From: Telluria aromaticivorans
GTDB taxonomy: Bacteria > Pseudomonadota > Gammaproteobacteria > Burkholderiales > Burkholderiaceae_D
Reading direction: 5' to 3'
Assembly (NCBI RefSeq): GCF_013003915.1
Contig: NZ_JABAIV010000006.1
Coordinates: forward strand, 158,812-222,811
DNA: 64,000 bases
Shown: positions 1-64,000 of the stretch, one piece after another
Layout: each line of letters opens with the position of its first letter
Numbering within the stretch: the first letter of the stretch is position 1
Notes under the pieces: generated by a model
What the model saw: only the letters and a program-made list of their open reading frames with translations
Told to the model about the DNA's origin: nothing
The model's database searches: none
Translations under genes and position numbers: made by a program

Positions 1-1161
<1,161 letters not shown>

Positions 1162-1301
1162 CTATAACGTTGGCCCCTGCTGACACAGGGATCGTTATAG
1201 AAAATCAAGAGTACAGCTTGTTGCATGTTTGTTGATACTTGTATTGCTACCCTAAGCACGTGCTGTCGCACATGCTTAAAAAACTTTTACTTCTTCCAGA
1301 T

Positions 1302-1312
1302 TGTTAAAGAAC
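1302..1312 (-). promoter_or_regulatory. boxA antitermination element in the 16S-23S spacer
   Basis: The reverse strand reads GTTCTTTAACA followed by ATCTGGAAGAAG, the typical boxA-containing tract just upstream of 23S in Burkholderiales. It would bind the NusB/NusE antitermination complex during rRNA transcription. It lies about 140 nt upstream of the 23S 5' end. The call rests on motif similarity. Confidence 0.75.
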
Positions 1313-1404
1313 GAAACAGCTTCAATCTCTAAAAGATCAAACCTAAATCTCAACCAGGAACTGGTCGACTTACGTTTGGGCTTTCAGAATGTGTAGGCAG
1401 TGAA

Positions 1405-1480
1405 TGGTGGAGGATGACGGGATCGAACCGACGACCCCCTGCTTGCAAAGCAGGTGCTCTCCCAGCTGAGCTAATCCCCC
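1405..1480 (-). tRNA. tRNA-Ala (anticodon TGC)
   Basis: A 76-nt cloverleaf on the reverse strand begins GGGGGATTAGCTCAGCTGGG and ends with an encoded CCA. The anticodon loop CTTTGCAAG gives TGC. It sits in the 16S-23S spacer beside tRNA-Ile, the standard arrangement in betaproteobacterial rrn operons. It is processed from the rRNA transcript. Confidence 0.98.
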
Positions 1481-1499
1481 AGGATCTAACTAAACGTGT

Positions 1500-1576
1500 T
1501 GGTAGGGCTGGTTGGACTCGAACCAACGACCCCCGCGTTATCAACACGGTGCTCTAACCAGCTGAGCTACAGCCCC
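1500..1576 (-). tRNA. tRNA-Ile (anticodon GAT)
   Basis: A 77-nt cloverleaf on the reverse strand begins GGGGCTGTAGCTCAGCTGG and ends CCA. The anticodon loop TTGATAA gives GAT. It is the first spacer tRNA after 16S, followed 19 nt later by tRNA-Ala. Confidence 0.98.
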
Positions 1577-1664
1577 GACTTGGAACACTGCTACTGTTTC
1601 TTCTAATAATTAACAGTCGATAAGAGTGGACGCTCAATGAATGGGTTCTAACCCGGTGCTACTC

Positions 1665-3200
<1,536 letters not shown>

Positions 3201-3382
3201 AATCTCTGTTGCTGACATTTCTGTCACCCTTGTTTTACCAAGGGGTCGCTCACTCAAAATACTGACCGTTACTCATTGCTGAGCAACGTATTTCTTTTTT
3301 GTGAACATTTGATAATTTAAGTAATCAAGAACCGAAGCTCTTGGCACCTTCATCAAACGCCCACACTTATCGACTGTAAATT

Positions 3383-3392
3383 TTTAAAGAAC
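3383..3392 (-). promoter_or_regulatory. boxA-like element in the rrn leader
   Basis: The reverse strand reads GTTCTTTAAA followed by AATTTACAGTCG, a leader tract commonly found 150-200 nt before 16S in Burkholderiales. It parallels the spacer boxA and would load the antitermination complex. Together with the spacer boxA it supports a single rRNA transcript. Confidence 0.65.
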
Positions 3393-3604
3393 GGTATTCG
3401 GTACTGCCTTGCTGCACTCGACGAAGCGTTGTGTTCGTCAGCAGCAGGAAAGAGAGTATGCAGTAATTCGCGTTGCTCGTCAATCCTGTTTTTTGCTTCG
3501 TTGCAGATTTCTCTGCGGACTTCATTAGCGTAACTACTTGATTACGTTAACGTTTTCAGTCCCCACATCAGCACTTACTGCTGAGTGTCCCGAAGCGGAG
3601 GCGA

Positions 3605-3633
3605 ACTATAGCAACCGGCTGACGGTTACGCAA
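3605..3633 (-). promoter_or_regulatory. candidate rrn promoter (sigma-70)
   Basis: On the reverse strand, TTGCGT (3628-3633) and TATAGT (3605-3610) are separated by 17 bp, giving a good -35/-10 pair about 400 nt upstream of 16S. Transcription would start near 3598. The roughly 400-nt leader between it and 16S contains the boxA and no gene. Start-site mapping is needed to confirm it. Confidence 0.6.
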
Positions 3634-3659
3634 GAGCTGATTCAACTGTTGCATTTCTG

Positions 3660-3703
3660 CCGCCAGGCGCCGTGCCGGCGCCTGGCGGCGGGGCTTGCGC
3701 CCC
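3660..3703 (-). terminator. twin GC-rich hairpins between the enoyl-CoA hydratase gene and the rrn promoter
   Basis: A perfect 12-bp stem (3660-3671 with 3677-3688, loop GTGCC) is followed by a second 5-bp hairpin, GGGGC/GCCCC (3690-3694 with 3699-3703). Both lie 15-60 nt past the stop of the leftward enoyl-CoA hydratase gene and just upstream of the rrn promoter. There is no U-tract, so termination may be weak or Rho-assisted. It probably insulates the rRNA operon from read-through. Confidence 0.5.
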
Positions 3704-3718
3704 GTCCTATATAGGAGC

Positions 3719-4498
3719 TTAGAGCCCGTCGAAATTCGGCTTGCGCTTCTCGAGGAAGGCCGACATGCCCTCTTTCTGCGCCGGGGTGCCAAAGCCCGCG
3801 TGGAAATAGCGGCGCTCATAGCGCACACCTTCGTTCAGGGGCATCTGGTAAGCCTGGTTGACGCAATCCTTGATCTGCATGGCGACCGACACCGGCATCT
3901 CGGCGATGCTCTGGGCGACCTTCAGCGATTCTTCCATGACGGTTTCGGCCGGATACACACGCGACACCAGGCCGGTGCGTTCGGCTTCGCCGGCGTCGAT
4001 CATGCGGGTGGTCAGGAGCATGTCCATCGCTTTCGACTTCGAGATCGCCCGCGGCAGGCGCTGGGTGCCGCCGGCACCCGGCGTCACGCCGACCTTGATT
4101 TCCGGCTGGCCGAACTTGGCATTGTCTGCAGCGATCAGGAAATCGCACATCATCGCCAGTTCGCAACCACCACCCAGGCAATAGCCTGACACTACGCCCA
4201 CCACAGGCTTACGGATATCCAGGATGTGTTCCCAGTTGCGGCCAATATAATTACCGGGATAGGTATCTGCCGTATAGGTGTAATTTGCCATGGCGGCAAT
4301 GTCGGCCCCTGCCGCGAAAGCCTTCTCGCTGCCGGTCAGGACGATGACGTTGACTGCCGGATCGGCATCGAAGGTGCGCAATGCGTCGCCCAACTCATTC
4401 ATCATGTTGTCGTTCAGCGCGTTCATCGCCCTAGGACGGTTCAGGCGGATCACGACGACTTTGCCGTGCTGTTCGATGAGCAGATCTGCATATTCCAT
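3719..4498 (-). CDS. enoyl-CoA hydratase (crotonase family)
   Basis: A 259-aa cytosolic crotonase-fold enzyme, the usual family length. It adds water across the double bond of 2-trans-enoyl-CoA in beta-oxidation or aromatic-acid catabolism. Two family glutamates are present: Glu113 in GGGCELAM and Glu133 in FGQPEIKVGVTPGAGG, matching the catalytic pair of rat mitochondrial hydratase. The oxyanion-hole segment AAGADI is at about residue 63. A PaaF-type 2,3-dehydroadipyl-CoA hydratase is possible, but no paa genes are nearby. It is monocistronic, transcribed away from the MFS gene, with GC-rich hairpins downstream. The ATG start at 4498 gives the canonical N-terminus. Confidence 0.92.
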   Translation of the reverse strand: MEYADLLIEQHGKVVVIRLNRPRAMNALNDNMMNELGDALRTFDADPAVNVIVLTGSEKAFAAGADIAAMANYTYTADTYPGNYIGRNWEHILDIRKPVVGVVSGYCLGGGCELAMMCDFLIAADNAKFGQPEIKVGVTPGAGGTQRLPRAISKSKAMDMLLTTRMIDAGEAERTGLVSRVYPAETVMEESLKVAQSIAEMPVSVAMQIKDCVNQAYQMPLNEGVRYERRYFHAGFGTPAQKEGMSAFLEKRKPNFDGL

Positions 4499-4671
4499 GT
4501 TGGCATCCCCTTGTTGAAGTTAGACGGATTGGAGCTGTGGATGGGGATTGTAACGTCTTGAACAGCGCCAAACACAGGTATGATTATTTGTTCAGCAACA
4601 TCCTGTGTGAGATCGCTATTCCCTCGTTCGGCAACAACTGGCTGCAACAGCGCGTCCCGGTCGACTCGGTG

Positions 4672-5889
4672 ATGCGCAATCCGGATTTTCGGCGCTTCTG
4701 GTTCAGCAGCATTTTGGCCCAGTTCGGTGCCCAGGTCACCCTGCTGGCCCTGCCGATCTGCGCAGTGCTGTTCCTGCATGCGACCCCGGGCCAGATGGGC
4801 ATCCTCGCCGCATTCGAATCCCTGCCCTTCCTGCTGTTCGGCCTGCCCTCCGGCGTGCTGTTAGAGCGCAACCGGCGCCTGCCGATCATCATGTGCAGCG
4901 ACTTCATGGTGGCGATCGCCCTCGCCACCGTCCCTGCAGCCTGGTGGCTCGACATGCTCACCATCCAGTGGCTGTATGCGGTCGGTTTCGTGATTGGCGC
5001 CGGCCACGTGGTGGGCGGCAGTGCCGAACAAGTCTTCCTGACCTTCCTGGTCGGGCGCGAAGGCCTGGTCGACGCCCAGGCGAAGTTCGCCACCACCGAA
5101 TCGGCCGCCCGCGTGATCGGCCCCGGCCTGGCGGGTGGCCTGGTGCACCTGCTCGGCGCGCCCGTCGCCATCCTGTGCAATGTGGCGAGCTTTGTGATCT
5201 CGCTGCTGAACCTGCGCCGCATCCGCACCCGCGAGCCGCAGCCGCCACCTTCGAACTCCCATCCGCTGCGGGATATTCAGGAGGGCCTGGCCTTCGTCTG
5301 GAACCAGCCCCTGCTGCGCACGCTGGCCTGGGTCTCGGCCTGCTGGCATTTGCTGTTCTATGGGTTCTCGGCCCTGCACGTGATCTTTGCCACCCGTGTG
5401 CTCGGCATGACGCCTGGGACCATGGGCATGGCGAACATGCTGGGCGGCCTGGGCGTGCTGGCGGCTTCGCTGCTGGTCAAGCCGCTCTCGCAGCGCTTCG
5501 GTACCGGCGGCGGGATCCTGATCGGGCTGTGCGTTTCCGCGCTCGGCTTCGCGCTGGTGCCGGCGATTCCGCCCGCGCTGTTTGGCAGTGCGGCGTGGAC
5601 GGTCGCGGCCTATGCCATCGTGGTGTTCTGGATCGACTGCGGCGCGACGCTGTTCTTCGTGCCGTATATCGCGCTGCGCCAGCGCGTGACGCCGGATGCG
5701 GTGCTGGGGCGGATGGTGGCGACGATGCGCGCGCTGACCGTGGCGGCCGCGCCGCTCGGCGCCCTGCTGGCCGGCGCGCTGGGAGAAGGCTTCGGCGTGC
5801 GCGAGGGCCTGGCCTGCATCGCCATTGGTGCTGTCGTGCTGGCGGCAGGCGGCGTGTTCGGCACCCGCCTGCGCGACGCAAAAGCGTAG
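4672..5889 (+). CDS. MFS transporter (EntS/MFS_3-like exporter)
   Basis: An integral inner-membrane protein of about 405 aa with some 12 hydrophobic segments. The N-terminal MRNPDFRRFWFSS is typical of the MFS_3 group that includes enterobactin exporter EntS and macrolide exporters. The signature GLPSGVLLERNRR between TM2 and TM3 matches the MFS cytoplasmic loop. The frame stays open upstream to an ATG at 4537, but the 45 extra residues are polar and unlike the family, so the start is set at ATG 4672 (a GTG at 4669 is possible; no strong RBS is visible at either). The substrate is unknown. It converges with mltA, with 5 bp between stop codons. Confidence 0.85.
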   Translation: MRNPDFRRFWFSSILAQFGAQVTLLALPICAVLFLHATPGQMGILAAFESLPFLLFGLPSGVLLERNRRLPIIMCSDFMVAIALATVPAAWWLDMLTIQWLYAVGFVIGAGHVVGGSAEQVFLTFLVGREGLVDAQAKFATTESAARVIGPGLAGGLVHLLGAPVAILCNVASFVISLLNLRRIRTREPQPPPSNSHPLRDIQEGLAFVWNQPLLRTLAWVSACWHLLFYGFSALHVIFATRVLGMTPGTMGMANMLGGLGVLAASLLVKPLSQRFGTGGGILIGLCVSALGFALVPAIPPALFGSAAWTVAAYAIVVFWIDCGATLFFVPYIALRQRVTPDAVLGRMVATMRALTVAAAPLGALLAGALGEGFGVREGLACIAIGAVVLAAGGVFGTRLRDAKA

Positions 5890-5894
5890 CCTGC

Positions 5895-7130
5895 TTACGG
5901 AACCGCAGGACGCGGCAGCAGCACCCAGATCGTGCCGCGCTGCTTCATCTTGCCCGCCCTGTCCATCGCATCGGGGCCGAAACCGTAGAAGAAGTCCGCC
6001 CGCACCGCGCCGCGAATCGCGCCGCCGGTATCCTGGGCCATCATCAGCCGCTGCATCGGGGCTTCACTGGCCGCCTCGGTGGTCGCCAAGAACAGCGGCG
6101 CGCCCAGCGGCAGCAAGGTCGGATCGATCGCCACCGACCGGCCCGGGGTGAGCGGCACGCCAAGTGCGCCTTTCGGCCCGAGCGACGGATCCGGCAACTT
6201 CTCTTCGCGGAAGAAGATATAGCTGGGGTTCACATTGAACAGCTCCTGGCGGCGACCCGGATTGGCGGCGATCCAGGCGCGGATACCCTGCGCGGTCGAC
6301 TGCTCGGCGGTCAGCTCGCCCTGCTCTACCAGCCAGCGGCCGATGGTCTTATACGGATGACCGTTCTGGTCGGCGTAGGCAACGCGCACGGTTTCTCCCG
6401 TGTCAAGCTGCACGCGGCCCGAGCCCTGCACCTCGAGGAAGAAGGATTCGACCGGATCGTTCACCCACAACAGCTCCTTGCCCGCCAGCGGCGCGCGCGC
6501 AATCTCGGCGCGGGTATTGTAGGGAAGCACGGTCTTGCCCGACAAACGCCCGCGCAGGCGCATGTTCTTCAGTTGCGGGTAGACGCTGCCCAGGTCCACG
6601 GTCAGCAGGTCGGGCGGCACGCGGTAAAGCGGCGTCTGGAATGCGCCGCCGCGCTTGCGCGAGCCGTACAGCATGGCTTCGTAATAGCCGGTGATCAGTC
6701 CCGTGTCCGCACCGTCGCTGCTGCGCACCAGGTTCGGGACGAACCAGGTTTCGAAGAACCGGCGTACCGCGGCGGCATCGCCCGCGTCGATGGTGCGCGC
6801 CGCAGCGCAGACGGTTTTCCAGTCGGCCTTGTTGAGCGTCCGGCACGACTGCATGAAGGCCGGCCAGGCCTGGCGCAAGTCGTCCTGCTCCCAGCCCGGC
6901 AAGGTGCTGAAGCTCGTCGGGGTGAACAGGGGGGCAGGCGCCGGTGGCTGGGTTGGCTGGGCCGGCGGCGGCTGTTCGGGCACATACACCGGCCCGACCG
7001 GCGGCGGCATGCGCACCGGCTCGGTGGGCTTGGGTGGCTGCGGCTGCTGTGGCTGTGGCGTGGTCGAACAGGCCGCCAAAAAGGCGACGAGGGCAAGCGA
7101 AGCGGTTACACTGCGGCGTGTTGAAAGCAT
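5895..7130 (-). CDS. mltA: membrane-bound lytic murein transglycosylase A, lipoprotein
   Basis: A 411-aa outer-membrane lipoprotein that cleaves the MurNAc-GlcNAc bond of peptidoglycan to form 1,6-anhydromuropeptides. The start at ATG 7130 gives an n-region LSTRRS, a hydrophobic core and lipobox LAAC, followed by a Pro/Gln-rich linker. The MltA domain follows, and the C-terminal 3D domain carries AQDTGGAIRG with the expected catalytic Asp. A frame extension to 7223 would destroy the signal peptide and is rejected. It is divergent from the 46-codon membrane-protein gene, with start codons 10 bp apart, so promoters must overlap coding sequence. Confidence 0.93.
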   Translation of the reverse strand: MLSTRRSVTASLALVAFLAACSTTPQPQQPQPPKPTEPVRMPPPVGPVYVPEQPPPAQPTQPPAPAPLFTPTSFSTLPGWEQDDLRQAWPAFMQSCRTLNKADWKTVCAAARTIDAGDAAAVRRFFETWFVPNLVRSSDGADTGLITGYYEAMLYGSRKRGGAFQTPLYRVPPDLLTVDLGSVYPQLKNMRLRGRLSGKTVLPYNTRAEIARAPLAGKELLWVNDPVESFFLEVQGSGRVQLDTGETVRVAYADQNGHPYKTIGRWLVEQGELTAEQSTAQGIRAWIAANPGRRQELFNVNPSYIFFREEKLPDPSLGPKGALGVPLTPGRSVAIDPTLLPLGAPLFLATTEAASEAPMQRLMMAQDTGGAIRGAVRADFFYGFGPDAMDRAGKMKQRGTIWVLLPRPAVP

Positions 7131-7140
7131 AAGGACGATT

Positions 7141-7281
7141 ATGTGGATCTTGATGGTGGAAGCCGGCGTGGCGCTGTTCCTGCTCGTCTTTATCGTCTGG
7201 TGGACGATGTTCGCCGGCCGCAAGGATGTTCCTCACGACGAGCCGGCACCGAAAGACAGGGACGCCGGCGACCAGCAGTAG
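7141..7281 (+). CDS. small single-pass membrane protein (46 aa)
   Basis: The frame starts MWILMVEAGVALFLLVFIVW, giving one clear transmembrane helix at about residues 5-23. A short charged tail rich in Asp, Lys and Pro follows (KDVPHDEPAPKDRDAGDQQ). It lies between the divergent mltA and the opposing apaG, 12 bp before the apaG stop. I do not recognise a family. The clean helix-plus-tail design and tight packing argue for a real gene. A role near the cell envelope with MltA is only a guess from position. Confidence 0.6.
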   Translation: MWILMVEAGVALFLLVFIVWWTMFAGRKDVPHDEPAPKDRDAGDQQ

Positions 7282-7293
7282 TATCGGCAGGAT

Positions 7294-7668
7294 TCAGTGC
7301 AGCGCGTGCGGCAGCGTCAGCACGAATTCCGGAATCGGCACTTCGAAGCGGTGGCCATCCTCGGCCACGCAGAAGTATTCCCCATACATCGAGCCCTGGG
7401 CCGTCGCCATCTGGGTGCCGCTGGTGTATTCGAACTCTTCGCCCGGCTTGAGCAGCGGCTGGTGACCGACGACGCCCAGGCCGCGCACTTCCTGCACGGT
7501 GTTGTTGGCGTCAAGGATCACCCAGTGGCGCGAGATCAGCTGGGCGGCTACGCTGCCCGTGTTCTTGATGGTGATGGTGTAGCTGAACACGAACTGGTCC
7601 CGGTCCGGTTTGGACTGTTCCGGCAGGTGCTGGGTCCTGACGGTGACAGCGAATTCATAGGCGGACAT
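7294..7668 (-). CDS. apaG: ApaG (Co2+/Mg2+ efflux-associated protein)
   Basis: A 124-aa single-domain ApaG/DUF525 protein with the fibronectin-III-like fold. Recognisable family features are YTITIKNTGSVAAQL, SRHWVILDANN, GVVGHQPLLKPGEEFEYTSGT and GSMYGEYF. The start at ATG 7668 is chosen because an AAGGAA ribosome site lies 6 nt upstream and the family begins there; a longer frame to 7854 would overlap the rpe start. The biochemical role is not settled: S. enterica apaG mutants affect Co2+ resistance and Mg2+ efflux. It is divergent from rpe. Confidence 0.95.
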   Translation of the reverse strand: MSAYEFAVTVRTQHLPEQSKPDRDQFVFSYTITIKNTGSVAAQLISRHWVILDANNTVQEVRGLGVVGHQPLLKPGEEFEYTSGTQMATAQGSMYGEYFCVAEDGHRFEVPIPEFVLTLPHALH

Positions 7669-7846
7669 GATATTTCCTTGCGTGATCGTCAATACGATTG
7701 TTGAGAATGCGCGGCTGTCGAGCCGCTGCGCCATGTGGCGCAAACGACAATGATACTCCGCGCCGCCCCTGACCCGCGTCCTCCCACAGCACCTGGCTCC
7801 CTCATCGGCGTAGAATAGCGGCTTCACTTTACCTGCATTCCCGCCC

Positions 7847-8518
7847 ATGACCACCTACCGCATCGCTCCCAGCATCCTGTCCGCCGATTTCGCCCGCCTG
7901 GGCGAGGAAGTGCGCAATGTCGTCGCCGCCGGCGCCGACATCATCCACTTCGACGTCATGGACAACCACTACGTCCCGAACCTGACCATCGGCCCGCTGG
8001 TATGCCAGGCAATCCGTCCGCATGTGCAGGTGCCGATCGACGTGCACCTGATGGTCAAGCCGGTCGACCGCATCATCCCGGATTTCGCCAAGGCCGGCGC
8101 CAACATCATCACCTTCCACCCGGAAGCCTCGGACCACATCGACCGCACGCTGCAGCTGATCCGCGATAACGGCTGCAAGGCCGGCCTGGTGTTCAACCCG
8201 CATACGCCGATGCATTACCTCGACCACGTGATGGACAAGATCGACATGATCCTGATCATGTCGGTGAATCCAGGATTCGGCGGCCAGTCGTTCATCCCGC
8301 AGGCGCTCAAGAAAATCGCGATCGCACGCCGCATGATCGACGAGTCGGGCCGCGACATCCTGCTGGAAGTCGACGGCGGCATCAAGGCCGACAATATCGC
8401 CGAAGCGGCAGCCGCGGGTGCCGACACCTTCGTCGCCGGCTCGGCGATTTTCGGCAAGCCGGACTACAAGGCCGTGATCGACGAGATGCGCGCCCAGCTG
8501 GCCAAGGTCGGCAAATAA
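7847..8518 (+). CDS. rpe: ribulose-phosphate 3-epimerase
   Basis: A 223-aa TIM-barrel enzyme interconverting ribulose 5-phosphate and xylulose 5-phosphate in the pentose phosphate pathway. Seen directly: [13 protein letters not shown] at the N-terminus, metal-site [12 protein letters not shown] at about residue 34, [12 protein letters not shown], and EVDGGIK near residue 176. A TAGAAT -10-like hexamer lies 30 nt upstream of the ATG. It is followed after 1 nt by gph, so the two are co-translated, and transcription can run into the trp leader. In Pseudomonas and Burkholderiales rpe-gph commonly precede trpE; rpe supports PRPP and erythrose-4-P supply. Confidence 0.97.
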
Positions 8519-8519
8519 G

Positions 8520-9218
8520 ATGCGGGCCGGCGCAGCGGCCATCCGGGCCGCCATCATCGACCTGGACGGCACCATGCTCGACACGGTGCCCGACTTCGAG
8601 GCGGCCCTGAACGGCATGCGCGCCGACTTCGGGCTGGCGCCGGTCACGCAGGACATCATCAAGCCGCTGATCGGCAAGGGCTCGGAAAAGCTGGTGCGCG
8701 ATGCGCTGCTGCTGGATTGGGAGCCTGAGCGTGTCGATGCCGCCTTCGACGAGGCGCGCGCCGGCTACCAGCGCCACTACCTCGCCATCAACGGCGACCA
8801 CTCAACCCTGTTCGACGGTGTGCTCGAAGGCCTGGACGCGCTGAAGGCACTTGGCCTGCGGCTGGCCTGCGTCACCAACAAGCCGATGGCCTTTACTACC
8901 CCGCTGCTCACGCAAAAGGGCCTGGCCGGCTATTTCGAGCTGGTGTATGGCGGCGACTCCTTCCCGAAAAAGAAGCCGGACCCGATGCCGCTGCTGGGCG
9001 TGTGCAGCGCTTTCGACCTGTCACCAATCCAGGTGGTGGCCATCGGCGACTCGTCGAACGACGCGGAAAGCGCGCGCGCGGCCGGCTGTTATGTACTCAC
9101 CGTGCCATATGGTTATAACCACGGACGGCCTGTACAAGAAATTAATTCCGATGGTATAGTTAGTTCGCTGCTCGATGCAGCACACCTGATCGCTGCCCAC
9201 AACCGCACGACAACCTGA
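8520..9218 (+). CDS. gph: phosphoglycolate phosphatase (HAD family)
   Basis: A 232-aa HAD-superfamily hydrolase that dephosphorylates 2-phosphoglycolate. Motif I DLDGTMLDT (residues about 15-23), motif II CVTNKP, motif III Lys in PKKKPDP and motif IV IGDSSNDA are all present, with the helical cap between I and II. The ATG at 8520 follows the rpe stop by one base. The last 90 bases are strikingly AT-rich for this genome and contain a plausible internal promoter (9131-9160) for the trp genes. A 12-bp gap separates its stop from the trp leader peptide. Confidence 0.95.
   Translation: MRAGAAAIRAAIIDLDGTMLDTVPDFEAALNGMRADFGLAPVTQDIIKPLIGKGSEKLVRDALLLDWEPERVDAAFDEARAGYQRHYLAINGDHSTLFDGVLEGLDALKALGLRLACVTNKPMAFTTPLLTQKGLAGYFELVYGGDSFPKKKPDPMPLLGVCSAFDLSPIQVVAIGDSSNDAESARAAGCYVLTVPYGYNHGRPVQEINSDGIVSSLLDAAHLIAAHNRTTT
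9131..9160 (+). promoter_or_regulatory. candidate internal promoter for the trp operon, inside gph
   Basis: TGTACA (9131-9136) and TATAGT (9155-9160) are spaced 18 bp apart in a locally AT-rich stretch at the 3' end of gph. Transcription would begin near 9167, giving a leader of roughly 200 nt that ends at the attenuator. The -35 matches consensus at 4 of 6 positions and the -10 at 5 of 6. Read-through from rpe-gph is the alternative source of trp transcripts. Confidence 0.45.
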
Positions 9219-9230
9219 ACTTATCTAACC

Positions 9231-9317
9231 ATGTTTTTCACCAAAAAACACACTGTCAACCAGACCGGCGCCCTCGAGGCCTGGCTGTGGCGACGCTGGC
9301 AATCCTGGGCTAACTGA
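9231..9317 (+). CDS. trpL: trp operon leader peptide
   Basis: A 28-codon frame with ATG at 9231 and TGA at 9315-9317. It ends [12 protein letters not shown], so Trp occurs at residues 18, 20, 23 and 26: four Trp codons within nine. Such clustering just before a terminator hairpin is the hallmark of ribosome-mediated transcription attenuation. When charged tRNA-Trp is scarce, a ribosome stalled on these codons would prevent the terminator at 9331 from forming. It begins 12 bp after gph and lies 95 bp before trpE. GATTGC (9326-9331) can pair with GCAATC (9299-9304), within the Trp-codon region, a possible antiterminator pairing. Confidence 0.88.
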
Positions 9318-9330
9318 CCCGCGCTGATTG

Positions 9331-9364
9331 CTGCCGGATGCATTCGTTCTCCGGCAGGTTTTTT
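9331..9364 (+). terminator. trp attenuator (intrinsic terminator)
   Basis: CTGCCGGA (9331-9338) and TCCGGCAG (9350-9357) form a perfect 8-bp stem with an 11-nt loop, followed by G and six T residues (9359-9364). It begins 13 nt after the leader-peptide stop and 48 nt before the trpE start. It is the expected 3:4 structure of a Trp attenuator. Confidence 0.88.
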
Positions 9365-9412
9365 GAACTGAACCACCGCCCTACCCTCATCTCGGGCGGA
9401 CTGGAGAAAAGC

Positions 9413-10909
9413 ATGACCGAACTCGAATTCAAGTCGCTGGCCAACCAGGGCTATAACCGCATCCCATTGATCGCGGAAGCCTTCGCCGATCTGGAGACCC
9501 CACTCACGCTCTACCTCAAGCTGGCCCAGTCGCAGGGCGCCGGGAAGAACACCTTCCTGCTCGAGTCGGTCGTCGGCGGCGAGCGCTTCGGCCGCTATTC
9601 CTTCATCGGCCTGCCGGCATCGACGCTGCTGCGCACCTCGGGCCAGCTGACCGAGGTCGTGAAACACGGCGAAGTCGTCGAGACGCACGAGGGCAATCCG
9701 CTCGACTTCATCGAAGCCTACCAGGCGCGTTTCAGGGTGGCCCTGCGTCCCGGCCTGCCCCGCTTCTGCGGCGGCCTGGCCGGCTATTTCGGCTACGACA
9801 CCGTGCGCCATATCGAGCCCAAGCTGCTTGATACCGCCCCGCCGGACGCACTCGGGCTGCCGGACATCCAGCTGATGCTGACCGAAGAGCTGGCGGTGAT
9901 CGACAACCTGTCGGGCAAGCTGTACCTGATCGTGTATGCGGATCCGGCCCAGCCGGAGGCCTACATGAAGACCCGCCAGCGCCTGAAAGACCTGCGCATG
10001 ATGCTGCGCCGGAGCGTGGATGCGCCGGTGACCTCGAGTTCCGTCCGTACCGAAGCGGTGCGCGAGTTCAGCAAGGAAGACTACCTGAAGGCCGTGGCGA
10101 GGGCCCACGAATACGTGATGGCCGGCGACCTGATGCAGGTGCAGATCGGCCAGCGCATCCGCAAGCCCTATGTCGATTCGCCGCTGTCGCTCTACCGTTC
10201 GCTGCGCTCGCTGAATCCGTCGCCGTACATGTACTACTACAACTTCGGCGACATGCAGATCGTCGGCTCGTCGCCGGAAATCCTGGTGCGTAACGAAGCC
10301 CTGCCGGAGGGCGGCAAGAAGGTCACGCTGCGCCCGATCGCCGGCACCCGCCCGCGCGGCGCGACGCCGGAACGCGATACCGAACTGGCGGCCGAGCTGC
10401 TGTCGGATCCGAAGGAAGTCGCCGAGCACGTGATGCTGATCGACCTGGCGCGCAACGACGTCGGCCGCATCGCCGACACCGGCAGCGTGAAAGTCACCGA
10501 CCGTATGGTCATCGAAAAGTATTCGCACGTGCAGCACATCGTCTCGAATGTCGAGGGCAAGCTGAAAGACGGCATGTCCAATCTCGACGTGCTGCGCGCC
10601 ACCTTCCCGGCCGGCACCCTGACCGGTGCGCCGAAGGTGCGTGCAATGGAAGTGATCGATGAACTCGAGCCGGTCAAGCGAGGGATCTACGGCGGCGCCT
10701 GCGGCTACCTGAGTTTTGGCGGCGAGATGGACGTGGCGATCGCGATCCGCACCGGCGTGATCAAGGACGGCAACCTGTACGTGCAGGCTGCGGCGGGCAT
10801 CGTGGCGGACTCGATCCCCGAGATGGAATGGCAGGAAACCGAAAACAAGGCGCGCGCCGTATTGCGCGCGGCCGAGCAAGTGCAAGACGGCCTGGATGGG
10901 GAGTTCTGA
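9413..10909 (+). CDS. trpE: anthranilate synthase component I
   Basis: A 498-aa chorismate-utilising enzyme: the first committed step of tryptophan synthesis, chorismate plus ammonia to anthranilate, with TrpG supplying ammonia from glutamine. The N-terminal LLES motif (residues about 50-53) is the Trp feedback-inhibition site and is intact. The catalytic domain shows [25 protein letters not shown] and [17 protein letters not shown]. The start is ATG 9413, with GGAGAAAAGC upstream; a longer frame from 9338 would begin inside the attenuator. It is followed by trpG after 1 nt and regulated by the upstream attenuator. Confidence 0.97.
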
Positions 10910-10910
10910 C

Positions 10911-11474
10911 ATGCTGCTGATGATCGACAACTACGACTCGTTCACCTATAACATCGTCCAGTACCTGGGCGAGCTGGGCGAGGACGTGCACACCGTGCGC
11001 AACGACCAGATCACACTCGAGCAGATCGAGACGATGGCGCCGGAGCGCATCTGCATCTCGCCGGGCCCGAAGGCGCCGAAGGATGCCGGCATCTCGCTCG
11101 ACATCCTGCGCGAATTCAAGGGCAAGCTGCCGATCCTGGGCGTCTGCCTGGGACACCAGGCCATCGGCGAAGCGTTCGGGGGCAAGGTGATCCGCGCCAA
11201 GCAGGTCATGCACGGCAAGACCTCGCTGATCGCCCACACTGGCGAAGGCGTGTTCAAGGGCTTGCCGAGCCCGTTCACCGTGATCCGCTACCACTCGCTG
11301 GCCATCGAGCGCGCTTCGCTGCCGGACTGCCTGGAAGTGACCGCCTGGACCGACGACGGCGAAATTATGGGCGTGCGCCACAAGGAGTTCGATATCGAGG
11401 GTGTGCAGTTCCATCCGGAATCGATCCTGTCGGAGCATGGACATGCGCTGTTGAAAAATTTTCTCGTGCGCTGA
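10911..11474 (+). CDS. trpG: anthranilate synthase component II (glutamine amidotransferase)
   Basis: A 187-aa class I glutamine amidotransferase that passes ammonia to TrpE; related PabA proteins serve p-aminobenzoate synthesis. Visible are [14 protein letters not shown], the nucleophile Cys79 in [11 protein letters not shown], and the His-Glu pair in [13 protein letters not shown]. The ATG lies one base after the trpE stop, with GGGGAG in the trpE 3' end as RBS. A 229-bp gap containing a repeat separates it from trpD. Confidence 0.96.
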
Positions 11475-11514
11475 CGTAGACCGCAGCCTTACCGTACACC
11501 ACCGCACTTCAGAC

Positions 11515-11640
11515 CGTCGTTCCCGCCACTGGCGGAACCGACTTCCGGCGAAGGCCGGAATCCAAGTTGCATGCTCAGCTCGCAAGCTTGATGTCGGCGT
11601 AACGCGACGAACTTAGGTTCCGGCCTTCGCCGGAACGACG
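11515..11640. repeat. 126-bp palindromic repeat element between trpG and trpD
   Basis: The element has exact 9-bp inverted termini: CGTCGTTCC (11515-11523) and GGAACGACG (11632-11640). Inside are two hairpins of the same motif in inverted arrangement, TTCCGGCGAAGGCCGGAA (11543-11560) and TTCCGGCCTTCGCCGGAA (11618-11635). It looks like a REP/MITE-type extragenic palindrome. It sits in the middle of the trp operon, where the RNA hairpins could tune trpD expression. Confidence 0.7.
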
Positions 11641-11703
11641 GTGCTGGGGAAAACTCATAGAAGTATGCTGCAGAGTCACACTCTCACTAAAACTGGACCC
11701 GAC

Positions 11704-12753
11704 ATGCCGATCACCCCACAAGAAGCCCTGCTGCGCTGTATCGAACACCGCGAGATCTTCCACGACGAGATGCTGCACCTGTTCCGCCAGATCATGTCGG
11801 GCGAGATGTCGCCGACCATGGTGGCGGCGCTGACCATGGGCCTGCGCGTGAAGAAGGAAACCATCGGCGAGATCACCGCCGCTGCCCAGGTGATGCGCGA
11901 ATTCTCGACCAAGGTGCCGATGGCCGACACCACCAGGCTGCTCGACATCGTCGGCACCGGCGGTGACGGCGCGAATACCTTCAACATCTCGAGCGCCTCG
12001 ATGTTCGTGGCCGCCGCCGCCGGCGCACGCGTGGCCAAGCACGGCGGGCGCAGCGTGTCGTCCTCGAGCGGCAGCGCGGACGTGATCGAAGCGCTGGGCG
12101 CCTGCATCGACCTGAAACCCGAGCAGATCGCGCAATCGATCGCCCAGACCGGCATCGGCTTCATGTTCGCCCCCAACCACCATGCGGCCATGAAGCACGT
12201 GGCGCCGGTGCGCCGCGAACTGGGCGTGCGCAGCATCTTCAACATCCTGGGGCCGCTGACCAACCCGGCCGGTGCGCCGAACATCCTGATGGGCGTGTTT
12301 CACCCCGACCTGGTCGGCATCCAGGTGCGCGTGCTGCAGCGCCTCGGCGCCCAGCATGCGATGGTGGTCTGGGGCCGCGACAACATGGACGAGGTCTCGC
12401 TCGGCGCTGGCACCCTGGTCGGTGAGCTGGTCAACGGCGAGATCCGCGAATACGAGATCCACCCCGAAGACTTCGGCATGCCGATGATCTCGAGCCGCAA
12501 CCTGAAAGTGGCCGATACGGCCGAATCGAAGCTGCGCGTGCTGGAAGCGTTGCGTGGAGAGCCGGGACCGGCGACCGACATCGTGGCGCTCAATGCCGGC
12601 ACCGCACTGTACGCGGCCGGGGTGAGCGCTTCGATCGAGGAAGGCCTGGCGAAAGCACGCGCGGCGATCGCCTCCGGCGCGGCGACCGCCAAGCTCGAGC
12701 AGTTCGTGCAGGTGACCCGGCAGCTGGCAGGGTCACAGGTCGGTGCGCGCTGA
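11704..12753 (+). CDS. trpD: anthranilate phosphoribosyltransferase
   Basis: A 349-aa enzyme joining anthranilate to PRPP, the second step of tryptophan synthesis. Family signatures are the PRPP-binding [36 protein letters not shown], and [14 protein letters not shown] for anthranilate. The start at ATG 11704 matches the family N-terminus [15 protein letters not shown]; the frame continues upstream to 11641 within the repeat element, which is rejected. Its stop overlaps the ATG of the LysE-type gene (TGATG), indicating translational coupling. Confidence 0.97.
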
Positions 12754-13391
12754 TGTTCGGCATCCACGACCTGGCGCTGTTCGTCATCTCGGGACTGCTG
12801 CTGAACATCATGCCGGGACCGGATTCGCTGCTGATCATGGCGCGCAGCGCCACCCAGGGCTGGCGCGCGGGCGTTGCGGCCGCGCTGGGTATCGGCGCCG
12901 GGACCATGGTCCATGTGCTGGCGGCGGCGCTCGGGCTGTCGGCGATCCTCGCCACCTCGGCTACCGCCTTCACGGTAGTCAAATACATCGGGGCGGCCTA
13001 CATCCTGTATATGGCGATTGGCCTGCTGCGCAGCCGCCGGAGCAGCGCCACGACGGCTGCGCAGCTGGCGGTGACGCCCCTGCCCTACCGAAAAATCTTC
13101 GCACAGGGCGTGCTGACCAATGTGCTGAACCCGAAGGTGGCGCTGTTCTTCCTGGCCTTCGTGCCGCAGTTTATCGATGCGGCTTCGCCGACCAAGACGC
13201 TGGCCTTCATCGTCCTGGGCTGCATTTTCAACGTCAACGGCATGCTGTGGTGTTGCGGCCTCGCGCTCTTCACCGCCTTTGCCAGCGCCCGCATCAAGAT
13301 CAACCAGACCGCCTCGCTGTGGCTCAACCGGGTTACCGGCGGCCTGTTCGCCTGGCTCGGCATCAAGCTCGCCCTGGCTGAGCAGAATTAA
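12753..13391 (+). CDS. LysE/RhtB-family amino-acid exporter inside the trp operon
   Basis: A 212-aa inner-membrane protein with about six hydrophobic segments. It carries the LysE/RhtB hallmark NIMPGPDSLLIMARSATQGWRAG near the N-terminus and LNPKVALFFLAFVPQF in the middle. Members export Lys, homoserine, threonine, leucine or similar compounds. The ATG overlaps the trpD stop and trpC follows after 9 nt, so it is an integral part of the trp transcript. That context suggests export of tryptophan or an intermediate such as anthranilate, but no residue evidence fixes the substrate. Confidence 0.92.
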   Translation: MFGIHDLALFVISGLLLNIMPGPDSLLIMARSATQGWRAGVAAALGIGAGTMVHVLAAALGLSAILATSATAFTVVKYIGAAYILYMAIGLLRSRRSSATTAAQLAVTPLPYRKIFAQGVLTNVLNPKVALFFLAFVPQFIDAASPTKTLAFIVLGCIFNVNGMLWCCGLALFTAFASARIKINQTASLWLNRVTGGLFAWLGIKLALAEQN

Positions 13392-13400
13392 AGGTTTTCC

Positions 13401-14201
13401 ATGTCCGACATCCTCAACAAAATCCTGGCCGTCAAGGCCGACGAAGTGGCCGCGGCGAAGAAGCACCGCGACCTGTTCAGCCTGCGCCGCGAGGTGGAAG
13501 GCGATCCCGAAGCACGCCGCGGCATCCGCGGTTTCGAAACCAGCCTGCGCAGCAAGATCGCGGCTGGCCATGCCGGCATCATCGCGGAAGTGAAGAAGGC
13601 CTCGCCGTCGAAAGGCGTGCTGCGGCCGGACTTCCAGCCGGCGGCGATCGCGCAAAGCTATGCGGAATATGGCGCGGCCTGCCTGTCGGTGCTGACCGAC
13701 GTGCAGTTCTTCCAGGGCTCCGTCGATTACCTGCGCCAGGCTAGATCCGCCTGCGCGCTGCCCGTCATCCGCAAGGACTTCATGGTCGACCTGTACCAGG
13801 TCTACGAAGCACGCGCGATGGGGGCGGATGCGATCCTCCTGATCGTGTCGGCGCTGGACCACGGGCTGATGGCGGAACTGGAAGCCTGCGCGCACGAACT
13901 GGGGATGGACGTGCTGGTCGAAGTACACGATGGCGACGAGCTGACCGCGGCGCTCAAGCTGCAGACGCCGCTGGTGGGCATCAACAACCGCAACCTGCGC
14001 ACTTTCGAGGTAACGCTGGAGACGACGCTGGGACTGCTGCCGCGCATTCCGCCGGAACGCATCGTCGTGACGGAATCGGGGATCATGGGGCCGGCCGACG
14101 TGAAGCGCATGCGCGAGGCGGAGGTGCACGCCTTCCTCGTCGGGGAGGCATTCATGCGCGCGCCGGAGCCTGGGGTTGAGTTGCAGCGCCTGTTTGGGTG
14201 A
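13401..14201 (+). CDS. trpC: indole-3-glycerol phosphate synthase
   Basis: A 266-aa TIM-barrel enzyme that closes the indole ring of CdRP with loss of CO2. Conserved: [18 protein letters not shown] with the catalytic lysine and glutamate, [40 protein letters not shown], and [12 protein letters not shown]. The N-terminal [16 protein letters not shown] is family-typical. It is the last gene of the operon here; trpB, trpA and trpF are absent from the window and presumably lie elsewhere. No fused TrpF domain is present. Confidence 0.97.
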
Positions 14202-14278
14202 TCCGGAACTCCGGATGAATTGACGAGTCAAAGGAGAGCGCTCTCGAAGCGCCAACCTGCGATCTTCATTCATCCACC

Positions 14279-14785
14279 ATGAACATCCCTCTTGGCAATA
14301 AAGCGCGGCCCCCAATCCTGCCAACTGCGCTGCTGGCAGTCCTGTGCGGATGCGCGGGCCCGCCCCCTCCCGATGCGGCACCTGAAAGCCGGGTTACCGT
14401 CATCGTCGCCCCACTGCCGGCGGCCGCTCCCGTCCCGCCCCCGTCGCTGACATTGGAAGCCTACAAGGCGAGCGTGGCGCGCCGCATCGTCGACCGCAAC
14501 GCGGACCGCATCTTCAGCGGCCAGCTACCGCCGATGCTGCCCGCCATCGTGGTCGTCAACATTACCGTGGACAAGGAAGGCCAGCTGACCGACGTGCAGG
14601 TGCAGCGCTCGCGCGACCCCGAGGCGTCGCAGGTTGCGCTGGCGTCGATGCGGCGCAGCGGTCCGCTGCCCCGGCCCGATGGGCTGCTGGTGAGGAACAG
14701 CAGCGCGATGACCTTCTCGGAAACTTTCCTGTTCGACGCGAGCTACCGCTTCCAGCTACGTTCGCTCGCCGGACCGCAGGAGTGA
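14279..14785 (+). CDS. lipoprotein with TonB-like C-terminal domain
   Basis: A 168-aa secreted protein. The N-terminus PTALLAVLCGC is a lipobox, so the mature protein would be a lipoprotein starting at Cys. A Pro/Ala-rich linker follows. Residues about 60-165 resemble a TonB/TolA C-terminal domain: VVVNITVDKEGQLTDVQVQRSRDPEASQVALASMRR follows the pattern of beta-strand, helix and paired small residues. No TonB transmembrane anchor or XPX spacer is present, so it is not a classical TonB. The partner is unknown. It stands alone between trpC and the convergent M20 peptidase. Confidence 0.7.
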   Translation: MNIPLGNKARPPILPTALLAVLCGCAGPPPPDAAPESRVTVIVAPLPAAAPVPPPSLTLEAYKASVARRIVDRNADRIFSGQLPPMLPAIVVVNITVDKEGQLTDVQVQRSRDPEASQVALASMRRSGPLPRPDGLLVRNSSAMTFSETFLFDASYRFQLRSLAGPQE

Positions 14786-14813
14786 GATTCCGCCCCCGAG
14801 GAGGCGGGTGCGT

Positions 14814-16127
14814 TCAGCGCCCGAGTACGTTCAGCACGGCCAGGCTCATGGCCTGTGCGGCGGTCTTGATCGACGGTTCCGGCACCGGTGCATAGAACGG
14901 TGAATGGTTGAAGGCGATTGGCTTGCCGCCCTCGCGCGCGGCCTCAAGCACCGCTTTCGGGTCGTAGATGCCGGTGAAGAAGAACATCGACGGCACGCCT
15001 TCATTGACGAAGACCGAGAAGTCTTCGCTGGCCGTCATGGCCGGCATGCGCTGGGCATTCGCGGCGCCGAAGGCATCCCTGAACACGGCCTCGGTTTTGT
15101 TTACCAGCGCTTCGCTGTTGACGATGGCCTCGCCGCCGCTGATGAACTTGAGGTCCGGCGCCGGTGCACCCGCCATGGCGGCGGACGCATTGGCGACACG
15201 GCGCACGCCCTCCAGCAGCTTGGCGCGCACGGCCGGGCTGTACGAACGGATGGTCCCGCGCACCAGCACGCTGTCCGGGATGATGTTGCCGACGGTGCCC
15301 CCCTGGATCGCGCCGATGGTGACGACGCCGAATTCCTTCGGGTCCTTCTCGCGGCTGATGACCGTCTGCACGTCCACCACGAAGCGCGCGGCGATGGTGA
15401 TCGGGTCGACTGACTTGTCCGGCGCCGAGCCGTGGCCGCCGCGGCCCTTGAACACGAATTCGATGGTGTCCGAATTCGACGAGACCGGACCGGAATTGAA
15501 GCCGACCGTCCCGTGCGCCAAAGGCCAGGAATGCAGCGCGAACGCGTAGTCAGGCTTGGGGAAGCGCTTGAACAAACCGTCGTCCAGCATCGCCCTGGCG
15601 CCGCCGGCGATTTCTTCCGCCGGCTGGGCGATGAATACCAGGGTGCCCTTCCATTGCGACTTGAGTTCCACCAGCGTACGTGCGCTGCCGAGCCAGCTCG
15701 CCATGTGCACGTCGTGGCCGCAGCTATGGGTGACGAAGCTTTCGCGGCCGTCGCTCATGGCGCGGACGCGGCTGGCATACGGAAGGCCGGTTTTTTCTTC
15801 CATCGGCAGGCCGTCCATGTCGGTGCGCACCAGCACCGTCGGGCCGGCGCCGTTCTTCAGCACGGCGACCACGCCGGTCTTGCCGACTTTTTCGGTGACC
15901 TCGAAACCGAGCTTGCGCATTTCGGCGGCCAGCTTGCCGGCGGTGCGGGTTTCCTGGAAAGCGATTTCGGGGTGGGCGTGGAGGTCTTTGTAGACGGTGT
16001 CGAGCCACGGATACATGGCGTTGACGCGGGTGGTGACGTCGGTTTTCAGGGGGGCTGGGAGCTGGGCAAATGCAGGGGTCGTGGCGAGGGCGAGGATGGC
16101 GGCGATGCTGTACAGGGCAGTTTTCAA
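14814..16127 (-). CDS. M20-family amidohydrolase, periplasmic (hippurate/N-acyl-amino-acid hydrolase-like)
   Basis: A 437-aa zinc-dependent hydrolase of the M20D group. An N-terminal signal peptide (KTALYSIAAILALATTPAFA) predicts export, unusual for the mostly cytosolic HipO/IAA-amino-acid hydrolases. Metal-site segments include SCGHDVHMASWLG and FIAQPAEEIAGGA, and a late MTASEDFSVF matches the family. The start codon is TTG at 16127 with GAGG five bases upstream. It probably cleaves N-acyl or peptide-like amides in the periplasm; the substrate is not determinable. Confidence 0.88.
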   Translation of the reverse strand: MKTALYSIAAILALATTPAFAQLPAPLKTDVTTRVNAMYPWLDTVYKDLHAHPEIAFQETRTAGKLAAEMRKLGFEVTEKVGKTGVVAVLKNGAGPTVLVRTDMDGLPMEEKTGLPYASRVRAMSDGRESFVTHSCGHDVHMASWLGSARTLVELKSQWKGTLVFIAQPAEEIAGGARAMLDDGLFKRFPKPDYAFALHSWPLAHGTVGFNSGPVSSNSDTIEFVFKGRGGHGSAPDKSVDPITIAARFVVDVQTVISREKDPKEFGVVTIGAIQGGTVGNIIPDSVLVRGTIRSYSPAVRAKLLEGVRRVANASAAMAGAPAPDLKFISGGEAIVNSEALVNKTEAVFRDAFGAANAQRMPAMTASEDFSVFVNEGVPSMFFFTGIYDPKAVLEAAREGGKPIAFNHSPFYAPVPEPSIKTAAQAMSLAVLNVLGR

Positions 16128-16150
16128 GTGGACCTCAAGGCTGGCACTGG

Positions 16151-16183
16151 TTGAACGCGTGGGCGGAATCCGCCCACCCTACG
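16151..16183. repeat. dispersed palindromic repeat, short form (copy 1 of 4)
   Basis: TTGAACGCG, then a hairpin GTGGGCGG/CCGCCCAC with a short loop, then CCTACG. It belongs to the family seen at 38554, 57056 and 59829, all of which share TGAACGC or CGAACGC on one side and CCCTACG or GCTACG on the other. It lies in the 74-bp gap between the M61 and M20 peptidase genes. Confidence 0.65.
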
Positions 16184-16201
16184 GGATGCGGCAACGCGGC
16201 C

Positions 16202-18022
16202 TCAGATGGCGCTTGGACGCGGAAGTAGCGACGACTTCTTGCCGGCGACCGCCTGCGACAGGGTGATGCTCGGCACGCGGTCACCCTGCAGGGTCACGTC
16301 AAAGCTCATCAGCTCATCGCGGCGGAAAGCGTGCACGACCACCTTGTCGCCGACGCGGTAGCGCGCCACCAGCGTGTCGACGTTCGAGGGGTTGCCGTTG
16401 ACGCGCAGGCCGTCGATGGCGATGACGATGTCCTGCGCCGACAGGCCGGCCCGGTGTGCGGCGCCGCCTTCGTGGACCTGGGTCAGCTTGGCGCCCGCCG
16501 GGTCGCGGCCGATGCCGGCGTCGAGCGAGGCCTTGGCGTTCTTGCGCTCATCCGCCAGCTTGACGCCGAACGGCGCGTACAGCTTGGCCAGCGGCAGGTC
16601 TTCTAGGCCGCGCACCCAGCGCTCGAACAAAGTGCGCAGCTTCGCGCCGCAGACCTCGTCGAAGATCGCCTCGACTTCCGCTTCCGTCACGCCGCGCCCC
16701 ACACCGGCGTAAAAGTCGCGCCCGAAACGCTCCCACAGCGCCAGCATCACGTTGTCGAGCGATTTGGCGCCGCCGGTCTTGGCGCGGATGGTCAGGTCGA
16801 AGGCCAGCGCAATCAGCGAGCCCTTGGTGTAATAGCTGATGATGGCGTTCGGCGAATTCTCGTCCTGGCGGTAGTACTTGCTCCAGGCATCGAAGCTCGA
16901 ATCGGCCACGCTCTGCTTGGTACGGCCAGTGCCGCGCAGGACACCGCCGATGGTCTTGGCCTGCAGCTTCAGGTAGGTGGCTTCGCCAATGATCCCGGCG
17001 CGCACCAGCATCAGGTCGTCGTAATAGCTGGTGAAGCCCTCGAACAGCCAGAGCAGCGGCGTGTAGTTCTCGGTCTGCAGGTCGTAGGGCGCGAACACCG
17101 CCGGTTTGATGCGCTTGACGTTCCAGGTGTGGAAGTACTCGTGGCTGCACAGGCCGAGGAAGCGCAAATAGCCTTCGCCCGGCTCGGCGCTCTTGGCGCT
17201 GGCCGTGCATGGCAGGTCGGCGCGGGCGCAGATCAGGGCGGTCGAGGCGCGGTGTTCCAGGCCGCCGTAGCCGTCGCCGACCGCCATCGTCATGAACACG
17301 TAGCGCTCCATCGGCGCGCGCCGGGTCTGAGGTTCGAAGAAGGCGATCTGGGTTTCGCAGATCGCCTTCAGGTCGGCCTGCAGGCGTGCCATGTCGAGGT
17401 TCGGCACGCGGCCGGTGATGACGATGTCGTGCGGGATGCCGCAGGCGTCGAAGCTGGCCAGCTCGAAGTCGCCCATCTCCACCGGGTGGTCGATCAGTTC
17501 GTCGTAGTCGCCCGCGACATAGGTGCCGAAGCCGTAGCGTTTTGCGCCCAGTTCGCGCATCGCGGTGGCGACGCGCCAGCCTTTCGCGGCCGGGTCGGCG
17601 GGACGCTGGATGTCCACCTGATGCGCCAAACCTTCCTGGCCGGCCACGCGCAGGAACACGCTGGTGCCGTTGAAGAAACCATGGGTCTGGTCGAGGTGGG
17701 CGGCGCGCACCGACAGGTCCCAGGCATAGACCTCGTAGTGCAGGGTCAGCGGGCCGGCCGTGCGCGCGGCGCGCCACGAGTGCTTGTCCAGTTTAACCAG
17801 CGTGACGTCAAGGCCGCCGCTTTCGGCGCGGATGCGCACGATGTTGCGGGCGAACTCACGAATCATGTAGCTGCCCGGGATCCAGGCCGGCAGCGCGAAT
17901 ACCTGACCTTCCGGATCTGGCGCTGCGACCGTGACGGTCACGTTGAAGAGGTGGCCGGCCAGGTCTTTCGGCACGATGGTGTACAGGATGGCGGGCTGCT
18001 TTTTCTGGGATGGTTTCTTCAT
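16202..18022 (-). CDS. M61-family glycyl aminopeptidase with PDZ domain
   Basis: A 606-aa zinc metallopeptidase. Order: N-terminal M61 beta-sandwich (about 10-180), catalytic domain with HEYFHTWNVKR (zinc-binding HExxH) and FEGFTSYYDDLML supplying the downstream glutamate, then a C-terminal PDZ domain (about 490-585) with GAAHRAGLSAQDIVIAIDG. The length fits the PDZ-containing M61 group, known for aminopeptidase activity on Gly/Ala-terminated peptides in Sphingomonas. There is no clear signal peptide at the ATG 18022 start, so it is probably cytosolic. It is separated from the M20 gene by a dispersed repeat. Confidence 0.92.
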   Translation of the reverse strand: MKKPSQKKQPAILYTIVPKDLAGHLFNVTVTVAAPDPEGQVFALPAWIPGSYMIREFARNIVRIRAESGGLDVTLVKLDKHSWRAARTAGPLTLHYEVYAWDLSVRAAHLDQTHGFFNGTSVFLRVAGQEGLAHQVDIQRPADPAAKGWRVATAMRELGAKRYGFGTYVAGDYDELIDHPVEMGDFELASFDACGIPHDIVITGRVPNLDMARLQADLKAICETQIAFFEPQTRRAPMERYVFMTMAVGDGYGGLEHRASTALICARADLPCTASAKSAEPGEGYLRFLGLCSHEYFHTWNVKRIKPAVFAPYDLQTENYTPLLWLFEGFTSYYDDLMLVRAGIIGEATYLKLQAKTIGGVLRGTGRTKQSVADSSFDAWSKYYRQDENSPNAIISYYTKGSLIALAFDLTIRAKTGGAKSLDNVMLALWERFGRDFYAGVGRGVTEAEVEAIFDEVCGAKLRTLFERWVRGLEDLPLAKLYAPFGVKLADERKNAKASLDAGIGRDPAGAKLTQVHEGGAAHRAGLSAQDIVIAIDGLRVNGNPSNVDTLVARYRVGDKVVVHAFRRDELMSFDVTLQGDRVPSITLSQAVAGKKSSLLPRPSAI

Positions 18023-18115
18023 GATGGGATCGTGGTCGTCCGGCAGGTCTTATAGTTGTTGTTCTCTCTAGTGTAATCCGATTCGATCACGGCGGGAAAC
18101 TATGACATGCATATG

Positions 18116-18697
18116 TCATACCGGAAGGTCTGACGGACTGTCGATATCGCGCAGGATGCCGGGGTCGTCGACCTCGATCCCGGTGACCGGATGGGTCTGC
18201 AGCAGGCGGCGCGCGCCCTGGTCGCCGCCCAGCGCCAGCAGGGCATCGAGGTGCCCCGCGCCGAAGGCCACCGGGTTGCCGCGCCGGCCGCCGCTCACCG
18301 GCACCGCGATCGTGTGGCCGTCGGCGCCATGCGCCACGGCGTCGCGCAGCGCGGCCAGCGTGGTGTCCTGCACGAAGGGCATGTCGCCCAGTGCTACCAG
18401 CCAGCCTTCCGACGGTAAAGAGTGACGAATCGCATGGACGAGCGATGCGCCCATGCCGGTGTCGGCGTGCGCGCATACGGTGACTTCGCAGCCGAGTGCG
18501 CGCAAGGCATCGGCCACGCCGCCATCTTCCGGCGGCACGACTGCCACCACGCGGGGAACGCAGGCGAGCAGCCGGCGCGCACTGGCGGCCACCACCAGCT
18601 CGCCGCCGGGCAGCCGCTGCAGCAGCTTGTTGCGTGCTCCCGAAGGATCGAAACGGCGTCCCCGTCCGGCGGCAAGCAGGATGCCGGTCGGGGCCAT
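18116..18697 (-). CDS. MobA/MocA-like nucleotidyltransferase (molybdenum cofactor cytidylyltransferase-like)
   Basis: A 193-aa protein of the GT-A nucleotidyltransferase fold. The N-terminus TGILLAAGRGRRFDPSGARNK is the nucleotide-binding LAAGxGxRF...K motif, and LVALGDMPFV supplies the metal-binding aspartate. Related MocA attaches CMP to molybdopterin for xanthine-oxidase-type enzymes. The start is set at ATG 18697, four bases after the stop of the 2Fe-2S gene; a nine-residue longer form is possible. Coupling to a xanthine-oxidase-family small subunit supports a MocA role. Confidence 0.85.
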   Translation of the reverse strand: MAPTGILLAAGRGRRFDPSGARNKLLQRLPGGELVVAASARRLLACVPRVVAVVPPEDGGVADALRALGCEVTVCAHADTGMGASLVHAIRHSLPSEGWLVALGDMPFVQDTTLAALRDAVAHGADGHTIAVPVSGGRRGNPVAFGAGHLDALLALGGDQGARRLLQTHPVTGIEVDDPGILRDIDSPSDLPV

Positions 18698-18701
18698 TGT
18701 C

Positions 18702-19160
18702 TCAGGCCAGCGTGTCGGCGGCATCCTTGATGGCCGCGCGGATGCGTTGGTAGGTGCCGCAGCGGCAGATGTTGCCGCTCATTGCGCCGTCGATGTCGGC
18801 ATCGCTCGGGCGCTTGTTGGTGCGCAGCAGGGCCACGGCACTCATCACCTGCCCGCTCTGGCAGTAGCCGCACTGCGGCACGTCGTGCCTGACCCACGCG
18901 TCCTGCACCGCCTTGCCGATCGTGTCGCCCTCCATCGCTTCGATGGTCGTGATCTTGTGGCCCTGCGCGCTGGATATCGGCGTGACGCAGGAACGGACCG
19001 GATTGCCGTCCAGGTGCACGGTGCAGGCGCCGCACAGCGCCGCGCCGCAGCCGAACTTGGTGCCGGTCATATCGAGCTGGTCGCGCAGCGCCCACAGGAT
19101 GGGCGTGGCGGGATCGGCGTCGACCTCCAGGACCCGCCCGTTGATGTTCAAGGTGAGCAC
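18702..19160 (-). CDS. 2Fe-2S subunit of a xanthine-oxidase-family oxidoreductase (IorA-like), orphan
   Basis: A 152-aa protein with the two 2Fe-2S clusters of this family. The N-terminal ferredoxin-like cluster shows CGAALCGACTVHLDG plus an earlier Cys, and the C-terminal helical cluster shows CGYCQSGQ and CRCGTY. The closest recalled group is isoquinoline 1-oxidoreductase alpha (IorA). The start is GTG at 19160 with AGGAAG six bases upstream, 16 bp after the dsbC stop. The catalytic Moco subunit is not adjacent: dsbC lies upstream and mocA-like downstream. It may pair with a subunit encoded elsewhere. Confidence 0.9.
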   Translation of the reverse strand: MLTLNINGRVLEVDADPATPILWALRDQLDMTGTKFGCGAALCGACTVHLDGNPVRSCVTPISSAQGHKITTIEAMEGDTIGKAVQDAWVRHDVPQCGYCQSGQVMSAVALLRTNKRPSDADIDGAMSGNICRCGTYQRIRAAIKDAADTLA

Positions 19161-19176
19161 GTGCCGCTTCCTGTAC

Positions 19177-19896
19177 TTACTTCAGCGACTGCAGCTTGGC
19201 TTCCAGCGACTTCAGGTCGACCGCGCCCGGGATGCGGGTGCCGTCGGTGAAGAAGATGGCCGGCGTACCCGTGATCTTGAGTTTCTGGCCCAGGGCGGCA
19301 ACCTTGTCGTTCGGCGAGTCGCAGGCGCTTGGCGCCGTCGGCGGCAGCTTGCCGTTGATCATCCAGTCGTCCCAGGCCTTGATGCGGTCAGGGGCGCACC
19401 AGATGTTCTTCGACTTCACGAACGAATCCTCGGACAGGATGTTGTACATGAAGGTATAGATCGTGACGTTGTCGATGTCCTTGAGCGTGGTCTGGCGCAG
19501 GCGCTTGCAGTAGCCGCAGTTCGGGTCTTCGAACACCGCGATCGTACGCTTGCCATTGCCCTTGACCTGCTTGAGCGCCATCTCCAGCGGCAGGTCGGAG
19601 AACTTGATCTTGTTGATCTCTTCGATACGCGCGGTGGTCAGGTCGGTCGAGGTCTTGGTGTCGTAGATACGGCCGATGAACAGGTAATCGCCCTTCTTGT
19701 CCGTATACAGGATGTCGCCGGCCACGCGCACTTCGAACAGGCCGCTGTACGGCGTCTCGCGGATCGATTCGATCTTGGCGCCGCCCAGGCGCGGTTCGAG
19801 CGCCTTCTTGATGTTCGCCTCGGTGGCGTTCTGCGCCTCGACGCAGGATGCGAGCAGGCCCGTCGCCAGCAGGACGGCGACCTTCGTTTTCAACAT
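19177..19896 (-). CDS. dsbC: thiol:disulfide interchange protein DsbC
   Basis: A 239-aa periplasmic disulfide isomerase. It has an N-terminal signal (LKTKVAVLLATGLLASC), a dimerisation domain (about 25-85) and a thioredoxin domain with active site CGYC in FEDPNCGYCKRLR. A second pair (Cys in IWCAPD and SACDSP) matches the structural disulfide of E. coli DsbC. A cis-proline region ITGTPAIFFTDGTRIPGA is present. The ATG at 19896 has AAGGAAA upstream. Co-directional with the upstream UbiH-type gene and downstream iorA-like gene, so possibly one transcript. Confidence 0.95.
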   Translation of the reverse strand: MLKTKVAVLLATGLLASCVEAQNATEANIKKALEPRLGGAKIESIRETPYSGLFEVRVAGDILYTDKKGDYLFIGRIYDTKTSTDLTTARIEEINKIKFSDLPLEMALKQVKGNGKRTIAVFEDPNCGYCKRLRQTTLKDIDNVTIYTFMYNILSEDSFVKSKNIWCAPDRIKAWDDWMINGKLPPTAPSACDSPNDKVAALGQKLKITGTPAIFFTDGTRIPGAVDLKSLEAKLQSLK

Positions 19897-19933
19897 GGTA
19901 TTTCCTTAAAAGTTACTTGCCCGGCTTACCGGA

Positions 19934-21160
19934 TTACTTGCCCATTGCATGCGCCATCAGGCGACGCTTTACACCAGGAAATTTATCGAGCAAGTTTAAT
20001 CCGAAATTGCGTGCTATGCGCACCGGTTCGAGGTTGGCGCCGAACAAGCGCTCGAGGCCGTCGGTTGCCCATTGCATGAGCAGCACGTCTTCCTTGCGCT
20101 TGCGGGCGTAGCGGGCCAGCACGCGCTCGTCGGCAATCCCGCGCCGGTCTTCGCGCTCGCGCAGCACCTCGAGCAGGTCGACAATGTCGCCGAAGCCCAG
20201 GTTCATGCCATGGCCGGCCAGCGGGTGCACCGCATGGGCGGCATCGCCGACCAGGGCCACGCGCGGGGCGACCGGCGAGTGCGGACGCACCAGCGCCAGC
20301 GGCACCGCCTTGACGTCTTCCGGCTGCAGCGGCCGTAGCACGCCGAGCTTTTCGTCGGCGTATTCGGCAAGGCGGATCGCCATTTCGCCGAGCGATTCTT
20401 CCATCAGCGTGTCGGCCAGGGTTTCCGGGGCCGACCACACCAGCGAGACCCGGTTGCCCGGCAGCGGCAACAGCGCGATGATGCCGTCGGCGCAGGTGAA
20501 CCACTGGTAGGCCACGCCATGGTGCGGCGTGTCGCAGGAAAAATTGGTGACGATGGCGCGCTGGTGGTACATGCGGTAATCGACCCCGATGTCGCACTGC
20601 CCGCGCACCCAGGATTCGCGGCCGTCGGCGCCGACCACCAGTTCGCAGGCGATTTTCGTGCCGTCGTCTAACAGCACCGCCGCGCCCAATTCGCTGCAAG
20701 CAAGGTCGACGGCGCAGCCCGAAACCAGCTGGACGTTGGCCGCGAACTTGAGCGCGGCATCGAGCGCGCCGTTCAGGTTGCTGTCCTCGACGATCCACGC
20801 GAGCGTGCCGACGTGGGCGCCAAAGGCGTCGAAACCGAGATTGCCGCCCTGCTTGCCGTCGCCGTGGATGTCCATCGCATCGACCGCCTGCACCCGTTCC
20901 AGGTCGAGGGCGCCCCAGACCTTGAGCGAGGCCAGCAGGTCATGCGCCGTGTGGTTCAGGGCGTAAACCCGTGCATCCCACGGCCTGTCGGCTGCCGACG
21001 AGACCGGTTTTTCCGGCGCCGGGCGCGACGGCGGCACCAAGAGGGTGACGCTATACCCCGACTGGGCAAAACCAAGGGCGGCGGTCTTGGCGATGGCGCC
21101 ATTGCCGACGATGCAGACGTCGCTGCGGTGCTGGGCGGTGGTCGTAGTCATGAGAGACAT
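19934..21160 (-). CDS. FAD-dependent hydroxylase of the UbiH/UbiF/VisC/COQ6 family
   Basis: A 408-aa flavoprotein monooxygenase, probably acting on a ubiquinone precursor ring. An N-terminal Rossmann motif is present in modified form (CIVGNGAIAKTAALGFAQSG, GxGxxx), with GADGRESWVR in the middle and VALVGDAAHAVHPLAGHGMNLGFGD near residue 290, the family FAD-ribityl signature. Which ring position it hydroxylates cannot be read from sequence. The start at 21160 or the second ATG at 21151 are equally possible. It is upstream of dsbC. Confidence 0.88.
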   Translation of the reverse strand: MSLMTTTTAQHRSDVCIVGNGAIAKTAALGFAQSGYSVTLLVPPSRPAPEKPVSSAADRPWDARVYALNHTAHDLLASLKVWGALDLERVQAVDAMDIHGDGKQGGNLGFDAFGAHVGTLAWIVEDSNLNGALDAALKFAANVQLVSGCAVDLACSELGAAVLLDDGTKIACELVVGADGRESWVRGQCDIGVDYRMYHQRAIVTNFSCDTPHHGVAYQWFTCADGIIALLPLPGNRVSLVWSAPETLADTLMEESLGEMAIRLAEYADEKLGVLRPLQPEDVKAVPLALVRPHSPVAPRVALVGDAAHAVHPLAGHGMNLGFGDIVDLLEVLREREDRRGIADERVLARYARKRKEDVLLMQWATDGLERLFGANLEPVRIARNFGLNLLDKFPGVKRRLMAHAMGK

Positions 21161-21231
21161 TATAGCGAGATGTCAACATACCGCCCCGGGCGCCTCCAAG
21201 CGCGCGGCAATTGCTCCGTTACTGCTGGGGC

Positions 21232-21260
21232 TTGCGCAGATGAAAAACGCTGGCTATAAT
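21232..21260 (+). promoter_or_regulatory. sigma-70 promoter of tRNA-Phe
   Basis: TTGCGC (21232-21237) and a perfect TATAAT (21255-21260) with 17-bp spacing. The predicted start near 21267 is about 6 nt upstream of the mature tRNA 5' end. Confidence 0.8.
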
Positions 21261-21272
21261 CATGCCTCTCTT

Positions 21273-21348
21273 GGCCTGGTAGCTCAGTTGGTAGAGCAGA
21301 GGATTGAAAATCCTTGTGTCGGTGGTTCGATTCCGCCCCGGGCCACCA
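21273..21348 (+). tRNA. tRNA-Phe (anticodon GAA), copy 1
   Basis: A 76-nt cloverleaf from GGCCTGGTAGCTCAGTTGG to an encoded CCA, with anticodon loop TTGAAAA giving GAA. It is identical to the copy at 43737, within an exact 83-bp repeat (21270-21352 and 43734-43816). It has its own promoter and terminator. Degenerate copies of its 3' half lie 3.0 kb and 3.8 kb downstream, so the gene appears to have been an insertion site. Confidence 0.98.
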
Positions 21349-21366
21349 AGAATTCAGCAGCAAAGC

Positions 21367-21397
21367 AAAACGCCAACCCATGCAGGTTGGCGTTTTT
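21367..21397 (+). terminator. intrinsic terminator of tRNA-Phe copy 1
   Basis: AAAACGCCAACC (21367-21378) pairs with GGTTGGCGTTTT across a CATGCA loop and continues into TTTTT. The same hairpin is repeated almost unchanged at 24327-24356 after the tRNA fragment there. Confidence 0.9.
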
Positions 21398-21588
21398 GTT
21401 TCTGGAATCCAAAGTCTCGCGGCCGGTCAATTGCCGGTCGGGGCTCACCTCCCACTTCCGAGCTCGCGGCCAAGCACAAACTGAAACTGCCAATCTTGCT
21501 CGGGAACTCAGGCAAGCAGTGGTACAACTGCATTCATGAGCTGCGTTTTCGGTAGGCGAGCCGATCACGGTTAGAGGAAAGCGCAGCG

Positions 21589-23142
21589 TCACAGCAAATC
21601 CAGGTTCGCCGTGATCCATTGAGCCTGCCGTTGGCAGTCCACAACCGCAGCTTCGTCCATTTTCTCCAGCTGTCGGTACACCATGCCAATGCGTGGATTC
21701 CTTGCCAAGGCAGGCGCGTTGCGACGGAAAAAATCCCAGTACAGCGCGTTGAACGGACAGGCAAGATCGCCAATGCGGCTTCTTTTATCGTAGTGGCAGC
21801 CTTTGCAATAATCGCTCATCCGGTCGATATAGGCGGCACTGGAGACATAGGGTTTGGTTGCCAATAAACCGCCGTCGGCGAACTGGCTCATGCCCACCGT
21901 ATTGGGAAGTTCGACCCACTCGAAGGCGTCGATGTAGATGCCCAGATACCACCGGTGCACCTCCCCAGGATCCAGGCCTGCAAGCAGGGCGAAATTACCA
22001 ATAATCATCAGGCGCTGGATGTGATGTGCATGTGCCTGCTCCAGCGATTGCGTTATCGCGTGATTCAGGCAGTTCATCGTGGTTTTGCCATCCCAGAACC
22101 AGGCTGGCAGCGCCCGCGTATGGCCGAAAAAGTTCTTTTCCGAGTACTCGGGCATCTTTGCCCAATACACGCCGCGCACATATTCACGCCACCCTAAAAT
22201 CTGCCGGATAAAGCCTTCTACTGCCGCCAGTGGTGCATGCCCCGCATGATAAGCGGCCTCAGCTCTGATGACGACTTCGCGCGGATTCAACATCTTGACG
22301 TTCAAAGCGAACGACAACAGCGAATGGAATAAGCGCCACGCGTTGACGCTCATCGCATCTTGAAAATCACCGAAGTGCGGCAACGCCTTATCGATAAACG
22401 CATCCAGTTGTTGCAAGGCCTCTTCCCGGTTCAGCGCCCATGCGAGCTGATCGGCTTTTGGATTGCCAAAGCTTGTCACGCCCGCATCCACAATCGTTTT
22501 CCACAAGCTGGAATGATCATGCAAGGTCCGAGGATCGCTCGGCTCGGCCGGTTTGCCGCGCCACGGCTTGCGGTTGGCGGCATCATAGTTCCACTGGCCA
22601 CCCACCGGCTTGCCGGCGTCTTCCATCAGGACCCGGTGCTCGACGCGCATCTGGCGGTAGAAAAACTCCATCAGCCATTGCTTGCGCCCCGCAAAAATGT
22701 CGGCGGCCTGATTACGGGTTGAATAGAAATGGTCGCTATCGACCATTAAATAGGGGACCCGCGAGCGACGTCCGTGCTGATACAACTGCTCATCAAGGCG
22801 CCATTCGTCTGGCGCCTGGTATTCAACAGCGGTCGCCCGGTACTGAATGATCAGTGCGTCGATATTGGCGGGAATCGATTGTAAGTTCTGCGGGTCGTCG
22901 ATCGCCAGATAATGCACATGGTGGCCAGCCTCGCGTAGCTGGCGCGCCAGGTCACGCATCGCGGCAAAGATCGCCAGGATTTTTTGTGCATGATGGAGTA
23001 CATAGTCGGTTTCTTGCCGCACCTCCATCAAGACATAGATTGTTGCGTCGTCAACGTCGGTAAACCAGCGATGCTGCAGATTGAGCTGGTCGCCAAGGAT
23101 CAGCCTGATCGTGCGCCCTGATGTGCGTTCTGTCGTAGTCAT
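21589..23142 (-). CDS. Fe-S cluster photolyase / cryptochrome-related protein (PhrB/CryB type)
   Basis: A 517-aa member of the prokaryotic (6-4)-photolyase group that binds FAD and a 4Fe-4S cluster. The N-terminal photolyase-related domain begins RLILGDQLNLQHRWF, the family signature. Candidate cluster cysteines match PhrB: one in TTMNCLNHAI, two in DYCKGCHYD, and one in GDLACPFNALYWDFF. The length agrees with the family. It would repair UV (6-4) photoproducts using light. The ATG at 23142 has AAGGTAAAG upstream. Divergent from the SDR gene (180-bp gap). It lies in the segment between tRNA-Phe and its first displaced fragment, with GC lower than the flanks by eye. Confidence 0.93.
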   Translation of the reverse strand: MTTTERTSGRTIRLILGDQLNLQHRWFTDVDDATIYVLMEVRQETDYVLHHAQKILAIFAAMRDLARQLREAGHHVHYLAIDDPQNLQSIPANIDALIIQYRATAVEYQAPDEWRLDEQLYQHGRRSRVPYLMVDSDHFYSTRNQAADIFAGRKQWLMEFFYRQMRVEHRVLMEDAGKPVGGQWNYDAANRKPWRGKPAEPSDPRTLHDHSSLWKTIVDAGVTSFGNPKADQLAWALNREEALQQLDAFIDKALPHFGDFQDAMSVNAWRLFHSLLSFALNVKMLNPREVVIRAEAAYHAGHAPLAAVEGFIRQILGWREYVRGVYWAKMPEYSEKNFFGHTRALPAWFWDGKTTMNCLNHAITQSLEQAHAHHIQRLMIIGNFALLAGLDPGEVHRWYLGIYIDAFEWVELPNTVGMSQFADGGLLATKPYVSSAAYIDRMSDYCKGCHYDKRSRIGDLACPFNALYWDFFRRNAPALARNPRIGMVYRQLEKMDEAAVVDCQRQAQWITANLDLL

Positions 23143-23322
23143 CTTTACCTTGTTACATTTCGGCGATTAAGCAATCGTCGGTCGCCACGACCCGGCAGTT
23201 TAACGGAGTCGCGTGGTGGTCGCCGCCGTTCACTTTGCCAAACGATTCGGTCGTCTCCGCTCGTGTCCCGCCATACCTCCGGTACACTCAGTTCCCAGTC
23301 CGATTACGAGGAGAATTACATC

Positions 23323-24021
23323 ATGATGAGCAGTCTTCCCGACCAGTTTCACGCATTGGTGATAGGAGCCTCGGGTGCGATCGGGGCAGCCTTTGTCGAC
23401 TTGCTCAGGAGTTCGCCGCGCTGCGCATCCGTGTGTGGCCTGCACCGCCACTCAACGCCGCGCCTCGACTTCACTGACGAAAACAGCGTCGCCGACGCAG
23501 CACGTGTCCTCGGTGCCGGCCCACGTTACCACCTGATCATCAATGCGGCGGGCCTGTTGCACAGCGAAGCCTTCATGCCGGAGAAACGCCTGGCCGACCT
23601 GAATTACATGCAGATGCAGGCGACCTTCCAGGCGAATACCTTCGGTCCCGCGCTGGTGATGCGCCATTTCGTCGCGCTGCTGGCCAGCGAACGCGCCATC
23701 ATGGCCATGCTGTCAGCAAAGGTGGGCAGCATCGGCGACAACCGGCTGGGTGGCTGGTACAGCTACCGCGCTTCCAAGGCCGCCCTCAATATGATGGTCA
23801 AGACAGCCGCAATCGAAGTCGCACGCAGCCAGAAAAACAGTGTGCTCGTTGCACTGCATCCGGGCACCGTCAGCTCACGCCTATCGCAACCATTTCGGGG
23901 CGAAACCGTCGGGCGCCCTGCACGTGACGCCGCTGCCGAAATGCTGCATGTCATCGATGCGCTAACGCCGGCAAACAGCGGCTCATTCCGATCCTACAAT
24001 GGCGCCGAATTGCCCTGGTAG
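23323..24021 (+). CDS. short-chain dehydrogenase/reductase (C-factor-like)
   Basis: A 232-aa SDR. The NAD(P)-binding GASGAIG is at about residue 13, the NAAG motif at about 83, catalytic Tyr and Lys in YSYRASKAAL, with an upstream Ser in LSAKVGSIGD. Post-catalytic VALHPGTVSSRLS is typical of the CsgA/C-factor subgroup. The start is ATG 23323 (or 23326) with GAGGAG about 10 bases upstream. Its divergence from the photolyase gene and proximity to a DUF2256 gene reproduce a neighbourhood I recall around PhrB-type photolyases. Substrate unknown. Confidence 0.88.
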   Translation: MMSSLPDQFHALVIGASGAIGAAFVDLLRSSPRCASVCGLHRHSTPRLDFTDENSVADAARVLGAGPRYHLIINAAGLLHSEAFMPEKRLADLNYMQMQATFQANTFGPALVMRHFVALLASERAIMAMLSAKVGSIGDNRLGGWYSYRASKAALNMMVKTAAIEVARSQKNSVLVALHPGTVSSRLSQPFRGETVGRPARDAAAEMLHVIDALTPANSGSFRSYNGAELPW

Positions 24022-24096
24022 CTTGCCGTCCACGATAAGCCGGCCATGCAGGCAGGAATGACCTGTCTTGCGCATCACGGCTGTACAATTACTGCC

Positions 24097-24267
24097 ATGA
24101 AAATGCGCAAGAAATCCGAGCTTCCGTCCAAGATATGCGCGCACTGCTCGCTTACTTTTACCTGGCGCAAAAAGTGGGAGCGCGACTGGGATCAGGTCAA
24201 GTATTGCTCGGAAAGATGCCGCCGCGCCTCCAAGCCGGCAGCAGAAGAATGCCGGAACGAGAATTGA
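24097..24267 (+). CDS. DUF2256 small zinc-ribbon-like protein
   Basis: A 56-aa protein, [20 protein letters not shown] followed by [23 protein letters not shown]. Two CxxC-type pairs (CAHC and CSERC) suggest zinc binding. This matches the DUF2256 family, often next to photolyase genes. The ATG at 24097 fits the family start. The last codons (Asn-Glu-Asn-stop) fall inside sequence homologous to the tRNA-Phe anticodon stem, so the natural 3' end abuts the insertion scar. Function unknown. Confidence 0.85.
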
Positions 24268-24357
24268 ACATCCTTGTGCCGGTGGCTCGATTCCGCCCCG
24301 GGCCACGAAGAATTCAGCAGTAAAGCAAAACGCCAACCCATGCAGGTTGGCGTTTTC
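24259..24357 (+). pseudogene. displaced tRNA-Phe 3' fragment plus terminator
   Basis: About 99 bp align with the anticodon stem-loop through acceptor end and downstream terminator of tRNA-Phe copy 1, with about seven substitutions. The 5' half of the tRNA is missing. The copy has GAACAT in the anticodon loop/stem and CCACGA at the acceptor end, so it is not a functional tRNA half. The hairpin (24327-24356) is preserved and can end transcription of the DUF2256 gene. Best explained as an attachment-site remnant. Confidence 0.85.
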
Positions 24358-24425
24358 GTTTCTGGGGTTCAAAACCCTTGTGTTGTTAGCCTTGAAGAAG
24401 TATCCGCCAAACTCAAGGCGATCCT

Positions 24426-24866
24426 TCAGTCTTTCTTTTCCTTGAACTCACCCTCGATCACCGTGTCATCGGTGCTTTTGGAAGGCTTTTGGCCAGTGAA
24501 TTTGTAGACAGACGATACCATTCGATTGAATATCGCTCTCCTCAACCAGGGGTAGGTGAGAAGAAAAGCCAAAGCAAACCCTGTGAATCCTGCCGGCACG
24601 TATTCGCCCCGCCACAGGAAGTTCAACAAGCACAGTGCGAGGATGCCCACGATGAGCGGTCGACGGGCAGGTTTCGGTAACAGGCCGACTATGCGCAGCT
24701 TACCGTTGCTTATCCAGGGAAATCTTGCAAAAAGACCAGCAAGAAGGAGGCCTGCGATGACCCGGCCAGTGCCGAGGTAATCGGCCAACACCCCGACGAC
24801 AAGGAAACCGGTGTAGGTCATCGTGCTGGCCAAGGCTGCCAGCCCCAATAACGCAACGGCGATCAT
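24426..24866 (-). CDS. small integral membrane protein, unknown function
   Basis: A 146-aa frame from ATG 24866 with three to four hydrophobic segments (IAVALLGLAALASTM, FLVVGVLADYLGTGRVIAGLLLAGLFA, PLIVGILALCLLNFLW, FTGFALAFLLTYPWL) and a charged tail ending DDTVIEGEFKEKKD. The frame remains open upstream into the tRNA-derived sequence at 25079, so a non-ATG start further upstream cannot be excluded. I do not recognise a family. It is bracketed by two tRNA-Phe remnants (24259 and 25022), which marks it as a separate insertion. Base composition is less GC-rich than the flanking core genes. Confidence 0.6.
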   Translation of the reverse strand: MIAVALLGLAALASTMTYTGFLVVGVLADYLGTGRVIAGLLLAGLFARFPWISNGKLRIVGLLPKPARRPLIVGILALCLLNFLWRGEYVPAGFTGFALAFLLTYPWLRRAIFNRMVSSVYKFTGQKPSKSTDDTVIEGEFKEKKD

Positions 24867-25021
24867 GAGCTTTGGCGTACGTATCGCCGTTCTGAGTAAA
24901 AGACCTAGGATTTGTGTACTCCTGCAAATGGGCGTCGGAAGGCTAGGGCAAATTTTATCAGTCCTCCCATGCTTGAGCTTTTCAAGCAAAACTGATAATG
25001 CGCGGCGCGAGCGATGGCCGA

Positions 25022-25098
25022 GGTTTGGTAGCCCAGATGCGAGCGCAGAGGATTGAACATCCTTGTGCCGGTGCCTCAATTCCGCCCCCGGGCCACCA
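25022..25098 (+). pseudogene. tRNA-Phe pseudogene, near full length
   Basis: A 77-nt copy from GGTTTGGTAGCCCAGATGCG to GGGCCACCA. The 5' acceptor strand (GGTTTGG) no longer pairs with CCGGGCC, the D-arm has changed, and the T-arm has CCTCAATT instead of GTTCGATT. It shares the GAACAT and GTGCCGG changes with the fragment at 24259, pointing to a common ancestor. Not expected to be functional. Confidence 0.85.
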
Positions 25099-25113
25099 AG
25101 AACTCAGCAGCAA

Positions 25114-25148
25114 AGTAAAAACGCAACCGAAGAGGTGGCGTTTTTACT
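25114..25148. terminator. bidirectional terminator after tRNA-Phe pseudogene
   Basis: AGTAAAAACGC (25114-25124) pairs with GCGTTTTTACT (25138-25148), with a short interrupted ACC/GGT extension. T-runs face both ways. It can terminate the leftward lipoprotein gene ending at 25176. Confidence 0.75.
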
Positions 25149-25175
25149 TTGCCGTTGCATCACCACTGGCCGGAC

Positions 25176-25718
25176 TCAGGTCCTGGACGCGACCCGCGTC
25201 ATGACAAATTCCGCGCGCGGCTTGGCATGCCGCTCCAGCCGATAGCTCAACACCTTCCCATCCTCGCTGAGGCTGACGGTCCAGACATTGGTCTCCGCCC
25301 CGGGAACCATGCGGGCAGTGGCGGCATCGGCAAGGAAGGCTTGCGAGCGCGCCGTGCCGCCCTCCTTCGCCATGCCGCCGTACATGGTCACCGCGTCGGG
25401 CGTGCCGTCCGGGTGGCGGTGGTCGTGCCGCAGCTCCAGGCCGGCTGCCGGACGGGTGAAGATCCAGGTGCGCGAACGGTCCTCGCCGACCAGCACCGGC
25501 ATGCGCACGCCTGCAGGTGTGCAGACGACTTCGGTCGATATCTTCTTGCCGCGGAATTCGCTGTTCGGATCGATCGCATAGGCCAGGCCGCCTTCGAAGC
25601 GCTGGCCGCACATGCCCTGCAGCGTGGCCATGAACTGGTCGCGTGCGTCGGTGGGCGCCGGCGTGGCGCAGCCGGCAAGCAGGGACGTCGCGGCGAAAGC
25701 GGCAAGGATGGGTTTCAT
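25176..25718 (-). CDS. putative lipoprotein, unknown function
   Basis: A 180-aa protein starting MKPILAAFAATSLLAGCATP, a clear lipoprotein signal with Cys17. The mature part has two cysteines (GMCGQRFEGG and EVVCTPAG) and several motifs: FEGGLAYAIDPNSEFRGKK, RTWIFTRPAAGLELRHDHRH and VTMYGGMAKEGGT. The frame extends 45 residues upstream but that would bury the signal, so ATG 25718 is chosen. I do not recognise a named family; it resembles secreted proteins of related Massilia. It converges on the tRNA pseudogene terminator. Confidence 0.75.
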   Translation of the reverse strand: MKPILAAFAATSLLAGCATPAPTDARDQFMATLQGMCGQRFEGGLAYAIDPNSEFRGKKISTEVVCTPAGVRMPVLVGEDRSRTWIFTRPAAGLELRHDHRHPDGTPDAVTMYGGMAKEGGTARSQAFLADAATARMVPGAETNVWTVSLSEDGKVLSYRLERHAKPRAEFVMTRVASRT

Positions 25719-25830
25719 GTTGTCTAGGAGTTGGTTGCTGAACAATGAGGGTAGCACGCCTGCTCCCTGGCTCAGGCAACCCGGTTCAGTTATCAAATAG
25801 CGGTTCACCATCTGCCGACTGACACCATTT

Positions 25831-25862
25831 TGAACCGCATTTGGTGCGCGCAATGCGGTTCA
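25831..25862. promoter_or_regulatory. perfect inverted repeat upstream of the fasciclin gene
   Basis: TGAACCGCATT (25831-25841) and AATGCGGTTCA (25852-25862) are exact 11-bp arms separated by 10 bp, so arm centres are two helical turns apart. A third half-site GCGGTTCACC is at about 25800. It lies 75 bp upstream of the fasciclin start, suggesting an operator for a dimeric regulator. A hairpin role in RNA is the alternative. Confidence 0.55.
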
Positions 25863-25935
25863 CCCCTAGACATATTGGCAAATACCGCTTAACTTCCAAT
25901 ACAACAGCGGTACAAACCCACCTCAGGAGTTCAAA

Positions 25936-26391
25936 ATGAAGAAACTGGTACTCGGCGCCGTCATGGCATTCTCCCTTTCCGCCGCACAGGCCGCAGACAT
26001 CGTCGACACGGCAAAGTCGGCCGGCAGCTTCAACACCCTGGTTGCGGCGGTCCAGGCAGCGGGCCTGGTCGACACGCTCAAGGGCCCAGGTCCGTTCACT
26101 GTCTTCGCACCAACCGACGCAGCCTTTGCCAAGATCCCGAAGGCGAAGCTGGACGCACTGCTGAAGGACAAGGCAGCGCTCACCAAAATCCTGACCTATC
26201 ACGTGGTGCCGGGCAAAGTGATGGCGGCGAGCGTGAAGCCGGGCGCGGTCGTGACGGTCGAGGGCAGCAGCCTGATGGTGAGCGCCAAGGGCAAGAACGT
26301 GATGGTCGACAAGGCCAAGGTCGTCAAGACCGATGTGGAAGCAGACAACGGCGTTATCCACGTCATCGACTCGGTGATCATGCCGAAATAA
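25936..26391 (+). CDS. secreted fasciclin (FAS1) domain protein
   Basis: A 151-aa protein: signal peptide [19 protein letters not shown] followed by one FAS1 domain. Signatures are the H1 box [17 protein letters not shown] at about 50 and the YH motif with H2 box [11 protein letters not shown] and [19 protein letters not shown]1 proteins mediate adhesion or surface interactions. RBS CAGGAG lies about 9 nt upstream. It has its own terminator and is monocistronic. The preceding 11-bp inverted repeat may control it. Confidence 0.95.
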
Positions 26392-26412
26392 GCGCGGCCA
26401 GCCATAACGAAC

Positions 26413-26440
26413 AACGCCACCCGAGGGTGGCGTTTTCTTT
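26413..26440 (+). terminator. intrinsic terminator after the fasciclin gene
   Basis: AACGCCACC pairs with GGTGGCGTT across CGAG, followed by TTCTTT. It is 21 bp after the fasciclin stop and also faces the 3' end of the opposing M13 peptidase gene. Confidence 0.9.
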
Positions 26441-26455
26441 AGCTCGAGGGCTGGA

Positions 26456-28528
26456 TTACCAGAAAATCACGCGCTCCTGCGGCGCCAGGTACATCTTGTC
26501 GCCCGGCTTGACCTCGAAGGCTTCATAGAAGCCCGGATGGTTGCGCAGGCTGCCGTTGACGCGGAATTCCGCCGGCGAGTGCGGGTCCGACTTGACCTGG
26601 GCCACCAGTGCCGCATCGCGCGCCTTGCCCTTGCGGGCCTGGGACAAGCCCATGAACAAACGCTGCTCGGCGCTGAAACCGTCGATCACCGGCCCCGGCT
26701 TGCCCTTCAGATAGATCTTATAGGCGCGGCTGGCCATGATGGCGCCGGCGTTGTCGGCGATGTTCTCGCCCAGGGTCAGGTCGCCATTTACCGTGTAGCC
26801 GGGCAGCGGGCTGTAGGCGCCGTATTGCGCGACCAGCACCTTGCCGCGCGCTGCGAATTTCTCCGCATCTTCCCTGGTCCACCAGTTACGCAGGTTGCCG
26901 TCGCCGTCGAACTGCGAACCCTTGTCATCAAATGCGTGGCTGATCTCGTGGCCGATCGAGATGCCGACCGAGCCGTAGTTCACTGCCGGCTCGGCGTCGG
27001 CGTCGTACAGCGGATACTGCAGGCGCGCCGCCGGGAACACGACCTCGTTCAGGGTCGGGCTGTAATAGGCGTTCACGGTCTGCGGCGACATGCTCCAGGC
27101 GCTGCGGTCGACCGGCTTGCCGAGGCGACCCACGTTGTACTCGTGGCTGAATTCCCGCGAGCGCATCACGTTGCCAACCAGGTCGCCGCGCACGACCCTC
27201 AGCCTGGCGTAATCGCGCCACTTGTTCGGGTAGCCGATCTTGACCTTGATCTTCGAGAGCTTGACCTGCGCCTGCTTCTTGGTCTCCGGCGACATCCAGT
27301 CCAGCAGTTCGATGCCTTCACCGAAGGCGGTGATGAAGTTCTTCGCCATGTCCTGGACCTGCTGCCTGCGCTCGGCCGGGAAGTGCTGGGCCACATAGGC
27401 CTTGCCGACCACTTCGCTCAGGTTGCGGTTGATCTCGGCGACCGCGCGCTTGTCCAGCGGGCGGTTCTCCTTGGCGCCGGACAGCACGGTGCCGCGGAAG
27501 GCGAAGCCCTCGTCCACGAAGGGCTGCGACAGGTAAGGCGCGTAGGCGCTCAGCAGGCGGAACTCGAAATAGGGCTTCCACACTTCGAGGGGCGTGGCGG
27601 CGATCAGCTTGTCCAGGGCGGCGAGATAGGAAGGCTGGTTGACGATCACCGACCCGGCCTTGCCGGCGCCGGTGCCTTGCAGGTAAGTCTTCCAGTCGAA
27701 GCCGGGAGTCAGCTTACCCAGTTCGGCCACAGTCATCTTGTTGTAGCGCTTGACCGGATCGCGGTTCTCGACCTTGGTCCACTGCACGCGGGCGATCTCG
27801 GTTTCCAGGGTCACGATCTGCTGGGCCTTGGCCGCCGCATCCCGGTGGCCGGCCAGCGCCAGCATCTTCTCGATGTGCGCCTCGTATTTGGCGCGGATGT
27901 CCTTCAGGCGCGCGTCATCAAGCGACAGGTAATAGTCGCGGTCGGGCATGCCGAGGCCCGACTGCGAAATGCCGACGATATAGCGGGTCGATTCCTTGTT
28001 GTCCTGGCCGACGTACATGTCGAGCGGTGCGTCGGCGCCGATGCGCGCAAAGCGCGCCATCAGGGAAGCCAGCGCGCGCTTGTCCTTCAGCGCGGCCACG
28101 CGCGCCAGCTCACCTTTCAAGGGGGCCAGGCCCAGTGCATTGCGGCGCGCTTCGTCCACGTAGCTGGTGTAGAAGTCGCCCATCTTCTGCGCGTCGGAGC
28201 CGGCCGGCGCGTTCTTCGCCGCGGCGGCGCCCTCGATGATGGTGCGGATCTGCTGCTCGACCCGGTCCTGGGCGATATTGAAGGCGCCCCAGCTCGAACG
28301 GTCCGCCGGGATGTCCACGTCCTTGAGCCATGTACCCTGGGTGTAGCGGAAGAAGTCGTCCTGTGGGCGCACGGCGCGGTCCATCGCCGCGACCTCGATA
28401 CCGGATGCCGCGCCTGCGCTAGCCGCCGATGGCGCCGTGCCATGTGCGCCGTCATGCCCGCCGGCGTGGGCCACGCATTGGGCTGCGAACAGGCCCGCCA
28501 CCAAACTACTGCACAAGCTGCGCTTCAT
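26456..28528 (-). CDS. M13-family metallopeptidase (neprilysin/PepO-like), secreted
   Basis: A 690-aa zinc endopeptidase. The signal peptide is KRSLCSSLVAGLFAAQCVAHA; the long N-terminal M13 domain (about 50-440) precedes the catalytic domain. The zinc motif is in IGHEISHAFDDKGSQFD, and the second ligand in GDLTLGENIADNAG. The C-terminus ends in FW, as many family members end in a conserved aromatic-containing CRVW-like tail. It would cut small peptides in the periplasm or outside. The ATG at 28528 has GGAGAG upstream. Monocistronic. Confidence 0.94.
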   Translation of the reverse strand: MKRSLCSSLVAGLFAAQCVAHAGGHDGAHGTAPSAASAGAASGIEVAAMDRAVRPQDDFFRYTQGTWLKDVDIPADRSSWGAFNIAQDRVEQQIRTIIEGAAAAKNAPAGSDAQKMGDFYTSYVDEARRNALGLAPLKGELARVAALKDKRALASLMARFARIGADAPLDMYVGQDNKESTRYIVGISQSGLGMPDRDYYLSLDDARLKDIRAKYEAHIEKMLALAGHRDAAAKAQQIVTLETEIARVQWTKVENRDPVKRYNKMTVAELGKLTPGFDWKTYLQGTGAGKAGSVIVNQPSYLAALDKLIAATPLEVWKPYFEFRLLSAYAPYLSQPFVDEGFAFRGTVLSGAKENRPLDKRAVAEINRNLSEVVGKAYVAQHFPAERRQQVQDMAKNFITAFGEGIELLDWMSPETKKQAQVKLSKIKVKIGYPNKWRDYARLRVVRGDLVGNVMRSREFSHEYNVGRLGKPVDRSAWSMSPQTVNAYYSPTLNEVVFPAARLQYPLYDADAEPAVNYGSVGISIGHEISHAFDDKGSQFDGDGNLRNWWTREDAEKFAARGKVLVAQYGAYSPLPGYTVNGDLTLGENIADNAGAIMASRAYKIYLKGKPGPVIDGFSAEQRLFMGLSQARKGKARDAALVAQVKSDPHSPAEFRVNGSLRNHPGFYEAFEVKPGDKMYLAPQERVIFW

Positions 28529-28674
28529 GTCTCTCTCCGTATTGTTGGGAACCGGTCGATGCTAATCGAACCCGATGAGCTATGCCAAGCGCATTTTAGT
28601 AGCATGTTGTGCCAGAACCCCCGTCAATACAGGCGCTATGCAAAATGTGCTGGGCCGGCGCGGCGGCATTTGGG

Positions 28675-28702
28675 CAAAGAAAACGCCACCCGCAGGTGGC
28701 GC
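28675..28702 (-). terminator. intrinsic terminator of the LivK-like gene
   Basis: On the reverse strand CGCCACC pairs with GGTGGCG across TGCG and runs into TTTTCTTT. It lies 27-54 bases past the stop of the leftward ABC-binding protein gene. Confidence 0.85.
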
Positions 28703-28728
28703 CGAGTGATACCGCTGCTGGTGCTGCC

Positions 28729-29874
28729 CTACTTCTCGCGCACCACCTGCAGTTTGGCCTTCTTGCCCTTGCGGTAGGTGTACAGCGTCATCGCGGCATC
28801 GCGCAGGTCGCCTTTGGGGTCGAAGGCAATGGTGCCGGTGACGCCCTCGTGCCGGATGCCCGCCAGCACCGGCAGGAATTTCGCCGGATCGCTCGATTGC
28901 GCCTTCTGCATGGCGGCGGCGAACACCATCACCGCATCGTAGGCATACGGTGCGTAGGTCTCAACCGGCAACTTGAAGCGCTCGCGGTAGCGTTCCGTGA
29001 AAGCGGTAAAGCCTGCCTCCTGCGCGCCGGTGACGCCGCCCGCCACCACGCAGAACACCTTGTCGTCGCCGAGCGCGTCGCCGGCCAGCAACGGCAGTTT
29101 TTCCGAGCACACCCCGTCGCCGGCGACCAGCCTGGCCTGCAGCCCCAGGGTCTTCATCTGCTTGAGCATCGGGCCGGCCACGGCATCCATGCCGCCATAG
29201 AAGATCACGTCCGGCTTGTGGCCACGGATCTGGGTCAGGATGGCGTTGAAGTCGGTGGCCTTGTCGTTGGTGAACTGGCGGCTGACCACGGTCGCTCCGC
29301 CCAGGCGCCGTACTTCCTTCGCGAACTGGTCTGCCAGCCCCTGGCCGAAGGCGGTGCGGTCGTCGATGACGGCGATCTTTTTCGCCTTGAGGGTATTGAT
29401 GGAATAGGCCGCCAGCGTGCGGCCGATCAGGTTGTCGTTCGCCACGACCCGGAACGCGGTCTTGTAGCCCTGCTGGGTGTACAGCGGGGTCGTGGCGGCC
29501 GGCGAAATCTGCGGGATGCCGGCACTGGCATAGATCTTCGACGCCGGCACGGTCGTGCCCGAGTTAAGGTGGCCGACCACGCCGGCGACGCGTGCATCGA
29601 CCAGTTTCTGCGCGACGGCCGTTCCGGTCTTCGGGTCGGCGCCGTCGTCCTCAGCCTGCAGGATCCACTTGAGCTTGCGCCCACCGATCGCCACGCCCTT
29701 GGCATTGAGCTCGTCGATGGCCATGCGGGCGCCGTATTCGATGTCCTTGCCCTGGTGGGCGCCGGTACCGGAGAGCGGCGAGGCGGTGCCGATCTTCACT
29801 TCGGTTTGCGCATGCACGCCGGGGACGGCGGCGAGCGACAGGACAATGGACGGGATCACGGCGAACGAACGCAT
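28729..29874 (-). CDS. branched-chain amino-acid-type ABC transporter substrate-binding protein
   Basis: A 381-aa periplasmic binding protein of the LivJ/LivK (Peripla_BP_6) family. The signal peptide ends AAVPGVHA-QTEVKIG. The mature start VKIGTASPLSGTGAHQGKDIEYGARMAIDELNAKG is diagnostic, as are the hinge segments GVVGHLNSGTTVPAS and DVIFYGGMDAVAGPMLKQ. The start is ATG 29874 with an AAAGG site; a frame to 30027 is rejected. No permease or ATPase genes are adjacent, so it is an orphan receptor or works with a transporter elsewhere. Confidence 0.94.
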   Translation of the reverse strand: MRSFAVIPSIVLSLAAVPGVHAQTEVKIGTASPLSGTGAHQGKDIEYGARMAIDELNAKGVAIGGRKLKWILQAEDDGADPKTGTAVAQKLVDARVAGVVGHLNSGTTVPASKIYASAGIPQISPAATTPLYTQQGYKTAFRVVANDNLIGRTLAAYSINTLKAKKIAVIDDRTAFGQGLADQFAKEVRRLGGATVVSRQFTNDKATDFNAILTQIRGHKPDVIFYGGMDAVAGPMLKQMKTLGLQARLVAGDGVCSEKLPLLAGDALGDDKVFCVVAGGVTGAQEAGFTAFTERYRERFKLPVETYAPYAYDAVMVFAAAMQKAQSSDPAKFLPVLAGIRHEGVTGTIAFDPKGDLRDAAMTLYTYRKGKKAKLQVVREK

Positions 29875-30071
29875 GGGCAGCCTTTTCTCGGATGGATGCG
29901 TTCGATTGTACTGCCGCCTTGCAAGACAGCCAATCGGCAGGCGTGCACCATGCGATGGACGACCCAGGACCCTGCTTGATTTCCGCGCGCGCGACGCTAG
30001 GCTGAAGACATCGGCGTGCGGCGCCATGGCCGCCCGGCCTGGTGCTCAAGCCGACTCATCGAGGAGATGTC

Positions 30072-30524
30072 ATGACTATTCAAGAAAACAAACGCCTCGT
30101 CATGGAAGCGTATGAGTTGTTCAAGAAGGGGGACATACCAAGCCTGCTGGAGCGGTATCGCGACGATGCCGAGTGGATCGGCCCCGATTCGGACATCGTG
30201 CCCTTCGCCGGCACCTACCATGGCAAGGCCGGCATCGCGCAGTTCTTCCAGAAGCTGGGCGAGTCTTCGCAGGCCACCCGGTTCGAGGTCAGGGATTGCA
30301 TCGCCGAGGGCGACAAGGTGGTCGTCATTGGCGAGGCAAGCTGGCTGGTCAAGGCGACCGGACACAGCTACGACGTGCCATGGACGCACGTGATCACGCT
30401 ACGCGACGGCAAGGTGGCCAGCTTCGAAACCATTTATGACCCCACGACCGCCGAAAAGGCATTCGGCGCCGACACGGGCGCTCAACCGGCAGCGGCCTCG
30501 AAGGGGGCACAGCTACCCCATTGA
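30072..30524 (+). CDS. SnoaL-like/NTF2-fold protein
   Basis: A 150-aa protein with a single cone-shaped NTF2-like domain: NKRLVMEAYELFKKGDIPSLLERYRDDAEWIGP, FAGTYHGKAGIAQFFQKLG and WTHVITLRDGKVASFETIYD follow the ketosteroid-isomerase/SnoaL pattern. The start ATG 30072 has GAGGAG 6 bases upstream. The fold is used for varied small-molecule chemistry, so the reaction is unknown. The C-terminal 20 residues are Ala/Gly-rich and disordered. It converges with the methyltransferase gene. Confidence 0.85.
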   Translation: MTIQENKRLVMEAYELFKKGDIPSLLERYRDDAEWIGPDSDIVPFAGTYHGKAGIAQFFQKLGESSQATRFEVRDCIAEGDKVVVIGEASWLVKATGHSYDVPWTHVITLRDGKVASFETIYDPTTAEKAFGADTGAQPAAASKGAQLPH

Positions 30525-30592
30525 ACGCGCGCACGGCCGGCCGGGACGCTTGCCCCGGTCGGCACTGTGCTTCCCTTGTCAGTGCAGCACGG

Positions 30593-31468
30593 TCAGTGCA
30601 GCACGTCAGGTGGACGCTTGATGATGACCGCCTCCAGGTATTCGCAAGGCACCACCAGCGAGTCGTCGCCCGAGACATTGAAGCGCTCGAGCAAGGCCAC
30701 GATCTCGCCCTGGAGTGCCTGTTGTCCCGCCGGGTCGAGCGCATTGAAGGCCTTGTGCACCGGCCCGTAGTAATCGCGGAACACTTGCAGCCAGTGCGCG
30801 GTGGAACCGTAGCGCATGTTGAACATCTTGCGCTCGGCACGGATACTCGCAGCACTACTGCCGAACAGCTGGCGCAGGTAGTCTTCGGTTCCCCAGCGCG
30901 GCGGCGGGGTCAGGCCGGCCGGTGGCGGCACGTACTTGCCGACCGTCTTGAACAGGGTGCCGATGAAACCGTCCGGGGTCCAGTTGGCGATACCGATCCG
31001 GCCGCCCGGCCGCACCACCCGCATCATCTCGCTGGCAGAACGGGCGTGGTCCGGCGCGAACATGATGCCGAAGGTCGATAGCGCAACGTCGAAACTGCCG
31101 TCGTGGAAGGGCAGCGCCTCGGCGTCGGCTTCGCGGAAATCGACGGCCAGGCCCTCGGCCGCGGCGCGGGCGCGGCCTTTTTCCAGCAGCGCGGGAACAT
31201 AGTCGGTGGAGGTCACGTGGGCAAAGCGGCGCGCCGCCGCGAGCGTGGCATTGCCGTTGCCCGCGGCGATGTCGATGACGCGCTCGCCGGCGTGGATGTC
31301 GGCAGCCTCGGCGAGCGACTCACCGACGATCTGCAGCGTCACCCCGATGATGGCGAAGTCGCCGCTGGCCCAGGTGGCCTGCTGGCGCTGCTTGATCGCT
31401 GCGAAGTCGGGGGTGGGAAGGCCGGGCGCCTGGTCCGGCGCCGGTGTGGAGGGGGTGGGTTGGTTCAT
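30593..31468 (-). CDS. class I SAM-dependent methyltransferase
   Basis: A 291-aa Rossmann methyltransferase of the UbiE/Methyltransf_11 type. Motif I VIDIAAGNGNATLAAARR binds SAM; ADAEALPFHDGSFDVALSTFGIMFAPD contains motifs II/III, and MMRVVRPGGRIGIANWTPDGF follows. It has a Pro-rich N-terminal tail. The substrate is unknown; the pattern resembles small-molecule methyltransferases rather than UbiE itself. The ATG at 31468 has GAGGAG upstream. Confidence 0.88.
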   Translation of the reverse strand: MNQPTPSTPAPDQAPGLPTPDFAAIKQRQQATWASGDFAIIGVTLQIVGESLAEAADIHAGERVIDIAAGNGNATLAAARRFAHVTSTDYVPALLEKGRARAAAEGLAVDFREADAEALPFHDGSFDVALSTFGIMFAPDHARSASEMMRVVRPGGRIGIANWTPDGFIGTLFKTVGKYVPPPAGLTPPPRWGTEDYLRQLFGSSAASIRAERKMFNMRYGSTAHWLQVFRDYYGPVHKAFNALDPAGQQALQGEIVALLERFNVSGDDSLVVPCEYLEAVIIKRPPDVLH

Positions 31469-31780
31469 GACAGGTCTCCTCGGGAAGTCCCGGCGGTTGA
31501 AACCACGATTAGACTCACGGGAAGCGAAAAAGATCGCCGCCCCCGGTGCCTGCCCGGAACCGTCCGCTCATCCATGCGCACGTTAGCGCGGCGTTGGTGC
31601 GCCGGGTTTCTGGAGCCGGGGCTATACTCGGTTGTAGCCTGATCGACATGCACTGGCCCTGTCATGGGGCCGGATGGCTGGCGATCGCTGGTCCATAGCG
31701 CTTACGTCGTTCCCGGCTGTTGCGCACCTGCTTGCCGCGGAACGAACACACCAATAATCCATATATTGACAGGGGGTAGC
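31469..31780. other. 312-bp intergenic region between divergent genes
   Basis: It separates the leftward methyltransferase gene from the rightward host-attachment-type gene. A TATACT at 31623-31628 could be a -10 for the rightward gene, but no convincing -35 is visible. No conserved frame, hairpin or repeat was seen. Confidence 0.5.
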
Positions 31781-32287
31781 ATGCCAACAACCTGGATTCT
31801 TTCGGCCAATGCAGGCCGTGCACGGTTCTTCTCGGAGTCTGACCCGGCCAAGCCGTTGCAGGAAATCGAAGACATGGTCAGTCCAGGGGCGCAGCTGCGC
31901 ACCCAGGACACTGAAACCGATAAGCTCAGCCCCACCGCTGCGTCGAGCAGCCGCCACAGCATCGGCGGCAACGAGGGCGCGGGCATGGCCCACAACGCCA
32001 AGGCAGGGGCGCCGAATAAACTGTACCAGCCTGCACAGACGCCGGACCAGCACCAGGCCGAACTGTTCGCCAGGGACATCTCTAATTTCCTGCTGAAGGG
32101 GCACCAGGACGGCCGCTTCCAGAGCTTGATCATTGCCGCCTCGCCTGAGTTCCTCGGAACCCTGCGCCCGCATCTGGATGCGCAAGTCAAAGGGCTGATC
32201 AAGTCCGAGTTCAACAAGGACTATACCCACTCCAACGCGCAACAGCTGCGCGAGCAGTTGCATGCACAGGCGGCGAAGGCTGAATAA
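31781..32287 (+). CDS. host-attachment-type protein (Host_attach, PF10116 family)
   Basis: A 168-aa protein starting TTWILSANAGRARFFSES, the family signature (also found in baeRF archaeo-eukaryotic release-factor-like domains). The middle GGNEGAGMAHNA is polar, and the C-terminal half has ARDISNFLLKGHQDGRFQSLIIAASPEFLGTLRPHL. The name comes from an Agrobacterium protein needed for plant attachment; the molecular function is uncertain. The ATG at 31781 has AGGGGG upstream. A strong terminator follows. Confidence 0.87.
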   Translation: MPTTWILSANAGRARFFSESDPAKPLQEIEDMVSPGAQLRTQDTETDKLSPTAASSSRHSIGGNEGAGMAHNAKAGAPNKLYQPAQTPDQHQAELFARDISNFLLKGHQDGRFQSLIIAASPEFLGTLRPHLDAQVKGLIKSEFNKDYTHSNAQQLREQLHAQAAKAE

Positions 32288-32308
32288 GGCCTATTGCCCC
32301 ATCACCAG

Positions 32309-32337
32309 CGCCAACCGATACGGTTGGCGTTTTTTTT
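32309..32337 (+). terminator. strong intrinsic terminator after the host-attachment gene
   Basis: CGCCAACCG pairs with CGGTTGGCG across ATA, followed by eight T residues. It also separates the gene from the opposing diguanylate cyclase. Confidence 0.95.
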
Positions 32338-32361
32338 GGGGCAAGCGCCGGAAGGAAAACC

Positions 32362-33714
32362 TCAATGCGCGGCGCTGCGGCGCTGGCCCGATGAGGCCGC
32401 GCAGATCTGGTTGCGCCCGCCCTCTTTCGCTTCGTACAGCATCGCGTCCGCGCGCAGGAACAATTCGTTCTCGCTCTTGTATTCGGGATAGGCCGCGACC
32501 CCGCCGCTGAAGGAGAAATGGCGGAAGTCGCCGGCGCCGACCTCGAACGGAATGGCGCAGAACGCCTGGCGCATCGCATCCAGCCTGGCCCATCCTTGCT
32601 CGAGCGTGCAATCCCAGAACACGACCACGAATTCTTCGCCGCCGAAACGGCTGAGCAGGTCCGATTCGCCAACCTGCGAAGCCAGGGTCAGCGAGAGGCG
32701 CTTGATGACGATGTCGCCGAAGTAATGGCCCCAGGTATCGTTGATGGTCTTGAACTTGTCGATATCGATGACGCCGAACGCAAGCTGGCACCCTTCCAGT
32801 CCCGCGCGCCGGATCAGGTCCTGGGCCTTTTTCTGCAGGCCGACCTTGTTGAGCAGGCCGGTTGCGCGGTCCTTGCCGATCAGGTCGCGGCCAATGCGGA
32901 TCTTGCTGGCCCGGTTGACGAGCTGGGCCGCCAGCAAATCGGCATCGGCCACCGGCACGATCGCGTCGAAGCCGCTGGCCAGCGCGCGCCGGGTCAGCGC
33001 CGGATCCGGCTGGCGCTGCAGCAGCGCGATTTCGCGCACCGGGTCCGCTTCCATGTTCTTCCTGAGCACCCGCACCAGCGACTCGGTGCGCGCGTATTCG
33101 GCGTCGGTGATGAGCACGATGTCGGGCTGGAGCTCCTTGACCCGCAGGTGCAGGGTCTGGGCGTCGAGGTGGTGGGTCAGCTCGATGCGCTCGTCCAGCA
33201 GGGCCGCCGGGTCCAGCCCGGCCAGCTCGCCCAGGTAGATCAGCCGCACCAGGTCGCCGCGCTTTTGCTGGACGAACAGGTTGAACAGCTTGTCGACCAG
33301 CACGTCGTTGGCGATCGGTTTTTCAGCATAGGCCAGGCAATTGCTGTCCACCAGGCGTTGTTGCAACAAGAAACGGCTCCCCTGGCGCGCACTCTGCAGG
33401 TAAACATAGCTGTGTTTGCACGGCAGGCGCTGCAGCAATTCGCCGAGCATCAGGGTCTTGCGGCTGTCCTGCATGTCTGCCTGCATATTGTGCAAGGCAT
33501 CCAGGTCGATCACGTACAGGCTGTGGCACCCATCGGCTTCGACCGCGGCCACGAAATTGCTGACCTCGCTAAAGAAGAGGATGTCGAAATCGTATTTGTG
33601 CGCGCATAGCAGCAACTCGGACCGGTTGTCCTTGATGAAAAAGTTTTGAGACAGGAACAGTACCTTGTTTTTATAGAGTGGCACGTCGCTCATCATGTTC
33701 TCGTCAGCGTTCAT
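32362..33714 (-). CDS. diguanylate cyclase (GGDEF) with an N-terminal receiver-like region
   Basis: A 450-aa protein. The C-terminal GGDEF domain (about 285-440) has the active-site variant [12 protein letters not shown], which is catalytically competent in the family, plus [20 protein letters not shown] upstream, so it should make c-di-GMP. The inhibitory I-site RxxD is replaced by GESD, so product feedback is probably lost. The N-terminal 280 residues contain two receiver-like blocks ([26 protein letters not shown]) but no recognisable phosphoacceptor cluster or membrane segment, and should be cytosolic. The start is ATG 33714, with a second ATG six codons in. Confidence 0.9.
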
Positions 33715-33916
33715 CGTTGCGGTAAATACCGTTCTTCAACGTCAACCATACACAAGAATTGGTGTCTCATGTGCAATTCTTATGGGCCTGTTGCGAAAAA
33801 ATCCGGCATGTGGCCAGTTCGCGCGGCTGGGATGCCCGCCGTGCGGGATGCCCCAGTGGTTGCTGCGCGAAGTCCGGGGTGCGACAATCTCCGTTTCCCT
33901 TACGCCGACCATCACC

Positions 33917-34255
33917 ATGAGCGCCCTGCCTCCCTGCCCGCAATGCCAGTCCACCTATACCTACGAGGATGGCTCGGGTCAATACGCCTGTCCGGAATGC
34001 GCCCATGAATGGCCAGTCGCGGGCGTCGCTGCAGACGCTGCCCGGGTCTACCGCGACGCATCGGGCACGATCTTGCAGGATGGCGACACCGTCACCGTCA
34101 TCAAGGACCTGAAACCGAAGGGCTCGGGCGGCGTCATCAAGCAGGGAACCAAGGTCAAGAACATCCGGCTGGTCGACAGCGACCACGACATCGACTGCAA
34201 GATCGAGGGCTTCGGCGCCATGAGCCTCAAGACGGAATTTGTCAGGAAGGTCTGA
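33917..34255 (+). CDS. zinc-ribbon alkylphosphonate utilisation protein (YjdM/PhnA)
   Basis: A 112-aa protein: an N-terminal zinc ribbon with CPQC and CPEC pairs, then a beta-rich domain [39 protein letters not shown]. This is the YjdM (formerly PhnA) family; despite the name, phosphonate metabolism has not been shown for it and no phn genes are nearby. The start is ATG 33917; the open frame further upstream lacks family similarity. Probably monocistronic. Confidence 0.93.
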
Positions 34256-34392
34256 TCTAACTCAAGCAGATTACTGGAGCCGGGGTCTTTTTCCCGGTCT
34301 TTTCGAACTCCCCGCCCTCCCATTGACTCCAACCCGGATGCCACCGATGCATCCGGGCCTGGCACGCCCTTGTCGCGAGCGGGAGGACAGCG

Positions 34393-36204
34393 ATGAAAAC
34401 AGCACATATCTTTACGGCGGCCGGCGCCCTGGCACTGGCGGGCGCGGCCACGCTTGCCGCGGTCTCGTCGGCACAGGACGCACCCAGGGCGGCGCAGCCC
34501 ACCTTCGATCCGCTGTTCGCCGGCGGGGCCAGCTGCACGCCGGCGCGCGCAGGCCGTCCGCCCTTGCTCGACCGCCTCGTGCTGGCACAGGCGGAAACGG
34601 CACCATTCAAGCCGGGCCAGCAAAAGCCGGCACCGGGCGACAGCGCCATGCCGCCCCTGTACGACAACCTCGGCACCCTGCACGTCCCGATTACCACCAG
34701 CAATCCCAAGGCGCAGGCCTATTTCAACCAGGGCATGCGCCTGACCTTTGCCTTCAACCATGCCGAGGCGGCACGCGCCTTCCGCGCCGCACAAGGCTTC
34801 GATCCCAACTGCGCCATGTGCTACTGGGGCGAAGCACTGGTGCTGGGCCCGAACATCAATGCGCCCATGTTCCCCACGGCAGCGGCACCGGCGGCCGCGG
34901 CGGCAGCCAAGGCCGTGTCCCTGGCCGGCAAGACCACGCCGCACGAGCAGGCCGTGATCCGCGCCGTCGCCAGGCGCTACCTGCCCGAGCCGCCGCAAGA
35001 CCGTTCCGCGCTCGACAAGGCCTATGCGGACGCCATGGCCGAGGCCGCGCGCGCCTTCCCGAACCACGACACCATCCAGGTGCTGTTCGCGGAATCGCTG
35101 ATGGACCTCTCGCCCTGGGATTACTGGCAGGCCGGCGGGGCGGAGCCGAAAAACCGTACCGCCGAGATGATCGCCGCACTGGAGCGGGTGCTGGAGCGCA
35201 ATCCCAGCCATCCGGGCGCGGCTCATTACTACATCCATGCCATGGAAGCCTCCACGCATCCGGAGCGGGCACTGCCGGCGGCCAAGGTGCTGGCGCGGCA
35301 GATACCGGGCGCAGGCCATATCGTCCACATGCCCTCGCATATCTATTACCGGCTGGGCATGTACCGCGATGCCCTGCAATCCAATCTCGACGCCATCGCG
35401 ATCGACGAGCAATACTTCAGCCGCTCGCCCAGCGACCCGGTCTACCGCGGCGCCTACTATCCGCACAACATCCACTTCGTGATGGTCTCGGCCCTGATGG
35501 GCGGTGACGGTCGCACGGCGCTCGAGGCCGCCGGCAAGCTGGACAAGTCGATCCCCGCCGAGGTGCTGAAGGAATTCGCCAGCCTGCAGCCGGTCAAGGC
35601 AGCGCCCTATTTCTCGCACGTGCAGTTCAGCTCGCCGGAGGTGCTGGTGGCCTTGCCCGACCCCGGTCCCGATTTCGTGCTGGTGAAGGCAATGTGGCAT
35701 TACGCCCGCGCGGTCGGGTTTGCTCGCAAGGGCATGCTGCTTGAGGGTAATCGCGAAGTCGCCGCCCTCGACCGGCTCGAAAAGACCGCCGATTTCAAGC
35801 CGATTGCGGACTGGGGCATCCCGGCGCGCGAGGTCGTCCAGACGGCACGCGCCGTTGCGCGCGGGCGGCTGGCCGATGCGCAAGGCAAGCTACCCGAGGC
35901 GATCGCCGCCTACCGCGAGGCCATTGCCGTTCAAGACAAGCTGCCCTATATGGAGCCGCCCCACTGGTATTACCCGGTACGCCAGTCGCTGGGTGCGGCG
36001 CTGCTGCGCTCCGGCCAGCTCGATGCAGCCGAACAGGTGTTCCGCGATTCACTCGCACGCATCCCGAGCAATGGCTGGGCCTTGCGCGGCCTGATCGAGG
36101 TCTACCAGAAGCGCGGCGATGCGCCCGCGCTGGCTGCGGCGCAGAAGCGCTTCGAGACGACCTGGCTGGGCGAACCGGGCGGGCCGCCGCTGGCGCGCCT
36201 GTAA
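34393..36204 (+). CDS. secreted tetratricopeptide-repeat protein with His-rich motifs
   Basis: A 603-aa protein with signal peptide MKTAHIFTAAGALALAGAATL. TPR-like helical pairs run from about residue 105 to the end (AYFNQGMRLTFAFNHAEAARAF, AIAAYREAIAVQ, AEQVFRDSLARIPSNGWALRGL). Unusual are conserved-looking His/Cys motifs: NCAMCYWGEAL, HPGAAHYYIHAMEAS, HIVHMPSHIYYRLG and YYPHNIHF, which could bind a metal. Similar proteins occur widely in Proteobacteria as uncharacterised TPR proteins. RBS GGGAGGA precedes the ATG. It is monocistronic, with a terminator at 36384. Confidence 0.85.
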   Translation: MKTAHIFTAAGALALAGAATLAAVSSAQDAPRAAQPTFDPLFAGGASCTPARAGRPPLLDRLVLAQAETAPFKPGQQKPAPGDSAMPPLYDNLGTLHVPITTSNPKAQAYFNQGMRLTFAFNHAEAARAFRAAQGFDPNCAMCYWGEALVLGPNINAPMFPTAAAPAAAAAAKAVSLAGKTTPHEQAVIRAVARRYLPEPPQDRSALDKAYADAMAEAARAFPNHDTIQVLFAESLMDLSPWDYWQAGGAEPKNRTAEMIAALERVLERNPSHPGAAHYYIHAMEASTHPERALPAAKVLARQIPGAGHIVHMPSHIYYRLGMYRDALQSNLDAIAIDEQYFSRSPSDPVYRGAYYPHNIHFVMVSALMGGDGRTALEAAGKLDKSIPAEVLKEFASLQPVKAAPYFSHVQFSSPEVLVALPDPGPDFVLVKAMWHYARAVGFARKGMLLEGNREVAALDRLEKTADFKPIADWGIPAREVVQTARAVARGRLADAQGKLPEAIAAYREAIAVQDKLPYMEPPHWYYPVRQSLGAALLRSGQLDAAEQVFRDSLARIPSNGWALRGLIEVYQKRGDAPALAAAQKRFETTWLGEPGGPPLARL

Positions 36205-36333
36205 CAGCGAGCGCTTGCCAGCTCACGAGACAAGTTCGGACCGCGCAGCAGCCGGCCATGGCGCGGGCCGTGCGTCCTTGTGGCTGTAGCGCCTTGTTAC
36301 AGACAAGCGCTTTCCCGGCACGGGGCCGGCTGC

Positions 36334-36409
36334 TATAGTGGAATCTAACGCACAGGGAGCTACTCGCCTGTCCGGCCATGAAAACGCTGACCTTCCGGTC
36401 GGCGTTTTT
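36334..36409 (+). ncRNA. candidate small RNA or 3' leader ending in an intrinsic terminator
   Basis: A TATAGT -10 (36334-36339) without a good -35 is followed by about 60 nt that can fold into ACAGG/CCTGT, and then a strong terminator: ACGCTGACC (36384-36392) pairing with GGTCGGCGT (36397-36405), then TTTT. The unit sits between the TPR gene (ends 36204) and the CAP-domain gene (starts 36492). It may instead be just the TPR gene's terminator, 180 nt past the stop. Confidence 0.4.
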
Positions 36410-36491
36410 GCATTGTTGCCCGAGTTTATCTCTTGTCAATTCAGCTTTGTCATGCCGGCGCGGCTGTGCCGGCGGTAACCGATACCACTGC

Positions 36492-37442
36492 ATGACCGCG
36501 CCCTGCGCGACGAGGAAGACCATCTTGCACCCGCCTATCCCGACCCTGGCAGCCCTTTCCTTCGCCCTCCGGCCGGGCGCCCTGCCGCTCCTGCTGGCAC
36601 TGGCGGTGTGCTGGCCCGGCCAGGCCGCCGCCGCGCCATCGCCGGCCGACGGTGCCGAAGGTTTGACCACCCTGATCAATGCCTACCGCGCGGCGCCCGG
36701 CGCCTGCAACGGCCGCGCCGTAGCATCGGTGGATGCGCTCACGGCGCACCCGGCGCTGGCACGCGTGCGCATCGGTCCCGCCACCTTCATCGAGACGGCC
36801 CTCGAACGCGCCGGCTACGCGGCCGACCATGCCGAGACCATCAGCGTGACGGGCCCGCAGAATGCGGTCGATGCGATGACCGTCCTGCAGGAAAAATACT
36901 GCAAGACCTTGCTCAACCCCCGCTTCTCCGCGGTCGGCAGCTACCGCGACGGCAATGCCTGGACGGTCCTGCTCGCCCGCCCGTCGCCACCGCTGCCCTC
37001 CGCCACCTATCCGGACTGGCGCGATGCCGGCCAGGAAATCCTGGCCAGGGTCAATGCGGCGCGGGCCAGCGGGCGCACCTGCGGGTCGCAAGCCTACCCG
37101 CCGGCGGCGCCGGTCAGATGGGACGCGGAACTGGGCCAGGCTGCCCTGGCGCACAGCCAGGACATGGCGGCGCGGCGCTATTTCAGCCACAAGGCCAAGG
37201 ATGGCAGCACGGCCGCCGAGCGTGCCCGGCGCGCAGGCTACCACTGGCAGCGCGTGGGCGAGAACATTGCGTTCGGCCAGCGCTCGCCCGAGGAAGCCAT
37301 GGCCGGCTGGCTGGAAAGCCCGGGCCATTGCGCCAACATCATGAACCCCGGTTTTACCGAGATGGGCGCCGCCTACGGCATGGCGAGCGAGCACCGTGCA
37401 GGCATCATCTACTGGACGCAAGTGTTCGGCCGCCCAGGCTGA
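36492..37442 (+). CDS. secreted CAP-domain (SCP/PR-1-like) protein
   Basis: A 316-aa protein with an N-terminal export signal (LPLLLALAVCWPGQAAAA at about 35-50) and two parts. Residues about 55-165 are a CAP-like N-terminal repeat (LTTLINAYRAAPGACNG), and residues about 180-315 are a canonical CAP domain (EILARVNAARASGRTCG, ALAHSQDMAARRYFSH, GENIAFGQRSPEEAMAGWLESPGHCANIMNP, GMGAAYG-type end). The active-site His/Glu set is present. CAP function in bacteria is mostly unknown. The start is ATG 36492; a frame from 36378 would start in a terminator stem. Confidence 0.88.
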   Translation: MTAPCATRKTILHPPIPTLAALSFALRPGALPLLLALAVCWPGQAAAAPSPADGAEGLTTLINAYRAAPGACNGRAVASVDALTAHPALARVRIGPATFIETALERAGYAADHAETISVTGPQNAVDAMTVLQEKYCKTLLNPRFSAVGSYRDGNAWTVLLARPSPPLPSATYPDWRDAGQEILARVNAARASGRTCGSQAYPPAAPVRWDAELGQAALAHSQDMAARRYFSHKAKDGSTAAERARRAGYHWQRVGENIAFGQRSPEEAMAGWLESPGHCANIMNPGFTEMGAAYGMASEHRAGIIYWTQVFGRPG

Positions 37443-37609
37443 TGCCGGGACGAAGCCGGGACACCAGGAGGCCGCAGGCAGGCGGGCCTGCGGTGCCGCC
37501 CGAAACAGTCGCTTGGGATAGACTTGACCGGCAAAAGACGAGCGCGGCCCTCCGGTACGCGCGGGTCAATCCAGCCAACGCTTATCGATCGCCCAGCGCG
37601 ACAGCCTCC

Positions 37610-38518
37610 ATGCCACCTCATCTCGGCCTCGTTTGCATCACCGCCTCGAAAGACGTCCGTTACCGCACGGTGACGCGCAAGCGCCTGCTCGAACAATCCG
37701 ATGAGGGGCAACGCCGGATTCTCGAAGATATCTACCGCGACAATATCCAGACCTTCGACAACGCCATGCGGTATTGCGAAGCCGAAGGGATCGGGCTGTA
37801 CCGCATTCCCTCGTCGATCTTTCCCTTTGCCGACGAAGCCATCGGGCGCGAGGTGCTGGCGCCGTTTGCCGCCACGCTGGGACGCTCGGGCCGGCGCGCG
37901 ACCGAACGCGGCATGCGGCTGGTGATGCATCCGGACCAGTTCGTCGTGCTCAGTTCGGATTCGGAAGGGGTGGTGGCGAACAGCATCAAGATCCTGCAGA
38001 TGCACGCCGAAATCATGGACTTGCTCGAACAGCCGCGCTCGCCGTGGGCCTTGCTTGAGGTGCATGGCGGCAAGGGCAACCGGGCAGACGCCCTGGTGGA
38101 ACGCATCGCCACCCTGCCCGATGGCATTCGCTGCCGCCTGGGACTGGAAAACGACGAATACGCCTACGGCGCCGAGGATATCTACGAGATCTGCATGCGC
38201 AGCGGGGTGCCGATGGTATTCGACGCCCACCACCACATCGTGCACGCGAAACTGTCCAGCTACGAAGACCCCAGCGTCGGCGCCATGCTGCTCAAGGCGC
38301 GCGAGACCTGGGCCAATCCGGCCCACCAGCTGGTCCACATCTCGAACGGCCGCGAGGGCTTCAACGACCGCCAGCATTCCGACCTCATCGCCGACATGCC
38401 CTCGTCTTACCTCAGCGCGCCGTATATCGAGATCGAGGCCAAGCTCAAGGAAGAAGCGATCCGCGGCCTGCGGGCCTGGTCCATGACAGCACCGGCAGGC
38501 GCCCTAAAGTCTATCTGA
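37610..38518 (+). CDS. uvsE: UV DNA damage endonuclease
   Basis: A 302-aa TIM-barrel repair nuclease that nicks DNA 5' to UV photoproducts and starts alternative excision repair. The N-terminus HLGLVCITASKDVRYRTVTR, YRIPSSIFPFA, MRLVMHPDQFVVLSS, LLEVHGGKGN, LGLENDEYAYGAEDI and FDAHHHIVHA contain the His/Glu/Asp metal ligands of the family. The start is ATG 37610; upstream sequence in frame has no family match. Together with the Fe-S photolyase at 21.6 kb, it gives two independent UV-repair routes in the window. Confidence 0.94.
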   Translation: MPPHLGLVCITASKDVRYRTVTRKRLLEQSDEGQRRILEDIYRDNIQTFDNAMRYCEAEGIGLYRIPSSIFPFADEAIGREVLAPFAATLGRSGRRATERGMRLVMHPDQFVVLSSDSEGVVANSIKILQMHAEIMDLLEQPRSPWALLEVHGGKGNRADALVERIATLPDGIRCRLGLENDEYAYGAEDIYEICMRSGVPMVFDAHHHIVHAKLSSYEDPSVGAMLLKARETWANPAHQLVHISNGREGFNDRQHSDLIADMPSSYLSAPYIEIEAKLKEEAIRGLRAWSMTAPAGALKSI

Positions 38519-38553
38519 ATAAGCATCGAGGCACTACTCCATCATGCGGCCGT

Positions 38554-38657
38554 CGTAGGGTGGTCGGGTCTCCCCGACCGCGCGTTCAACTTTGGCATGC
38601 ACTACGGCGATGCACGATCTAATCGAACGCGCGGTCGGCAGAGCCGACCACCCTACG
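38554..38657. repeat. dispersed palindromic repeat, long form (copy 2 of 4)
   Basis: A 104-bp imperfect inverted repeat: CGTAGGGTGGTCGG at the left end mirrors CCGACCACCCTACG at the right, with inner CCGACCGCGCGTTC mirrored by GAACGCGCGGTCGG. It lies between the convergent uvsE and alpha/beta-hydrolase genes. The same design is at 57056-57155. No transposase or open frame is inside, so it is a MITE/REP-like element. Confidence 0.85.
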
Positions 38658-38697
38658 AACTTCCACTGTTCCAAACTTGGAGTCTGCCAGATCGACC

Positions 38698-39393
38698 TTA
38701 GACTGGTGCCACCCGTTCCAGCCATGGCAGCACGGCCGCAAGCAGCGCCTCGGGCGCCTCGAGCGGCAGCATGTGGCCGCTCTCCTCGATCACGACATAC
38801 TCCGCACCAGGGATGCCGGCGTGGAGCTCTTCGGATTCCTCGCGGCTGCGCAGCCGGTCCTGCCCTGCCGCGATGACCAGGGTCGGGCAGCGGATCTCGT
38901 GCAGGCGGCCGCGGTCGCCGGCGCGCTCCAGTGCCGACTGCCGGCGGAACACCTCGCCGCCCAGGCGCACGCCCATGGCGCGCACGCGTTCGATCAGCAC
39001 CTCGTTGCCGCGCTCCTGCGGGTGCAGCGCGGTGGCGATCGCGGTGCGGCTCAATCCCGAGAACGATACCGAGGCCGCCGCCTTGCCGACCGTGCCGCGG
39101 CTTTGCCGCAGCGCCGGCGAGTCGGGACGGGTCGAGGTAGCGATCAGCACCAGCGCCTGCACGCGGCCGGGCGCCATGCGCACGATCTCGCGCGCGACAT
39201 AGCCGCCCATGGAAAAGCCGACCAGGATGAAATTGCAGGGCGCGTTGGCGAGCGCGCGGCTGGCCATCGCTTCGATGGTGGCATCGTGACGCAGGTCGGC
39301 GTGCACCAGCGGCCCGAACTTGTCGAGCCGGCCAGCGACGTCGTCCCAGAGCGTCTCATCGAGCATATAGCCGGGGACGAGGAGGAGTGACAT
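38698..39393 (-). CDS. alpha/beta hydrolase
   Basis: A 231-aa hydrolase. Nucleophile elbow GFSMGG (Ser at about 60), acid Asp in AAGQDRL at about 178 and His in EESGHMLP at about 206 make the triad. The N-terminus LLLVPGYMLDETLWDDV carries the oxyanion strand. No lid or lipase signature identifies the substrate. The ATG at 39393 has GAGGAGGAG upstream. It is followed by a dispersed repeat and convergent with uvsE. Confidence 0.9.
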   Translation of the reverse strand: MSLLLVPGYMLDETLWDDVAGRLDKFGPLVHADLRHDATIEAMASRALANAPCNFILVGFSMGGYVAREIVRMAPGRVQALVLIATSTRPDSPALRQSRGTVGKAAASVSFSGLSRTAIATALHPQERGNEVLIERVRAMGVRLGGEVFRRQSALERAGDRGRLHEIRCPTLVIAAGQDRLRSREESEELHAGIPGAEYVVIEESGHMLPLEAPEALLAAVLPWLERVAPV

Positions 39394-39452
39394 CGCGCCA
39401 TGATAGCAAAGCGCCCGCGGCGGACGGTGCGCCCCGCGGGTGCGTTATTGCG

Positions 39453-40370
39453 TCAGGTATTACGCGACTGGGCCTGCGAGACGTTGCTGCCCGGCGGCAC
39501 GCTCTGGGTCAGCCAGACATTGCCGCCGATGGTCGAGCCGGCGCCCACGGTAATGCGCCCCAGGATGGTGGCGCCGGCATAGATGACGACGTCGTCCTCG
39601 ACGATCGGGTGGCGCGGCGCTCCTTTGACCAGCGCGCCATTGGCATCCACCGGGAAGCGCTTGGCGCCCAGCGTCACCGCCTGGTACAGGCGCACGCGCT
39701 CGCCCAGGATCGCGGTCTCGCCGATGACGACGCCGGTGCCGTGGTCGATGAAGAAGCTGCCGCCGATGGTGGCTGCCGGGTGGATGTCGATGCCGGTCAG
39801 CGAATGGCCGATGTCGGCGACCAGGCGCGCCAGGAAGGGCACGCCGAGGCGGTGCAGGCAATGCGCCAGCCGGTGGTAGAGGATCGCGATGGTGCCGGGG
39901 TAGCACAGCATGATCTCGGCTACCGAACTGGCCGCGGGGTCGCCGGCCAGCGCGGCCTGCACGTCCGACACCAGCAGCGCGCGGAGTGCCGGCAGGCTGG
40001 CTGCGAACTCGTGCGTGATGGCGCGCGCGCGGTTTGCCAGCAGCGCCTCGTCGTCCTCCTCCAGCTGGGGAGAGAAGCGTAGCGCGCGGCGTACCTGCTC
40101 CACCAGCCGGTCGAGCGTAACGTTGAGCGTGTCGCCGACAAAATAATCGATGCTCTCGTCATTCAGGTCGGGCCGCCCGTAATGGGTCGGGAACAGCGCC
40201 GCCGAGACGCCGTTCACCACCTGCGTCAGGACGTCGCGCGAAGGCAGCTCGCGCACGCGTCCCTGGTGGCGGATGTTGTGGGTCGACTCGCGCGAGGTGC
40301 GCAGTGCGTCGATGATCGGGCCCAGGTGCCATTGCACGGAGCCGCTGGAGGGAGGGAAATCGCTGTTCAT
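39453..40370 (-). CDS. epsC: serine O-acetyltransferase (EpsC/CysE type)
   Basis: A 305-aa transferase making O-acetylserine for cysteine synthesis. The C-terminal left-handed beta-helix has hexapeptide repeats including GIDIHPAATIGGSFFIDHGTGVVIGETAILG, with the catalytic His-Asp of the family. The N-terminal helical domain (about 1-170) is the long EpsC form. It ends SNVSQAQSRNT, lacking the terminal Ile that binds O-acetylserine sulfhydrylase, so a CysK complex through the C-terminus is doubtful. Divergent from the MCP gene. Confidence 0.92.
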   Translation of the reverse strand: MNSDFPPSSGSVQWHLGPIIDALRTSRESTHNIRHQGRVRELPSRDVLTQVVNGVSAALFPTHYGRPDLNDESIDYFVGDTLNVTLDRLVEQVRRALRFSPQLEEDDEALLANRARAITHEFAASLPALRALLVSDVQAALAGDPAASSVAEIMLCYPGTIAILYHRLAHCLHRLGVPFLARLVADIGHSLTGIDIHPAATIGGSFFIDHGTGVVIGETAILGERVRLYQAVTLGAKRFPVDANGALVKGAPRHPIVEDDVVIYAGATILGRITVGAGSTIGGNVWLTQSVPPGSNVSQAQSRNT

Positions 40371-40611
40371 GTGCCGAGCCTACCCGATCCACCCAGGCAG
40401 GGGAACGATTCAAATCACACTTAGATATATGTAAATCGTCATGAAGCATTCGCCGGCGGTTTGATCCAACCGCTGGCCCCGGGTCTGCATTTTGCTCTAC
40501 GTTAATAGTTTTGCGGAACATTCAGGCCTTGCAGCACCCATCCGGCCGACTGTTCATTCTCGGGCATCGCTTGCCGCACCCCGCATGCCCCGCCACGACC
40601 CAGGAGCCACC

Positions 40612-42417
40612 GTGTTCAAAGCAGCGTCCCATGTCCGTGCCCAACTGCGCATCGCCTTCGCGTTCGTGATCGTCATCTCCTTCCTGTCCACCGCCATCGC
40701 GATCTGGCGCCTGCAGGTGCTGTCGCAGGAAACCGAAGCGCTGACCCAGCGTCCGCTGGTCAAGGAGCGCCTGATTTCGCAATGGCTGCTCAACCTGTCC
40801 GTGTCGGCCAAGCGCACCTCTGCGGTGGCGCGCTCCACCGACCTGGAGCTGGCCAAGGTGTTTGCGCTCGAGAGCACTGAATCGAGCCAGCGCACCAGCG
40901 TCCTGCAAAACAAGGTGGGCGGACTGCTCGATACGGCGCAGGAAAAAGCGCTGTTCGATGCCGCCGTCGAGGCGCGCGGCCACTACCTCGCAAGCCGCGA
41001 CCGCGTGATGCAGCTCAAGTCGGGCGGCAGCGCCGAGCAGGCGATGACGGTGTACGAACGCGAGTTCCTGCCGAGCACCCGGGAATACCTGGCCAAGGTG
41101 TCGGAACTGCAGGCGCTGCAGCACACCACCATCGATGCCGCTGCCCGCGACGTGCTCGAGAGCGCCGGCGACAGCACCGGCATGCTGGTGCTCCTGTGCG
41201 GGCTGACACTGGCGGGCAGCCTGGCCGCTTCCGCCCTGTTCGCGCGCTCCCTGTTCCGCCGCCTCGGCGGTGAACCGGCGGAGGCGGCGCGCATCGCCAA
41301 CGAAATCGCCGCCGGCAACCTGGACGTGCGGGTCACTTTGCGCCAGGGCGACGAATCCAGCCTGCTGCATGCCCTGCAGCGCATGCGCGACAGCCTGGCG
41401 GACATCGTCGGCAAGGTAGGCGAAGGCACGGTCACCATCGCCTCGTCGGTGGATGCGATGGCGAGCGAAGCGCAGGACCTGTCGCGCCGCACCGAGAGCC
41501 AGGCCGCCACGCTGGAACAGACCGCGTCGTCGATGAACGAACTGGCGCATGCAGTCGAGCACAGCGCCTCCAATGCCGAAGAAGCGAATGGGCTGGCGCT
41601 GGCGGCGTCGAAAGTGGCCCAGCAGGGCGGCGACATGGTGGGCCAGCTGGTCGACACCATGGGCGCGATCAACGAATCCTCGGCGCGCATTGTCGACATC
41701 ATCGGCGTGATCGACGGCATCGCCTTCCAGACCAATATCCTGGCGCTGAATGCGGCGGTGGAAGCGGCGCGCGCCGGCGAGCAGGGGCGCGGCTTTGCGG
41801 TGGTGGCGGGCGAAGTGCGCTCGCTGGCGCAGCGCTCGGCGGCGGCGGCCAAGGAAATCAAGGAGCTGATCGACGACTCGACCCGCCGCGTGTCGAGCGG
41901 CGCCGACCTGGCCGGCCGCGCCGGCACCACCATGACCGGCATCGTCGAGAGCATCGGGCGCGTGACCGCGATCATGGGCGAGATCGTCCACTCGAGCCAT
42001 GACCAAGCCAGGGGCATCCAGCAGGTGCACGGGGCAGTAGCGGACATGGACAGCGTGACCCAGCAGAATGCGACGCTGGTGGAAGAATCGGCCGCCGCCA
42101 CCGAGTCGATGAAGGACCAGGCGGCCCGCCTGGCGCAGCTGGTCTCCGTCTTCAAGCTGGCGGACAAGCCGGCACGCGCCGCAGCGCGCCTGAAGGGAGC
42201 GCCCCTCGCCAAGGCTGGCGCAGCGGCCCCGGGCAACGCAAGGACCGATGCAAAGATGGAGGCCAAGCCGGCCGCCAAGGCGGCTCCCAAGGCCGACCAC
42301 GCCGCCAAGCGCGAGGTGCCGGCCGCTCCAGCCAAGCGGGCCAAACCCGCCGAGCGTCGTGCCGCAGCAGCTGCCTCGAGCAAGTCCAGCGCCGAGGAAG
42401 CCTGGGAAGAATTCTGA
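40612..42417 (+). CDS. methyl-accepting chemotaxis protein
   Basis: A 601-aa transmembrane receptor. TM1 is at about 13-33, a four-helix-bundle periplasmic domain at about 35-185, TM2 at about 190-212 ([19 protein letters not shown]), HAMP at about 215-265, and a signalling domain with hairpin tip [23 protein letters not shown]. The C-terminal tail is Ala/Lys-rich and ends EEAWEEF, resembling the WxxxF-type CheR/CheB tether. The start is GTG 40612 with AGGAG five bases upstream, giving [11 protein letters not shown]; an ATG further upstream (40492) lacks an RBS. The ligand is unknown. Confidence 0.93.
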
Positions 42418-42424
42418 GCGCCAC

Positions 42425-42448
42425 CAGGGCCGCGCCAACGCGGCCCTG
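42425..42448 (+). terminator. GC-rich terminator hairpin after the MCP gene
   Basis: CAGGGCCGCG pairs perfectly with CGCGGCCCTG across CCAA, followed by a pyrimidine tract TCCTCTCC. It starts 7 bp after the stop codon. Confidence 0.65.
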
Positions 42449-42524
42449 TCCTCTCCACCTTGTCGGCATTGCCTGCCGCGCATTTCTGAAGCACCATAGG
42501 ACTTTGCCCTGAAGCGAGTCCCGT

Positions 42525-43010
42525 ATGAACCTGCCTTCCCACCAGCTGTCGATGACGGTCCTGATGACGCCGGACACGGCGAATTTTTCTGGTAACGTCC
42601 ACGGCGGCACCATCCTCAAGCTGCTCGACCAGGTAGCCTATGCCTGCGCCAGCCGCTATGCCGGCCGCTACGTGGTGACGATGAGCGTCGACCAGGTGAG
42701 CTTTCGCCAGCCGATCCACGTCGGCGAGCTGGTGACTTTTCTGGCCTCGGTGAACTACGCCGGCCGTAGCTCGATGGAGATCGGCATCAAGGTGATCGCC
42801 GAGGACATCCGTTCGCAGGCGGTGCGCCATGTGAACAGCTGCTTCTTCACGATGGTCGCGGTCGGCGACGACCGCAAGCCGGTGGCGGTGCCGCAACTGG
42901 CGCCGTCGACGCCCGAAGAAGAGCGCCGCTTCGAGGAAGCCAAGGGCCGCAAGGCGGCGCGCCTGGAGCTTGAGCGCCAGCATGCCGAGCGCGCCGCCGC
43001 GCGGACCTGA
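42525..43010 (+). CDS. acyl-CoA thioesterase (YciA-like hotdog)
   Basis: A 161-aa single-hotdog thioesterase that hydrolyses acyl-CoA to free acid and CoA. GNVHGGTILKLLDQVAYACASRY is the family core with the catalytic acid-equivalent region, followed by VDQVSFRQPIHVGELV. The C-terminal 30 residues are a charged helix (EEERRFEEAKGRKAARLELERQ). Chain-length preference is unknown. The ATG at 42525 follows the MCP terminator by 76 bp. Confidence 0.9.
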   Translation: MNLPSHQLSMTVLMTPDTANFSGNVHGGTILKLLDQVAYACASRYAGRYVVTMSVDQVSFRQPIHVGELVTFLASVNYAGRSSMEIGIKVIAEDIRSQAVRHVNSCFFTMVAVGDDRKPVAVPQLAPSTPEEERRFEEAKGRKAARLELERQHAERAAART

Positions 43011-43090
43011 GTTTTGAGATGCAAGCCAGCCGTGCGGCGCAGGACGCGCCGGCTGGCTACCATGGGCGCTCGACCATTCCCGGAGTGCGC

Positions 43091-43657
43091 ATGAAAACCA
43101 CCCTGCTGGCGCCGCTGGCCCTGCTGTTTGCCTTCAACGTCCACGCCGCAGGCCCGGCAGCGGGCGATGCGGCCAATGCCGCCCCACTCGCCACCATCCC
43201 GTCGCTCGACGTCAAGCGCTACCTCGGCACCTGGTACGAGATCGCCAAGTTCCCCAACCGCTTCCAGAAGAAATGCGTTGGCTTCACGACTGCCACCTAC
43301 AGCGCCCGTGCCGACCGCCGGGTCGACGTGGTCAACCGCTGCCGCCTCGCGGACGGCAATGACAATGTCGCCACCGGCATCGCGCGCCAGCCGGAAGGCC
43401 CGAGCTCGCCGAAGCTGGAAGTGCGTTTCGCACCGGCCATCCTCTCCTTCTTGCCGATGGTCTGGGGCGACTACTGGGTGATCGACCTCGATCCCAATTA
43501 CCAGCTGGTGGCGGTCAGCGAACCGAAGCGCGAATACCTGTGGATCCTGTCGCGCACGCCCAGGGTCGACCCGGCGGCCTATGACGCCCTGCTGGGCCGG
43601 CTGTCCGCCCAGGGGCTGGACATGAACCGCCTGGTGCCGACGAAACAGGCGCAATGA
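43091..43657 (+). CDS. lipocalin family protein (Blc-like), periplasmic
   Basis: A 188-aa protein with signal peptide MKTTLLAPLALLFAFNVHA and one lipocalin barrel. YLGTWYEIAKFPNRFQ is the structurally conserved region 1 (GxW), and two cysteines (KKCVGF and NRCRL) could form the family disulfide. YWVIDLDPNYQLVAVSEPKREYLWILSR matches the Blc end. Unlike E. coli Blc there is no lipobox, so it should be soluble in the periplasm. Start ATG 43091. It may be co-transcribed with the thioesterase gene, 80 bp upstream. Confidence 0.9.
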   Translation: MKTTLLAPLALLFAFNVHAAGPAAGDAANAAPLATIPSLDVKRYLGTWYEIAKFPNRFQKKCVGFTTATYSARADRRVDVVNRCRLADGNDNVATGIARQPEGPSSPKLEVRFAPAILSFLPMVWGDYWVIDLDPNYQLVAVSEPKREYLWILSRTPRVDPAAYDALLGRLSAQGLDMNRLVPTKQAQ

Positions 43658-43736
43658 GGCCAGGATCGCGTACGAAGCCCGCCTTTTGGCGGAACACTAC
43701 CGTCGGGCTCCCGCGTATGCTAGAATGCGAGCCCTT

Positions 43737-43812
43737 GGCCTGGTAGCTCAGTTGGTAGAGCAGAGGATTGAAAATCCTTGTGTCGGTGGTTCGATTCCGC
43801 CCCGGGCCACCA
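43737..43812 (+). tRNA. tRNA-Phe (anticodon GAA), copy 2
   Basis: A 76-nt cloverleaf identical to the copy at 21273, with encoded CCA. A TAGAAT at 43721-43726 is a plausible -10. It is the left boundary of a 6.1-kb segment closed by an exact 44-bp repeat of its 3' end (43770-43813) at 49915-49958. Confidence 0.98.
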
Positions 43813-43813
43813 A
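43770..43813 (+). repeat. 44-bp direct repeat, left copy (tRNA-Phe 3' end; attL-like)
   Basis: From GAAAATCCTTGTG in the anticodon arm to GGGCCACCAA just past the tRNA end. It is identical to 49915-49958 in the same orientation. Direct repeats comprising a tRNA 3' end are the standard mark of site-specific integration. Confidence 0.85.
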
Positions 43814-43827
43814 GAACATCGTTCACG

Positions 43828-43855
43828 CAACGCCCACTCATCGAAGTGGGCGTTG
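43828..43855 (+). terminator. intrinsic terminator of tRNA-Phe copy 2
   Basis: CAACGCCCACT pairs with AGTGGGCGTTG across CATCGA, an 11-bp stem followed by TCGTTTC. Its sequence differs from the copy-1 terminator, although the tRNA genes are identical. Confidence 0.8.
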
Positions 43856-43888
43856 TCGTTTCTAGGATTCGTAGTCCTCGGCTCCGGT

Positions 43889-44474
43889 CTATATCCGGGT
43901 GGAGCCACCTGCAGTCCGACCATCGCTAATGCGTTTGGACGCCTCATCGACTACCGGTTCGCTGTTGACCTGCGCTGCAATCGCATAGGCACGCACGGTC
44001 GCCGGGCGCTGCCGCACACGTTCGAACCAGGCGGCCAAGTGCGGAAAGTCCTGCAGGTCCTAGCGCTGGTGTTCGTGCGTACGATCCAGGGATAGCAGGC
44101 GATGTCCGCGACCGAGTACTCGCCCGCAATATATGTGCGCCCGTCCGCCAGGTGCTTGTTGAGCACCGCATAGAGGCGCGCCGTTTCCTTGACGTAGCGT
44201 TCTATGGCCTACGCGATAGTTTCCGGCACGTATTGGGTGAAGTGGTGGTTCTGTCCCGCCATTGGCCCAGCCCGTCCATCTGCCAGAACAGCCATTGCAG
44301 GGCAAGGGTGCGCCGCGCAGGTCTTGTGGCAAAAGTTGCCCTCTCTTTTAAGCCAGGTGCAGCAAGATGGCGCCCGACTCGAACACGTAAATCGGCGCGT
44401 CACCTTCCGCCGGCGCCTGGTCGACAATAGTGGGAATACGGTTATTTGGCGAAATGTGCAGAAACTCGGGCTGG
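43889..44474 (-). pseudogene. glutathione S-transferase pseudogene (YfcG-like)
   Basis: Reading the reverse strand from 44474 gives QPEFLHISPNNRIPTIVDQ, then IYVFESGAILLHLA and an in-frame stop where a Glu codon is expected. Further frames give GLGPMAGQNHHFTQYVPETIA, LNKHLADGRTYIAGEYSVAD and IACYPWIVRTHEHQR, then a TAG where Gln is usual, then DLQDFPHLAAWFERV and RQRPATVRAYAIAAQ to a stop at 43889. So the gene has at least two nonsense changes plus frameshifts, and the first 50 or so residues (glutathione site start) are missing. It lies right inside the left boundary of the tRNA-Phe cassette. Confidence 0.85.
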
Positions 44475-44563
44475 AAAAAAAATCCTTCAAAAGCAGCGTC
44501 TGGGTAATGCTATGCATCCGCCGACTGACAGTTGCGAAAGCGTTCGCTTGTATATATTCGCTC

Positions 44564-45424
44564 TCAGTGATGATGTTCAAGCAGTTGCATCGGAATTGCG
44601 GGCTGCTGCATGCCATTCGCCATAAGCCAGGTTTTGGTACTGGCTTTCGCACGCGAGATTAAGGTGCCACACGCGCTGTAATCGTAGGGAGAAACGTCCA
44701 GTGGGCAAAGCGGCGGAACGACAATCAATTGTGCCGCCGATGCATAGCGTTGCAGGTCAGCTACGAGCTGGCGCGCGATGAGCAAGCTCAGAGCATGCAG
44801 CACCTGCGCGATCAGGGTTACCGGCGGCCGTTGAAGTGCACAAGCAAAACCGGTCGGCAGCACGACGATTCGCTTCGCGCCCAAATCAATCGCAACAGAA
44901 ATGGGCGTGTTGTTCGCTACGCCGCCATCGACCAGATCGCGTCCGTTCACTGTTACCGGCGGAAATATTCCCGGAATCGCAGCACTCGCCATCACGGCTT
45001 CAACCACCGGCCCGCGCGAGAGCACGACCTCGCCTCCTGACAAATTGTCGGTTGCCACGATATGCAATGGCAGGACCGTGTTTTCAATCAAACCATAGTT
45101 CAGGTTCGCTTCCAGCAGTCTCCGAATGCCCGAAACACTCACTAACGATGGACGCCGGAAAACTAACATGGAGAGCATTGAGCGCATTGTCAATGGCATG
45201 ATCTCGTTGCGTCGCACCTCACTCCACAGCTGCTCCAACCTCAAAACGCCAGAACCGCTCGGCGCTTGGGCAAAAAACGCAGCATTGATCGCTCCAGCTG
45301 AGGCTCCAATGACAATATCCGGATGCACGTCGTGCGCGACTAGCTCATGGAGCATGCCAACTTGCACCGCGGCCAAGCTTCCGCCGCCAGCAAATACGAA
45401 GGCCGTCATTGGATTTATGGTCAT
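44564..45424 (-). CDS. patatin-like phospholipase
   Basis: A 286-aa patatin-domain hydrolase. The oxyanion motif AFVFAGGGSLAAVQVG, nucleophile Ser42 in GASAG, and catalytic Asp in LVDGGVANN form the Ser-Asp dyad. It should hydrolyse acyl esters of lipids. No signal peptide. Its start lies 26 bp from the stop of the molybdo-oxidoreductase gene and it is co-directional, so it probably ends the same operon. Composition and AT-richer codons differ from core genes nearby. Confidence 0.9.
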   Translation of the reverse strand: MTINPMTAFVFAGGGSLAAVQVGMLHELVAHDVHPDIVIGASAGAINAAFFAQAPSGSGVLRLEQLWSEVRRNEIMPLTMRSMLSMLVFRRPSLVSVSGIRRLLEANLNYGLIENTVLPLHIVATDNLSGGEVVLSRGPVVEAVMASAAIPGIFPPVTVNGRDLVDGGVANNTPISVAIDLGAKRIVVLPTGFACALQRPPVTLIAQVLHALSLLIARQLVADLQRYASAAQLIVVPPLCPLDVSPYDYSACGTLISRAKASTKTWLMANGMQQPAIPMQLLEHHH

Positions 45425-45449
45425 TTGGCGTTTCCCTCAGGTCTTCGGC

Positions 45450-46226
45450 TCAGATCCCCGCATACCACTGATATCCATTGCTGTCTTCCCAGTAGCCTCC
45501 TTTTCCACCATAGACATTTTCAAGGCTGCTCACCAGTTCAATCCGCATCAGGTATTTCGCATGTTTATACCCTAATTGCCTTTCCACTCGCAGCCTGAGC
45601 GGTGCTCCGTTCGGAATGGGCAAGGGATTGCCGTTGAGTTCGTAAGCCAGGATGGTTTGGGGATGATAAGCATCGTCCATATCGATGCTTTCGTAATACA
45701 GGCTAGTGCCATCGCTTTCCATGGGATCGGCGCAGTGAAATACGGCAAAGCGCGCCGCTGGCGTCGGCTGTACCGCGTGCAACACCTCGGCCAAAGGGGT
45801 CCCTTTCCATTTTCCGATCGCGCTCCACCCCTCCACGCAGTCATGGCGGGTGATTTGGGTACGGCTTGGCAGTGCCCGCAGCTGCGCCAGCGAAAAATTT
45901 TTTGTTTCGGCTACTAGCCCGTCTACTCTTAATGCCCAGTTGGCAAATTGATCGGTGGCTAGTGCCTGGTACAGCCGGCTTTCTGGGCTGGCGGTGCCAT
46001 TGCTGCGGAAATACGGCGATAGATCGGCTTCAGTAAATTCTTGCGCCATCGATTTTCGCGGGATGAGGGCCTTATGAACGCCCCTGCTGAAATCCTCGGA
46101 GCTACTCAGGATTCTTGGGAACCAAGTTGTTTCGTTGAGCCGGTCGCATCCGGCGACGAACAGTGTCGCCATGGCCCCCAGCGAGCGACGCAGGAAGCGG
46201 CGCCGGTTCGAGTGGTCGGAGTTCAT
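45450..46226 (-). CDS. molybdopterin-dependent oxidoreductase (sulfite-oxidase/YedY fold), Tat-exported
   Basis: A 258-aa protein. RRRFLRRSLGAMATLFVAGC combines a twin-arginine motif with a lipobox-like VAGC, so it may be a Tat-exported lipoprotein. The Moco domain (about 95-240) has Cys130 in RHDCVEGWSAIGKWKG as molybdenum ligand, as in sulfite oxidase and MsrP. It lacks the haem and dimerisation domains of SuoX. The start overlaps the cytochrome b stop by 4 bases (ATGA), so the two are translationally coupled and likely form an electron-transfer pair. Substrate unknown. Confidence 0.9.
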   Translation of the reverse strand: MNSDHSNRRRFLRRSLGAMATLFVAGCDRLNETTWFPRILSSSEDFSRGVHKALIPRKSMAQEFTEADLSPYFRSNGTASPESRLYQALATDQFANWALRVDGLVAETKNFSLAQLRALPSRTQITRHDCVEGWSAIGKWKGTPLAEVLHAVQPTPAARFAVFHCADPMESDGTSLYYESIDMDDAYHPQTILAYELNGNPLPIPNGAPLRLRVERQLGYKHAKYLMRIELVSSLENVYGGKGGYWEDSNGYQWYAGI

Positions 46227-47134
46227 GAGGAAGGCTCTTTTTCAGGGTTGGATTGGATAGCGTAATACCCAGTGATCATTGAACGCAAATGATTCCAGAG
46301 ACCGCTGACCATCACTTCGAAAACATGAATCAGTACGAAAGAAAGCAACAAGCAGGCGACGATGAAATGAATCGAGCGTGCTGACTGCCGCCCGCCAAAC
46401 AGATCCACCCATCCGGTCATCAGGCTATTGAGCATCGGTGACATCGCCATGCCCGTCACGACGATCAGGGGCAGCAGGATGAAAATAACGATGAGATATG
46501 CCAGCTTTTGCAATACGTTGTAACGCCGCGCAGCCTCACCTTCCGGGTGCTTGAAGCGCAGATGCTCGATGATCGAGGCGCCGATGCCTCGCAGGTCCCG
46601 CCCGTCAGGCAACAAGTCGCGCCGAAGATGGCCGCTTAGCAGCGTGTATGCGATGTAGAAGAAGCCGTTCAGGACGAACAGCCAGGCAAAAAAGAAATGC
46701 CACAGGCGCGAATCCGCGAGTGAGTAGGCGCCTGGAATGGTCAGCCATGATGGGAATGCACGTTCGTTGTGCGTGCCGCTGGCTGAAGTCGACACACCCA
46801 ATACGCCCGTCGTGTCAAATTCAACTCCACCGATACGCAGTCTCCCGCGCTTCTCACCAGATTGTGTTGGTTTCGCTTCGCCTCCCGGCGCCTGACCGTC
46901 AGTAGCGGCAAGCACGGTCTCCGACCTAATTTCGAGAAACGCCGGCTCGTTTGAATAAGAAGACGCGCCCCAGTAAAGCGTGGGATGGGCATTGAATATC
47001 CCCAGGCCGCTCATTAACAGGACGATCAGGCAGAGAAGATTAATCCAGTGACTGATTCGTACCGGCAATCGATGCCGATAATATCGCGTGCTGGCACGCG
47101 GCATATGCAGGGGCAAGGGATTTTCGGTAGGCAT
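46223..47134 (-). CDS. cytochrome b561/thiosulfate-reductase-type membrane subunit
   Basis: A 303-aa integral membrane protein with four to five helices. Haem-ligand candidates are His in PVRISHWINLLCLIVLLMSG, WHFFFAWLFVLNG, and RSIHFIVACLLLSFVLIHVFEV, the pattern of Ni-hydrogenase/thiosulfate-reductase cytochrome b subunits. A long periplasmic loop (about 60-130) separates helices 1 and 2. It overlaps the Tat molybdoprotein gene, so it most likely anchors and exchanges electrons between that enzyme and the quinone pool. Confidence 0.9.
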   Translation of the reverse strand: MPTENPLPLHMPRASTRYYRHRLPVRISHWINLLCLIVLLMSGLGIFNAHPTLYWGASSYSNEPAFLEIRSETVLAATDGQAPGGEAKPTQSGEKRGRLRIGGVEFDTTGVLGVSTSASGTHNERAFPSWLTIPGAYSLADSRLWHFFFAWLFVLNGFFYIAYTLLSGHLRRDLLPDGRDLRGIGASIIEHLRFKHPEGEAARRYNVLQKLAYLIVIFILLPLIVVTGMAMSPMLNSLMTGWVDLFGGRQSARSIHFIVACLLLSFVLIHVFEVMVSGLWNHLRSMITGYYAIQSNPEKEPSS

Positions 47135-47236
47135 GTGCCTGCTCCGTTCACTGCTGATGCATCAAGCTGTTCATATGGACCCAAGCGGACTGCGCTCTAG
47201 TCTGGCGCGGGAAAGCGCAGTCTCGCTATACCGGGA

Positions 47237-47554
47237 TTATTTTTTCGTCTCGTCCTTGCCCATTGCGCCATCCTTTTTCATGTGGCTAGCTGCCATATCG
47301 TCCTTTTTCATTTCATCCTTACGCATGTGATCCTTGGCCATGCCGTGTTTTTTCATGCCATCCTTCCCCTTTGCCATATGCGTCTTCGCCATGCCATCCT
47401 TCTTCATGCTGTCCTTGGCCATGTGGTCTTTGGCCATGCGGTCCTTGGCCATGCTGTCGCCAGCCATGGCGTCCTTCGTCATCGCGTCTTGCGCGAAAGC
47501 GGCGCCGGAGCCCAGCAAGCAGGCAGAAAAAACTGCGATTCTTATCTTGTTCAT
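47237..47554 (-). CDS. pentapeptide MXKDX repeat protein, secreted
   Basis: A 105-aa protein: signal peptide NKIRIAVFSACLLGSGAAFA, then a low-complexity mature chain of about 17 repeats of the form M-x-K-D-x (DAMAGDSMAKDRMAKDHMAK and variants). The regular Met, Lys, Asp and occasional His suggest a metal-binding or highly charged periplasmic protein; the family (penta_MxKDx) is uncharacterised. The DNA shows a matching 15-bp periodicity, so repeat number can change by recombination. ATG 47554 has AAGGGAAA upstream. Lies between the DUF1223 and cytochrome b genes. Confidence 0.92.
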   Translation of the reverse strand: MNKIRIAVFSACLLGSGAAFAQDAMTKDAMAGDSMAKDRMAKDHMAKDSMKKDGMAKTHMAKGKDGMKKHGMAKDHMRKDEMKKDDMAASHMKKDGAMGKDETKK

Positions 47555-47696
47555 GGTGATTTCCCTTCTTTCGTGATTTGATTGGATTCAGCCTGCCTGG
47601 CAAAAGCACCAGATCAAAAGCAGAAAAATGAAAACGCAACTACCCTGGTTGCTGCCGCGGAGATCGTCCGCTTCCTTCACACGCTTTGCTGCATTG

Positions 47697-48479
47697 TCAG
47701 CTCCGACTCGGGTCGCACTGACCGATGCTTACCGCCTGCTGGACGATGCCGTCGTCCAGGTCTTGCACGAACGCCACCGCCTGTAGATTCTGCAGGTTCC
47801 AATTACCTGGAATACGCATCGCCTGGTGCAACTGTGCTCTACCCCTGCTCAACCTGACTGGCGGGAACCAGGCTCGTACGGTATCGTCGTGCATCAGGGT
47901 CGCGCCGCCGTTTTCCCCGCGCAGCACCTTCGAGACCAGCCTGCTCTCGCTGACGGCCAGGTAAAGTACCTGCCGGGCCTGTGGATCACGTCCTGTAGCG
48001 ACGGCCTCAAGCTGGACGGTATCGCCGGCCGCCCGGGTCCACGTGAGCGCAACGCTTGCCTCTGCCGGTTTTTGATTGGTTTTGCGAATTGCGTCCGGGA
48101 ACTGGCCGCGCCAGTTCCGTAACTCCCTGCCATTCATGAAAAACTGCGGCGTGTAGACCAGCCTGCTTTTCCCATGGCTGGCCAACAGCTTCTGGCGCAG
48201 ATCGAACTCCTTTTGTGCGAAGCCATCCTTCCAGCCAATCCGATCCCAATACGTCACATGCAAGGCAAGCGGAATGATCACTGCGTTGCGGCCGGCTTTG
48301 CCCCGTAGCTGGCTCAATTCCCGGTCGGCCGGTGGGCAACTCGAGCAGCCTTCGCTTGTGTATAGTTCAACCAGAGCGGCCGTACCCGGGCCGCTCTCGG
48401 CCCGGCAGCTGTTTTGACCAAAGGACGGGGTCGCAAGACAGAATGCAAATCCTGAAATAGCCACTGCAATCGGTTTCAT
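47697..48479 (-). CDS. DUF1223 secreted thioredoxin-like protein
   Basis: A 260-aa protein with signal peptide MKPIAVAISGFAFCLATPSFG. VELYTSEGCSSCPPADRELSQL carries Cys45 and Cys48 of a CxxC redox site in a thioredoxin-like fold; VTYWDRIGWKDGFAQKEF, YTPQFFMNGRE and a C-terminal beta domain follow DUF1223. The role is probably periplasmic thiol redox. ATG 48479 is preceded at 48520-48545 by a GTAACC-N16-CGAA promoter pattern identical to that of the divergent sigma-factor gene. Confidence 0.9.
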   Translation of the reverse strand: MKPIAVAISGFAFCLATPSFGQNSCRAESGPGTAALVELYTSEGCSSCPPADRELSQLRGKAGRNAVIIPLALHVTYWDRIGWKDGFAQKEFDLRQKLLASHGKSRLVYTPQFFMNGRELRNWRGQFPDAIRKTNQKPAEASVALTWTRAAGDTVQLEAVATGRDPQARQVLYLAVSESRLVSKVLRGENGGATLMHDDTVRAWFPPVRLSRGRAQLHQAMRIPGNWNLQNLQAVAFVQDLDDGIVQQAVSIGQCDPSRS

Positions 48480-48519
48480 ACGGTAATCTCGTCGTTGATT
48501 CGGCTGCTGTTGAAGATAA

Positions 48520-48545
48520 TTCGCGCCCCCGGGCAATTTGGTTAC
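48520..48545 (-). promoter_or_regulatory. ECF-sigma-type promoter of the DUF1223 gene
   Basis: On the reverse strand GTAACC (48545-48540) and CGAA (48523-48520) are separated by exactly 16 bp. The pattern is the same as at 48667-48692 before the sigma-factor gene and, as I recall, matches the promoter reported for Caulobacter SigF. It lies 41 bp upstream of the DUF1223 start. Confidence 0.8.
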
Positions 48546-48666
48546 AGGACCCGTGAAAAATATCGCGCGCAGCAGCGAGCATGCCGAGGGCACGCGTCTG
48601 GATGCGAAGCCGGCGCTGATTCGAACCGGCTGAAGGGAGATGACGAGCAATATTTTTTGATTTGCT

Positions 48667-48692
48667 GTAACCGTCCTGGCATCCGCAACGAA
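48667..48692 (+). promoter_or_regulatory. autoregulatory ECF-sigma-type promoter of the sigma/nrsF operon
   Basis: GTAACC (48667-48672), 16 bp, CGAA (48689-48692). It is an exact match to the divergent promoter at 48520-48545, with the start about 10-15 bp before the GTG of the sigma gene. Positive autoregulation is the simplest reading. Confidence 0.8.
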
Positions 48693-48709
48693 TAAGAAAA
48701 GGAGAATGC

Positions 48710-49255
48710 GTGAGCGCAAGCGAAAACCGGTTCCGCGAACTGCTGCTTCGCGCTCTGTCAGGAGATGCACCGGCCTACCATCTGTTTTTGAGAGAGTTAT
48801 GTCCGTATTTGCGGGCGTACTTCAGGCGTCGCCTGGGAGGGTTGCCGGATGAAATTGAAGACCTGGTGCAAGAGGTGCTGCTGGCGGTGCACAACCAGCG
48901 CCACACTTACGAGAAAAGCCAACCGCTGACTGCCTGGGTCCATGCCATCGCACGCCACAAACTGGTGGATTTGCTGCGCCGGCGCGGCAAGCGGGAGATG
49001 TTGAATATACCGCTCGACGATGAAACCGAATTTTTTGCACATTCCGAGATCGACGCCGGCGATGCGCGGCGCGATGTGATGAAACTACTCGACCGCTTGC
49101 CCGACAGGCAACGCCTTCCGATTCAGCATTTGAAGCTGGAAGGCATGTCGGTGGAAGAAACGGCGCGCCTGATGGGAATGTCGGTATCGGCTGTCAAAGT
49201 GGGCGTACACCGTGGCCTGAAAATGCTGGCTGAACTGATCAAGGACGAACGATGA
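48710..49255 (+). CDS. ECF-type RNA polymerase sigma factor (SigF-like)
   Basis: A 181-aa sigma-70-family protein with region 2 ([47 protein letters not shown]) and region 4 ([44 protein letters not shown]). The start is GTG 48710 with AGGAG six bases upstream. Its stop overlaps the next ATG (ATGA), coupling it to the NrsF-type anti-sigma gene, the arrangement of Caulobacter sigF-nrsF, which responds to chromate and cadmium. Its promoter and that of the divergent DUF1223 gene share one motif. Confidence 0.93.
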
Positions 49256-49893
49256 AGACAGAAGAGTTCATTAATATGCTGGCCGCTGGCGCCGCGCCGG
49301 TGAGCTCAGCTGCGGCCGCAAGCCGCTTTGCCTGGGGGCTGGGCTGCGGCTTGATGGGAGCGATCCTTCTGATGGCCCTGGTGTTCGGTGTACGGAATGA
49401 TATTGCGCAAGCGGCTATGCTGCCGATGTTCTGGGCGAAAGTGCTGGTGCCGGCCATGGGCGCCTTGACCGCATTGCCGCTAACGATACGACTCTCGTAC
49501 CCGGGACGGTCTTCGGGGTCAGCACCGCTGGTGCTGGCGGCCCTGCTGCTATTTGCGTGGGGCAGCGCCGGCGCGGCCCTGCTCGATCAACCACCTGCAG
49601 AACGTGCGGAAATCATTTTTGGAGCCACCTGGAAAACATGCGCGTTCAATATTGCGCTGCTGGCATTGCCCTTGCTCGGCGCCGCATTTTGGGTCATCAA
49701 GGGTTTGGCGCCGACCCGGCCGGCGTGGGCCGGCGCCAGCGCCGGTTTGCTTGCGGGCGCCGGCGCCGCCTCCGTGTACGCATTGCACTGCCCGGAAATG
49801 GCAGCGCCGTTCCTCGGCATCTGGTACGTGCTTGGAATTGCCGTACCAGCAGTGTTCGGTGCCGTGCTGGGGCCCCGGTTGCTGCGTTGGTGA
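49252..49893 (+). CDS. NrsF-like anti-sigma factor (DUF1109)
   Basis: A 213-aa inner-membrane protein with six hydrophobic segments, the DUF1109/NrsF pattern. It should sequester the sigma factor at the membrane until a stress signal releases it. One cysteine (TWKTCAFN) is in a membrane-proximal stretch and another in ALHCPEM near the last helix pair; in NrsF periplasmic cysteines are needed for signal sensing, so these two are candidates. Translationally coupled to the sigma gene. Confidence 0.9.
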
Positions 49894-49914
49894 TAGCACG
49901 CTGCGCGAAGATTG

Positions 49915-49958
49915 GAAAATCCTTGTGTCGGTGGTTCGATTCCGCCCCGGGCCACCAA
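49915..49958 (+). repeat. 44-bp direct repeat, right copy (displaced tRNA-Phe 3' end; attR-like)
   Basis: Identical over 44 bp to 43770-43813, including the T-arm and CCACCAA. The tRNA 5' half is absent; upstream sequence is unrelated (the nrsF 3' end is 21 bp away). Not a functional tRNA. Confidence 0.88.
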
Positions 49959-49966
49959 CAATAAAT

Positions 49967-49992
49967 AACGCCAACCCGCTCGGGTTGGCGTT
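49967..49992 (+). terminator. terminator at the right boundary of the tRNA-Phe cassette
   Basis: AACGCCAACCC pairs with GGGTTGGCGTT across GCTC, followed by GTTGTT. It resembles the tRNA-Phe copy-1 hairpin and probably is the original tRNA-Phe copy-2 terminator displaced by the insertion. It also ends the sigma/nrsF transcript. Confidence 0.8.
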
Positions 49993-50024
49993 GTTGTTCC
50001 GGCATATGAATCAAGGGCGCGCGG

Positions 50025-50222
50025 CTAGATCGTGCCCTGCCTGCCACCGGTTTTGCCCGGAATGACAACGCTCTCCAAGTCGTCGTTCCCATGCTGGAAC
50101 AAAGCGGGGGACGTCTGGAAGGGTGCCTTCTTGCGCTGGCACCCAGTCTGTTTGCATTGCTCGCCAAATTTCAATTCCATGTAGGCGGGACAATTCTTGT
50201 AGTCATGATCAACGCAGGGCAT
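50025..50222 (-). CDS. small cysteine-containing hypothetical protein (65 aa)
   Basis: Starts MPCVDHDYKNCPAYMELKFG then EQCKQTGCQRKK. Four cysteines within the first 28 residues suggest metal binding or a disulfide-rich head; the tail is polar. The start at ATG 50222 is chosen because GGGAGG lies just upstream at ideal distance. I do not recognise a family. It lies just outside the right edge of the tRNA-Phe cassette. About 200 bp upstream contain no other feature. Confidence 0.6.
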   Translation of the reverse strand: MPCVDHDYKNCPAYMELKFGEQCKQTGCQRKKAPFQTSPALFQHGNDDLESVVIPGKTGGRQGTI

Positions 50223-50423
50223 ATTGCCTCCCAAAATGTTGATGGCTTACGAAACTGCTTCCATCTTCAGAGTACACCACAAGCCGAAGGTTTGCTTAAA
50301 AATAGTGCACGCCTTCCTTTACGTTCGAACCGGCAAGATGCCGGATCGTGCCCCCGGTACCCATCCCTCATTCATTGTGGAATGCCGGCGATGCGGCTCC
50401 GCCCCGGGTCCGGCAATACACCC

Positions 50424-51314
50424 TTAATTCCCGCCCTGCGCCTGTGCCATCTCGAGCGCGGGCAAGGTGACCGTCAGGAAGGAGGACACCTGGCCGACCA
50501 GGTCGGCGGCCTGCTGGCGCACCTGCCCCATCTGCAGCACCGACAGCTCTGCCTGGCGCACTGCCTGCTGGACCAGCGTGCGGCGCTGCACCAGTGCGTC
50601 CGACAAGGCCGCATCCAGCGCGCCACCGGCGAGCTTTGCCACCACGGCCAGCGCAGCCCCGTGCAAGGCCAGGTTCTGCGCCGATTCTTCCAGGTTGTGC
50701 GTGGCCACCTCGCTGTCCGCCATGAGCTGCAGCAGCTGCGTACGGCTTGACGCCAACGCTGCCTTGTACTCGGCGGGCGATGTCGTGCGGCGGAACAGCT
50801 TGCCGAACACGCCGGTTGGCGCCCTGGTGCTCTCCAGCGCGGCCTCGAGCAGCGCGGGCACTGCCATTTGCGAGAACTTCAGCACCAGCTCGGTAATGGG
50901 CTGGAGCAGCGCGGCCTGCTCCATCAAGGGCCCCTCGGCCCAGTCGGTGACCAGCTTCAGCCTGACCGGCAGGAGACGGCGGAACAGCGCGGCCAGGCGC
51001 TGCTCCGCGTGCTCGACCAGACCCGGATAGTCGGCCCAGGCGAGGCCCAGGGCATCGCGCACCGCCGGATGGTCTTCGCTCTCGAACAGCGCCTTGGCCA
51101 TGGCCTTCGAGGTGGCGCCGGTGCGCGCCGCGGTTGCGGGAAGCTCGTCGAAGGACAGCGCCCTGGGCGGGCTGGCGGGGACAGGCGACGCCGGTACGCT
51201 GCCCTGCTCGGCGCCGAAGTCGAGCGCCTGCGGCACAGCAGGACGTTCGACGGGCTCCGGGGACGGCTCCGGCTCCGCGCCGAAATCGAATGCCTTGGGC
51301 GTATGGTGTGTCAT
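50424..51314 (-). CDS. uncharacterised helical protein of the telA-terD operon
   Basis: A 296-aa soluble protein. The N-terminal 55 residues are Pro/Glu-rich and repeat a short motif: FDFGAEPEP, LDFGAEQGS, LSFDELPA. The rest is predominantly helical with a coiled-coil flavour (AEQRLAALFRRLLPVRLKLVTDW, LVQQAVRQAELSVLQMGQVRQQAADLV). No family recognised. It follows terD by 58 bp in the same direction, after telA, so it likely belongs to the same tellurite/stress module and could bind TelA or TerD. No catalytic motif seen. Confidence 0.8.
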   Translation of the reverse strand: MTHHTPKAFDFGAEPEPSPEPVERPAVPQALDFGAEQGSVPASPVPASPPRALSFDELPATAARTGATSKAMAKALFESEDHPAVRDALGLAWADYPGLVEHAEQRLAALFRRLLPVRLKLVTDWAEGPLMEQAALLQPITELVLKFSQMAVPALLEAALESTRAPTGVFGKLFRRTTSPAEYKAALASSRTQLLQLMADSEVATHNLEESAQNLALHGAALAVVAKLAGGALDAALSDALVQRRTLVQQAVRQAELSVLQMGQVRQQAADLVGQVSSFLTVTLPALEMAQAQGGN

Positions 51315-51372
51315 CGGCTGGCGTCGTGGGCCATGAGCGCGGCGACTGGAAGGCAGCAGTACCCGGCCGTCC

Positions 51373-51960
51373 TCAGACGGTGCCGCCGAGCTTGCGGATG
51401 AAGGTCGCCAGGTTCAGCTTGAAGCCGGCGCCGACGGCATGGAAGCGCCATTCGCCATCCTTGCGGTACAGCGAACCGAACTGCAGCGCGGTCTTGTCCG
51501 AATAGTCTTCGTCCAGGTCGTATTCGGCGATCACTTCGCCGGTCTCGTCGTTGTACACCTTCACGTAGGCGTCGGTGACCCGGCCAAAGGTCTGCTTGCG
51601 TGCCTCGGCCTCATGGATGGTGACCACGATCGGCATTTCCATGACGGCCGCGTCGACCTTGCCGAGATCGACGGTGATCACTTCGTCGTCGCCATCCTTG
51701 TCGCCGGTGCGGTTGTCGCCGGAGTGTACGACGGCGCCATCCGGCGAGGTGGTGTGGTTGTAGTAGACGAAGTGGGCGTTGCTGAGCATGACCGGATGGT
51801 CGCTCGCATCTTTCTTGCACAGGAAGACAGACGAGTCGAGGTCGAAGGCCTGGCCTTCGGCCGCGTTGACCTTCCATCCGAGGCCGATACGAACACGCTG
51901 CAAGCCCGGGGCGGTTTTTTCGAGATTGATGCGATGGCCAGTTTCGAGCGTCGTCGACAT
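51373..51960 (-). CDS. TerD-family stress-response protein
   Basis: A 195-aa TerD/TerE domain protein. INLEKTAPGLQRVRIGLGWKVN, LDSSVFLCKKDASDHPVMLSNAHFVYYNH, SGDNRTGDKDGDDEVITVDLGKVDAAV contain the Asp-rich calcium-binding loop of the family. TerD proteins bind Ca2+ and are linked to tellurite, phage and oxidant resistance. ATG 51960 with AAGGAA upstream; 69 bp from the telA stop. Only one TerD paralogue is present and no terB/terC, so this is a minimal version. Confidence 0.94.
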   Translation of the reverse strand: MSTTLETGHRINLEKTAPGLQRVRIGLGWKVNAAEGQAFDLDSSVFLCKKDASDHPVMLSNAHFVYYNHTTSPDGAVVHSGDNRTGDKDGDDEVITVDLGKVDAAVMEMPIVVTIHEAEARKQTFGRVTDAYVKVYNDETGEVIAEYDLDEDYSDKTALQFGSLYRKDGEWRFHAVGAGFKLNLATFIRKLGGTV

Positions 51961-52029
51961 GATGTTCCTTATGATGAGAATGGTAGTTTCGCTGGGATGC
52001 GCGCCCGCAGCAACGGGCGCGGTCGCTGC

Positions 52030-53145
52030 TCAGGCCCCGGCTGGCGAAAAGCGTTCGATCAGCTCGCGCTCGAGTTGCTGCAGTTTCGGCAGCTCGTCCC
52101 TGCGGCGCTGCTGGCCCTCGTTCGAGATCTGCTCGAGCTTGTCGAAGGCAGTCATGAGCTGCGCCTGCACGTGCTGGGCGGTTTCCAGGCTGACCAGGGA
52201 ACGCTGCTTGGCGCGGGCCACGGTCTCGGTATTTTCCAGCAGCATGTCGGCCTGGGCGCGGAACGCCGCGTCGGTAGCGTCGTAGGCAGCATTGGCGACC
52301 GCCGCGCTCTGCTTGGCCTCGAGCTGCAGCAGGTAGAGCGAGAACACGTTGCGCCAGGCCGGAATCGACACGTTGACGATGTCGGTGAAGGTGTCCGTCA
52401 GCGCACGGGCGTTGTCTTGCGACAGGCGGATCTGCGGCACCATTTGCGTGGCCATCAGCATGGCGCGGCGCAAATCGTCGATGCGTTTTTCCAGGCGCTC
52501 GAGACGGCGCTTGAGCTCGGTGGCCTGCTGCGCCTCGAAGGCATTGGCCGGCGCGGCCTGCTGCGCGACCGCCTGCCTGAGTTGCCCGGCCCAGGCTTCG
52601 CCCTTCTTCACGTCGGTGTCGAGCCCCTGGTAGTACATTTCCAGGCCCTTGTACATCTCGTCGAAATCCTGGATACGGCCCCGGTGCACGTTGGCATGGC
52701 GCGTCATTTCCGACACCAGGGTGTCCATGCGCGATTCGACCACCTGGTATTGCGACAGCATCTTCTCCTTGACCGAGCCGAACATGTTCGTGACGCGCGA
52801 CAGCAAACCGCCCGAACGCAGCTTGGACGGGTCCAGGCCCTTGGAGGTCGCGATCAGTTCGTTCAGCTGGGTGCCGAACACATCCGCATCCGACGCACGC
52901 ACGGTGCCGAGCAGCTTGGCCGACACCTTCGCCACACCCGCGCCGGTGTTGCCGCCCAGGGCCTCGATTGCCTTGTCGTCGATACCTGAGATATCGACAC
53001 GGACCAGCGGTGCCGGGCTCGCCTCTGGACGCAAGGCAGGCAGCGCGTCAGACATGCCGGCAGGATTCAGCAAGGGCGCCAGGACGGGCGCGGGCGCCGC
53101 GGGTGCTGCGTTCGCTTCTTCGTCGGAGGAGAACAGCGGTTTCAT
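52030..53145 (-). CDS. toxic anion resistance protein TelA (KlaA family)
   Basis: A 371-aa protein. After a Pro/Ala-rich N-terminus (about 1-50), the TelA domain covers the rest, largely helical: SRVTNMFGSVKEKMLSQYQVVESRMDTLVSEM, MATQMVPQIRLSQDNARALTDTFTDIVNVSIPAWRNVFSLYL are typical. Associated with tellurite resistance in plasmid and chromosomal ter/kla clusters; the mechanism is unknown. It is the first gene of a three-gene leftward operon with terD and the helical protein. ATG 53145 with AAGGAA. Confidence 0.93.
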   Translation of the reverse strand: MKPLFSSDEEANAAPAAPAPVLAPLLNPAGMSDALPALRPEASPAPLVRVDISGIDDKAIEALGGNTGAGVAKVSAKLLGTVRASDADVFGTQLNELIATSKGLDPSKLRSGGLLSRVTNMFGSVKEKMLSQYQVVESRMDTLVSEMTRHANVHRGRIQDFDEMYKGLEMYYQGLDTDVKKGEAWAGQLRQAVAQQAAPANAFEAQQATELKRRLERLEKRIDDLRRAMLMATQMVPQIRLSQDNARALTDTFTDIVNVSIPAWRNVFSLYLLQLEAKQSAAVANAAYDATDAAFRAQADMLLENTETVARAKQRSLVSLETAQHVQAQLMTAFDKLEQISNEGQQRRRDELPKLQQLERELIERFSPAGA

Positions 53146-53304
53146 AACATTCCTTCAGGTTGGGAAGTGACAACGTGAATAGCTTACCACCGGACAATCC
53201 GCCTGCGCGAGTATCGCTCTTGCGCGCCATGGGCTGTTCGTTCAGTATAACCAATCCACATACGGCCATTCATGTGAACCGGGAGTGCTGTCAGGAGCTT
53301 GCCC

Positions 53305-54165
53305 ATGCCATCTGCGCGCATCGTCGCCTTGACGCTGCTGGCACTGCTTGCCTTTGCAGGAAACTCGCTGCTGTGCAGGGCTGCGCTATCCCGCACGCAT
53401 ATCGATCCCGCCAGTTTCACGACCGTGCGCCTGCTGGCGGGCGCGCTCATGCTATGGATGCTGGTAAGGCTGCGTGGCGGCCCCAATCCCGGCAAGGGGA
53501 ATTGCTTGTCCGCGCTGGCCCTGTTCGGGTACGCAGCCGGCTTTTCCTTTTCCTATCTTCACCTGTCCGCAGGAGCCGGGGCGCTGATCCTGTTCGGCGC
53601 CGTACAGGCAACGATGATCGCTTATGGGCTCTGGTCGGGCGAGCGCCTGCGCCCAAGGCAGCTTGCGGGCTTGCTGCTTGCCGGCGCCGGCCTGGCCGGA
53701 CTGCTGTTGCCGGGCTTGTCCGCGCCCCCATTGGCGAGCGCTTTACTCATGCTGGGCGCCGGTATGGCCTGGGGCATCTATTCGGTGCGCGGCAAGGGCG
53801 CGGGTGACGCCCTCAAGGTCACTGCAGGGAACTTCTTGCGTGCGGTACCGATGGCGCTGGCGCTGAGCCTCGTGCTGCTGCACAGCGCCTCGTTCGACCC
53901 GGCGGGAACCTGGTATGCCGTCCTGTCCGGCGCACTCACCTCGGGTGTCGGCTATGCCGTCTGGTACACGGCACTTCCTTTCCTGAAGTCGACGACTGCC
54001 GCGGCAGTGCAACTGGGTGTTCCCGTGATTGCGGCGGTGGGCGGCGTTGCCTTCCTGGATGAGCCGCTCACGCTGCGACTGCTTGCCGCATCGATCGCGA
54101 TCATCGGCGGCATTGCGCTGGTAGTCCTTGCCGGTAAGCCCCTTCCTGCCGACACGCGGGCATGA
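53305..54165 (+). CDS. EamA/DMT-family transporter
   Basis: A 286-aa inner-membrane protein with ten hydrophobic helices in two EamA repeats (about 1-135 and 145-280). Signatures: FAGNSLLCRAALSRTHIDP, LILFGAVQATMIAYGLWSGERL, and PVIAAVGGVAFLDEPLTLRLLAASIAIIGGIALV. These transporters export amino acids or small metabolites. The start is ATG 53305 with AGGAG seven bases upstream. Divergent from telA; the FAD-oxidoreductase gene follows after 88 bp. Confidence 0.92.
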   Translation: MPSARIVALTLLALLAFAGNSLLCRAALSRTHIDPASFTTVRLLAGALMLWMLVRLRGGPNPGKGNCLSALALFGYAAGFSFSYLHLSAGAGALILFGAVQATMIAYGLWSGERLRPRQLAGLLLAGAGLAGLLLPGLSAPPLASALLMLGAGMAWGIYSVRGKGAGDALKVTAGNFLRAVPMALALSLVLLHSASFDPAGTWYAVLSGALTSGVGYAVWYTALPFLKSTTAAAVQLGVPVIAAVGGVAFLDEPLTLRLLAASIAIIGGIALVVLAGKPLPADTRA

Positions 54166-54253
54166 GCATTTGCAACGCCTCTGCTTGCGTCAGCCCGCAC
54201 CGTCTTCCTATGATGAAGGGAAGCTTTCCCACCAACCGTCCTGGAGGTATGTG

Positions 54254-55654
54254 ATGAATACGCTGGCGAATGGGCAGTTCAATCAACTTAAGGGTGTCAT
54301 CCGGGGAACAATCCTGCAAACGAACGATGCGGGCTATGACGAGGCCCGCACGGTCTGGAATGCGATGATCGACCGGCGCCCGGCCATCATCGTGCGCTGC
54401 GCCGGCACCGCGGACGTGCGCGCCTGCGTGGCATACGCGCGCGACCACGGGTTGCCGCTCGCCGTGCGCGGCGGCGGCCACAACATCGCCGGCAGCGCCC
54501 TGTGCGACGACGGACTGGTGATCGACTTATCAGGCATGAAGTCGGTCCAGGTCGATCCCCAGCAACGCCGCGCCTGGGTAGAAGGCGGGGCCACCTTGCG
54601 CGACTTCGACCACGAAGCCCAGGCCTACGGACTGGCGACTCCCCTGGGCATTAATTCGACCACGGGCGTGGCAGGGCTGGCGCTGGGCGGGGGCTTCGGC
54701 TGGCTCAGCCGCACGCTGGGCCTGGCGGCCGACAACCTGCTGTCGGCCGAGATGGTCACGGCCGACGCGCAGCGCCTGCATGTGAGCGCGGCGGATCACC
54801 CCGACCTGTTCTGGGCCATCCGTGGAGGCGGCGGCAACTTTGGCGTGGTCACCCGCTTCGAATTCCAGCTGCACCCGGTGGGTCCGGAGATTACGGCCGG
54901 GCTGATCGTGTTCCCGTTCGACCAGGCCAGGGCGGTCTTGGCGCAATACCGTGATGCCGTCGATGCCATGCCGGCCGAGCTGACGGTCTGGGCCGTCCTG
55001 CGCAAGGCGCCTCCCCTGCCCTTCCTGGCGCCGCAGGTGCATGGCCAGGAAGTGCTGGTGCTGCCGGTGTTCTCGCCGGTGCCGGGCGAGGCCGTCAATG
55101 CGGCAATCGAGCGCATCAGCAAATGGGGCGAACCGCTGGGCATGCATGCCGGTCCCATGCCGTATGCGGCCTGGCAGCAGATCTTCGACCCCTTGCTCAC
55201 GCCAGGTGCGCGGAACTACTGGAAATCGCATAACTTCGCCCGGCTGGGCGACCAGGCCATCGAGGTTGTCCTGCGCTATGCCGCCAACCTGCCCACCCCG
55301 CAGTGCGAGATTTTCCTGGGATTGCTGGGCGCGCAAGCCAGCGTGCCGGCGACGCAGGCGACGGCCTATCCACATCGCGACGCCTTGTATGTGATGAATG
55401 TGCATACGCGCTGGGACGATGCGGCCGACGACGCACGCTGCATCGCCTGGGCACGCGATTTCTTCAAGGACGCTGCGCCGCATGCAAGCGGGGGCGTGTA
55501 CGTCAATTTCATGCCCCAGGACGAGGGCGAGCGCACGCTTGATGCGTACGGCACGAACTACCAGCGCCTGGCGCAGATCAAGATGCAATACGATCCCGAC
55601 AACCTGTTCCGCACCAACCAGAACATCCGTCCTGCCACGGGCACGACCGCCTGA
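54254..55654 (+). CDS. FAD-linked oxidase with berberine-bridge domain
   Basis: A 466-aa flavoprotein of the PCMH/FAD_binding_4 group with C-terminal BBE. The FAD domain has VRGGGHNIAGSA with His76 as probable covalent FAD attachment, WVEGGATLRDFD and TGVAGLALGGGFGWLSRTLGL. No Cys is found at the second covalent position, so linkage is probably single. The BBE end is FMPQDEGERTLDAYGTNYQRLAQIKMQYDPDNLFRTNQNI. Such enzymes oxidise sugars, alkaloids or polyketides. The start is ATG 54254 with GGAGG 7 bases upstream. Confidence 0.92.
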   Translation: MNTLANGQFNQLKGVIRGTILQTNDAGYDEARTVWNAMIDRRPAIIVRCAGTADVRACVAYARDHGLPLAVRGGGHNIAGSALCDDGLVIDLSGMKSVQVDPQQRRAWVEGGATLRDFDHEAQAYGLATPLGINSTTGVAGLALGGGFGWLSRTLGLAADNLLSAEMVTADAQRLHVSAADHPDLFWAIRGGGGNFGVVTRFEFQLHPVGPEITAGLIVFPFDQARAVLAQYRDAVDAMPAELTVWAVLRKAPPLPFLAPQVHGQEVLVLPVFSPVPGEAVNAAIERISKWGEPLGMHAGPMPYAAWQQIFDPLLTPGARNYWKSHNFARLGDQAIEVVLRYAANLPTPQCEIFLGLLGAQASVPATQATAYPHRDALYVMNVHTRWDDAADDARCIAWARDFFKDAAPHASGGVYVNFMPQDEGERTLDAYGTNYQRLAQIKMQYDPDNLFRTNQNIRPATGTTA

Positions 55655-56012
55655 CGGGGCAGCGGAGGAAAGCGCTCGCGCAGCTCGATTGAGCGTCGAG
55701 CGCGGGCGCAATCGATCACGGCAAACCACGACACGACATCCTGTGCTGCCGGCAGCAGCCTTCCCTCGCAATCCCCAATCAATGTTTCGTGATTATCTCG
55801 AAACGCCATCAATTGCAAAGGTGTGCAGCCGATCGCGCGATCGGTGTACGCTTCTCTTCAAACAATGAGAACTTTGCTCTCGCGCACCTGCGACGTGCAT
55901 CCTCCAGCATGGGAATAGACGTTCATCGCCTGAACTGATCGATGGTCATCGGTGCGTGGTTCATGGCGAAAAGTGACTCCGAATATTTTTCAACTGTCTG
56001 GAAGGAACCGCC
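55655..56012. other. 358-bp intergenic region with a 16-bp perfect palindrome
   Basis: No supported gene. The only notable structure is CCGATCGCGCGATCGG (55829-55844), a 16-bp perfect palindrome. A ribosome site GGAAGGAA at the right end belongs to the next gene. Short frames here lack RBS and family similarity. Confidence 0.5.
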
Positions 56013-57008
56013 ATGTTTGACGACGTCATCACTACCCTGGAGCAGAGATTTGGACTGGGAACGCATGCCCGGTCGTTCGTACAAATGCTGCTTGCAAAAA
56101 TAAGCGATCCCAAGCACGGCGGGTTGGCGGGTTTCATCCAGCGCCTGCGCGATGGCGGCCTGGGGTCAACGGTGGACGCATGGAGCACTTCGCCGGACGC
56201 CGTCGCGCCAGTCTCCGCTCCCGAACTCGAACGCGCAGTGGGCGACACCAACCTGGTGTCGGACATGGCAACGCGATTCGGCATCGACCGGACCAAGGTG
56301 AGTGCGGCGCTCGGCTACGCGGTCCCGGCCATCGTGTCGCGTGTGGACAGGGGCGGCGTGATGCCGGCCACCCTGCCGGCCGAGGCCGAGTCCTTCATCG
56401 GCAACCGTGGCGCATGGGCGGCAGCCGCTCCAGCCGCTCCGATGGCGGCTTCCCAGGCAGGGGCCGTGCAAGCGCCCGCAAAGAACTGGCTGCCCTGGGC
56501 TGCGGTGGCGCTGATTGCACTGCTCACGCTCGGCTACTGCAGCACGCAAAAACGCAGCGAACCGGTTGACACCACGGCGGCGCCGGCTGTCGTCGCACCT
56601 CCCGCGGCCACACCAGAAGCGCCGGCGCTGGTCCCGGATGTCGTGGTGGCCGAGCCGGAAGGCGCTGCCGTCATCGCCGCTGCGGCCGACGGCATGCCGG
56701 TACTTAAGGTGTATTTCGATACGGCCAAAGCGGAGGTGTCGAATGAGTTCCAGGACAAGTCTGCGGCGATTATCGAGTACATGAACGCCAACCCCGACAA
56801 GAAGGCAGTGATTTCGGGTTTCAACGATCCGACCGGCGACGTGGCAGCGAACGCCAAGCTCGCAAAATCCCGCGCCGAAGCCGTGCAGCAGAAACTGGTC
56901 GCCGCCGGCATCGCGAAGGAACGTACCCTGCTCGAAAAACCGGCTGAAACGACCGGCACCGCGCCGACCAATGCGGCATCGCGCCGGGTCGATGTCATGA
57001 TGCGCTAG
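56013..57008 (+). CDS. YidB/DUF937-like protein fused to an OmpA domain
   Basis: A 331-aa protein in three parts. Residues about 1-135 resemble YidB (DUF937): ARSFVQMLLAKISDPKHGGLAGFIQRL and VSAALGYAVPAIVSRV. A single transmembrane helix is at about 158-176 (WLPWAAVALIALLTLGYC). A Pro/Ala linker leads to a C-terminal OmpA-like domain (about 225-331; VYFDTAKAEVSNEFQDKS, LAKSRAEAVQQKL, RRVDVMMR) that should contact peptidoglycan. The order implies an inner-membrane anchor with cytosolic YidB part and periplasmic OmpA part. Strong RBS. Confidence 0.85.
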   Translation: MFDDVITTLEQRFGLGTHARSFVQMLLAKISDPKHGGLAGFIQRLRDGGLGSTVDAWSTSPDAVAPVSAPELERAVGDTNLVSDMATRFGIDRTKVSAALGYAVPAIVSRVDRGGVMPATLPAEAESFIGNRGAWAAAAPAAPMAASQAGAVQAPAKNWLPWAAVALIALLTLGYCSTQKRSEPVDTTAAPAVVAPPAATPEAPALVPDVVVAEPEGAAVIAAAADGMPVLKVYFDTAKAEVSNEFQDKSAAIIEYMNANPDKKAVISGFNDPTGDVAANAKLAKSRAEAVQQKLVAAGIAKERTLLEKPAETTGTAPTNAASRRVDVMMR

Positions 57009-57055
57009 GGTTCATCCGGCCAAGTCAGGCCGCACTGCTGCATCAGGTAACACAT

Positions 57056-57155
57056 GTAGGGTGGTCGGCTCCGCCGACCGCGCGTTCAAGCAGCTCGTGC
57101 GTCGCCACGATGCACGCCAGGCTTGAACGGCGGTCGGCGATCCCTGCCACCCTAC
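57056..57155. repeat. dispersed palindromic repeat, long form (copy 3 of 4)
   Basis: GTAGGGTGGTCGGC at the left end, CGACCGCGCGTTCAAG then GCTTGAACGGCGGTCGGC, then GCCACCCTAC at the right. Same design and length as 38554-38657, with a more degenerate right outer arm. It lies between the YidB-OmpA gene and the ohr promoter. Confidence 0.8.
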
Positions 57156-57244
57156 GAACATTCACCCCGCCATACCCGGCATCAGTCAGTTAGACCTTCA
57201 TCCACTAGCGCCATTCCCACATCGCGCGGCCACAGGCCCAGTAA

Positions 57245-57330
57245 ATCGCATACGATTTAATCGAAAGCGCTTGACAGCGCGTTTTGCGTGGCTATACTAC
57301 GTCCATCGATTGCGATTCAGTCGCATGCGA
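57245..57330 (+). promoter_or_regulatory. ohr1 promoter with operator-like boxes
   Basis: TTGACA (57271-57276) and TATACT (57293-57298) at 16-bp spacing form a strong promoter. Near-palindromic boxes flank it: ATCGCATACGAT (57245-57256) upstream and TCGCATGCGA (57321-57330) downstream of the start. The first box recurs exactly before ohr2 at 57835. OhrR is the likely ligand. Confidence 0.7.
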
Positions 57331-57358
57331 TCAATCTCACCACACCAAGGAGCACTCC

Positions 57359-57814
57359 ATGAGCAACATCCAGAAAGTCCTGTTGACCGGCAAATCCCGC
57401 ACCACTTCCGCCGATGGCGGCGTCCTCGCCGGCAAGCACGATGGCAACCTGAACATCGACCTGTCCGCACCCCGTATTCCCGCTGCGCCCGCGTATGCAT
57501 TCGAAGCCATCCAGCCGCACCCGACCGCCGAGCAGCTGTTTGCCGGCGCCTGGTCGGCCTGCTACATCGCCGCCCTGGGCGTCGTCGCCAAGGAAAAGAA
57601 GGTGACGCTGCCAGCAGATACTGCTGTGGACATCGAAGTGGACCTGGGCCTGGGCGGCAGCGCCTACTTCATCCAAGCCCGGCTCAGCCTGGTCGTGCCC
57701 GGCCTCGACCACGCACTGGCCACCGAGATCGCCCACGCGGCCGACGCCATCTGCCCGTACTCGAAAGCCACACGCGGCAACATCGATGTGGTGCTGACCG
57801 TCGTCACCGCATGA
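57359..57814 (+). CDS. ohr: organic hydroperoxide resistance protein, copy 1
   Basis: A 151-aa OsmC/Ohr-fold peroxidase that reduces organic hydroperoxides using two cysteines, here Cys68 (WSACYIAA) and Cys132 (ADAICPYSKATRGN). The length and signature are canonical. The ATG at 57359 has AAGGAG upstream. It is followed by a close paralogue 71 bp downstream, and by a regulator with the OhrR cysteine. It has its own promoter with flanking operator boxes. Confidence 0.95.
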   Translation: MSNIQKVLLTGKSRTTSADGGVLAGKHDGNLNIDLSAPRIPAAPAYAFEAIQPHPTAEQLFAGAWSACYIAALGVVAKEKKVTLPADTAVDIEVDLGLGGSAYFIQARLSLVVPGLDHALATEIAHAADAICPYSKATRGNIDVVLTVVTA

Positions 57815-57834
57815 TCAGGCATCGGCCCATATAT

Positions 57835-57861
57835 ATCGCATACGATCATATCGCTTACAAT
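57835..57861 (+). promoter_or_regulatory. operator-like boxes upstream of ohr2
   Basis: ATCGCATACGAT (57835-57846) is identical to the box at 57245, followed by a degenerate second box ATCGCTTACAAT (57850-57861). The adjacent TACAATTCAATTTAA resembles OhrR boxes of the TACAATT type. It lies in the 71-bp ohr1-ohr2 gap. Confidence 0.6.
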
Positions 57862-57885
57862 TCAATTTAATTCAAGGAATCCATC

Positions 57886-58341
57886 ATGAACAAAATCCAA
57901 AAAGTCCTGCTGACCGGCAAAACCCACACCACGTCCCCTGATGCCCGCGTACTCGGCGGCAAACATGATGGCAATGTGACGATCCAGCTCAGCGCACCCG
58001 GCAACCCTGCCGCACGCACGCATGCGTTCGACGCTGTTGCGCCGCACCCGACCGCGGAACAACTGTTTGCGGGCGCCTGGTCGGCCTGCTACATCGCCGC
58101 CGTCGGCATCGTCGCCAAGGAAAAACAGGTCACCCTGCCTGCCGATACGGCAGTGGAAGTCGAGGTGGACCTGGGCCTGGGTGGAGCCGACTACTTCATC
58201 CAGGGCCGCATCAACCTGGTGGTGCCCGGCCTCGACCACGCCACGGCCACGGAAATCGCCCATGCGGCCGACGCCATCTGCCCGTACTCGAAAGCCACGC
58301 GCGGCAATATCGACGTGGTCGTGGGCGTCACGACCGCCTGA
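57886..58341 (+). CDS. organic hydroperoxide resistance protein, copy 2
   Basis: A 151-aa Ohr paralogue with the same two active-site cysteines (positions 68 and 132) and about three-quarters identity to copy 1 by eye. Differences are concentrated at residues 13-50 and in the middle strand. Its own operator box precedes it. A tandem pair suggests gene duplication with possible differences in substrate or dose. AAGGAA precedes the ATG. Confidence 0.95.
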   Translation: MNKIQKVLLTGKTHTTSPDARVLGGKHDGNVTIQLSAPGNPAARTHAFDAVAPHPTAEQLFAGAWSACYIAAVGIVAKEKQVTLPADTAVEVEVDLGLGGADYFIQGRINLVVPGLDHATATEIAHAADAICPYSKATRGNIDVVVGVTTA

Positions 58342-58353
58342 TACCCGCGTCAG

Positions 58354-58373
58354 GGTGCGCGTTCGCGCGCACC
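58354..58373 (+). terminator. UUCG-tetraloop hairpin after ohr2
   Basis: GGTGCGCG and CGCGCACC form an 8-bp stem closed by a TTCG loop, 13 bp after the ohr2 stop. There is no T-run, so termination may be partial, allowing some read-through into ohrR. Confidence 0.5.
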
Positions 58374-58403
58374 TTCGCCGTCAGGCAGGCGCGCAATCCC
58401 ACT

Positions 58404-58422
58404 GATCCGATTCAATCGGGTC
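58404..58422 (+). promoter_or_regulatory. inverted repeat upstream of ohrR
   Basis: GATCCGATT-C-AATCGGGTC is a 9-bp inverted repeat with one mismatch, 43 bp upstream of the ohrR start. It could be an autoregulatory OhrR site, though its sequence differs from the ATCGCATACGAT boxes. Confidence 0.45.
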
Positions 58423-58464
58423 CGCGTGGTAAAGTGGGCATCATTCTGAACCGGGCGAACCACC

Positions 58465-58923
58465 ATGAGCAAAGCAAAGAAAAACTCCAAGGCCGACGAC
58501 CTGAAGCTGATGGATTTCCTGTGCTTCGCCATCTATTCAGCCAACCTCAGCTTTGGCAAGGCCTATAAACCCATCCTCGATGTGCTGGGATTGACCTACA
58601 CCCAGTACATCACCGTGATCGCACTCTATGAAGAAGGCAACCAGACGGTGGGCGGGCTGGGCGAGAAGCTGTTCCTGGAATCGAACACGCTCACGCCCAT
58701 CCTGAAAAAACTGGAAGCCATGGGATATGTCACCCGCCAGCGTGACAGCGCCGACGAGCGCCAGGTGCTGGTCGGCCTGACCGCCGAGGGCCGGGCCCTG
58801 CGCGAAAAAGCCAATAGCGCCGCCTTGTCCGAGGCCTGCGGACTGAGCTCGGATGAGTTCGGGGGAACGCGCGATGCCGTGCTCAAGTTGCGCGACAACC
58901 TGGCCAGGTCACTCAAGAAATAG
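58465..58923 (+). CDS. ohrR: OhrR, MarR-family organic-peroxide-sensing repressor
   Basis: A 152-aa MarR-family regulator. The reactive cysteine of OhrR is present: Cys20 in LMDFLCFAIYSANLSFGKAYKPIL, with the nearby tyrosines of the family. The winged helix covers LGLTYTQYITVIALYEEGNQTVGGLGEKL and LTPILKKLEAMGYVTRQRDSADERQVLVGLT. Oxidation of the cysteine would release DNA and derepress the two ohr genes upstream. Confidence 0.93.
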   Translation: MSKAKKNSKADDLKLMDFLCFAIYSANLSFGKAYKPILDVLGLTYTQYITVIALYEEGNQTVGGLGEKLFLESNTLTPILKKLEAMGYVTRQRDSADERQVLVGLTAEGRALREKANSAALSEACGLSSDEFGGTRDAVLKLRDNLARSLKK

Positions 58924-59052
58924 ATCCCGGTCGGCGCCACGCCTGCCCCCAGGCATCGGCGCCCCTTGCGAACGACGACGCCCGCAAAAGCATGCCAAGC
59001 TAGCGCGGTATGCCCATCCACGCCTTCATCATCCACGCATAAGGAGCGCAAC

Positions 59053-59730
59053 ATGAATATCCTGATGGTCCTGACCTCGCACGGGCAGCTCGGCGACACC
59101 GGCAAGAAAACCGGCTTCTGGCTGGAAGAATTCGCTGCCCCCTACTACGCGCTGCAGGAAGCCGGCGCCACCCTCACGGTCGTGTCGCCATTGGGCGGCC
59201 AACCGCCCCTCGATCCGAAAAGCGACGAACCGGATGCGCAGACCGAGGCGACCAAACGCTTCAAGGCGGATAAGCAAGCCCAGGCCGTGCTGGCCAATAC
59301 CGGCAAGCTGGCCGAGGTCTCGGCCAGCGATTTCGATGCCGTATTCTATCCAGGAGGCCATGGCCCGCTGTGGGACCTGGCGGAAGACCGTTCGTCGATT
59401 ACGCTGATCGAACAGATGATCGCCGCGGGAAAACCGGTGGCGGCCGTATGCCACGCGCCAGGCGTGCTGCGTCACGCCAAGGGCCCCGATGCCAAGCCGC
59501 TGGTGGAGGGCAAGAAGGTCACCGGTTTCACCAATACCGAAGAAGAAGCGGTCGGCCTGACCCGCATCGTCCCCTTCCTGGTGGAAGACATGCTCAGGCA
59601 AAATGGCGGCATCTACAGCAAGCTGGGAGACTGGCAGGAGTATGCCGTTACCGACGGCTTGCTGGTGACCGGGCAGAACCCGGCCTCGTCGGAAGCCGCC
59701 GCCAAGGCACTGCTCAAGCTGCTGGGCTGA
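59053..59730 (+). CDS. DJ-1/PfpI (type 1 glutamine amidotransferase-like) protein
   Basis: A 225-aa protein of the Hsp31/YhbO-type branch. Nucleophile Cys133 in AAVCHAPGVL follows the beta-strand-elbow pattern, with PGGHGPLWDLAED and Glu in WLEEFAAPYYALQEAG supplying other active-site positions. Members act as glyoxalases, chaperones or deglycases. ATG 59053 has AAGGAGC upstream. Placement next to the ohr/ohrR genes fits an oxidant or carbonyl stress role, although it has a separate gap and no visible OhrR box. Confidence 0.9.
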   Translation: MNILMVLTSHGQLGDTGKKTGFWLEEFAAPYYALQEAGATLTVVSPLGGQPPLDPKSDEPDAQTEATKRFKADKQAQAVLANTGKLAEVSASDFDAVFYPGGHGPLWDLAEDRSSITLIEQMIAAGKPVAAVCHAPGVLRHAKGPDAKPLVEGKKVTGFTNTEEEAVGLTRIVPFLVEDMLRQNGGIYSKLGDWQEYAVTDGLLVTGQNPASSEAAAKALLKLLG

Positions 59731-59828
59731 AGGAAGCCGCGCGGAATTTGTGCTGGCGCCCTGTTCAATTGTAGGGAGGGTTGGTAGTTCGCGCAGGAAA
59801 GACGCATCGTATCGGCGCTACTGCTGGC

Positions 59829-59883
59829 TGAACGCATGGGCGCAAGACAGTCCACTGGACTGTCTTGCCCTGCCCACGCTACG
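59829..59883. repeat. dispersed palindromic repeat, hairpin form (copy 4 of 4)
   Basis: TGAACGCATGGGC, then a perfect 27-bp palindrome (59842-59868; arms GCAAGACAGTCCA and TGGACTGTCTTGC), then CCTGCCCACGCTACG. The outer frame matches copy 1 at 16151 while the inner arms differ. It lies between the DJ-1 gene and the phytochrome gene. Confidence 0.65.
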
Positions 59884-59936
59884 AGTAAGCGGCCGCACTA
59901 AGTGATCGGCATTAACCTGGGGATGGCGATGGCGTT

Positions 59937-62900
59937 TCACCCGCGCAGGCGCACTTCGATGCGCTCGATGACCTGCGGCACGTCGCCGGGTGGTACCGGC
60001 GGGCTGAAGAAATATCCCTGACCAATGTGGCAGCCGTGGGCGAGCAGCCAGTTCATCTGCTCCCGGGTTTCCACCCCTTCGGCCACGACGGTCATCTTCA
60101 GCGCAATGCCCATGGCAACGATGGCCAGGGTCAGCTTTTCCGCGTTCGGGTCCTGCAACATGGTTCGGGTAAACGACTGGTCGATCTTCAGGCACTGCAG
60201 CGGCAACTGGCGAAGGTAGCTCAAGGAGGAAAAGCCAGTTCCGAAGTCATCCAGTGCGGTGATCATGCCGTTCTCGTTCAGCGACCGCAAGACGTCCTGG
60301 GTCTCGCTGAGCTGGCGCATGAAGCATGACTCGGTCACCTCGATTTCCAGGGCCGAAGGCGGTACGTGGTATTCCTCGAGCAAGCCGGTCAAGTACCCTA
60401 CCAGGTTCGGCGAGAGGATATCCGCGATCGACAGGTTGATCGAAATCGGCAACTTCATCAGGCCCTCGGTACGCCAGCGGGCCTGTTCCGCGATCGCGCT
60501 GCGCATGACCCAGCGATCGATCCGGATGATCTGGTCGCTGTTTTCGGCGATCGGGATGAATGCGGCAGGGCTGTTTTGCCCCCGGGTCGGGTGGTTCCAC
60601 CGCACCAGCGCTTCGAGGCCGATTACCTTGCGGCTGATGAGTTCCACCTTGGGCTGGAACACCAGGGACAGCTGGTTGCGCTCCACCGCCTCGTCGAGGT
60701 CGCGTTCGAGCAGGTAGTGCTCGAGCTGGTCCGCCGCCATCGCCAGCTCGAACACCACGCTGCGGCTGCGGCCCTCGGATTTGGCCTGGTACAGCGCCAG
60801 GTCGGCGTGCCGCAGCAGTTCGCTGACGGTGCGGCCATGCGCGGGCGGGATCGCAATCCCGACTGAAATCCCCAGCCGGAATTGTTGTCCTTTGATGTCG
60901 AAGGGCGAGGCGATCGCCTGGTGCAGGCGCTCGGCAAAGGTCAGTGCAGTGGCGGCATTCGGGTGCGGGATCTGCAACAACAGCATGAATTCATCCCCGC
61001 CCAGGCGTGCCAGCAGGTCGAATTCGCGCATCACCGCCTTCAGCCTCAGGCTCAACTGCTGCAGCACCTGGTCCCCCGTTTCATGGCCGTAGGTGTCGTT
61101 GATCTTCTTGAAGTGGTCGAGGTCGAGCAGCATCAGGGCCGTGTTGTACTGGCCGTCCTCGAGTCGCCGCGATACCTCGTCTTCCATGGCCCGGCGGTTG
61201 TACAGGCCCGTGAGATGGTCGTGGTGGGCGCGCCAGTGCAGGGTTTCCTGCATTTTTCGGTTGATTTGCAGCTTGTTGACCTCGCTCAGGATGCGCAGCA
61301 GGTTCTGCAACGCATCCGCATCGACCTGCTGCCAGGGATCCGCATGGCCCCGTACGGATTGCTGCCACTCAGCAAAAGAGCGCCGCGGCTCCAGGCGAAC
61401 CCGGCCATTGGGAAGCACCAGTACGTCCTTGACGGGCTCGCCGCCCCAGCGCACATCCCGCACGACTTCCCGGCGTGTCATGAAGCAGAAGATGGTGTCC
61501 TCGTCGTGCCGTTGCGCCAGCAACAGGCCAGCTGCTTCCGGCAGGAACATCAGGGCGTGGCGGCTGGACGTCAGCAGGTTGTCCCACATGCGGACCTCCG
61601 GGCTGCTGGTCCGGGCATCGAGCCGCGCCCCGACCTCGTCGAGAATCTGGTGTGTCGAACCCTGCCGCTTCCCTATTCCGCCGACGCAGGCGAGCGTCCC
61701 GATCTGCACACCGAAATTGCTCGCTTTAAATGCCGGCAGCAGCTTGGGCAGCCAGCGTTCCAGCACATTGGGAATGTCGCCTTCCTGGATCAGGGCCTGG
61801 TGAAACTGGTTCAGCAAACGGTCCAGCGTCAGGCGGTGGCGTACCGCTTCGAGGTGGGACAAGGCCTCGATCCGCATGTTGGCGATTTCCGCCAGCAGTT
61901 CGGCGATCTGGCGCATGCCTTCCCTGATCTGGTGCGGAGGCGTCCGCGGACTGTGGTGATGGCAGGCGATCAGTCCCCACAGCTTGCCGTCGCAGACGAT
62001 GGACAAGGTCATGGTGGCACGCACGCCCATATTGCGAAGATAGGACAGGTGCACCGGGGACAGCCCGCGCAACATGCAGTGGCTTTGATCGAGCGATGCG
62101 CCATTGGGAAGCAGCGGGGGAACCAGCGCATCCATCGGCGCTTCGACATCCGCCAGCACGCGCAATTTGTTGCTCAGGTAGAGCGTGCGCGCCTGGCTGG
62201 GAATGTCCGAAGCGGGAAAGCGCAATCCCAGGTATTTTTGCTCGTAATCGCCGGACGTGTGCTCGGCCACGACTTCGCCGCAGCCATCGGCCATGAAACG
62301 GTAGATCATCACACGGTCGAAAGCGCTGACTTCCTGGATGACCTTCACGCACACCCGAAAAAATGCATCGAGCCCCTCCGCGCGGCGCAAACGGGCAATG
62401 ATGTCCGCGAAATCGGCGAATATATGGTGTTGCCGCCGCAACTCATCCGGACAGGCGTGCACGGGCAGCCATTCGATCACCGCCACCGCTCCACACCGGT
62501 GGGCCAGGCATTCCCATTCCAGGCCGGCAGGCTGCGCCGGCGCCTGCGCCTGGGCCTGCGCCTGCGCCTGCGCCTGCAGGGCGGAAGTCTGCCCGAAGCG
62601 GGGACGCCAGGGCAAGGCCACCGGATGCGCTGTGGGGAGCGTGTCGATATCGAGCGGATCACTCCCGTCCACGGCAGCGACGACATCGGCAAGCGGCCTG
62701 GAGACCAGCGCGGCGGCATCCTGCAAGCCCGGCCAGTGATGAACGACCCCTGCGGATACCTGGACAATGCAGCGGCTGGAGATGTCCACGACCATGAGGA
62801 AACCGTAGGACTGGACGGTGCCCAGGAGGTGAATGGGCTCCTGGGCACAGGACTTCTCCAGTTCTACTGGAATGGTGTCGTCATGCACACCCGGGCTCAT
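59937..62900 (-). CDS. bacteriophytochrome with GGDEF and EAL domains
   Basis: A 987-aa photoreceptor linked to c-di-GMP turnover. Order: PAS (about 10-130) with bilin-attachment Cys18 in EKSCAQEPIHLLGTVQSYGF; GAF (about 165-330) with RFPASDIPSQARTLY and LRGLSPVHLSYLRNMGVRA; PHY (about 350-535) with tongue motif PRRSFAEW; GGDEF (about 570-730) with LARLGGDEF and an intact I-site REFD; EAL (about 740-987) with GLEALVRW, EVTES, DDFGTGFSSL, VAEGVET and QGYFF, all catalytic motifs present. So it may both make and degrade c-di-GMP in response to red/far-red light. No bphO is in the window. The ATG at 62900 is chosen (a TTG at 62909 is possible). A Gln-Ala repeat lies between PAS and GAF. Confidence 0.95.
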   Translation of the reverse strand: MSPGVHDDTIPVELEKSCAQEPIHLLGTVQSYGFLMVVDISSRCIVQVSAGVVHHWPGLQDAAALVSRPLADVVAAVDGSDPLDIDTLPTAHPVALPWRPRFGQTSALQAQAQAQAQAQAPAQPAGLEWECLAHRCGAVAVIEWLPVHACPDELRRQHHIFADFADIIARLRRAEGLDAFFRVCVKVIQEVSAFDRVMIYRFMADGCGEVVAEHTSGDYEQKYLGLRFPASDIPSQARTLYLSNKLRVLADVEAPMDALVPPLLPNGASLDQSHCMLRGLSPVHLSYLRNMGVRATMTLSIVCDGKLWGLIACHHHSPRTPPHQIREGMRQIAELLAEIANMRIEALSHLEAVRHRLTLDRLLNQFHQALIQEGDIPNVLERWLPKLLPAFKASNFGVQIGTLACVGGIGKRQGSTHQILDEVGARLDARTSSPEVRMWDNLLTSSRHALMFLPEAAGLLLAQRHDEDTIFCFMTRREVVRDVRWGGEPVKDVLVLPNGRVRLEPRRSFAEWQQSVRGHADPWQQVDADALQNLLRILSEVNKLQINRKMQETLHWRAHHDHLTGLYNRRAMEDEVSRRLEDGQYNTALMLLDLDHFKKINDTYGHETGDQVLQQLSLRLKAVMREFDLLARLGGDEFMLLLQIPHPNAATALTFAERLHQAIASPFDIKGQQFRLGISVGIAIPPAHGRTVSELLRHADLALYQAKSEGRSRSVVFELAMAADQLEHYLLERDLDEAVERNQLSLVFQPKVELISRKVIGLEALVRWNHPTRGQNSPAAFIPIAENSDQIIRIDRWVMRSAIAEQARWRTEGLMKLPISINLSIADILSPNLVGYLTGLLEEYHVPPSALEIEVTESCFMRQLSETQDVLRSLNENGMITALDDFGTGFSSLSYLRQLPLQCLKIDQSFTRTMLQDPNAEKLTLAIVAMGIALKMTVVAEGVETREQMNWLLAHGCHIGQGYFFSPPVPPGDVPQVIERIEVRLRG
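62541..62580. repeat. in-frame hexanucleotide microsatellite inside the phytochrome gene
   Basis: About six consecutive GCCTGC/GGCCTG-type 6-mers encode alternating Gln and Ala between the PAS and GAF domains. Unit changes keep the frame, so the linker length could vary between strains. Confidence 0.8.
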
Positions 62901-62997
62901 GCTCTCCAACCTCTTTCATGCACGCATTGGCCTGCCTGCAAGCCAGGTGTCGAAAATGAAGGTGTTCAGAATGCGAACAACGAAGAGTGAGACATGG

Positions 62998-63024
62998 CAC
63001 AGGGCCGTTGGTTCCGGCCCTGTG
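62998..63024 (-). terminator. 10-bp hairpin after the M28 peptidase gene
   Basis: CACAGGGCCG (62998-63007) pairs perfectly with CGGCCCTGTG (63015-63024). It lies 30-57 bases past the stop of the leftward peptidase gene. No T-run follows, so it may be a Rho-assisted terminator or a 3' stabiliser. Confidence 0.5.
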
Positions 63025-63054
63025 CAAACGGCTGGCTACGCGAGATGCTGGAGC

Positions 63055-64000
63055 TTACTTGCGCTCGGCGGCCGACTTGTCGCGCGCTGCGCGGAACTCC
63101 GAGTCGCGCGACCAGTTCGGCCAGGTCGTCGCATTGGCCAGGTCATTGCCGACCGCATACAGCAGGCCGAGGTCGCGCGCCATGCCGGTGAAGGTCCAGG
63201 CCGGATCGAATTCATCGGCAGGCTGGTGGTAGGCCTTTTCGGTGTACGCTTCTTCCGACGCTTTGCCGGCCTTCACGCCGCCCTCGATCCAGTCATTGCC
63301 TGAGCCGAAGGAAATCGCCGGCACACCGCGTTTCGCGAATGGGAAGTGGTCGGAACGGAAGAAGTAACCGGCTTCGGGCTTCGGATCCGCCGAGTACACG
63401 ATATTCGCCGCCTTGGCCTTGGCGACCAGCTGGTCGAGCAAGTCCAGCCTGGCGCTGCCCGAGATGGTGAAGTCGCGCGCCGGGCCGCGCGGGCTCAGGG
63501 CGTCCATGTTGATCAGGCCAACGGTCGACGCCAGCGGATAGAGCGGGTTCGAGGCATAGTATTCGGAACCGAGCAGGCCCTTTTCTTCGGCCGTCACGGC
63601 AAGGAACACGACACTGCGCTGCGGCGCCGGCTGCCTGGCGTAGACGCGCGCCATTTCCAGCAAGGCGGCGATGCCGGTCGCGTTGTCGACCGCGCCGTTA
63701 TAGATCGTGTCGCCCTTCGCATCGGGCTGGCCGACGCCGAGGTGGTCCCAATGGCCGCTGTACATCACGACCTGCTTCGGATGCTTGCTGCCTTCGCGGA
63801 TCGCCACCACGTTCTTCGACTTGATCACCTGCACGTCGACTGCGTAATTGGCCGACAGGGTGACGCCCTTGAGCAGCACCGGCTGGAAGCTGCGTGCCTG
63901 CGCCCCCTTCTTGGCGGCCTCGAAATCGAGGCCACCCGCCTTGAACATGCTGGCGGCCAGGTCGCGCTGGATCCAGGCTTCCATCGGGGCATGCGCCTTG
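63055..64000 (-). CDS. M28-family aminopeptidase, partial (N-terminus beyond the window)
   Basis: The visible 315 codons (to KAHAPMEAWIQRDLAAS at the edge) are the catalytic part of a M28 zinc peptidase. Metal-site segments: MYSGHWDHLGVGQPD (His, Asp), NGAVDNATGIAALLEMA (Asp), AVTAEEKGLLGSEYYA (catalytic Glu plus ligand Glu), LINMDALSP (Asp) and a late AYHQPADEF (His). The N-terminal signal and PA-like domain are missing because the gene continues past position 64000. A secreted aminopeptidase is expected. Confidence 0.92.
   Translation of the reverse strand, partial: KAHAPMEAWIQRDLAASMFKAGGLDFEAAKKGAQARSFQPVLLKGVTLSANYAVDVQVIKSKNVVAIREGSKHPKQVVMYSGHWDHLGVGQPDAKGDTIYNGAVDNATGIAALLEMARVYARQPAPQRSVVFLAVTAEEKGLLGSEYYASNPLYPLASTVGLINMDALSPRGPARDFTISGSARLDLLDQLVAKAKAANIVYSADPKPEAGYFFRSDHFPFAKRGVPAISFGSGNDWIEGGVKAGKASEEAYTEKAYHQPADEFDPAWTFTGMARDLGLLYAVGNDLANATTWPNWSRDSEFRAARDKSAAERK

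Follow-up and report, generated by a model that had tools for sequence, protein, structure and literature searches.

What does it mean that the genes for an ECF sigma factor and a DUF1223 protein in Telluria aromaticivorans point away from each other behind two copies of one promoter motif, what would switch such a pair on, and how did it come to lie where it does? Here, we address these questions for a window of 64 kb, the whole stretch of DNA that was analysed, and consider it likely that a self-contained SigF/NrsF (ECF16) regulon arrived on a 6.1-kb island bounded by copies of a tRNA-Phe end and works as set out below. The switch consists of the following features:

48710..49255, + strand: sigF, ECF sigma factor with GTG start (PF04542, PF08281; NF009188 at 277.8 bits, cut-off 250)
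49252..49893, + strand: nrsF, membrane anti-sigma factor (DUF1109; PF06532 at 217 bits)
48667..48692, + strand: putative SigF-type promoter of the sigma/anti-sigma operon, exact GTAACC-N16-CGAA
48520..48545, − strand: putative SigF-type promoter of DUF1223 and the leftward genes, exact GTAACC-N16-CGAA

The sigma protein scores above the cut-off of the PRK12536 sigma subfamily, and its gene overlaps nrsF by 4 nt on the + strand. NrsF passes its Pfam cut-off and reaches 130 bits against the NCBIfam equivalog NF042994, below the cut-off of 300; its cysteines C130 and C180 are invariant in all ten aligned sequences and are placed like C131/C181 of the Caulobacter protein and C129/C179 of the Brucella protein (available text of PMC3511200 and PMC8315932). 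A sigma gene beside a DUF1109/NrsF gene, two cysteines and GTAACC-N16-CGAA promoters, three of the features by which an ECF16 SigF/NrsF regulon is recognised, are found here. The gene calls of the first-pass annotation are correct by Pfam and NCBIfam profile matches, and its view of the pair as SigF with its own anti-sigma factor agrees with the PF06532 and PRK12536 results. Among relatives the distribution of NrsF is patchy, with a match in 19 of 101, 17 of them above the cut-off, and in five other genomes of the genus the sigma, anti-sigma, mrpX, cytochrome and Mo-enzyme genes occur together.

GTAACC-N16-CGAA is present exactly twice in the window, back to back and facing outward, where 0.02 exact copies are expected by chance and a pair arose in none of 100 shuffles. 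Allowing one mismatch yields six sites against 2.24 expected (three of 100 shuffles reach six), the remaining four all distant from the sigF/DUF1223 locus. The first-pass annotation had placed divergent exact sites at 48520-48545 and 48667-48692, had seen no third copy in the window, had thought the pair unlikely to be due to chance and had recognised the pattern of Caulobacter SigF; the window scan bears out the first three points, and the Caulobacter motif is printed in the available text of PMC3511200. The genome-wide scan that it proposed, run for the exact pattern only (5.23 Mb, 24 contigs), gives four copies against three for the reversed control; both copies outside the island fall within long open frames, so that only the island pair stands out. 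A third promoter elsewhere in the genome was discarded as a candidate on the same ground. On the sequence, the exact motif marks two putative promoters, both at the sigF/DUF1223 locus, whose ends lie 17 nt from the sigma GTG and 40 nt from the DUF1223 ATG; besides this pair, the island scan found no further exact GTAA-N16..23-CGAA variant.

Further NrsF loci were found in named genomes by an NrsF alignment scan, and the best 80 of at least 120 were kept (1.05 Mb). Within these, the spacing spectrum of GTAACC-Nk-CGAA gives 148 sites at k = 16 and ten at k = 15, every other spacing from 10 to 23 giving 0-3 sites, with 0-7 in the reversed control. At least one exact site occurs in 71 of these best 80 loci and none in nine; the site lies within 400 bp upstream of sigF in 56 and is absent there in 24, a divergent exact site stands upstream of sigF in 51, and 40 have the outward pair with both promoters. 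The extended consensus of the 148 sites reads CT-GTAACC-N16-CGAA-YTA. When the NrsF loci of relatives were scanned (n = 15), each of the 12 with strong NrsF (L054-L061, L065-L068) held at least one exact site, located in L068 beyond the sigma gene; three genus genomes with weak NrsF-like matches (L062-L064) held none, which counts against our explanation. On the basis of the spacing-16 peak and the shared outward pair, we read the window pair as promoters of the SigF (ECF16) type; that the twin motif is a chance sequence, a reading in whose favour nothing was found, is hardly credible against the window shuffles and the N16 spacing spectrum.

Leftward of the divergent promoter lie five genes:

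47697..48479, − strand: DUF1223, thioredoxin-fold protein with signal peptide and CSSC (PF06764 at 171 bits)
47237..47554, − strand: mrpX-like MXKDX methionine-rich exported peptide (TIGR02953 at 80 bits, cut-off 41)
46223..47134, − strand: cytochrome b561-type membrane subunit with a putative YedZ1-like role (PF01292 at 88 bits)
45450..46226, − strand: molybdopterin oxidoreductase with a putative YedY/MsrP-like role (PF00174 at 118 bits)
44564..45424, − strand: patatin-like phospholipase, final gene of the leftward run (PF01734 at 114 bits)

Both cysteines of the DUF1223 C-x-x-C are invariant in 17 of 17 aligned sequences, and the protein, whose signal peptide was read by eye, is a relative of PDB 2axo, listed as thioredoxin-fold in the available text of PMC3091736; no link between DUF1223 and a sigma factor was found in the literature. 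The MXKDX peptide, above the TIGR02953 cut-off and with a signal peptide likewise read by eye, is of the kind that defines MrpX in the hypochlorite system, and the Mo-enzyme, matched by PF00174, scores 101.7 bits against the MsrP equivalog model, below its cut-off of 207. Within at most 7 kb on each side of the best 80 of at least 120 NrsF loci there are relatives of the Mo-enzyme at 22, of cytochrome b at 21, of mrpX and DUF1223 at 16 each and of the patatin at three; two Paraburkholderia NrsF loci have patatin relatives at 62% (282 aa) and 65% (141 aa). By their sequences, the genes match the SigF/NrsF-MrpX-YedYZ methionine-repair system, with DUF1223 and the patatin as apparent extras.

Perchlorate reducers including Azospira suillum have sigF/nrsF, yedYZ and mrpX as a periplasmic methionine cycle that removes hypochlorite (available text of PMC4623255 and PMC5748585), and HOCl-induced bcrXQP of Brucella melitensis is under the control of an ECF16 pair, BcrS/AbcS, with −35/−10 elements of the same kind mapped by 5'-RACE (available text of PMC8315932). 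By analogy with these relatives, NrsF, by its family a six-helix membrane protein and here with two conserved cysteines, would hold SigF at the membrane until envelope oxidants, of which hypochlorite and related reactive chlorine are the likeliest, attack those cysteines and free the sigma factor. Freed SigF would then read the two GTAACC-N16-CGAA promoters, that of its own operon and that of DUF1223-mrpX-cytochrome b-Mo-enzyme-patatin. The methionine-rich MrpX-like peptide would absorb oxidant as methionine sulfoxide, which the Mo-enzyme and cytochrome b would reduce with membrane-derived electrons, while the DUF1223 thioredoxin-fold protein might tend thiols and disulfides and the patatin may remove damaged lipid. 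A SigF/NrsF-MrpX-YedY1Z1 hypochlorite system is reportedly what the original Azospira suillum study described.

The first-pass annotation had suggested a redox/metal-stress regulon; were metal stress the signal, the same SigF/NrsF switch would respond mainly to a heavy metal (chromate, cadmium) and methionine repair would be secondary. For Caulobacter SigF, both GTAACC-N16-CGAA and the role of the anti-sigma cysteines were established under chromate and cadmium, and one target is YedY (available text of PMC3511200); the Paraburkholderia plasmid described below, with its close cytochrome/Mo-enzyme pair near copper genes, also fits a metal signal. However, the Caulobacter metal-responsive regulon consists, in the same text, mostly of DUF692, DUF2282, DUF2063 and DoxX genes, families that the gene content of the island does not include, and the MXKDX peptide, membrane partner and Mo-enzyme are the hypochlorite and methionine sulfoxide set of Azospira and Brucella as far as the available reports go. 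Metal stress as the likeliest signal is not supported by these comparisons, and we regard it, the Caulobacter branch, as less likely than hypochlorite and, as the main signal, distinctly improbable.

With reactive chlorine as the preferred signal, the reach of the divergent promoter has also to be considered. The gaps running from DUF1223 through mrpX, cytochrome b and the Mo-enzyme to the patatin are 142, 102, −4 and 25 nt. An own SigF-type promoter for mrpX was rejected as a candidate, no SigF variant being found in the DUF1223-mrpX gap. The leftward genes might nevertheless form two units, with SigF driving DUF1223 alone and mrpX-cytochrome b-Mo-enzyme-patatin separately promoted, as the 142-nt gap and a weak terminator-like hairpin between DUF1223 and mrpX would suggest. 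We think this unlikely, since the island has no second SigF-type site for them, the sole sigma-70-like site found in the island scan lies inside nrsF, and L137 and L175 have these genes, reordered, after one divergent site. Comparable operons of variable gene order behind one divergent site are found in other species (L137, L147, L175). The leftward operon that the first-pass annotation predicted from the DUF1223 promoter is probably real, to judge from these gaps and from the lack of a further SigF site inside it.

For the sigma factor the nearest relatives are betaproteobacterial (up to 70%). Those of the cytochrome b and the Mo-enzyme are encoded as a pair by a Paraburkholderia fungorum plasmid (54% and 65%); in a search of 299 genomes from the phylum, the top other match to the Mo-enzyme reached 66% and came from the same order. 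The same two proteins show 49-58% identity to those of alphaproteobacterial SigF loci as against 29-45% to those of same-genus SigF loci, and because they are closer to the alphaproteobacterial and Paraburkholderia proteins than to those of the genus, they must at some point have been joined to the sigma factor. On that plasmid (L220, NZ_CP099644.1), the close cytochrome b/Mo-enzyme pair adjoins a tyrosine integrase and copper-related genes, and no sigma factor is annotated in the 14.8 kb shown.

The island itself is delimited by the following features:

43737..43812, + strand: intact tRNA-Phe (gaa), putative integration site (ARAGORN)
43770..43816, + strand: left att copy, the last 43 nt of tRNA-Phe plus 4 nt (47-nt direct repeat, 98%)
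43830..43854, + strand: hairpin just inside the left att (read from the sequence; same arrangement after other att copies)
43873..43898, + strand: conserved 26-nt box, 60 nt after the tRNA end (comparison with relatives' units)
43951..44166, − strand: remnant at the left end of the island resembling a glutathione S-transferase C-terminal domain (PF13410 at 22 bits, below cut-off)
49915..49961, + strand: right att copy (47-nt direct repeat, 98%, 6145 bp on)
49967..49992, + strand (the scan lists −): terminator-like hairpin just outside the right att, on the chromosomal side (scan; comparison with other att copies)

The GC content is 57.2% in the island against 63.3% in the rest of the window, and in one relative (G007) about 0.6 kb separates a tRNA-Phe with matching upstream sequence from the gene found here at the right border of the island, a near-empty site. 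By gene content there is no integrase inside the island, and neither PF00589 nor PF07508 matches anything on its contig (C21 of G000). The island shares two features with cis-mobilizable elements, namely borders formed on both sides by directly repeated ends of an RNA gene (47 nt, 98%) and the lack of an internal recombinase; a tycheposon was rejected as a class, the tRNA border being present but the contig having no tyrosine recombinase. The word 'portable', which the first-pass annotation had used without evidence, gains support from the flanking tRNA-Phe repeat. Scanning 88 other SigF/NrsF loci (two of them apparently one and the same Massilia rhizosphaerae contig) gave no tRNA-Phe att copy or box in the DNA covered, so that the case for the regulon moving as a unit is built on the present copy and on units with other cargo. 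On the right flank, at 50427-51960 of the window, a 296-aa protein without Pfam match adjoins a TerD gene; where found in fetched DNA, this protein lies 0.6 to 17 kb from tRNA-Phe.

Units with other cargo were sought in the DNA after one tRNA-Phe gene in 56 of 61 other genomes of the genus (4 to 20 kb, depending on the contig). The present genome has two tRNA-Phe genes, both in the window, and the fetched sites are not all the same one: four (L086, L087, L088, L124) have a lipocalin gene downstream, as after the window's other tRNA-Phe, and in six genomes (L124-L129) the upstream match is too short to tell which tRNA-Phe was fetched. A second copy of the 37-nt tRNA-Phe end (at least 31 of 37 positions) lies downstream in 20 of the 56, and in 16 at least one extra copy is partial, without the tRNA 5' half, and bounds small cargo units, which makes tRNA-Phe genes hotspots in these relatives; the other four (L086, L092, L093, L121) have as their extra copy a tRNA-Phe that is complete or almost so. 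Including the window, which contributes three, there are 29 bounded segments, two of which are long (11 and 15 kb) and four of which precede near-whole tRNA copies and may not be units. Cargo annotation covered 20 proteins from 15 segments by Pfam, ten of them also by PADLOC. Strong matches include Lamassu LmuA/LmuB and a type II-A retron pair, weak ones AbiGi and GajB-kind helicases with ankyrin repeats, and there are also a NACHT-Mrr protein and a PDC-M68A-like protein; further cargo comprises Mqo, MarR, glutamate dehydrogenase, LtrA, HDOD, a photolyase-related protein, a dehydrogenase and an alpha/beta hydrolase. Four of the 20 proteins had no match in the libraries against which they were run. 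Literature on Massilia tRNA-Phe islands was sought and none found.

One genome (G053) has four units in tandem. Its array after tRNA-Phe (L080/L069) carries AbiGi (a weak match), Lamassu LmuA/LmuB and the type II-A retron pair, as well as a 298-aa protein, alone in its unit and without Pfam or PADLOC match, which is possibly a new defence gene. Within the window, 21273-25101 holds the second tRNA-Phe and two more 3'-end copies at 24266 (39/43) and 25055 (33/43), which delimit a 2.9-kb unit with a photolyase-related (DPRP) gene and a short-chain dehydrogenase, and one of 0.75 kb. Units of three genomes (L078, L096, L099) have similar right-hand open frames, as judged by eye, and L078 and L099 also share a similar alpha/beta hydrolase (Pfam on L078), a likeness that suggests the spread of one unit.

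Many of these units share a left end, in which the tRNA end is followed by a terminator hairpin and, about 60 nt on, by the 26-nt box AGTCCTYGTGTCCGGTCYATTTCCGG. The box, at 17 or more of 26 positions, follows 18 of 27 unit-starting att copies as against two of 21 terminal and seven of 36 single copies (random stretches, 0.35%), a count that is partly circular because the consensus was read from some of the same units. Genus-wide and family-wide searches, and the att spacing of their matches, are more independent. Across the genus (62 genomes, up to three mismatches) the box was found at 21 places in 14 genomes, with one for the reversed control, and 19 of these places sit 59-61 nt after an att copy; of the other two, one lies 203 nt after an att beside an assembly gap and one after a copy that appears, by eye, decayed. 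Across the family the box occurs in 70 of 392 genomes and 11 of 44 genera, with one reversed-control hit among the matches listed, and of 30 such loci among the matches listed, 28 have a tRNA-Phe end (at least 30 of 37) 55-61 nt upstream and two do not. A viral vehicle was also considered and dropped, a 25-nt pattern of the box giving no exact match in viral_contigs.

What moves such units is presumed to be a recombinase supplied from elsewhere, or recombination between tRNA ends. A resident recombinase at the tRNA-Phe sites was rejected as a candidate: within 180 kb on the same contig, some contigs being only tens of kb long, neither a Phage_integrase domain nor a large serine recombinase was found in any of 12 genus genomes. 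Among 14 genomes from six other genera, where the tyrosine type was sought, a tyrosine-recombinase domain lies no more than 20 kb from the box in at least four. In G441 and G573 it lies near the box and beside tRNA-Ser; G407 has a short domain 1.9 kb from the box (C1) and one frame about 19 kb off (C21), and G446 has one about 17 kb away (C10). Because the att-copy arrays of G441 and G573 sit within an island that bears an integrase beside tRNA-Ser, units can ride inside other elements. The tRNA-Phe-end arrays of L280 and L289, in integrase islands beside tRNA-Ser, surround an AAA-type ATPase and unmatched genes, and the G441 array is about 540 kb from exact copies of the tRNA-Phe end.

It is possible, if somewhat doubtful, that the tRNA-Phe units are the defunct remains of larger islands that had an integrase and that the box is a decayed att copy. 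The box does resemble, by eye, a degraded tRNA 3' half, integrase-less islands at RNA genes are known and have been suggested to be cis-mobilizable elements (available text of PMC3146451), and the tyrosine-recombinase domains within 20 kb of the box in at least four of those 14 other-genus genomes, that of G407 (C1) 1.9 kb inside, would suit such an origin. The box, however, mostly keeps its distance (55-61 nt) and its sequence across genera and unrelated cargo, and it seldom follows the terminal att on the chromosome side (2/21 against 18/27). We tentatively entertain instead that these are small integrase-free cassettes, each a tRNA-Phe 3' half with terminator and fixed-distance 26-nt box, moved in trans among at least 11 genera with one complete system apiece. 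If so, they would correspond, on a tRNA basis, to the cassettes of integrons: the box would serve as recognition site, and the cargo would be an anti-phage system, a metabolic gene or, as here, a sigma factor together with all of its regulon. The conserved unit end offers a handle for finding the recombinase and for mining linked anti-phage systems. A sigma factor that travels with its anti-sigma factor, its only evident promoters and its targets needs no new wiring in the host, and this would account for the continued function of such regulons once they have been transferred.

Several known systems resemble parts of this arrangement. The Azospira suillum hypochlorite system is alike, by kind of gene rather than by protein alignment, in its sigma/anti-sigma pair, methionine-rich peptide and Mo-enzyme with partner, and, in the available text, it too lies within an island with a tRNA repeat (there 48 bp, of tRNA-Pro); it is unlike in that it belongs to a perchlorate-reduction island which has a xerD-like recombinase, whereas the present island stands alone at 6.1 kb, at tRNA-Phe, without recombinase and with DUF1223 and patatin added. 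BcrS/AbcS-BcrXQP of Brucella melitensis shares an ECF16 sigma factor, an NrsF-family anti-sigma factor, an MXKDX peptide, a reductase pair and the promoter type, and differs in gene content and other targets, with no tRNA island mentioned in the available text (PMC8315932). Caulobacter crescentus SigF/NrsF has the GTAACC-N16-CGAA promoters, the two NrsF cysteines and one YedY target in common with it, but most targets differ and the response is to chromate and cadmium (available text of PMC3511200). With regard to packaging, the ssrA islands of Dehalococcoides are tandem cargo islands bounded by copies of an RNA-gene 3' end, 15 of them without integration module, yet integrase-bearing sister islands share their array (available text of PMC3146451), whereas 12 genus genomes showed no such sister island in the neighbourhood of their tRNA-Phe sites. 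The additive flexible island of Methylophilaceae likewise has recurring tRNA 3' repeats (tRNA-Lys ends), but its available text mentions no shared box at a fixed distance, and the tycheposon there carries xerD (PMC10872708). In the literature covered, with most subscription papers outside its scope, we found no description of the fixed-distance box, of the spread over 11 genera or of a whole sigma regulon as such cargo. Oxidant-defence regulation by SigF/NrsF, tandem integrase-less islands at an RNA gene and additive tRNA-Lys islands are thus already known, and it is the packaging as one of a family of small integrase-less gene blocks that looks new.
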